A stretch of 24,459 bases of DNA from a virus. Location: the IMG/VR virus record IMGVR_UViG_3300025141_000719, positions 1 to 24,459 of that record; one strand, written 5' to 3'. How positions within the stretch are numbered: position 1 is the stretch's first letter; each line of letters starts with the position of its first letter. Made by a program: the position numbers and the translations under genes. Below, one piece after another: positions 1 to 24,459 of the stretch. The notes under the pieces are model-generated. The model was given only the letters and a program-made list of their open reading frames with translations, did not search any database and was not told the DNA's origin.

Positions 1-3000
1 GCGGAAAGGATGCGGGCGTGTTCGACCTGAACCTCTTTCAGTTCCTTGGTCTGCTCCGCTGTAAGTTCTACATCCTCCCAAGTGAACGCATCGAGGTCAG
101 TGGAGGAGGCGGTAATGCCGGAGGCTATTTGTTCGCCAACTCTTTCCGGCGTAATGCCCGAAGCTAGCTTTCTTCCTTCTTCGGGCTGGGGCGTGATCCG
201 CTGAAACCTCTCCCGCCGATCACGAACCCACGTTTGAACATCGGGTGTGAATCGGGGACTGGTTTCGAGGATAGAAGCTCCTTCAGGGTCGGACGCCCAG
301 TCGTGGTATCCGTATTCTCCGACGGTTGTGAAGTATTCTTGTTCTGTTTCATTACCAAATTCTCCAATTATTTTAGCATCCCATTCCGCGTCTGTCAACA
401 CAGGAAGCATGTTCATGTAGTCCATCTTGTAATTAACTACAATGATTTCATTGGCAGATATCTGAGTGAACCCGTAGTCAGAGTGGATCTTGCCGAGCCT
501 CTCTTGTATGTCTTGCAAGTCTTGCGCGTTAAGATCGTTAGCAAATTCCAACTTAACTCCTGCGGATTGCTCGCTTCCTTCGACAACGAACTCCCCCTTG
601 GTGGTGGCTACTCGTTCTACAGAATACTCCGCCTTGTTGGCTGCGAACGTGTCCGCTTCCTCGCGGGTTTTGAAGTTCCTTAATACTTTGCCGTTCTGGT
701 TCTTAACCTTGTAAACGACTTTCTCTTTACCTATGTCGGCGGCGTATTCTTCAGCCTTTTCCTGCGTGTCAAACTTCCGTATGGCCCCTGTATCCTTGTT
801 CACTACCCTGTAGTGGACATCCTGCTTCGTCTTCTTAATGAACCTAGCCCACGGCACGGCGTCTTGGGTAAAGATAAACTGGAGCGCCCGTGCGTAAGCG
901 CGGATGGCATCGTCATCATAAGTCCCCGCTGGTTTATTGGGGTAAAGGGTGGACAATACGTTCGGGGTCACGCCGCCTGCGTAGCCTCCCGTGGATATTT
1001 TCGCTGTGGAGATGGCGATGCCCAGTTCCTTTGCGAGGAGGTCTTCACCAGTCGTGGGGTCCACGATAAGCTCCATCGCCTGTGCAGTGAACGATAGCTT
1101 CTCGTCAAAAGACATGGCGTCTAATCGTTTTCCTACCTCCGTTTCTGTAGACGCAATCACCTCCCACGTTGCCAGCATCCCCATCGTGTTGACAAAGTAG
1201 TCAAAAGAGCGGGAGGCTTCCACGAAGTCAACTCCGGTGGCGGCCAATGCGTTTTCGGTCCAACGCCGCTGGTGCCTGCGCTCGGCATCTTTGTCGGGGA
1301 ACGAACGCTGTAGTTGCCCTCCCGCGCCCCGTTCGCGCACCATGTCCCCTTCCGCGATGCTCTCTGCTTCCGTCTTCTGCTTAACTTCCTTCTGCTCGGA
1401 GCGGGCCTTGATCGCAGTCCATACCATGGCCTGCACTTGGTGGGCCTCGTATCGGGGTTCCCCTTCCGCAAGGCTTTGATTCAAGGAGTAGGTGAGGCGG
1501 TTGATCATCTTCTCGGAAAACCCGAACGCCCCTTTCCCTTTCTCGTCGGTCAGCCCAATGGTGTCATACCCCATGGCCCTGTAGACCCACATGTCCACGG
1601 TGACGGGCTGTTGGATTTTTTCCAAGAACGCGGTGTCAATCCGCATGGATCTCAGTTGTTCCGGTGTCGCTTGTTGCACGATGTGGAACATGATGTTCTT
1701 GTAGAAATTGTCCGTTTTTCTTCCGGTCCAATCCCTGTTGTCGTAAAGAACAGCGCGGGCTTTGTTATCTTGAACGGCGGTTTTTACAGAGAAATCTCTA
1801 CGCGAGACGTTGTTAGCGTGTTGCTCGTAGGCCCGAACAGCAAAGTAAGTGTTCACTTCTACTCCAGTTTGCGGGGAGTAGATAGCTAACAGGGCGATTA
1901 ACTTCTCGGCCTCGACAACGTCGCCGTTGGTTATTTCGAGGATCTTCTCGGCGGCATCTTCATACCAGTAGCGGCCAACGGCACCTTCGACAGCGAGCTT
2001 CTTTACCTGTTCTTCCAGCTTCTCAACGTCCTCTTCTGTTGTGACGCGTGGCGGAGCACCTTTGAATTTACCATCGTTTGTCCGCAGGTATTCAAGGTCT
2101 TCAGGGAAGACACCGTCGAACTCAAAGTTACTGACCGTGATGGGGGGAACCGTGATCCCTGACGCAAGGGCCTCTTGTTCGTAGGGCACGTTAAGTATAT
2201 TATCGCGTCTCGCGATAAGGGTGTCGGCCATCTCGGTGCTCTCGGCACTCACTCCCATGACGCTCTCGACTGCCGACTGGATCGTCTCGCGAGTCATGTT
2301 GCGTAGCGGGGCCGCGCTATTCTGCAAGTCGCTGGCGGTCATGTCGTCGAACACCTCCGCCGCCGTCCCTCTCTCACGGAGCGTATCAAATTCAGAACCC
2401 TCCTCGTTCCAAGCACCGCCCTTCGGTTCGCCCTGCGCCCTGAACTCAAGTGCGCCACCCGTGTCCACATGAACCACGCGCCCTTCACCGTCAACCATGA
2501 GGTTGTCATACTCCAGCCCGACTACGTCCCAGTTGGCAAGCCAAGCGTGGATCGCGAAGTCAGGGTAGGCCGCCTTACGCATGGCCGGATCTTGTGGGTT
2601 GAACTCGGTGAGGTCTTCCTGCCACTCGGAGGCCGTCCCCAGAACGTCCTGCCCCGCTTCATTCTTGCCCGTTGTCAGGCGGAGCGGGAGGATATTCGCG
2701 CCTGCGGTCTCGTATAGGACCGTGGCCAGCACCTCGTTGCGGGCGTGTTCCGGTGATTGGCTTTCCTTGAAGTAGTATTTCTTGCCCGTGTCCCTGTCCT
2801 CATACAGGCCACCCATGTTGGAGCCTAGCTGCGGGCCGATCTTCTCCCAGTTGCGCCCGTCGAGAATGTTGCCCGCGTCCGCTGGAACCTGAACCGTGAT
2901 CCCTGAAGCCAGTGCAGGTTCGGCTTCCCTCGGCTCATCGGCCCGCTCGATGGGCTTGTTCATGTTCACCTGCTTCCTGAACTGCTCGATGACAGTCTCG

Positions 3001-6000
3001 GGGTTGTTCGGGTCGAACGGCTTGAGGTTTGTGGAGTGTCGGTAACCCGCCTCCAGCGCCCTGATCTCATTCACCATACGGTCAACCGCCGTCCTCATCT
3101 GGGGGCTTATGTCGCGGCGAGACCTGTAGTAGCCGAGCTTCTTCAGGAACCGTTGGAAGTAACGGATGATTTGTTGGACAAGGTTCGGGTTCCTGCGTAG
3201 GAACGCGATCTCCTCCTCGGTAGTGAAGCCCCTCGTTACCTTCTGGGCGTATTGCCGGAGCCTCTCCTCCACTATTTCACGCTGCGCGGCGGGGTCTCCG
3301 TTCCGCCACCCTTCAAGGAGACGCTCCCTGTTGCCTACGTTGCCCTCGTCGCCGTAGTTGCTCACGGTCTCCTCGGCGTCGGCGAAGGTCATTCCATTGA
3401 TAAGTTCGTCCCGCTCGGCCTTCGTGATCGTGGCTACCGAGGCCGCGTGTGCGATCTCCTCGTTCGCAATCACGGCGGTGATGTTCATCTGAGTCCGAAT
3501 GGAGAGGGGCCTGCCCCCGTTCATAGCCTGAAGTTCTTTCAACAACCCACCCAGTTCCAATGGGTTCACGACCAAGGTTCCAGTATTAGAGTCCACGGAC
3601 ATCATCGGCGGGACGACCATGTTCCCGTCCGCGTCCACCGACCGCTTGCTGGTATCAACCTCCATACGCATCTCGGGTGGCACGACGCGGTTTCTGATGA
3701 GTGACAGGAGTCGCTCCACGTTTTCCTGCCCGCGTTGCTGGGCACCAACGTCAACTCCGGTGGCCCCCTGCACGCCGGAAGAAAGTCTCACTGCTTCCTG
3801 CTGTGAACGGGAGACATCTTCCGCAACCTTGCCAACGATGGCGTCAACCGTCACTGGCTCCTTGGGGGCCGTGCTGGTGGTGGCGGGGTCCGTCGGAAAG
3901 ACGCTGTCCGCGACGAAGTCCTTCGCGGTGCGGGACTCCTTGTTTGGCAAGTTAAGAAACTCCTCCACACTAATCAGTTTGCGCCTGCTGCGGCGTCTCG
4001 CACCCGCTGCCAGAATAGAAGAATGCGACAGATCCAGAACGGCAGAGAACGCCGAGTCGAATTCAGGATTCGTCCCGCGAAAAAAGGCGCGGATGGCAGC
4101 GATGACTTGTTCAAATCTGCTGTATAGTGCTGGGGCTGCCCTGTCGGCCAGCATGGTCTTGACGAACTTCTGGAAGTCCTCAGACGTAAGAAAGTGTGCG
4201 ACGAACTCGTCCACGTTGGTGAGGGCATCATATACACGGGTGTCGTGATACTTATAGACCCCCATGTCGGGAACACTGCGAGTTGAAAAGATAGCGGGCG
4301 TTGTTTCTTGGTTCGACATCGCCTTGTAGTCTGCTCGAATGTCGGCGATCACCCCCTCCAGCACACCAATCGCGGCGGTCTCTTGGCGTGTCTGCGTGGC
4401 GGCTGGCTTTCTGGTGACGCCAGTCACATACGCGTGGATCAACTCGTGGACGAGCGTGTCGGCCACTCCCCTCGGGTTATGTCCGTTAATGTTTATTGAG
4501 ATAGCAGGGGTGCCGTCAGTCAATGTGTCGAACTTCCCAGCGTAGTTCAGGTCGGTCTCGTCAATCGACAACTCAATGCTCCTGATGAAGTCGGGTGACT
4601 GGAGCAGCAGTCGTGCGATGGACACGAGATGGGAGTCGTATTCCTTTTGGGCGCGGTCGGACACGCCGACGATCCGTTCTAGGGCCTCAATTATGGACTC
4701 GGGGTCTCCGTCTTTCAGGCCCAAGGCGGCGATGGCCTTCTTATTAATCTTCTGGTCATGGGCCTTGCTCATGCCCGAGGGCTGCGACCGGAGCAGCAAC
4801 GCCCCGACGGACCCACGAACATAGTTATGGAACGAAAATACTTCCGCATCTGACGGTTCGGCACCGCCCTTGAGGCCACGGATTTTGTCGCGGAGGAACG
4901 CACGGTAAGCTGCGTCGGTCTTGGGCGTCCCTTCCACGGACGCAGAGGACAACGCCATTAGTTGCAGAGCCTCCCTGACGGGATTACCCATTTCAAACCG
5001 CCGCCCTTTCAGGGCTTTCTGGAATTCAATGCTGGCCGGACTCGTCTTGTGGTTCCCCTGCGCCATCCACTGGACAACGTAACTCCACAGTCTTTTGGTA
5101 GAAGTCCTGTTGAAATCAATAGACGAGGTGTTGAACACTTCGTTCTGGACGAGGAGGACTACGCTCTGCCGCAGGTTGGAATCCCCGTCCAAGGCCGCGA
5201 CCGCGTCGGCGTGGGCCTCGTTGAGGAGATTGGATATGCCCGACTCGGGGAATGGTGGTGGGGCGTTCTCTGGGAATGGGGTGTAGGTATCTTCAACTTC
5301 AGATGCCGCGTTATAGTCGGGGTCTGCTTGAAGGTTAGCAGCTTCGTTCACCGACACCGACGCCACGAACGACTCCTTGGAGTGCTTGAGGCGGGCCGTC
5401 TGCTCGGCCATGTAAGTGTCGGCAACTTCTCGGCCAAGCCCAACGAGAGACACCTTGCCGTCAGTGAACAACGCTTCCTGCGCCCTGAGACGTAACTCTA
5501 TCTGGGCGGATTCAGCAAATTCAGGGGCGAGTTCCCCAGTGTTGGGGGCGACAAACTTATCAATACCGACTCCTTCTTCCAGTTGGGTCAGGACTTCTTG
5601 CGCGGTCATTTGCGTGTTCGGCTCAAACGGAGAGTCGATCATCGCATCCGGCTCCCTTAACCCTTCGTCGCGTAGCGTGAGCACCCGCTCGACTAAACTG
5701 ACAACCCGTGTGTAGTCCGGCTGGAGAACCAGAGCGCGGTCTGTGGGGGTGAGCGCGGACACGAGGCCACCGGACTCGGGGACCATGATGTCGGACACGA
5801 CCACGTTGTCACCGACACGAGCGAACCTGAACGCGGGGTTCAGGGTCGGGGAATCCAAATGGGCCGGATCGACAACAATGGGAGCGCCCGTCTCAAGGAG
5901 ACTGAGCATGGTGAGTGGGTCGTTGTTGAACTGTCCGCGACCGACCCTGTCCAAGAATACCTTCCCGCGACCGTATGCCGAGTCGAGAGCCATCCCGCCT

Positions 6001-9000
6001 TCTGGGGGGGTCACAGGGATTCTTGGGAACCGCGCCTCTACCTCTGAAGCTATCCGGTCATTGGCAGAACGAAGGAAAGCCGCAGACGTTGTCTGCTCAG
6101 TGATGGGAACACCCAGCTTCCTGAGCTTGGCGGCGGTCAACATATGCGGGTAGCCCCCTTCGATAAGAGCCTCAACGCGAGATACCACGGACGGGTCTTC
6201 GGTTACCTCCTCCAGTTCTACTGTCTGTTCAACCTTGAGGTCTTTCAAGGCGAGGACGCGGTCCTTGAATGCCTCGCCCCTTAACTCGGTAGCTTGTTCT
6301 GGGCTTACGGCCTTGCCCTCACGGACCCGCTGCTCCAGCGCCCGTCGGACGGAGGATTCGCCAGCGACTTCAGCCCCCGCCACCTGTTGATCCATCTTCT
6401 TGTAGAGGGCCTCGGCCTCGTCGATCTGCCGGACAGTTTCCCTGAACCCGACTTCAATCGCCTCGGCCTCTTCGGCGCGGGCGGGGTTGATGATGGTTTT
6501 CTTTTTAGGCGGGCGGGTTCCTTCAAATACGTCAGGCTCCACGCCTTCGGTGCGGCGAGGAATTAAATTACGCACCGCTTGGTGGTCCGAGTTTTCGAGT
6601 GCGCCAGCTTCCTGAATCGGCAACTCCAGTTGGTGCATCAGGTTCCCCTTGGACTCCACGGTCGTCGGGTCAGCCCCAGCAACAGCCGGAACGCTGCTGC
6701 CGAGAACATTGTTCACGGCCCTTGCGGCGGAGTCGGGGTTGACTTTCTCCTCAAGCAACGCCTCCATTTCTGGGTCCGGTGTTATGCCGGACGGGAGTTG
6801 TGTTCCTTCTCCGGTGGCTTCCGGCTCCCCCCTCCCAAGCTCGGCCTCCTGTTCTTCAAGAGACGGGACCACGGATGCCCGTGCGTCTTTCCGCCGCATG
6901 TCGGACACTACCATGTTAACATATTGTGCAGTTAACGGAGCACCGTTCGCGGTAAGATCTGCGGACATCTCCTCCAGAACATCTTCGTAGAATGAAGTCT
7001 TTTCCCGTTCCCGTAGAACGTCTGGTTGCAGGGCGCGGAAGGTTTTTTGGACGAGGGGCACGGCCCCGCCCATAATCCCGCCCAAGACGAACGCGTGCCA
7101 AGTCTGCTGGAGACGCTCCAGCATGGGGGTGTCCTCGTGCAGAGCCGCGTCAGTAACAAGCCCGTTGACGAACTCGTCGATGCTCTCCTCGATGCCCTCG
7201 TCGAATACACTTTTGGCCAGCCCCTTGACCCCACCAAATGAGTATTTCTTCATCGTCGTCTTGATCGCTTTCTGCGCTGCGCTCAAGAAGTCACCCCCCA
7301 GTTTGCCTGTGATCTCCTCACCCGCTCTTTTCATCTGCTTGTAGCTGAGACCCTTGAGCAGGGCGTCCTCCATACCCCCGCGCCCGATAGTAGAGAACCC
7401 CGCCGTGAGAACTCCAGTGAACGTGCCCGCCATGAGCATGGCTCCGAGCGCCCTGTCATGGGCATCCTCCTCGGAAACGTCGGGGTCTTGCTTCAGTTGA
7501 TTGTAGACGGCTCCGTAAGTTGCCGACCCAGAACGGGTGGCAGCCGGAATGAAGATGGCGGGGAGGTTGCCCAAGTGGGCGGAAAGTTTACTGTTATAAG
7601 CATTGAGGATATCAATCGCGCCCTCCTTCGACCCCTTGATCATGCTAGCCGCGAGCAAGTCTTCAGCCTGATCAGCGGTGGACTTGGCTCCAGTCTTCCT
7701 AAACACGTTGGAAGTGATCGACTTGAACATACCCTTGGCGGTCATGCTGGCCGTGGCGGTTCCGCCAGCCTTGAGGGATGCGTAGGCCACACCACCAGCA
7801 CCGCCAGCAGGGGCGGTCGCGGCTGCGAGGAGGGTAGTCGCAGCGATGTCAATCAGCATGGGGAACGCGGTCTCGGTAGCATCTTGGAGGAGGCCAAACT
7901 CCACCCCGAAGACGGAGGCAAGTTGGCGGCGATCTGCGTTCTTCTGGCTGACCGAAGCCAAGTAATCTTGCGCCGGATCGAACCCGAACGCGGCTGGAAT
8001 AGCGGCGAACATCTGACCGACCCCATTCAAAAATGACATGCCAACTCCGGCAGCCCTCTCGGCGAACTCGTTGTAGTTGTCCTTGTCCGCAACGAACCCC
8101 TCAAGGATCTTGTAATCCTCCACGCCTGCGGTTCGCCCAACGATAAGAGCCTTGCTCCACTCATCGGACACGTTTGAGCCGTAGTCCGACAGGAACTTGT
8201 CAAGCTGAGTGAACTCGGATCGAAGGTGCGCGATGCGCTGCTTGTTAAGCATGGTTTTAACTTCTTCACTAAGCTCGGGGTTTGCTGCGAGGGTCTTGTC
8301 GAAGACATCCTTGTTGACCATCGCCTGCATCGACATGGTCGGGAGGCCGTAACCCCCTATCCGCAAATTCTTGCCCACATCGTCGTCGTCCTCGTCGTGG
8401 AACTCGAACATTTGCTTGTTGACCGCGTTGTCGAGAACCATCTGCTCAACCGCAAGCTCCATGTCTTCGGGGCGCAAGTCGAACTTGAGGGCATACTTCG
8501 CCGCTATCTGTCGAATGTCGGACCCCCGTGCCTCGTTTACCGCCTCACGGCGGGCCTCCGCCTTGTCGATGTCTTCCCCCTGACCCATGATGTGGCCAAA
8601 GAAATTTTTAAGCCCACGCCCAAGGTTGTCAGCCTTGTGCTCCAACCAATCCATCGTGCTATACTCGGACTGGGCGGCTTCCGTGGAGAGTCCGTCGATC
8701 TGAATGTTGAAATCCTCGTTCTGCTGGCGCTCCACTTCAAGGAGTCTGGTAGCCCGTGCCAGTCTCTGGATGCGATACAGCGGGATACTGAACCCGTCGG
8801 GTGTGTCTAGCTGCGCCTGTGCGGCCAGCGCATCCCCCATCGTAACGCCCCCCTCGGATGACACCTTGATCGCGTCTACGAGATCCATCCGTGCGGCGGC
8901 TTCACCTACGATAAGTTGGCCGTTCGACAGGCGGGCCATCGGCAATTCGCCTGCGTCTACCTTGACTTGCAGTAGTTGGTCCCGATTCCTGTTTACTACG

Positions 9001-9425
9001 TCGTCAGCCTTTTCGCGTAACGGTTGCAGTTCTTCAGCATATTCGGGGGAAGGCGACTCAACGGCAGCCGCAAAATACTTGTCCAACGTCTGCTGATCTT
9101 CGCTGTGTTCTGGCAGGCTCTGCTGGAAGGTGCGGGCGAGTTGGTCGAATGTCTTGCCCCTCTGGATGTCCGCCATGCGCTGCTCCAGTTCTCCCGCGTT
9201 CGCGCCGTCCGGTTCAAGTAGCCCGCCTGCCTGTAGCGACTCGGCGAACCCTTTCCTGATCCCTCCCTCGACGGCGGGAGTATACGCATCTGCCCTGATG
9301 TATTCCTCGCGGAGGTAATCCCCGAACTTTAACCTGCTTTCCAGCGGGTCGTCGTAGGCGTTTTCAGTAGACCACTCGGAGAACCCGAGGGGGTTGACGG
9401 TTGGGGTATCAGTTTGATCTGGCAT
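1..9425 (-). CDS. Giant multi-domain phage protein (polyvalent / ejected virion protein type), C-terminus beyond window
   Basis: A single frame stays open from ATG at 9425 to the left edge, giving at least 3141 residues; the stop lies outside. Blocks seen: N-terminal region with Gly/Ala-rich hydrophobic stretches near residues 522-542, 660-680 and 777-793; Glu/Arg-rich helices to about 1000; a zincin site HELIH at 1660-1664 with a likely third ligand E1740; a second degenerate site (EEIAH, 1989-1993); a kinase-like domain about 2190-2400; an HhH-GPD-like domain about 2430-2680; two 33-residue repeats at 2871-2935. Five [LI][AP]SGIT motifs sit in linkers. Phages are known to carry such polyvalent proteins, thought to enter the host with the DNA; ejection here is inference from size, domain mix and position after virion-type genes. 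No convincing Shine-Dalgarno precedes the ATG, which lies 31 bp after the upstream stop. The several-hundred-base antisense frames inside it are shadows. Confidence 0.9.
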   Translation of the reverse strand, partial: MPDQTDTPTVNPLGFSEWSTENAYDDPLESRLKFGDYLREEYIRADAYTPAVEGGIRKGFAESLQAGGLLEPDGANAGELEQRMADIQRGKTFDQLARTFQQSLPEHSEDQQTLDKYFAAAVESPSPEYAEELQPLREKADDVVNRNRDQLLQVKVDAGELPMARLSNGQLIVGEAAARMDLVDAIKVSSEGGVTMGDALAAQAQLDTPDGFSIPLYRIQRLARATRLLEVERQQNEDFNIQIDGLSTEAAQSEYSTMDWLEHKADNLGRGLKNFFGHIMGQGEDIDKAEARREAVNEARGSDIRQIAAKYALKFDLRPEDMELAVEQMVLDNAVNKQMFEFHDEDDDDVGKNLRIGGYGLPTMSMQAMVNKDVFDKTLAANPELSEEVKTMLNKQRIAHLRSEFTQLDKFLSDYGSNVSDEWSKALIVGRTAGVEDYKILEGFVADKDNYNEFAERAAGVGMSFLNGVGQMFAAIPAAFGFDPAQDYLASVSQKNADRRQLASVFGVEFGLLQDATETAFPMLIDIAATTLLAAATAPAGGAGGVAYASLKAGGTATASMTAKGMFKSITSNVFRKTGAKSTADQAEDLLAASMIKGSKEGAIDILNAYNSKLSAHLGNLPAIFIPAATRSGSATYGAVYNQLKQDPDVSEEDAHDRALGAMLMAGTFTGVLTAGFSTIGRGGMEDALLKGLSYKQMKRAGEEITGKLGGDFLSAAQKAIKTTMKKYSFGGVKGLAKSVFDEGIEESIDEFVNGLVTDAALHEDTPMLERLQQTWHAFVLGGIMGGAVPLVQKTFRALQPDVLREREKTSFYEDVLEEMSADLTANGAPLTAQYVNMVVSDMRRKDARASVVPSLEEQEAELGRGEPEATGEGTQLPSGITPDPEMEALLEEKVNPDSAARAVNNVLGSSVPAVAGADPTTVESKGNLMHQLELPIQEAGALENSDHQAVRNLIPRRTEGVEPDVFEGTRPPKKKTIINPARAEEAEAIEVGFRETVRQIDEAEALYKKMDQQVAGAEVAGESSVRRALEQRVREGKAVSPEQATELRGEAFKDRVLALKDLKVEQTVELEEVTEDPSVVSRVEALIEGGYPHMLTAAKLRKLGVPITEQTTSAAFLRSANDRIASEVEARFPRIPVTPPEGGMALDSAYGRGKVFLDRVGRGQFNNDPLTMLSLLETGAPIVVDPAHLDSPTLNPAFRFARVGDNVVVSDIMVPESGGLVSALTPTDRALVLQPDYTRVVSLVERVLTLRDEGLREPDAMIDSPFEPNTQMTAQEVLTQLEEGVGIDKFVAPNTGELAPEFAESAQIELRLRAQEALFTDGKVSLVGLGREVADTYMAEQTARLKHSKESFVASVSVNEAANLQADPDYNAASEVEDTYTPFPENAPPPFPESGISNLLNEAHADAVAALDGDSNLRQSVVLLVQNEVFNTSSIDFNRTSTKRLWSYVVQWMAQGNHKTSPASIEFQKALKGRRFEMGNPVREALQLMALSSASVEGTPKTDAAYRAFLRDKIRGLKGGAEPSDAEVFSFHNYVRGSVGALLLRSQPSGMSKAHDQKINKKAIAALGLKDGDPESIIEALERIVGVSDRAQKEYDSHLVSIARLLLQSPDFIRSIELSIDETDLNYAGKFDTLTDGTPAISININGHNPRGVADTLVHELIHAYVTGVTRKPAATQTRQETAAIGVLEGVIADIRADYKAMSNQETTPAIFSTRSVPDMGVYKYHDTRVYDALTNVDEFVAHFLTSEDFQKFVKTMLADRAAPALYSRFEQVIAAIRAFFRGTNPEFDSAFSAVLDLSHSSILAAGARRRSRRKLISVEEFLNLPNKESRTAKDFVADSVFPTDPATTSTAPKEPVTVDAIVGKVAEDVSRSQQEAVRLSSGVQGATGVDVGAQQRGQENVERLLSLIRNRVVPPEMRMEVDTSKRSVDADGNMVVPPMMSVDSNTGTLVVNPLELGGLLKELQAMNGGRPLSIRTQMNITAVIANEEIAHAASVATITKAERDELINGMTFADAEETVSNYGDEGNVGNRERLLEGWRNGDPAAQREIVEERLRQYAQKVTRGFTTEEEIAFLRRNPNLVQQIIRYFQRFLKKLGYYRSRRDISPQMRTAVDRMVNEIRALEAGYRHSTNLKPFDPNNPETVIEQFRKQVNMNKPIERADEPREAEPALASGITVQVPADAGNILDGRNWEKIGPQLGSNMGGLYEDRDTGKKYYFKESQSPEHARNEVLATVLYETAGANILPLRLTTGKNEAGQDVLGTASEWQEDLTEFNPQDPAMRKAAYPDFAIHAWLANWDVVGLEYDNLMVDGEGRVVHVDTGGALEFRAQGEPKGGAWNEEGSEFDTLRERGTAAEVFDDMTASDLQNSAAPLRNMTRETIQSAVESVMGVSAESTEMADTLIARRDNILNVPYEQEALASGITVPPITVSNFEFDGVFPEDLEYLRTNDGKFKGAPPRVTTEEDVEKLEEQVKKLAVEGAVGRYWYEDAAEKILEITNGDVVEAEKLIALLAIYSPQTGVEVNTYFAVRAYEQHANNVSRRDFSVKTAVQDNKARAVLYDNRDWTGRKTDNFYKNIMFHIVQQATPEQLRSMRIDTAFLEKIQQPVTVDMWVYRAMGYDTIGLTDEKGKGAFGFSEKMINRLTYSLNQSLAEGEPRYEAHQVQAMVWTAIKARSEQKEVKQKTEAESIAEGDMVRERGAGGQLQRSFPDKDAERRHQRRWTENALAATGVDFVEASRSFDYFVNTMGMLATWEVIASTETEVGKRLDAMSFDEKLSFTAQAMELIVDPTTGEDLLAKELGIAISTAKISTGGYAGGVTPNVLSTLYPNKPAGTYDDDAIRAYARALQFIFTQDAVPWARFIKKTKQDVHYRVVNKDTGAIRKFDTQEKAEEYAADIGKEKVVYKVKNQNGKVLRNFKTREEADTFAANKAEYSVERVATTKGEFVVEGSEQSAGVKLEFANDLNAQDLQDIQERLGKIHSDYGFTQISANEIIVVNYKMDYMNMLPVLTDAEWDAKIIGEFGNETEQEYFTTVGEYGYHDWASDPEGASILETSPRFTPDVQTWVRDRRERFQRITPQPEEGRKLASGITPERVGEQIASGITASSTDLDAFTWEDVELTAEQTKELKEVQVEHARILS
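111..128 (-). repeat. IASGIT linker motif, copy 5
   Basis: Residues 3100-3105, followed by ASS. It starts 13 residues after copy 4, so the two form a double motif before the C-terminal part that leaves the window. Confidence 0.65.
150..167 (-). repeat. LASGIT linker motif, copy 4
   Basis: Residues 3087-3092, followed by P. Codons differ from copies 2 and 3 although the peptide is the same. Confidence 0.7.
618..815 (-). repeat. Two tandem 33-residue protein repeats in the giant protein
   Basis: Residues 2871-2935. The two units share Y-x-V-x-N, then G-x-[IV/L]-R-x-F-x-T-x-E-x-A-[ED]-x-[YF]-A-A. Y2872 aligns with Y2905, F2885 with F2918 and A2891 with A2924, each exactly 33 residues apart. 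The pattern suggests a small beta-beta-alpha repeat. Function is unknown. Confidence 0.7.
1386..2138 (-). other. HhH-GPD glycosylase-like domain inside the giant protein
   Basis: Residues about 2430-2680. Three segments fall in the order seen in endonuclease III-type glycosylases: LLAIYSPQTGVEVN around Q2519 (compare LLSAQATDVSVN), TGRKTDNF at 2567-2574 (compare the hairpin GVGRKTANV), and VTVDMWVYRAMG with D2611 (compare AVDTHIFRV, where the Asp is catalytic). No C-terminal Cys cluster is evident. The same block recurs in other giant phage proteins as a domain of unknown function, to my recollection. Glycosylase activity is inference from motif order. Confidence 0.45.
2151..2168 (-). repeat. 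LASGIT linker motif, copy 3
   Basis: Residues 2420-2425, followed by VPP. It lies between the kinase-like and HhH-GPD-like domains. Confidence 0.7.
2226..2858 (-). other. Kinase-like domain (HipA / PI-kinase-like fold) inside the giant protein
   Basis: Residues about 2190-2400. A glycine-containing beta-hairpin (MGGLYEDRDTGKKYYFKE) ends in K2220, a likely ATP-binding Lys, followed by a helix with Glu (NEVLA). The catalytic-loop-like segment NWDVVGLEYDNLMV carries D2300 and N2308, and VHVDTGGAL carries D2321 where kinases have the metal-binding Asp of DFG or DxG. The loop plus 'H-hydrophobic-D-x-G' resembles HipA and PI3/4-kinase-type active sites rather than classical protein kinases. The substrate is unknown. 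Consensus linkers lie just before (2172-2177) and just after (2420-2425). Confidence 0.6.
2895..2912 (-). repeat. LASGIT linker motif, copy 2
   Basis: Residues 2172-2177, followed by V. It lies directly before the kinase-like domain. It shares 16 identical bases with copy 3 (tcagggatcacggttc on the minus strand). Confidence 0.7.
3066..3548 (-). other. Second peptidase-like domain with degenerate HExxH
   Basis: Residues about 1960-2120. NEEIAHAA at 1988-1995 resembles a zincin helix, but the first His of HExxH is replaced by Glu. A following EERLRQYAQ segment and a Glu/Arg-rich helical tail are of the type found after such sites in phage proteins. It may be an inactive or structural copy, or a helix with chance similarity. 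I call it only as a degenerate site. Confidence 0.4.
4146..4628 (-). other. Zinc metallopeptidase (zincin) domain inside the giant protein
   Basis: Residues about 1600-1760 of the giant protein. The motif HELIH is at 1660-1664, preceded by a beta-strand-like segment and followed by AYVTG, as in phage zincins. About 76 residues later, NVDEFVAHFL supplies a plausible third zinc ligand, E1740; this spaced Glu in a 'DEF.A' context recurs in large phage proteins. Zinc binding and proteolysis are inferred from the motif. A substrate is not visible; the protein's own repeated linkers are one candidate. Confidence 0.75.
6780..6797 (-). repeat. LPSGIT linker motif, copy 1
   Basis: Residues 877-882 of the giant protein (LPSGIT followed by P). 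It lies after the hydrophobic N-terminal region, in an acidic Gly/Pro-rich linker. Confidence 0.65.
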
Positions 9426-9456
9426 AGCAGATGCGGTTGGATATGTAGTTTATTGA

Positions 9457-10380
9457 CTATTCTGAAAATTTACCCGCCACGTTGTCATCAGGCAGAGAAG
9501 CGGCAGGATTCGCGATTCCGGTCAACGCCCTTCGTTTTCTGTGTAATCTATTGAGAACCCACTGCCGCTTGTCGGCGGGAGTAGGATAAGATCCCCCGGC
9601 GTAGGCGTCGTAGTCTTCGGGGAAGTTTCGCTTCATCACGGCATCCATTGCCAGCCGCTCCTCATAGTTGAGAGTGAACGGCTTATCAAAGATCCCCGAC
9701 TCAAGCTCCGCTTCGGTTAGTTCTCCTTCTCCCCCCAGCTTCTCAACTAGACCTATGTCTGAGGTAAGCGCAGACAGGAGTGCCTGATTCTGTTTGGTTG
9801 CGTAACTAGTGGTGAGCCTGTTCGCATGGGCCTCCGCCACCTTGATCAGACCTTCCTCTTTCTTGGTTCTGATGCCGTCATCGTCGGCAAGCTCCTTGGT
9901 GATCTTCACATCTCCGAGTTGGGCGGCTGCCGTCATCTGCGGGATGAAGTAATCCTGCTGGGCCGCAGTGCCCGTGACAGATTGTGTTGCGCTGCTGAAC
10001 AAGCCATTGAAGATGGTTGAGCCAGCCATTCGGGGGCGGGTGGCATACAACTCTTGGCGAGTCTGATTGATGAGATTCAACTTATCAAAATTACTCATCT
10101 CCGAGTTAAGATTCTCAGATAGCTGCGCGGACACGACGGCCAAGTGGTCCGCCTCTTCCTGCTGCCTGCGACTCTCTTCCTTGGCCTTGTCAAACTCAAG
10201 CTGCGCCCGCTGAAAGGCCAGCTCTTGGGCCTGCACCTTACGCTCCTCGGCCTGCATCTCCATCATCGGCCTGTCATATTGCTCGTAGAGATACTGCGAC
10301 ATGTGCGTGGACACGGGGCGCATACCAAAGTATTCGCCCTTCATCGGGGCGATGTCTTCGCCGTAAGAGAAATCAGCCAT
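9457..10380 (-). CDS. Coiled-coil virion-associated protein (internal virion protein type)
   Basis: 307 residues, not matched to a named family. Residues about 35-80 form a long Gln/Glu/Arg-rich helix (MEMQAEERKVQAQELAFQRA and onward) that should be a coiled coil. The rest is mainly helical with a short Gly/Thr-rich segment near 120-140. The ATG at 10380 directly follows the TAA of the upstream gene (10381-10383), so translation is probably coupled. It sits between the 632-residue basic protein and the giant protein. In podovirus-like phages, several mid-sized helical proteins next to one very large protein are typical of internal or ejection proteins, so that role is inferred from position and composition only. 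Confidence 0.8.
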   Translation of the reverse strand: MADFSYGEDIAPMKGEYFGMRPVSTHMSQYLYEQYDRPMMEMQAEERKVQAQELAFQRAQLEFDKAKEESRRQQEEADHLAVVSAQLSENLNSEMSNFDKLNLINQTRQELYATRPRMAGSTIFNGLFSSATQSVTGTAAQQDYFIPQMTAAAQLGDVKITKELADDDGIRTKKEEGLIKVAEAHANRLTTSYATKQNQALLSALTSDIGLVEKLGGEGELTEAELESGIFDKPFTLNYEERLAMDAVMKRNFPEDYDAYAGGSYPTPADKRQWVLNRLHRKRRALTGIANPAASLPDDNVAGKFSE

Positions 10381-12279
10381 TTACGATACTATGTTTGCTT
10401 TAATATTTTCTTCGCCCTCTCGGATGAATGGACGCGCCTCTTGTTCTCGGCGGCGGGCCGCCTCGGCTTTCATCGCCTGCGCCCTCTTCTTTTCCTCCAG
10501 TGCTATCCGGTCCCGCTGGGACATGAGGGGGCGGTGTGGCGCTGCGGCACGGGCTTGCCCCGCTTCCTTGCGGTAGCCTTTACCTTCCAGTTCACGCGCC
10601 AAGCGGCGGAGTCTCCCGCCTTTGGATTCAAGTTGGCGAGACGGATCTTTGAGTCCACCGACGGAACCTTCCAGCGCGGTGCCTCTTCCGAAGGGCGCTT
10701 TCTGCAAGGCTGCAAGTTTATCTAGGCCCGGTGCGTCTACCCAGTCGCTCCCTTCAGGGGACCGGAGGTAAGCTACGTGTGCGGCAGCTTTTCGGGCGGG
10801 GGCCTCTTCCAGCATCTGGCGACCGATCTGATTGAACTCTTCAGGGGTGGTGAGTTTTTGCTTAACCATGGACTCCCTGATTGTCCGCAGGGTATCGTTG
10901 CGCTCTTCTATGTCAATCGCCTCGTTGCCAATTGCCTCCCGCATCATGTTCGCGTAGTCAAGTGTAGTGGGAGGAGCGGCGGGTTCACCTTCAGTCCCTC
11001 TATCTTTATATTCGGGTCTAACGCTCGGATCAAAATCAGAACCACCAGCGGCGTCAAAATCATCGGGGTCGGAGGGTTCAGGAGCAGGAGCAGGGATCAT
11101 GTCTTCCCCATAAAGTCCCTCAGTCTTAGCTCGGCTCACGAACCCTTCGTCACCCACAAGGAAAAACTTTTTGCGTTCTTCACGGGACAATTTGTCATCG
11201 CCGTCTTCGTCGAACATTTCAACTAGATCCCCACTTTTTGCTGCTTTCAAAAAAATCTTCCGGTCAGCTTCGGTAAAAAACTGTTTTGGTGTTGAAACAA
11301 TGTTGGGCGTCTCTTTAGTTCCGATATTTCTTCGGGTCGTTGCAGCCATTTCTTCCTGAATGGCCGCTTGTTGGTCTCGGTAAAGATTGTATTTATCTTT
11401 GTAAAAATCTGTTTCCGGTATGGCGCTCAGGTCAGTTTCTTCAAACTCAGGGTCATCTGCAAGGCCGTAGAAGAATCGTGCGTTACCCCCCGACATGGTG
11501 GAGGCGGCGGTTCCGCTTAAATCTTCGGCGTATTTCCTTCTCCGTGCGGAGGCAATATCTCTTCGGAGACCCTCACTAAAGCTAAGTGATTCCCCACGCG
11601 CTATTCTTTCGGCGCGTAACTGGGCAGTGGTTTTCCCCGTTGGGGCAGCCCCTATGCTTTCGATATACTCATCTATCTCTTGGGTTACAGGAGATTCTCC
11701 CTTTCCAGCAAATGTTTGCAGAAAAGCAGAAGCGGCCCTCGCAGGGTCCAAGACCCCACCATACACAGCCGTGCCGATATCTCCAACGACGCCATGTTTC
11801 TTGCCAACTCCCGAGTATTCCTCCAAAGCCTCACGGCGGATTTTTTCCCTTTCCTCAGCAGACACCCCAACCCCCATCTGCTTCCCTGCTTCCCATGCCT
11901 CTGTCACTGCGTGAATGGGGGCAGCCACTTTGGTAGCCACTTTGCCGAGCGGTTTACCAACAACTGCTAGCCCCTTCCCCCCCTTTGCAAGTAACTTGGC
12001 AGCTTTACCAAATTTCTCCGCCCGTATCCTTTTTAACTCGGCGAGTTGTTTCGAGGTGCGGGGCTTGATTTGAAACTGTCGTGGGCGATTCCGAAATTCT
12101 TCTGTTGCTACTCGTCTAGCTAAGTTGGGGGTGCCGCGAACATTGAGCTTGTAGGGGTCAATTCCTAACTCTTTCGCCCGTTTAAGAAGTGTGGCTCTGT
12201 CGGGATACCTCTTGTTGATCTCCTTCGTCCTCTTGGCGATTTCCTTGAGGACTTTTTTTGCGATAAGTTTTTTAGCCAC
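10381..12279 (-). CDS. Basic virion-type protein with EF-hand-like loop
   Basis: 632 residues with a GTG start (MAKKL...). The first 130 residues are very Lys/Arg-rich with an amphipathic Gly/Ala/Lys/Val stretch near 95-125, which could contact DNA or membrane. Residues 357-368, DEDGDDKLSREE, fit an EF-hand loop: Asp at 1, 3 and 5, Leu at 8 and Glu at 12, with Asp instead of the usual Gly at 6, flanked by helices. Residues about 390-440 are acidic and Pro-rich; the C-terminus is again basic and helical. I do not recognise the family. Its place between the terminase and the coiled-coil/giant pair suggests a structural or ejected protein. A 15-bp gap separates it from the upstream stop; only a weak AGG-containing sequence precedes the start. 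Confidence 0.85.
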   Translation of the reverse strand: MAKKLIAKKVLKEIAKRTKEINKRYPDRATLLKRAKELGIDPYKLNVRGTPNLARRVATEEFRNRPRQFQIKPRTSKQLAELKRIRAEKFGKAAKLLAKGGKGLAVVGKPLGKVATKVAAPIHAVTEAWEAGKQMGVGVSAEEREKIRREALEEYSGVGKKHGVVGDIGTAVYGGVLDPARAASAFLQTFAGKGESPVTQEIDEYIESIGAAPTGKTTAQLRAERIARGESLSFSEGLRRDIASARRRKYAEDLSGTAASTMSGGNARFFYGLADDPEFEETDLSAIPETDFYKDKYNLYRDQQAAIQEEMAATTRRNIGTKETPNIVSTPKQFFTEADRKIFLKAAKSGDLVEMFDEDGDDKLSREERKKFFLVGDEGFVSRAKTEGLYGEDMIPAPAPEPSDPDDFDAAGGSDFDPSVRPEYKDRGTEGEPAAPPTTLDYANMMREAIGNEAIDIEERNDTLRTIRESMVKQKLTTPEEFNQIGRQMLEEAPARKAAAHVAYLRSPEGSDWVDAPGLDKLAALQKAPFGRGTALEGSVGGLKDPSRQLESKGGRLRRLARELEGKGYRKEAGQARAAAPHRPLMSQRDRIALEEKKRAQAMKAEAARRREQEARPFIREGEENIKANIVS

Positions 12280-12294
12280 AACTACCTAGTGGTT

Positions 12295-12759
12295 TTAGTA
12301 TCCTCTGCGACCTACTCTCCGACCTGTGCCAAACCCACCGGAGTCAAGGCCCCCAGTTACAAGCCCCTGCCCCGCTCCACGGCCTTTTTCATCCTTGGCT
12401 GTCTCGCCCTTGGCCTTTTTCAAAGCCTCCTTGCGCTGCCTCTCGGCTTCCCGCTCGGGGTTGATTAACTGTTTCTGTTGCAGCGTTCTTACTGGTGCGG
12501 CGGCAGCAGGTGCAGCAGGTGCAGCAGGTGCCGACACAACGGCGGGAGTTTTGGGAAACACTGGCTCCCGCAATTCTACTGGTGCTACGGGCCTATTCGT
12601 AAACGGGTCAATATCGGCTAACTCCACAGGCTTGACAGGCTTACCCGTGAACGGGTCGGGCGGTAGAGGGGAAACGCTAGAAATCGTAGACGAAAATGGA
12701 TACCTAGAAGGTGCCGCTGACTTGGCATATGGGGTAGGCTTAAAAAAATTAAATGACAT
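12295..12759 (-). CDS. Small Pro/Ala-rich protein of unknown function
   Basis: 154 residues from ATG at 12759 (MSFNFFKPTPYAKS). The frame is open further up to a TTG at 12813 overlapping the terL stop (TTGA), but I prefer the ATG because a promoter-like sequence covers the TTG. Two near-identical units, DPFTGKPVKPVEL and DPFTNRPVAPVEL, lie in the first half, followed by an Ala/Pro run encoded by three 9-base repeats, then a Lys/Glu-rich helix and a Gly/Arg-rich tail. The composition suggests a flexible, largely disordered protein. It resembles small accessory virion proteins by position only. Confidence 0.65.
   Translation of the reverse strand: MSFNFFKPTPYAKSAAPSRYPFSSTISSVSPLPPDPFTGKPVKPVELADIDPFTNRPVAPVELREPVFPKTPAVVSAPAAPAAPAAAAPVRTLQQKQLINPEREAERQRKEALKKAKGETAKDEKGRGAGQGLVTGGLDSGGFGTGRRVGRRGY
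12503..12529. repeat. Three tandem 9-bp repeats (gcagcaggt on the plus strand)
   Basis: Three perfect copies in a row. On the coding (minus) strand they encode an Ala-Pro-Ala run in the small Pro/Ala-rich protein. Slippage-prone in principle; multiples of nine keep the frame. Confidence 0.85.
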
Positions 12760-12784
12760 ACCGAAACGACTAAAATGCGGGTTA

Positions 12785-12813
12785 AGAATATGAGTTAAGC
12801 GGTAAACTGTCAA
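12785..12813 (-). promoter_or_regulatory. Putative sigma70-type promoter for the virion gene block
   Basis: On the minus strand, perfect TTGACA (12813-12808), a 17-base spacer and TATTCT (12790-12785, 4/6 match). A start near 12778 would give a leader of about 20 bases to ATG 12759. The -35 overlaps the terL stop codon, a sensible place to boost structural genes after terL. Confidence 0.45.
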
Positions 12814-14597
12814 TCCAGCAAAACCGCATCGTGGTTCTGTAGCGCCTTGCCTAGCTGTTTGATCGTGGTCCGGCGATACGGACGGCCTTCCTTCCCTTCC
12901 TCGGGAGGATCAATAGCCACTAGTCCGAGCCGCTGACGGGCACAGTCCAAGGCCAGAAATGCGGCGTCTGCAAGGTCGGGGCTTCGTCCGAAGCGAGCCT
13001 TAAATTCAGGTTTGGATTCTATTTTAACCCGCAGGGTGCCACTCTTGATCATGTCGTAGTTTCGACTGGTGATCTCTTGGGCCAGATCGGTGTTTACCCC
13101 AAACACTTGACGCGTCCGCATGAGTTCCTTCCCCACGAACCAAAGCTCGGAGACCCTATTCACATATAGTTCTGTCCCCACAGACTTGCTATTGGCGCTG
13201 ACCCTCTTGTCACTGGCCTTGCCCCCGAAGCTAACACGCAGAAACCCACTGGCCCACTCGCCGGAGAGAACGTCACAGAAGGGTGCTCCGGCCCCCGTGG
13301 CGTCAACTGCCACGTTCTCGGGCAGGATTTTCCGCTTCTCGCAGTGCTCCTTGATTTGTCGGACAATTTGATACGTCCTCGGGACGGCCTTGTTTGTGGC
13401 GTCGTCGTTCAAATGAACAGCCTCCCCGAACTCAATGACGTATTGGCCTGTTGTGTCGTAGCCCACCGAGGCGGTGTAGAGGATCGTCCGGTCGCCGCCG
13501 TTGGTGAACGCGGGGTCAATGCCTGCCACTTTGATGGGAGTCCCCTCCCACTCGACCTTGGACATGGCCTTGCTCATAGTTAGTTCGTTCTCGCCGTAGA
13601 TCCCCGTCGTCTCATCGGAGTCGAAAAATATAGCACGAATCATTCGCATGTAGCCCCGTGATTCGGGGCCGAGCAGAGCCTTATCTTCGTTGATCTTTTC
13701 CTGCGTAGGTAGCCACGGGTAGATGGCCTCCCCCGCGATAATGTTAGGAGAACGCTCCCCATCGAGACGGATGTAATCCCCGCCCCACTTCGTGGCCCAC
13801 CCGTCCGCCGTGTGCGTGTCTACCGAGTCCCAGCCGTTGATCGGCTCCGACCAGATCCCGAACGCGTCGAAGCGGCTGTTAGGGTTGGACATTCCGATTA
13901 ACTGGAATTCTGGATTCTTAGATAAGTTCGACAGGCCCGCCTGAAGAATGGCCTCGGATAGCTCCGAGAGTTCATCACCAATCAAAATCACTCGGGGGGC
14001 CTTGATTCCGATGAGCTTGTTTGTAGCTTCGCGGGTGCGCGTTTTTTCAGCAGCGATCAACGAGAGACCCGCTCGCTCGATGAGGGTGCCTTTCTCGTTT
14101 ACGTAACTAGCGTTGCCAATCGAGTCCCGAATTTTGATGGGGGCATCGTCAATCACAGAGAGTAGGGACATTACCGACCCCCAAATCCGCTTACGGGCTT
14201 CTCGCAAAGTAGTCGAGGTCATCAGGACAAGCGTGTCCTTGGGCTTGGACAACCAGTTGGCTATCCCCCACGCGGCCATGGTGTGGCTTTTCCCCGACGA
14301 CGCAGACCCCCCAATGGCCAGATACTTATTATTGATGGCCGCCCAAATCATTTGCTCAGCCCACGGATGGCGGACCATTAACTTTTCAGGCAAGTCATCG
14401 TGGTTCCATAACTCGTCGCAGATCCTCCAGAAGTAATACTCCTTCGCTCGTAGGTGTTCATGGTTGGCAAACCCATACAACAAAGCAGTGATGAGACTGG
14501 TCGGAGGAATCAAAAGCCCCCCGACATCCATACGTTTTGTTTTGGGGTCGATGCGCGGATCGAGTATCTGCTTGATGGATGGAGCCGTTACCGCCAT
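12810..14597 (-). CDS. terL: Terminase large subunit (DNA packaging ATPase/nuclease)
   Basis: 595 residues, the usual size for TerL. It powers DNA translocation into the prohead and cuts concatemers. Walker A is GGSASSGKS at 96-104 and Walker B VILIGDE with D208/E209; MSNPNSRFDAFG near 236-247 fits the coupling motif. The C-terminal RNase H-like nuclease shows AGIDPAF with D361, VAVDATG (second acidic residue, about 428) and SPDLADAAFLA (third, about 556). The ATG at 14597 begins MAVTAPSIKQ. Its gene diverges from the terS-like gene across 30 bp, which is unusual because the two subunits are usually co-transcribed. The stop at 12810-12812 overlaps the -35 of a promoter-like sequence for the next genes. 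Confidence 0.95.
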   Translation of the reverse strand: MAVTAPSIKQILDPRIDPKTKRMDVGGLLIPPTSLITALLYGFANHEHLRAKEYYFWRICDELWNHDDLPEKLMVRHPWAEQMIWAAINNKYLAIGGSASSGKSHTMAAWGIANWLSKPKDTLVLMTSTTLREARKRIWGSVMSLLSVIDDAPIKIRDSIGNASYVNEKGTLIERAGLSLIAAEKTRTREATNKLIGIKAPRVILIGDELSELSEAILQAGLSNLSKNPEFQLIGMSNPNSRFDAFGIWSEPINGWDSVDTHTADGWATKWGGDYIRLDGERSPNIIAGEAIYPWLPTQEKINEDKALLGPESRGYMRMIRAIFFDSDETTGIYGENELTMSKAMSKVEWEGTPIKVAGIDPAFTNGGDRTILYTASVGYDTTGQYVIEFGEAVHLNDDATNKAVPRTYQIVRQIKEHCEKRKILPENVAVDATGAGAPFCDVLSGEWASGFLRVSFGGKASDKRVSANSKSVGTELYVNRVSELWFVGKELMRTRQVFGVNTDLAQEITSRNYDMIKSGTLRVKIESKPEFKARFGRSPDLADAAFLALDCARQRLGLVAIDPPEEGKEGRPYRRTTIKQLGKALQNHDAVLLD

Positions 14598-14600
14598 AAT
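14572..14600 (+). promoter_or_regulatory. Putative promoter for the rightward replication operon
   Basis: TTGATG (14572-14577, 4/6), a 17-base spacer and CATAAT (14595-14600, 5/6). The -10 covers the terL start codon. A transcript starting near 14607 would reach the GTG of the terS-like gene after about 21 bases. Confidence 0.4.
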
Positions 14601-14609
14601 CTATTGTAG

Positions 14610-14638
14610 AGATTACGCCCTTACAAAGTGTCTGACAA
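14610..14638 (-). promoter_or_regulatory. Weak putative promoter for terL
   Basis: On the minus strand TTGTCA (14638-14633, 5/6), 17 bases, then TAATCT (14615-14610, 3/6). A start near 14603 leaves almost no leader before ATG 14597. An alternative -10, TACAAT (14608-14603), has no matching -35. Confidence 0.25.
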
Positions 14639-15203
14639 ACCTAAAGACAGCCTCCAACAACGCGCCCTAACGATGTATAAGGCGAATTGGAAAAATATTT
14701 CCATCGCCAAGGAGTTGGGAGTCCACCCCGGCACGGTGCGGCGGTGGCTCAAGAAGATGGGCGTCCGCGCCAAGAAGAACGGGCTGCACCCTAATGATGC
14801 CCCCGCAGTAACGGAAGCGCCTACTGACGAACTGGCGGAAGCTATTGACCAACAGCTTGAGTCTACCACCGACGAGGCGATCCTCCGAGCGGGTCACGAT
14901 GCACGACAGGAAGAGGACGCAACGATTTTGGAGATTGCAGAACGGCAGTCCAACCCCGCTGACAAATATCAGCACTACGCCGCAGCGACAGGAATCAAAC
15001 TCATGCGTGACAGCGTGAAGAACCTGCGCCCCGCCAAGACTGTCCGTGAGTTATCCGAACTCGACCAGTTCATCCGCCGGAACCTCGGCCTCAACTCAAA
15101 GAACGGCAGCGGCGGCACAATGCAGATTGATATCTCCATACTCAACAACACGAAAGCAGATCGTGGGGAGGGGTCCGTGAAACCCATAATCGACTTGGAT
15201 TGA
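14628..15203 (+). CDS. Small-terminase-like HTH protein
   Basis: 191 residues from GTG (MSDKPKDS). Residues about 10-50 form a helix-turn-helix (ISIAKELGVHPGTVRRWLKKMGV), the DNA-recognition fold found in small terminase subunits and in transposase/regulator proteins. The middle is acidic and helical, the C-terminus basic-to-neutral. Position next to terL favours a TerS role: recognising phage DNA for packaging. The opposite orientation to terL and its place at the head of the replication genes leave a regulator as the alternative. A downstream ATG at 14671 would start at the HTH. Neither start has a Shine-Dalgarno box. The stop overlaps the next start (TGATG). Confidence 0.65.
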   Translation: MSDKPKDSLQQRALTMYKANWKNISIAKELGVHPGTVRRWLKKMGVRAKKNGLHPNDAPAVTEAPTDELAEAIDQQLESTTDEAILRAGHDARQEEDATILEIAERQSNPADKYQHYAAATGIKLMRDSVKNLRPAKTVRELSELDQFIRRNLGLNSKNGSGGTMQIDISILNNTKADRGEGSVKPIIDLD

Positions 15204-15571
15204 TGATTTACGACCTCAATAGTGGTGCGCCTGAATTTGACGGGGCAAGATACGAGCCGTCTAATGACCCATATTTTTACCGTCAGACTGACCCCACTTG
15301 CTATACGGGATTTTCAGAAGAAACCGAAGGGGCCACAAAGAATCCAGTCGGGGGCGTCATGTTGTTCAGTGAACTTAAAGACGCCTTTATTGGCATCGTC
15401 GAGCACCCACGTAACCCCCCAGTCGCGTGCTACTCGATTACGGGGACCGAGATTATCCTCAGAGAGAAACACGGACTGAACAAAAATGAAGTCAGAATGG
15501 CGCTCGACCAACTAAAGTCCTGCGACCTCGGGCCAAATACCCCGTGCTTCCTCGACTCAACGTCCCTGTAG
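15203..15571 (+). CDS. Small conserved-type phage protein, function unknown
   Basis: 122 residues from the ATG that shares its A with the TGA of the previous gene (15201-15203). The C-terminal half reads ELKDAFIGIVEHPRNPPVACY, then a helix, then DLGPNTPCFLDS. This spacing (DAhhG, Pro-x-x-x-Y, a Glu-containing helix and a final G-x-x-TP) recurs in a widespread group of small phage proteins of unknown role, to my recollection. No catalytic motif is visible. Confidence 0.7.
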   Translation: MIYDLNSGAPEFDGARYEPSNDPYFYRQTDPTCYTGFSEETEGATKNPVGGVMLFSELKDAFIGIVEHPRNPPVACYSITGTEIILREKHGLNKNEVRMALDQLKSCDLGPNTPCFLDSTSL

Positions 15572-15573
15572 CT

Positions 15574-15825
15574 ATGGCCCCTCTGTTTGAAAAAAGGGAA
15601 GTAGTGGTAAACCCTACCGTCCTGATCCGAAAAGATCATCCCATTAAAAATGACTTCTCATTTTCTCACCGAGGACTTGTTGGGGTATTCTTTCGGGTCA
15701 TCCCCAAAACAGCCCGCGAAGTCTTTTTCCTTCAGGGGCTCGCAAAAAATTATATTGTCTTCACTCCCGAAAGTGGTGACGGTCTGATCCTATCCCCTTC
15801 GTGTTTGAGGGGCATGAGTCAGTGA
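15574..15825 (+). CDS. Small unknown protein
   Basis: 83 residues from ATG 15574 (MAPLFEKREVVV), two bases after the previous stop. A GTG 30 bases upstream is possible but would overlap the previous gene. The protein is mixed beta with hydrophobic segments such as LVGVFFRVI, and no recognised domain. The end overlaps the next gene (GTGA at 15822-15825), which supports it being translated as part of the operon. Confidence 0.6.
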   Translation: MAPLFEKREVVVNPTVLIRKDHPIKNDFSFSHRGLVGVFFRVIPKTAREVFFLQGLAKNYIVFTPESGDGLILSPSCLRGMSQ

Positions 15826-16313
15826 TCGTCGGAATAGACAACGGACTAGACGGGGGACTGTGCGCGATCTCCGCATTTGACGGCGGGGTCATTGACAAGA
15901 TCGCCATGCCTACAATGCAGCGGAGCAAGAAGCGGGAAGTGGCCACGGCCAAGATCAACGAGTGGCTAGTCAATCTGAACACACCGTTCACGCTGGCGGT
16001 AGAAGAACCCTTGGCACACGCAAAAAGTTCACAGGCCGTTCGGTCCATGGCCATGAGCTTCGGCAAGATAGTCGGGATGGCCGAGGTGAAGGGATATGAC
16101 CTGATGCGGGTGTCCGTACATAAGTGGCAAAAAGAAATGCTGGGTAACGTCCCAAAGGGGCAAACCAAGATATTTGCCATGGAGAAAGCGGAACAACTCG
16201 CCCCCGCCGAGAACTGGCTCAGAAACAAAAGGTGCCGCACCCCACACGACGGGATGATCGACGCCTATTTAATTGCTCAATATATTTTGACAGGGCGGCA
16301 AAAGGGTGTATAA
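15822..16313 (+). CDS. RuvC-like Holliday junction resolvase
   Basis: 163 residues from GTG 15822. RuvC-type nucleases cut four-way and branched DNA using acidic residues in an RNase H fold. Visible residues: VGIDNGLDGG with D6, AVEEPLAH with E61/E62, and HDGMIDAYLIAQY with D143 and D147. A helix with Ser/Met (QAVRSMAMSFGKIVGM) matches the region between the second and third sites. Length fits the family. The GTG follows a GAGGGG sequence about ten bases upstream and overlaps the previous stop. In the phage it probably resolves recombination or replication branches before packaging. Confidence 0.85.
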   Translation: MIVGIDNGLDGGLCAISAFDGGVIDKIAMPTMQRSKKREVATAKINEWLVNLNTPFTLAVEEPLAHAKSSQAVRSMAMSFGKIVGMAEVKGYDLMRVSVHKWQKEMLGNVPKGQTKIFAMEKAEQLAPAENWLRNKRCRTPHDGMIDAYLIAQYILTGRQKGV

Positions 16314-16321
16314 TCACACCC

Positions 16322-17440
16322 ATGCCGGATAGCCACTCTGACCGCGACCACGCGGAATTTTCGCCCTCGTCATTAAAATACGTAGCAGGCTGTGCAGGCT
16401 ACCATGGGAGGGAGGGGACGAATGCCGCCGCTGAGAAGGGGACGAGGATACACGAGGCGCTGGAAATCGAGGACACCTCCAACCTTGAGAGCGAGGAGGA
16501 GATTTCCATCTACCAGCAGATCGTGGAAGAGGAGGAAGCGTTCCTCGCAAACTACGCCCAGAAAGGAAGGGGCCAAGTAGAAGACCATAAAGAGATCCAG
16601 TTGACCGTTGAACTGGAGGGGACATCCACATGGGGGACATGCGACCGCCTCACTATCTTCGGCGACAACACAGCAATTCAGGCTGACTACAAGACAGGCG
16701 TCTCCATGATCGACCCGCCGGAGAAAAACTGGCAGGCCCAAGCCTACACCGTCGGCAGCTTCCAGAAGTTTCCAAAATTAAAGGAGATCACGTTTGTATT
16801 CTACATTCCCGTCAGGAACGAGACTCTCTTCCACACGTTCGCTCGGGAAGATGTCCCTGTTCTCGTCAGGAAACTGTCGGATGCAATCAAGCGGGGAGAA
16901 GCCGTCCGCCCAAAATGGGACGACGGCACCCCAGAACTACCCGACCTGACTCCCACAGTGAACTGTCGCTTCTGTCGGCACGAGAACGCCTGTCCCGCAT
17001 TAGGTGGGTTAGTGGTCTCCGTAGCCAAGAAGATCAACCCCCAGCTCCCTGACGTTGACATCGACTCAATTGAAGACCCAGAAGTCGTCGAGCAATTGTG
17101 GATGATTGCCAAGATGGTTTCCAACTGGGCGGACAGCCTGAAGAAGAGGGCCGTAAACATGGCCAAGGACGGGGCCGAGTTCCCCAGCCTGCGTCTCAAG
17201 AACATGGGCGCGGCTAAGCGGGTTCAGGACAACATGGGGCTTGTGGAGATCGCGCAGAACTTCGGCATCGATAAGGATGAGATGCTGGGACTAGCCAATA
17301 TCCCACTCGGAAAACTGTCCAAGGCGGTGGGGGATCAGTTCCCCAAGGGGGACCGAAAAAGAATTTCTAAAGAATTTGTTGACGCATGTCTGAAAGCAGA
17401 TATAGTCACCATCTCAGAGGCGCGGCATACGCTCGCCTGA
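16322..17440 (+). CDS. Cas4/DUF2800-like PD-(D/E)XK nuclease with Cys cluster
   Basis: 372 residues from ATG 16322, eight bases after the previous stop; a longer in-frame extension to 16232 would overlap the resolvase and is rejected. RecB/Cas4-type active-site residues are visible: H44 (GTRIHEALE), D108 (WGTCDRL) and D122-Y-K124 (QADYKTG). Four cysteines, C24 and C215-x2-C218-x5-C224, match the split Fe-S cluster of Cas4/AddB-like nucleases. The C-terminal 140 residues are helical. DUF2800 proteins of this type occur in phage replication modules just before an ssDNA-binding-type gene and PolA, as here. The likely role is DNA end processing in recombination-linked replication. Confidence 0.85.
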   Translation: MPDSHSDRDHAEFSPSSLKYVAGCAGYHGREGTNAAAEKGTRIHEALEIEDTSNLESEEEISIYQQIVEEEEAFLANYAQKGRGQVEDHKEIQLTVELEGTSTWGTCDRLTIFGDNTAIQADYKTGVSMIDPPEKNWQAQAYTVGSFQKFPKLKEITFVFYIPVRNETLFHTFAREDVPVLVRKLSDAIKRGEAVRPKWDDGTPELPDLTPTVNCRFCRHENACPALGGLVVSVAKKINPQLPDVDIDSIEDPEVVEQLWMIAKMVSNWADSLKKRAVNMAKDGAEFPSLRLKNMGAAKRVQDNMGLVEIAQNFGIDKDEMLGLANIPLGKLSKAVGDQFPKGDRKRISKEFVDACLKADIVTISEARHTLA

Positions 17441-17466
17441 AACCAGAAACCAGAAACCAGAAACCA
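17440..17466 (+). repeat. Tandem heptamer AAACCAG x3 plus partial, abutting a start codon
   Basis: Three perfect AAACCAG units (17440-17460) followed by AAACCA, whose last A begins the ATG at 17466. It fills the whole 25-bp gap between genes, leaving no Shine-Dalgarno sequence. It could be an unstructured A/C-rich ribosome landing site or a slippage product. Confidence 0.9.
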
Positions 17467-18101
17467 TGGCAGCAAGCGCAATCAAGGAAGCGACAACAAA
17501 CATCATGTCGGCAACGAACATGATGATTGAACCCAGCGACATTGAGATCCCAAGGATCAACGTCGTTCAAAAAACATCCGAGATCGAGGCTCCCTTCGGG
17601 AGTGTTGTTCTCGACAAACAATTCGTCATCGCAGACCCCGAGTCGGCGGTGCCGTGCATTCCGGTCTCTGTGACCAAAGGCTGGAGGGAGGACATCCCCT
17701 ACGACGAGGACGAAGTGCCTCGTATCGCTCACGCACCAGAGGAGCGGGACGAGATCGCCAAGACCTCCGACTACTCCATGTTGGAGTTTGCGGATATCAC
17801 CCTTCTCTTTGAGAAGCCGGACAAAACTGACGTAGGGGCCGCCTACCCGTTCCCTATCGGGGATAAACTCTACGCCCTTGGCCGCATCAATGTCGCCAAG
17901 GACGCGTATCGTCAGACGTTCAAGCGTCTGGCTACGTTCACCTTGTTCAACCCCGACACCCCTCCCTCCACTAGGGTGTGGGACTTTACCTCGGCAGTTA
18001 TCAGTCGGGGTAAATATTCGTGGTATGCTCCGTCCCTCACGTTCACCGACAAGGAGAGCAGTGAGGCCGTCCAGAAGTTCTGTTCCACCTTCCTCCGCTA
18101 A
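17466..18101 (+). CDS. Possible ssDNA-binding protein (DUF2815-like position)
   Basis: 211 residues starting MAASAIKEATTN. The protein is mainly beta with several aromatic residues near the end (ISRGKYSWYAPSLTF) and an acidic middle, compatible with an OB-fold ssDNA-binding protein. I see no diagnostic motif. The main argument is order: a DUF2800-like nuclease before it and PolA after it, where phages often carry a DUF2815 ssDNA-binding protein. No acidic C-terminal tip of the bacterial SSB type is present; it ends KFCSTFLR. The stop overlaps the next start (TAATG). Confidence 0.6.
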   Translation: MAASAIKEATTNIMSATNMMIEPSDIEIPRINVVQKTSEIEAPFGSVVLDKQFVIADPESAVPCIPVSVTKGWREDIPYDEDEVPRIAHAPEERDEIAKTSDYSMLEFADITLLFEKPDKTDVGAAYPFPIGDKLYALGRINVAKDAYRQTFKRLATFTLFNPDTPPSTRVWDFTSAVISRGKYSWYAPSLTFTDKESSEAVQKFCSTFLR

Positions 18102-18334
18102 TGTCTGAAATTGATACCCAGACAGTAGAGGAAGAGGTCGTCATGCTTGGCGGCATGATAGAGGAACTCGACAACGGCATAGAGACCGCACACGAAAGTA
18201 AGCGGAAACTCATCTCCATCCGAGCCGCCTTGGCCCGCGCCATCGGCATGGAACTCCCAGTAAACGACAAGAGTCAACTTAATCTGACTCTCGTGGATGG
18301 GGAGGAAACCGATGTGGTCAAGGAGGAGGAGTAA
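18101..18334 (+). CDS. Small acidic helical protein, function unknown
   Basis: 77 residues, ATG overlapping the previous TAA by one base. Residues about 8-50 form a heptad-rich helix (EEEVVMLGGMIEELDNGIE), likely a coiled coil, and the C-terminus is acidic (ending VVKEEE). It may partner the preceding protein, since the two are translationally coupled. It is the last gene before the hairpin terminator. Confidence 0.65.
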   Translation: MSEIDTQTVEEEVVMLGGMIEELDNGIETAHESKRKLISIRAALARAIGMELPVNDKSQLNLTLVDGEETDVVKEEE

Positions 18335-18446
18335 CAGATCAGGTATTGCGGCGGGGCAGTCGGAGTTTACTCGGTAGTGTGTTCTCTTACTGTTCTGGTT
18401 AAAGCATCGCCTTGGTGGTAATCGCATAAAAGCCACCGCACTTAAC
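18335..18446 (+). other. Non-coding leader between operon halves
   Basis: About 110 bases without a convincing gene before the terminator. It contains short complementary stretches (GAGT/ACTC near 18370 and GGTGG/CCACC near 18415-18435) and an AT-containing GGTTAAAGC that could be a poor -10. No tRNA fold could be completed. A small RNA or regulatory leader for polA is possible. Confidence 0.4.
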
Positions 18447-18492
18447 AAGCCCCCCACTGGTTTGTCATAGTCCCAGTGGGGGGCTTCTTTTT
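18447..18492 (+). terminator. Strong intrinsic terminator directly upstream of polA
   Basis: A perfect 14-bp stem pairs AAGCCCCCCACTGG (18447-18460) with CCAGTGGGGGGCTT (18473-18486) around a 12-base loop, followed by TTCTTTTT ending at 18492. It lies between the small helical protein gene and polA, only eight bases from the polA ATG, so transcription of polA must read through it or start very close by. Confidence 0.85.
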
Positions 18493-18498
18493 AAGGAG
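18493..18498 (+). promoter_or_regulatory. Shine-Dalgarno AAGGAG for polA
   Basis: One of the few clear purine boxes before a start in this window. Only two bases separate it from the ATG at 18501, closer than usual, and it begins right after the terminator T-run. Confidence 0.6.
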
Positions 18499-18500
18499 CC

Positions 18501-20276
18501 ATGAAAATCTACGCCCTCGATTTTGAAACCTACTACGACAAGCGTTGCAGCATCAGGACGCTCGGCCCACTGGGATACTTCTCCCATCCCGAATTCGACG
18601 CCTACCTGCTCACCGCAAAAGGAACCGACGGCATGGAGTTCGTCGGCCACCCCAAAGAGTTTAACTGGAATTTACTAATTGGTAATACGGCCCTGAGCCA
18701 CAACGCAGCATTTGATGAAACCTTATATTTATATGGCGCGACCCAATCGTGGTGGCCGGAAATCACGCCCGTCGCGTGGCATTGCACGGCGGATCTGGCA
18801 GCGTATTGCCGCCTTCCTCGCTCGCTCAAGGGAGCGACTCATACAGCTTTTGGATTAGAAATCGACAAGACCACCCGCGACAACATGAGCGGGAAGAGGT
18901 GGGAGTCGATGACCGACGAGTTCAGAGCCGAGGTCAGTGCTTATGCGATCAAAGACTCCGAGCTTTGCCTTCGCCTGTGGGAAGAGTTCGGTGACCGCTG
19001 GCCAGAGGAAGAAAGAATAATCAGCACCCTGAACCGGAGGATCTGTCAGAGAGGAATCCCTATCGACACGGACCTCCTGAAGAAGCAACTGGAGACCATC
19101 AACGAGAAGTTGTTTGAGGCCGAGTCCAATATCCCGTGGCTCGGAAGCAAACCTCTCCTTAGCCGCGCTGCGTTTGACGAGGAGTGCCAGAAGGTAGGAC
19201 TGGAGCCGCCTGCGAGTCTGGCGAAGACCAACCCCGAGAGCAGGAAGTGGATCGAATATAACAGCCAGAAGCACGACTGGATCGAGGCCACTCAGAACTG
19301 GAGAAGGATCAACGCCCTCAAGAAAAAGGTGGAGAGCTTCGATGTGGCTACCATGCCAGACGGTAGATACTACGGCGGCTGCATGTATTTTGGGGCGCAC
19401 ACAGGGCGCTTCAGTGGAAGCGGAGGAAACCTGAACCTTCAGAACCTGCCGCGTGACGAGATGTTCGGGATCAACCTCCGTAACCTCATAGCTACAAAAG
19501 AAGATAAACGATTAGTGGTAGCCGACTTGAGCCAGATCGAAGTCCGAACATTGTGCTGGCTCGCGGAAGACAAGGAGATGCTTAAAGAAATTGAAGCTAC
19601 CGATGATATCTATGAGGCTTTTGCGATTCGGTTCCATAGGTGGAAAAAAGAAAACGGCCCCCTTAAACAAGACCCCAAACTCAGACATAAGGTAAAGGCC
19701 ATGGTTCTAGGTTGCGGATACGGGGCGGGTAAGAAACGGTTTGCTGAGATGTCAGGTATGGATAAATTTGAAGCGGATGCGGCTGTTGATCGTTACCGAC
19801 GAACGATGGGAAGTGTGGTCCGCTTATGGAAAAAATATAACATAGATATAAACGGAGCCTACAATCTGTCAGAACAGGGAATGCCCACACCATTCACGGT
19901 GGATCTGCCAAGCGGACGGGTGCTGGACTACGGTCTGATTTCGGCGGACAAGGTTGAAGGGGGCCGGACACAATACACAGCCCACTTCCCCAAGGGGGCC
20001 AAGATGATCCCCATCAAATTGTGGGGTGGCTTCATAGCTGAGAACGCATCACAAGCTCTGGCCCGAGATATTTTTTCAGACATGCTTGTCAGGGTGGCCG
20101 ACGCGGGGCATAACGTCATCATGCACGTTCACGATGAAATCGTGGTGGAGGCGGACGCTGACAAAGCGGACACCGTGCTCGAAGACATCTTGAAAATTAT
20201 GTCTACCCCACCAAAATGGATCGCTGACATCCCGCTAGCCGCTGAAGGGGCGATACTAACCCGATACACAAAATGA
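18501..20276 (+). CDS. polA: Family A DNA polymerase with 3'-5' exonuclease
   Basis: 591 residues; replicates the phage DNA. The exonuclease begins at the very N-terminus: D7 and E9 (LDFET), D72 (SHNAAFD), Y148/D152 (YAIKD). Polymerase motif A is VVADLSQIEVR with D342; motif B is R395-x3-K399-x3-L403-x3-Y407 (RHKVKAMVLGCGYG); motif C is VHDE with D545. There is no 5'-3' exonuclease domain, as usual for phage PolA. Position 403 corresponds to E. coli Pol I Phe762 and is Leu here, a variant common among viral PolA. The start fits because the exo I motif is at residue 7. The stop overlaps the primase-helicase start (ATGA). Confidence 0.95.
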   Translation: MKIYALDFETYYDKRCSIRTLGPLGYFSHPEFDAYLLTAKGTDGMEFVGHPKEFNWNLLIGNTALSHNAAFDETLYLYGATQSWWPEITPVAWHCTADLAAYCRLPRSLKGATHTAFGLEIDKTTRDNMSGKRWESMTDEFRAEVSAYAIKDSELCLRLWEEFGDRWPEEERIISTLNRRICQRGIPIDTDLLKKQLETINEKLFEAESNIPWLGSKPLLSRAAFDEECQKVGLEPPASLAKTNPESRKWIEYNSQKHDWIEATQNWRRINALKKKVESFDVATMPDGRYYGGCMYFGAHTGRFSGSGGNLNLQNLPRDEMFGINLRNLIATKEDKRLVVADLSQIEVRTLCWLAEDKEMLKEIEATDDIYEAFAIRFHRWKKENGPLKQDPKLRHKVKAMVLGCGYGAGKKRFAEMSGMDKFEADAAVDRYRRTMGSVVRLWKKYNIDINGAYNLSEQGMPTPFTVDLPSGRVLDYGLISADKVEGGRTQYTAHFPKGAKMIPIKLWGGFIAENASQALARDIFSDMLVRVADAGHNVIMHVHDEIVVEADADKADTVLEDILKIMSTPPKWIADIPLAAEGAILTRYTK

Positions 20277-22432
20277 CCTACCGCTATATTGAAAATCTAC
20301 GCAGTGCCGCCGCAAGGAAGACCGCCGACCTTTCCAAATTCAAACCTTCCGTCCCGCCGTTTTCTTCCAAGGCGGAATACAGGGCGTGGTGCGCGGATAC
20401 AAAAACCAAACATGTATTTTATTCCACGGTCGAGGGACGCGCCCCATCAAAACGGGTGTCCTCCGAGAACCCCACCAACAAAGTCTACGGCATCGTAGCG
20501 GACTACGACGCGCCCGTGAACTGGAGTCTGGTGGACGGGAAGATAGCAACCATCTGCACGAATAACCTGCCGACATGGAGGTCAAAAACCTACAGCGGGT
20601 ATATCCGACTGGTCTGGGAATTCGCAGAAGCGATCCCCGTGCCACCGGACATGTTTGCCGCGTTTGTCGAGGAGATGAAGAAGATCCTGAAGCTGAACAA
20701 AATCTTCGCTGGCTTCGACGAGACCTCACTAAACCCGTCGCAGTATTTTGAGTTAGGGTCTGACTGGCACAAGATTGGGACGCCCTTACCCAAATCAGTC
20801 ATCCACACGGCTTTTCTTAAAGCCGCCGAGACCAGCCCACCGCAATCTGGGGACACCGCCATCCCTATTGATGTTGTTGCAGAGAAAGTAAGATCCGACT
20901 ATGGGCATCGATGGGTGGGTCCATTTGAAGTCGGAAGCAGGGGGCCACTGTTCTGGATCGACGATGGGATCGACCGTGAAGGTTGTCAGGTTACAGATGA
21001 CGGGATGATCTGCTACAGCGACAGGGCGGGGCGCGGATTCGTATCGTGGCGGGACATCTTTGGCCCGTCCTTTGTTGAAGAGTATGAGCAGAAGAAGCTC
21101 GGCGCTCTCCTCGACGAATACTGGTTCAACGGGAAGCGGTTCTTCAAGCTGTTGAATAACATCGCCGTTGAGATACCAAGGGACCAACTCGTTTTGGAAC
21201 TCAGGCAAATGGGCTTCTGCCCGAAACAGAAAAGGGGTAAACCCCTGTCGGAGGTTGAATCTGCGATCCTCGTTATCAGCAACCAGAACCGCATCACGGA
21301 GATTGCTCCAGTGGTCTTCTCAAAAGAACGGGTGGTGGAGGAGAGCGGTAACCGTATTCTCAATACATCAACCATCGAGCCAGTGGAACCTGCGGACGAC
21401 GGAGACCCCACACACTGGCCCTTCCTCTACGCATGGTTACACCAACTCTTTGAAAACTCCACGCCTCGCCCCACCCTAGAATACTTCTTGGCGTGGATGA
21501 AGAGATTCTACGAAGCACTATTGGACCGAGAGGCAAGGCAAGGACAGGCGCTGATTCTCGTGGGGCCAACTAACAAAGGCAAAAGCCTATTGTCTAACAG
21601 AGTTATCTCCGGCCTCGTGGGCGGTTTTTCCGATGCGTCTGATTACCTGTCAGGCCATACAAAGTTCAACAAGGATCTGGGCCGCGTAGCCGCGTGGGTC
21701 ATCGACGACACGACGAGTGCCAGTTCTTTTCAAGACCAGCGGAAAGCAACCGAACTCATCAAGCGGGCGGTGGCGAACCCCCGCATCGAGTATATGGCGA
21801 AGTATGCAGACTCCATCTCAATTCCGTGGGCGGGGCGGGTAATCATGTCACTGAACATGGACGCCAACAGCTTATCCGTGATACCCGCCCTTGACAGTAG
21901 CAACCGTGACAAGCTCATGGCCTTAAAAGTAAGTGATTTTGCCACGAGCAACTTCCCGCCCAACAAAATGCTGGAAGCCACAATCAAGACGGAACTCCCC
22001 TTCTTCGGGAAGTGGCTGCTGGACTGGGTGGTCCCCCAAGAAATTGAAGCCTACGGTCGCTTTGGCGTGGTTAGCTTCATCGACATCTCAGTATCGTCAG
22101 CCGCTTACGACAACTCATCCCGCTCGGCAGTAGCGGAACTGGTTGAGTTCTTCGCCAAAAAGTGCCGCGCATTGAACGACACACTGAAAAGCTGGGAAGG
22201 AACCCTGACAGAATTTCAAGTCACGCTGCACGACTTCAATAACGGGCGCAACGTGGGCATGTCGAACAACCTTGAATTCGTCCGGCGTGGAATGTCCGCG
22301 CTGGAAGAAGCAGGGAAAGCCAACCCAAATATCCGCCCAATTAGATCAGCGGGACGGGGAGGCGGGAAAGTCTGGACAGTAAACATAGAGGCACAATTCG
22401 ACATCATCCCCGCCACAGTGACGGTGTCATAG
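20273..22432 (+). CDS. Primase-helicase (AEP-like primase plus SF3/D5-like helicase)
   Basis: 719 residues, overlapping polA by ATGA. The N-terminal third looks like an archaeo-eukaryotic-type primase: VYGIVADYDAP with D77 and D79 as the metal-binding DxD, followed by NPSQYFELGSDWH around 155-165. The C-terminal half has an ATPase with Walker A GPTNKGKS at 431-438 and Walker B WVIDDT with D478/D479, then a sensor-like VIMSLNMDAN and RDK region, as in SF3/D5-type helicases. It would prime and unwind DNA for the adjacent PolA. The last six bases overlap the convergent nuclease-like gene. The assignment of the second primase motif is tentative. Confidence 0.85.
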   Translation: MTYRYIENLRSAAARKTADLSKFKPSVPPFSSKAEYRAWCADTKTKHVFYSTVEGRAPSKRVSSENPTNKVYGIVADYDAPVNWSLVDGKIATICTNNLPTWRSKTYSGYIRLVWEFAEAIPVPPDMFAAFVEEMKKILKLNKIFAGFDETSLNPSQYFELGSDWHKIGTPLPKSVIHTAFLKAAETSPPQSGDTAIPIDVVAEKVRSDYGHRWVGPFEVGSRGPLFWIDDGIDREGCQVTDDGMICYSDRAGRGFVSWRDIFGPSFVEEYEQKKLGALLDEYWFNGKRFFKLLNNIAVEIPRDQLVLELRQMGFCPKQKRGKPLSEVESAILVISNQNRITEIAPVVFSKERVVEESGNRILNTSTIEPVEPADDGDPTHWPFLYAWLHQLFENSTPRPTLEYFLAWMKRFYEALLDREARQGQALILVGPTNKGKSLLSNRVISGLVGGFSDASDYLSGHTKFNKDLGRVAAWVIDDTTSASSFQDQRKATELIKRAVANPRIEYMAKYADSISIPWAGRVIMSLNMDANSLSVIPALDSSNRDKLMALKVSDFATSNFPPNKMLEATIKTELPFFGKWLLDWVVPQEIEAYGRFGVVSFIDISVSSAAYDNSSRSAVAELVEFFAKKCRALNDTLKSWEGTLTEFQVTLHDFNNGRNVGMSNNLEFVRRGMSALEEAGKANPNIRPIRSAGRGGGKVWTVNIEAQFDIIPATVTVS

Positions 22433-22963
22433 GGACAAGGGGGCTCTCAGGCCGGAGATCGGAATATGGTAGCCCGACACCTTGTAGACAAACCCGTATT
22501 CGTCCTCGTCCCCCTTCCTCTTGAACTCACCCTGTTCCAGCAGGCGGTTCTTGGTTATCCACCCCAGCATCCACGCCCGTGTCAAATCCTTGCGGACACG
22601 AACAAAGAAGTAATGGCTAGCCTTGAGGGGTTTCCCCTCGGGGCAAACTACGGAGGCCGTGAAATGGGGCTTTGGTTTGTCGTAGCATGTCTTGGACTTT
22701 ACATCAATTTTTCTATTTCCCATTAAGTAGTCGTGGGTGCGGCTGTAATTGCCAACGTATTTGGATTCGGGGAAAAGAAGCTCAAAACCGATCTCACCAA
22801 GGAAGCCAGTCATGCGTCCGGCCCCACGGGTAAACGAATTCGGGAGCACACCAAGATTCTGGCTTCGCTCGAAAGCCTGCTTCACATTCTCGGAGTTCGG
22901 GGTGAACGTAATGAGCTTGCCCCTGCCCTCTTTTGAGAACTGGCGGGGCAGTTTTTTCTTCAT
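22427..22963 (-). CDS. PD-(D/E)XK endonuclease-like protein
   Basis: 178 residues from ATG 22963. The active-site pattern is visible: GEIGFE with E57 and E61 on the first helix, HD at 77-78, then IDVKSK with D87 and K89, matching PD-(D/E)XK spacing. The N-terminus is basic. Such small nucleases in phages can be restriction-like, host-DNA-degrading or branch-cutting enzymes; the substrate cannot be told. It is the last gene of the leftward operon, 23 bp after the metallopeptidase gene, and its end overlaps the primase-helicase end by 6 bp, so no terminator fits between the convergent operons. Confidence 0.7.
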   Translation of the reverse strand: MKKKLPRQFSKEGRGKLITFTPNSENVKQAFERSQNLGVLPNSFTRGAGRMTGFLGEIGFELLFPESKYVGNYSRTHDYLMGNRKIDVKSKTCYDKPKPHFTASVVCPEGKPLKASHYFFVRVRKDLTRAWMLGWITKNRLLEQGEFKRKGDEDEYGFVYKVSGYHIPISGLRAPLSL

Positions 22964-22986
22964 CTATGCTTACTTAGGGCATTTGC

Positions 22987-23286
22987 TCAAATCGCTTGAA
23001 AGCGTTTAATGAATCTTTCCCATGCAGGAAAATAGATCTCGTCCATGCACCTCACTATGGCCTCTTCTTCGTAGGTCTCACAAAACGAGAGCCCTGAAAT
23101 ACCTAAAGCCGCATGGAGCATCTCGTGCCTAATTGTGTCATGGAGGTCTTTCCCCTTGAGGGTCTTGTCTATCGTGATGAGCTTCCTCCTGTGGGAATAC
23201 ATCCCATAGCAATCATCATCCCCTAAATCCCCCAACCGGATTCGGACCCGAACCCCAGCCATGGTTATACTTTGGGGGACTTTCAT
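22987..23286 (-). CDS. Small HExxH metallopeptidase-like protein
   Basis: 99 residues. HEMLHAAL places the zinc motif HExxH at 54-58, and YEEEAIVRCMDEI with E74/E75 offers the third ligand, as in minimal ImmA/IrrE- or SprT-like proteins found in phages. No DNA-binding domain is attached. The start overlaps the amidase stop by four bases; a GGAGG lies directly against the ATG, too close to be ideal, so start M9 is an alternative. Its place in a lysis operon gives no clear substrate; cleavage of a host or phage regulator is the family-based guess. Confidence 0.75.
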   Translation of the reverse strand: MKVPQSITMAGVRVRIRLGDLGDDDCYGMYSHRRKLITIDKTLKGKDLHDTIRHEMLHAALGISGLSFCETYEEEAIVRCMDEIYFPAWERFIKRFQAI

Positions 23287-23858
23287 CCTCCGGTAAGCTT
23301 GATGAGGGCACGGGCATAGACACCGGCCAGTTTATCACGGTTGTCATTAATCATCCGCCATTCGGCTTCGTTAGATCCAAAGAAAGGTTCCGCGATAACG
23401 GCAGGGCAATGTGTCTTACGTAAGAAAGCGGACCCCCGCTGGCGGGGGCCGCGTGGTTTAATCCCTCTGGAGGCCATGTCAGGGTAGGACTCTTCCATCG
23501 AATCGCGTAGCGCCGTGGCTAGCCGCTTACCACCAACACTTGTGGGCCAATACAGCCACTCATGGCCTTTGGCAGACGGGCTCGCGGAATTAAAGTGCAG
23601 CTCAATCGCCGCAGTGACCTCGTCTTCGCGCATCGTTCGGGCAATATAGTTGATCGCTCCGGTGTAGCTCTGCGCGGGGTATTTGTCATAGATGACGTAG
23701 TTATTACCGCTAGCCCATCCATGACTGTTGCTTAGTACATGCCCGATGCGGCGCACAAGATCGCGGTTAAAGTCCCACTCGCTGACAACATATTCCCCAT
23801 ACGTGTACGCTCCCTGATCCCCGAGACGTGAATGCCCCACACATAGTCCAATCTTCAT
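23283..23858 (-). CDS. Endolysin, N-acetylmuramoyl-L-alanine amidase (Amidase_3)
   Basis: 191 residues; should cut the amide bond between MurNAc and L-Ala of the peptidoglycan stem. Zinc ligands fit H9 (VGHS), E27 (SEWDFN) and H88 (IELHFNS); the catalytic Glu is E157 in IAEPFFGSN. The protein consists of the catalytic domain alone with no wall-binding module and no signal peptide, so it would need a holin for release; the upstream neighbour (23855-24019) has the right features. Start ATG overlaps that gene's stop (ATGA). Confidence 0.9.
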   Translation of the reverse strand: MKIGLCVGHSRLGDQGAYTYGEYVVSEWDFNRDLVRRIGHVLSNSHGWASGNNYVIYDKYPAQSYTGAINYIARTMREDEVTAAIELHFNSASPSAKGHEWLYWPTSVGGKRLATALRDSMEESYPDMASRGIKPRGPRQRGSAFLRKTHCPAVIAEPFFGSNEAEWRMINDNRDKLAGVYARALIKLTGG

Positions 23859-24019
23859 TTCTTTAAAACGCGATACAGGGACACAAGTCCCACAGTAATA
23901 CCCACAATAAGCGACCCAACGCGCAGCCAGTATTCAAACTGCTCCTGCATGCTGGTGATAAGACCCAGCGTGGGAGCCGCCATGCCGACTAACGAGTCTA
24001 TGAATCGGGGGTTTATCAT
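23855..24019 (-). CDS. Holin-like small membrane protein
   Basis: 54 residues, ATG 24019 to TGA 23855. The C-terminal half holds one clear membrane segment (VGSLIVGITVGLVSLY, about 34-49) followed by a basic tail RVLKK; a milder hydrophobic stretch covers 9-23. It overlaps both neighbours by ATGA and lies directly upstream of the amidase, the usual place for a holin that releases the endolysin. Size and single segment fit a small class of holin, but sequence alone cannot prove pore formation. Confidence 0.7.
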   Translation of the reverse strand: MINPRFIDSLVGMAAPTLGLITSMQEQFEYWLRVGSLIVGITVGLVSLYRVLKK

Positions 24020-24303
24020 TTCTCCCCGATGATGACGGCCCTCCGGTAACTGTAATCCGAATGGAAGCGGTGACCTTTACGACCAACCAGTGCTCCTTCC
24101 TTAAACTCGTAGACCTTACCCTCTTTAAGCGTGATCGTCGGAGGATCGTATAGGGCGCTCGCGTTCGCGCTTGATGCGTTGGGCAACTCGTTCCATGAGC
24201 AGCTTGTCAGCGGGAGAACCGCCAGCGGCCAGAGCATCAAGACGATCTTCAAGAGCGTCGAGGTGCCTGTCTCTTTGAAGCCTGATGTGTTCGATGTAGG
24301 CAT
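24016..24303 (-). CDS. Small lipoprotein, possible outer-membrane spanin subunit
   Basis: 95 residues from ATG 24303. A hydrophobic signal (LLKIVLMLWPLAVLPL) ends in the lipobox LTSC with C35, giving a mature lipoprotein of about 60 residues with a C-terminus (FHSDYSYRRAVIIGEK) of a type seen in small phage lipoproteins. A TTG or ATG further down, at the hydrophobic core, could be the real start. It overlaps the 71-residue gene out of frame for about 180 bp, as Rz1-type genes do with Rz. It lacks the Pro-rich body typical of Rz1, so the spanin role is tentative. Confidence 0.7.
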   Translation of the reverse strand: MPTSNTSGFKETGTSTLLKIVLMLWPLAVLPLTSCSWNELPNASSANASALYDPPTITLKEGKVYEFKEGALVGRKGHRFHSDYSYRRAVIIGEK

Positions 24304-24340
24304 GGAGCGCGGCAGTCAGCAGTTGGAAAAAGAGCTTCAC
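24125..24340 (-). CDS. Short helical protein, possible inner-membrane spanin partner
   Basis: 71 residues from GTG 24340. The first 17 residues (KLFFQLLTAALHAYI) are hydrophobic but short and contain His/Tyr, so membrane insertion is uncertain. The rest is a charged helix (RLQRDRHLDALEDRLDALAA) likely to be a coiled coil, ending in a basic tail. The GTG overlaps the upstream gene's stop (GTGA). An N-terminal anchor plus coiled coil, overlapped by a lipoprotein gene in another frame, is the layout of an i-spanin; alternatively a cytoplasmic lysis-accessory protein. Confidence 0.6.
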   Translation of the reverse strand: MKLFFQLLTAALHAYIEHIRLQRDRHLDALEDRLDALAAGGSPADKLLMERVAQRIKRERERPIRSSDDHA

Positions 24341-24459
24341 TTAGATTTCGCACGGCCCACATTCAGGGCTAGCCACGACACCACGCGATTTATGCGATTC
24401 ACCCAAATGTTATCCGATTCATTCGGGGTCATGGTCGCAATGAGTGAAGCCACAGCGAT
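24337..24459 (-). CDS. C-terminal part of a small lysis-operon protein, N-terminus beyond window
   Basis: The frame is open from the right edge to TGA at 24337-24339 and encodes the last 40 residues, including TPNESDNIWVNRINRVVSWL and ending LNVGRAKSK. It resembles the tail of small phage proteins that follow holin or membrane-anchor segments, with a Thr-Pro/Asp-rich turn and an amphipathic helix. The GTGA overlap with the next gene supports it being coding. Too little is visible to assign function. Confidence 0.6.
   Translation of the reverse strand: MAVASLIATMTPNESDNIWVNRINRVVSWLALNVGRAKSK

Follow-up and report, generated by a model that had tools for sequence, protein, structure and literature searches.

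An overlapped lipoprotein gene pair in the lysis cassette of a marine phage, proposed to act as a spanin-like module with an amphipathic inner partner

At one end of the viral DNA analysed here (IMG/VR record IMGVR_UViG_3300025141_000719, positions 1 to 24,459, hereafter the window), which comes from a marine virus infecting bacteria, one stretch of DNA is read in two frames to encode a 71-residue protein and a putative lipoprotein of 95 residues, and the pair so formed is a unit of the lysis module. The leading explanation, in terms of a function that we infer, is that the pair works like a spanin. A more specific form of this explanation, an overlapped two-component spanin-like lysis module whose inner partner would owe its membrane attachment to an amphipathic helix and not to a TMD, stands in our estimation at about even chances.

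The gene pair and its dual coding

The two genes and the segment that they share lie as follows.

24125..24340, minus strand: ORF of the 71-residue protein (X, or a1), candidate inner partner; open ORF with a GTG start
24016..24303, minus strand: ORF of the 95-residue lipoprotein, candidate o-spanin; open ORF with an ATG start
24125..24303, minus strand: dual-coding overlap of 179 bp, from codon-position diversity and stop counts

A sequence-only reading of the window had described two ORFs sharing about 180 bp in different frames, and the description holds: the lipoprotein starts 37 nt inside the gene for the 71-residue protein and is read in its +1 frame. With the lipoprotein as query, viral contigs yielded 65 loci, or 66 rows with the window, of which 60 carry the full pair and five are cut by contig ends. 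The remaining one (L032, 6-326, at a contig end) was left out as a frameshifted hybrid, in which the N terminus of the 71-residue protein is fused to the C terminus of the lipoprotein, probably through an assembly or sequencing error. The position of the GTG codon (-37) and the relative frame are identical in 60/60 full pairs (46 distinct at the DNA level), the pair is retained in relatives with as little as about 40% identity, and both proteins were found at offset 1 in each of the 31 distinct pairs listed from profile searches, which are mostly more distant.

Stops were counted in the overlap of 45 of the 46 distinct sequences, one with an N having been dropped. They are absent from the lipoprotein frame (0/45), occur once in the frame of the 71-residue protein (1/45, a slightly shorter copy) and interrupt the third frame in every sequence (45/45). 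At lipoprotein codon position 3, site diversity is 0.506 outside the overlap but drops to 0.23-0.24 within it, and the part that codes for the 71-residue protein only shows a position-3 peak of its own (0.46), the diversity by codon position being that of a single coding frame on either side of the overlap and of two-frame constraint within. It could be argued that one of the frames is open by chance, since free ORFs as long as this are not very uncommon: the other frame was open in 6.6-9.6% of the trials when the lipoprotein was resampled synonymously. Retention in all 60 copies and a codon-position pattern that indicates coding in both frames, however, refute this explanation, to which we attach next to no probability. 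Both frames are under selection and, as the spanin-like layout suspected at the outset presupposes, both are conserved.

The lysis cassette and its variation

The pair belongs to a minus-strand series at the window end that runs from gene A through the 71-residue protein, the lipoprotein, gene C, an Amidase_3 endolysin and a HExxH protein to a 178-residue protein, with a 4-nt overlap at every junction from gene A to the HExxH gene except the one within the pair. The neighbours of the pair, followed by two larger features of the window, are listed below.

24337..24459, minus strand: gene A, of which only the 3' end lies in the window; open ORF with one TM segment and a K/R-rich C terminus, candidate holin
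23855..24019, minus strand: gene C, a 54-residue single-TM protein (dG -1.41), holin or antiholin candidate
23283..23858, minus strand: endolysin, N-acetylmuramoyl-L-alanine amidase (Pfam Amidase_3, 8.6e-16; phrog_435 endolysin, 5.9e-31)
22987..23286, minus strand: HExxH protein, conserved next cassette gene by gene order (phrog_1233, 8.2e-11, function unassigned)
3-9425, minus strand: giant open frame of 3141 residues, running off the window
20273-22432, plus strand: DUF5906/DNA-primase-like protein

The holin-like and amidase neighbours originally noticed are thus both present, the former as the 54-residue product of gene C, which gave no confident family match among the PHROGs, Pfam and NCBIfam profiles. 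The cassette is a holin-endolysin one in which the window's holin is assigned by position only. Gene A, which in full encodes 59 residues in relatives (a full-length example lies at 4788-4967 of L003), matches phrog_9685, a profile without assigned function.

We surveyed 83 distinct loci picked for carrying both genes of the pair, with gene orders that cover only the genes sought. The commonest arrangement (43/83) is gene A, 71-residue protein, lipoprotein, gene C, amidase and HExxH protein; another 19 loci have the same order with a 101-residue TM protein after the lipoprotein, and the remaining orders involve an inserted basic protein or contig-end cuts. Throughout, the pair stays intact while the surrounding genes come and go. 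Four distant loci (L202, L203, L205 and L206) present the order gene C, Phage_holin_10, 71-residue protein and lipoprotein, followed by the amidase, with a basic protein between lipoprotein and amidase in one of them. In L205, where a 330-residue ORF also precedes the amidase, the Phage_holin_10 protein (PF23987, 5.3e-16) lies directly upstream of the pair and fills the gene A slot. Because the cassette order is kept and a Phage_holin_10 protein can take the place of gene A, the pair is to be regarded as a unit of the lysis module, and gene A is likely, by this replacement, to be a holin. In L003 (6734-7297) and L059 (6611-7204) an extra gene follows that of the HExxH protein; its product, which looks like a phage lysozyme by a motif, is absent from the window.

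The 101-residue protein (phrog_8909) carries one N-terminal TM segment in type II orientation.

L054 5282-5587; L059 5276-5578; G008 near 1988-2260: 101-residue protein

It was picked out from a list of possible type II proteins that is mostly noise and served this end only. It follows the lipoprotein in 21 of the 83 distinct loci and is mobile, lying elsewhere in some genomes; of 14 records searched, 7 did not show it, five of these being 61-68 kb long. As a candidate for the true i-spanin it was rejected because its presence is not constant. The same protein enters another account, which we deem improbable, whereby the 71-residue protein would be an antiholin-like lysis regulator on the cytoplasmic face and the lipoprotein would work alone or with either gene A or the 101-residue protein. 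The amphipathic, highly charged and TMD-less character of the 71-residue protein (see below) would suit such a regulator, as would the 21 loci just mentioned. So would the classification of the K1-5, K1E and SP6 spanins as separated by Kongari et al. (PMC6139136), since it implies that the i-spanin of those phages is probably not the overlapping gene. However, the 101-residue protein was not found in half of the records searched, the positive charge of gene A lies mostly after its TM segment and is scant ahead of it, which suggests an N-out orientation, and neither of these two putative partners explains the constant +1 overlap with the lipoprotein.

The lipoprotein and the N terminus of its partner

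Three further features, all within the pair, bear on how each protein would be attached to a membrane.

24199..24210, minus strand: lipobox LTSC, lipoprotein residues 32-35, from the sequence; putative mature protein of 61 residues from Cys35
24025..24150, minus strand: conserved C-terminal domain of the lipoprotein (YDPPTITL...RRAVIIG), from invariant columns and AlphaFold2 strands 56-92
24278..24337, minus strand: predicted N-terminal amphipathic helix, residues 2-21 of the 71-residue protein (dG +3.28, muH 0.40, KD19 1.01)

The LTSC motif from which the lipoprotein was first recognized is preceded in the window by a hydrophobic core, as expected of a lipoprotein signal, and has a counterpart in 79/79 distinct pairs (LASC, IASC, LQSC, LTSC, IVSC, LVSC or LSAC), with a predicted mature length of 60-63 residues. 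The conserved C-terminal domain lies mostly outside the overlap and is predicted to form beta strands; the AlphaFold2 model is weak overall (63.7), with a small set of strands and block means of 70-87 from residue 51, and the residues invariant across 56 sequences include C35, D53-P54-P55, G74-R75, Y84 and R88. Unimolecular spanins need a C-terminal TMD (PMC6139136), and no combination of lipobox and C-terminal TMD was found in the window lipoprotein, the best dG segment of which is the signal peptide (17-37). The unimolecular spanin gp11 of T1 is an outer-membrane lipoprotein, as proposed for the window protein, but differs from it by the C-terminal TMD that it needs.

The presence of a putative lipoprotein makes a Gram-negative host plausible. 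The lipoprotein is carried by three MAG contigs, two of them from an Acidimicrobiaceae MAG and one from a Blastopirellula MAG; since two of the three equal in length IMG/VR contigs already among the loci, and since the bins disagree, they were given no weight for the host; the binning of these contigs (L217, L218 and L219) into MAGs of different phyla is a sign of binning contamination. A second spanin pair was sought by a six-frame lipobox scan of the records of four relatives, which is non-exhaustive, having missed the LQSC of G008's own pair. In G002 it returned the lipoprotein of the pair and nothing else, and in G007 and G008 a single weak candidate per record. The 66.8-kb relative G001 (L222) encodes at 55194, on the minus strand, a second credible lipoprotein of 72 residues with the lipobox VSSC, unrelated to the pair.

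The 71-residue protein had been described as N-anchored and helical. It is indeed helical according to AlphaFold2, with helices at 2-40 and 43-61 (pLDDT 82.6), and its invariant residues across 59 sequences include A10, L12, A14, D32, G41, R51, R55 and R58. The usual inner-membrane anchor, the lack of which had been named in advance as an argument against a spanin pair, did not stand, at least in the form of a canonical TMD. For comparison we assembled the inner subunits of 13 control phages (lambda, T7, P2, T4, phiKMV, AF, Saba, Rivra, Niamh, PdC23, JS26, A18P4 and LPPA15), of which 11 carry a spanin or Rz-type name ("Rz1-like" for phiKMV) and two unnamed ones, Rivra 25 and LPPA15 28, were picked by position. 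On an approximate dG scale, the 59 distinct homologues of the 71-residue protein range from +1.11 to +4.80, all beyond the range of the controls (-3.13 to +0.05). Maxima over 19 residues on the Kyte-Doolittle scale are 0.56-1.43 for the homologues (n=59) versus 1.35-3.12 for the controls (n=13), and hydrophobic moments are 0.19-0.54 versus 0.11-0.27 for the same sets, the homologues being related sequences on which statistical tests are non-independent. A count that makes no use of dG parameters places one to four polar or charged residues among the most hydrophobic 15 positions in 59/59 homologues, against none in 13/13 controls. By dG, Kyte-Doolittle and polar-residue count, no canonical TMD was found in the 71-residue protein or its 59 homologues. 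The window protein has three polar residues within this 15-residue core and a polar strip along its N-terminal helix (Q6, T9, H13, E17 and R20). Because polar or charged core residues occur in every homologue and in no control, the N terminus is read as an amphipathic helix and not as a clean TMD.

These figures bear directly on the proposal made in the sequence-only reading, namely that the 71-residue protein is an ordinary type II i-spanin, N-in and C-out, whose weak N-terminal segment crosses the membrane. Its slot and overlap are those of overlapped i-spanins, a class in which proteins of 80-90 residues occur, and the partners of SP6-like phages described below are nearly TMD-like; dG, Kyte-Doolittle maxima and core polar residues nevertheless all argue against a crossing segment, and we hold this proposal to be unlikely.

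Neither protein matches a spanin family in the PHROGs, Pfam or NCBIfam profiles, PDB searches of both by sequence and by fold gave chance matches only, and no credible direct relative of either was found among annotated phages (best chance match, E = 1). The remark that neither sequence is a standard spanin was therefore sound, and no paper describing the pair was found in the open-licence literature. Known spanins have a combined periplasmic length of 62-300 residues (Kongari et al. 2018, PMC6139136), and the window pair, at about 110 (about 50 + 61), falls within this range if the 71-residue protein is periplasmic. The i-spanin is the longer subunit in 489 of 528 known systems (PMC6139136), an order reversed in the window, where the lipoprotein (95 residues) exceeds its partner (71 residues). 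At least one periplasmic cysteine, a feature that is not strictly defining, is reported for 507 of 528 known systems (PMC6139136); the window pair has no cysteine beyond Cys+1. Across the 79 distinct pairs, the mature lipoprotein contains such a cysteine in 28 and none in 51, and the last 55 residues of the partner are free of cysteine in 78. The pair thus presents the lipoprotein, overlap and length features of spanins and fails on the TMD. Because of this failure under the published criteria, which, as PMC6139136 itself points out, leave other membrane anchors out of consideration, we have not filed it as a two-component spanin. The same survey reports about 13% of its Gram-negative phage genomes as without a recognisable spanin, and 31 genomes in which a lipoprotein has no nearby type II partner (PMC6139136).

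Recurrence of the layout and a proposed mode of action

The layout recurs downstream of gene A homologues in other phages. We scanned 87 gene A neighbourhoods, comprising 80 viral loci out of a larger number (some of the window's own family) and seven isolate or reference records, for a downstream pair of partner and out-of-frame lipoprotein, either other frame being allowed. A pair is present in 43 of the 87, among the matches listed and the seven records, and the frame is +1 in all 39 distinct gene A-linked pairs listed; no pair passed the filter in the other 44 neighbourhoods examined, which include both Rhizobium phages and a Synechococcus phage. The partners, of kinds mutually unrelated in sequence (window, Ayaqvirus, L280, L309, LUZ100, CGphi29 and phiARM81mr), have dG values of +0.62 to +4.34, some starts having been over-extended by the script. 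Their lipoproteins match Rz-like spanin profiles clearly in LUZ100 (phrog_1275, 1.6e-12), CGphi29 (phrog_8971, 5.9e-9) and L309 (8.5e-13), and more weakly in the Ayaqvirus type (0.012, phrog_456, and 0.0028) and phiARM81mr (0.0018). The window pair occupies the same lysis slot as these lipoproteins.

In Pseudomonas phage LUZ100, gp37 is a gene A homologue (phrog_9685, 4.3e-9) and gp38 is the +1 lipoprotein; between them, an unannotated 78-residue ORF overlaps the gene A stop by 4 nt with its GTG start, overlaps gp38 (at L212 2695-3037, OP329100 20275-20617) and encodes an amphipathic protein (dG 1.68, muH 0.46), both proteins of the pair being unrelated in sequence to those of the window. The authors of LUZ100 screened its ORFs for membrane signals and report having been unable to annotate any spanin equivalents (PMC10134795); by profile match, the phage nevertheless encodes a spanin-family lipoprotein with an overlapping partner. 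Salicola phage CGphi29 (SLPG_00043-00045) and Ayaqvirus S45C18 (BAQ94256-94255 and an unannotated lipoprotein) likewise combine a gene A homologue, an amphipathic partner and a +1 lipoprotein, annotated as Rz-like spanin in the former, with sequences unrelated to the window's; in Ayaqvirus, gene A and the pair are located next to capsid genes. When dual coding was tested on 15 distinct loci of the Ayaqvirus type, the partner frame was open in 15/15 and had a position-3 peak of its own, both ahead of the overlap and where it begins; the lipoprotein frame had stops in 10/15, a count given no weight because the span counted includes sequence upstream of the lipoprotein start.

SP6-like phages (SP6, PSK8, ULINTec6 and UAB_phi78) share with the window a small TM protein, a 69-73-residue partner overlapping its end and a +1 lipoprotein, which in PSK8 is annotated as Rz-like spanin (phrog_8971, 1.3e-37). 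They differ in a partner nearer a TMD and an upstream endolysin, and in sequence they showed no resemblance to the window pair. In SP6 itself, gp47 is followed by gp48 and then by a lipoprotein ORF that is unannotated and lies in the +1 frame of gp48 (L334 3121-3381, NC_004831 39620-39880), gp48 being borderline, with a dG of 0.77 and one polar core residue, a point in favour of the ordinary i-spanin discussed above. The partner of ULINTec6 matches the SP6-like partner family phrog_9219 at 1.5e-30, and those of CGphi29 and phiARM81mr match it weakly (0.014 and 0.0071). Because the SP6-like partners are nearly TMD-like, the partner families are treated as a continuum, graded by predicted anchor from near-TMD to frankly amphipathic. 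In the classical systems of lambda (Rz/Rz1), T7 (18.5/18.7) and P2 (LysB/LysC), too, the lipoprotein gene comes second in a +1 out-of-frame overlap located within or close to the lysis genes; unlike the window pair, they have an inner subunit with a clean TMD (dG -2.29, 0.05 and -3.13) that is longer than the lipoprotein, and in sequence they gave no match to that pair. The Rz/Rz1-like layout perceived in the initial reading is upheld, as are the lipobox, the lysis-cassette setting and the conservation of both frames.

Recurrence bears as well on the suggestion that the lipoprotein is an envelope protein, acting for example in superinfection exclusion, that merely rides in the lysis operon. 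It has no sequence link to any spanin family, and its conserved C-terminal domain looks folded, unlike lambda Rz1; but the syntenic lipoproteins of other phages match Rz-like spanin profiles and beta-sheet character is reported in some o-spanins (Kongari et al., PMC6139136), so that we give this suggestion little credence.

As a spanin-like module, the pair might operate as follows. The lipoprotein would be exported, lipidated at Cys35 and sorted to the outer membrane, its conserved C-terminal domain facing the periplasm, and the 71-residue protein would be the partner on the inner-membrane side, two helices of which the first 20 residues would lie in the membrane surface without crossing it. 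On inspection of its N terminus the endolysin has no evident export signal, and the holin must therefore open a large hole, which could also let the 71-residue protein out. Once the holin had opened the inner membrane and the amidase had cut the wall, both proteins would span the gap between the two membranes and break up the outer one. Against such a module, with the odds about level as stated, stand the lack of spanin profile or fold matches and of a TMD, the size order, the scarcity of cysteines and the 44 of 87 neighbourhoods without a pair; moreover, the 71-residue protein could have no contact with the lipoprotein if it lay on the cytoplasmic face.

A bolder and clearly less probable reading, which we put forward tentatively, is that these partners represent a third anchor type of two-component spanin, with an inner subunit that lacks a TMD and uses a monotopic amphipathic helix. 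Such a subunit may even remain in the cytoplasm, as the endolysin does, until the holin lesion gives it its sole route to the periplasm; there it would attach to the membrane and join the outer-membrane lipoprotein. If true, this third type would be widespread, extending over the window type, Ayaqvirus, LUZ100, CGphi29, phiARM81mr and, as a borderline case, SP6, and would explain some phages filed as spanin-less or as having a lipoprotein without an i-spanin. If the pair does function as a spanin although its partner has no TMD, part of these gaps would be owed to a search rule that demands a TMD, not to biology. The layout is present in the culturable phages LUZ100 and SP6, which makes the idea open to bench testing.
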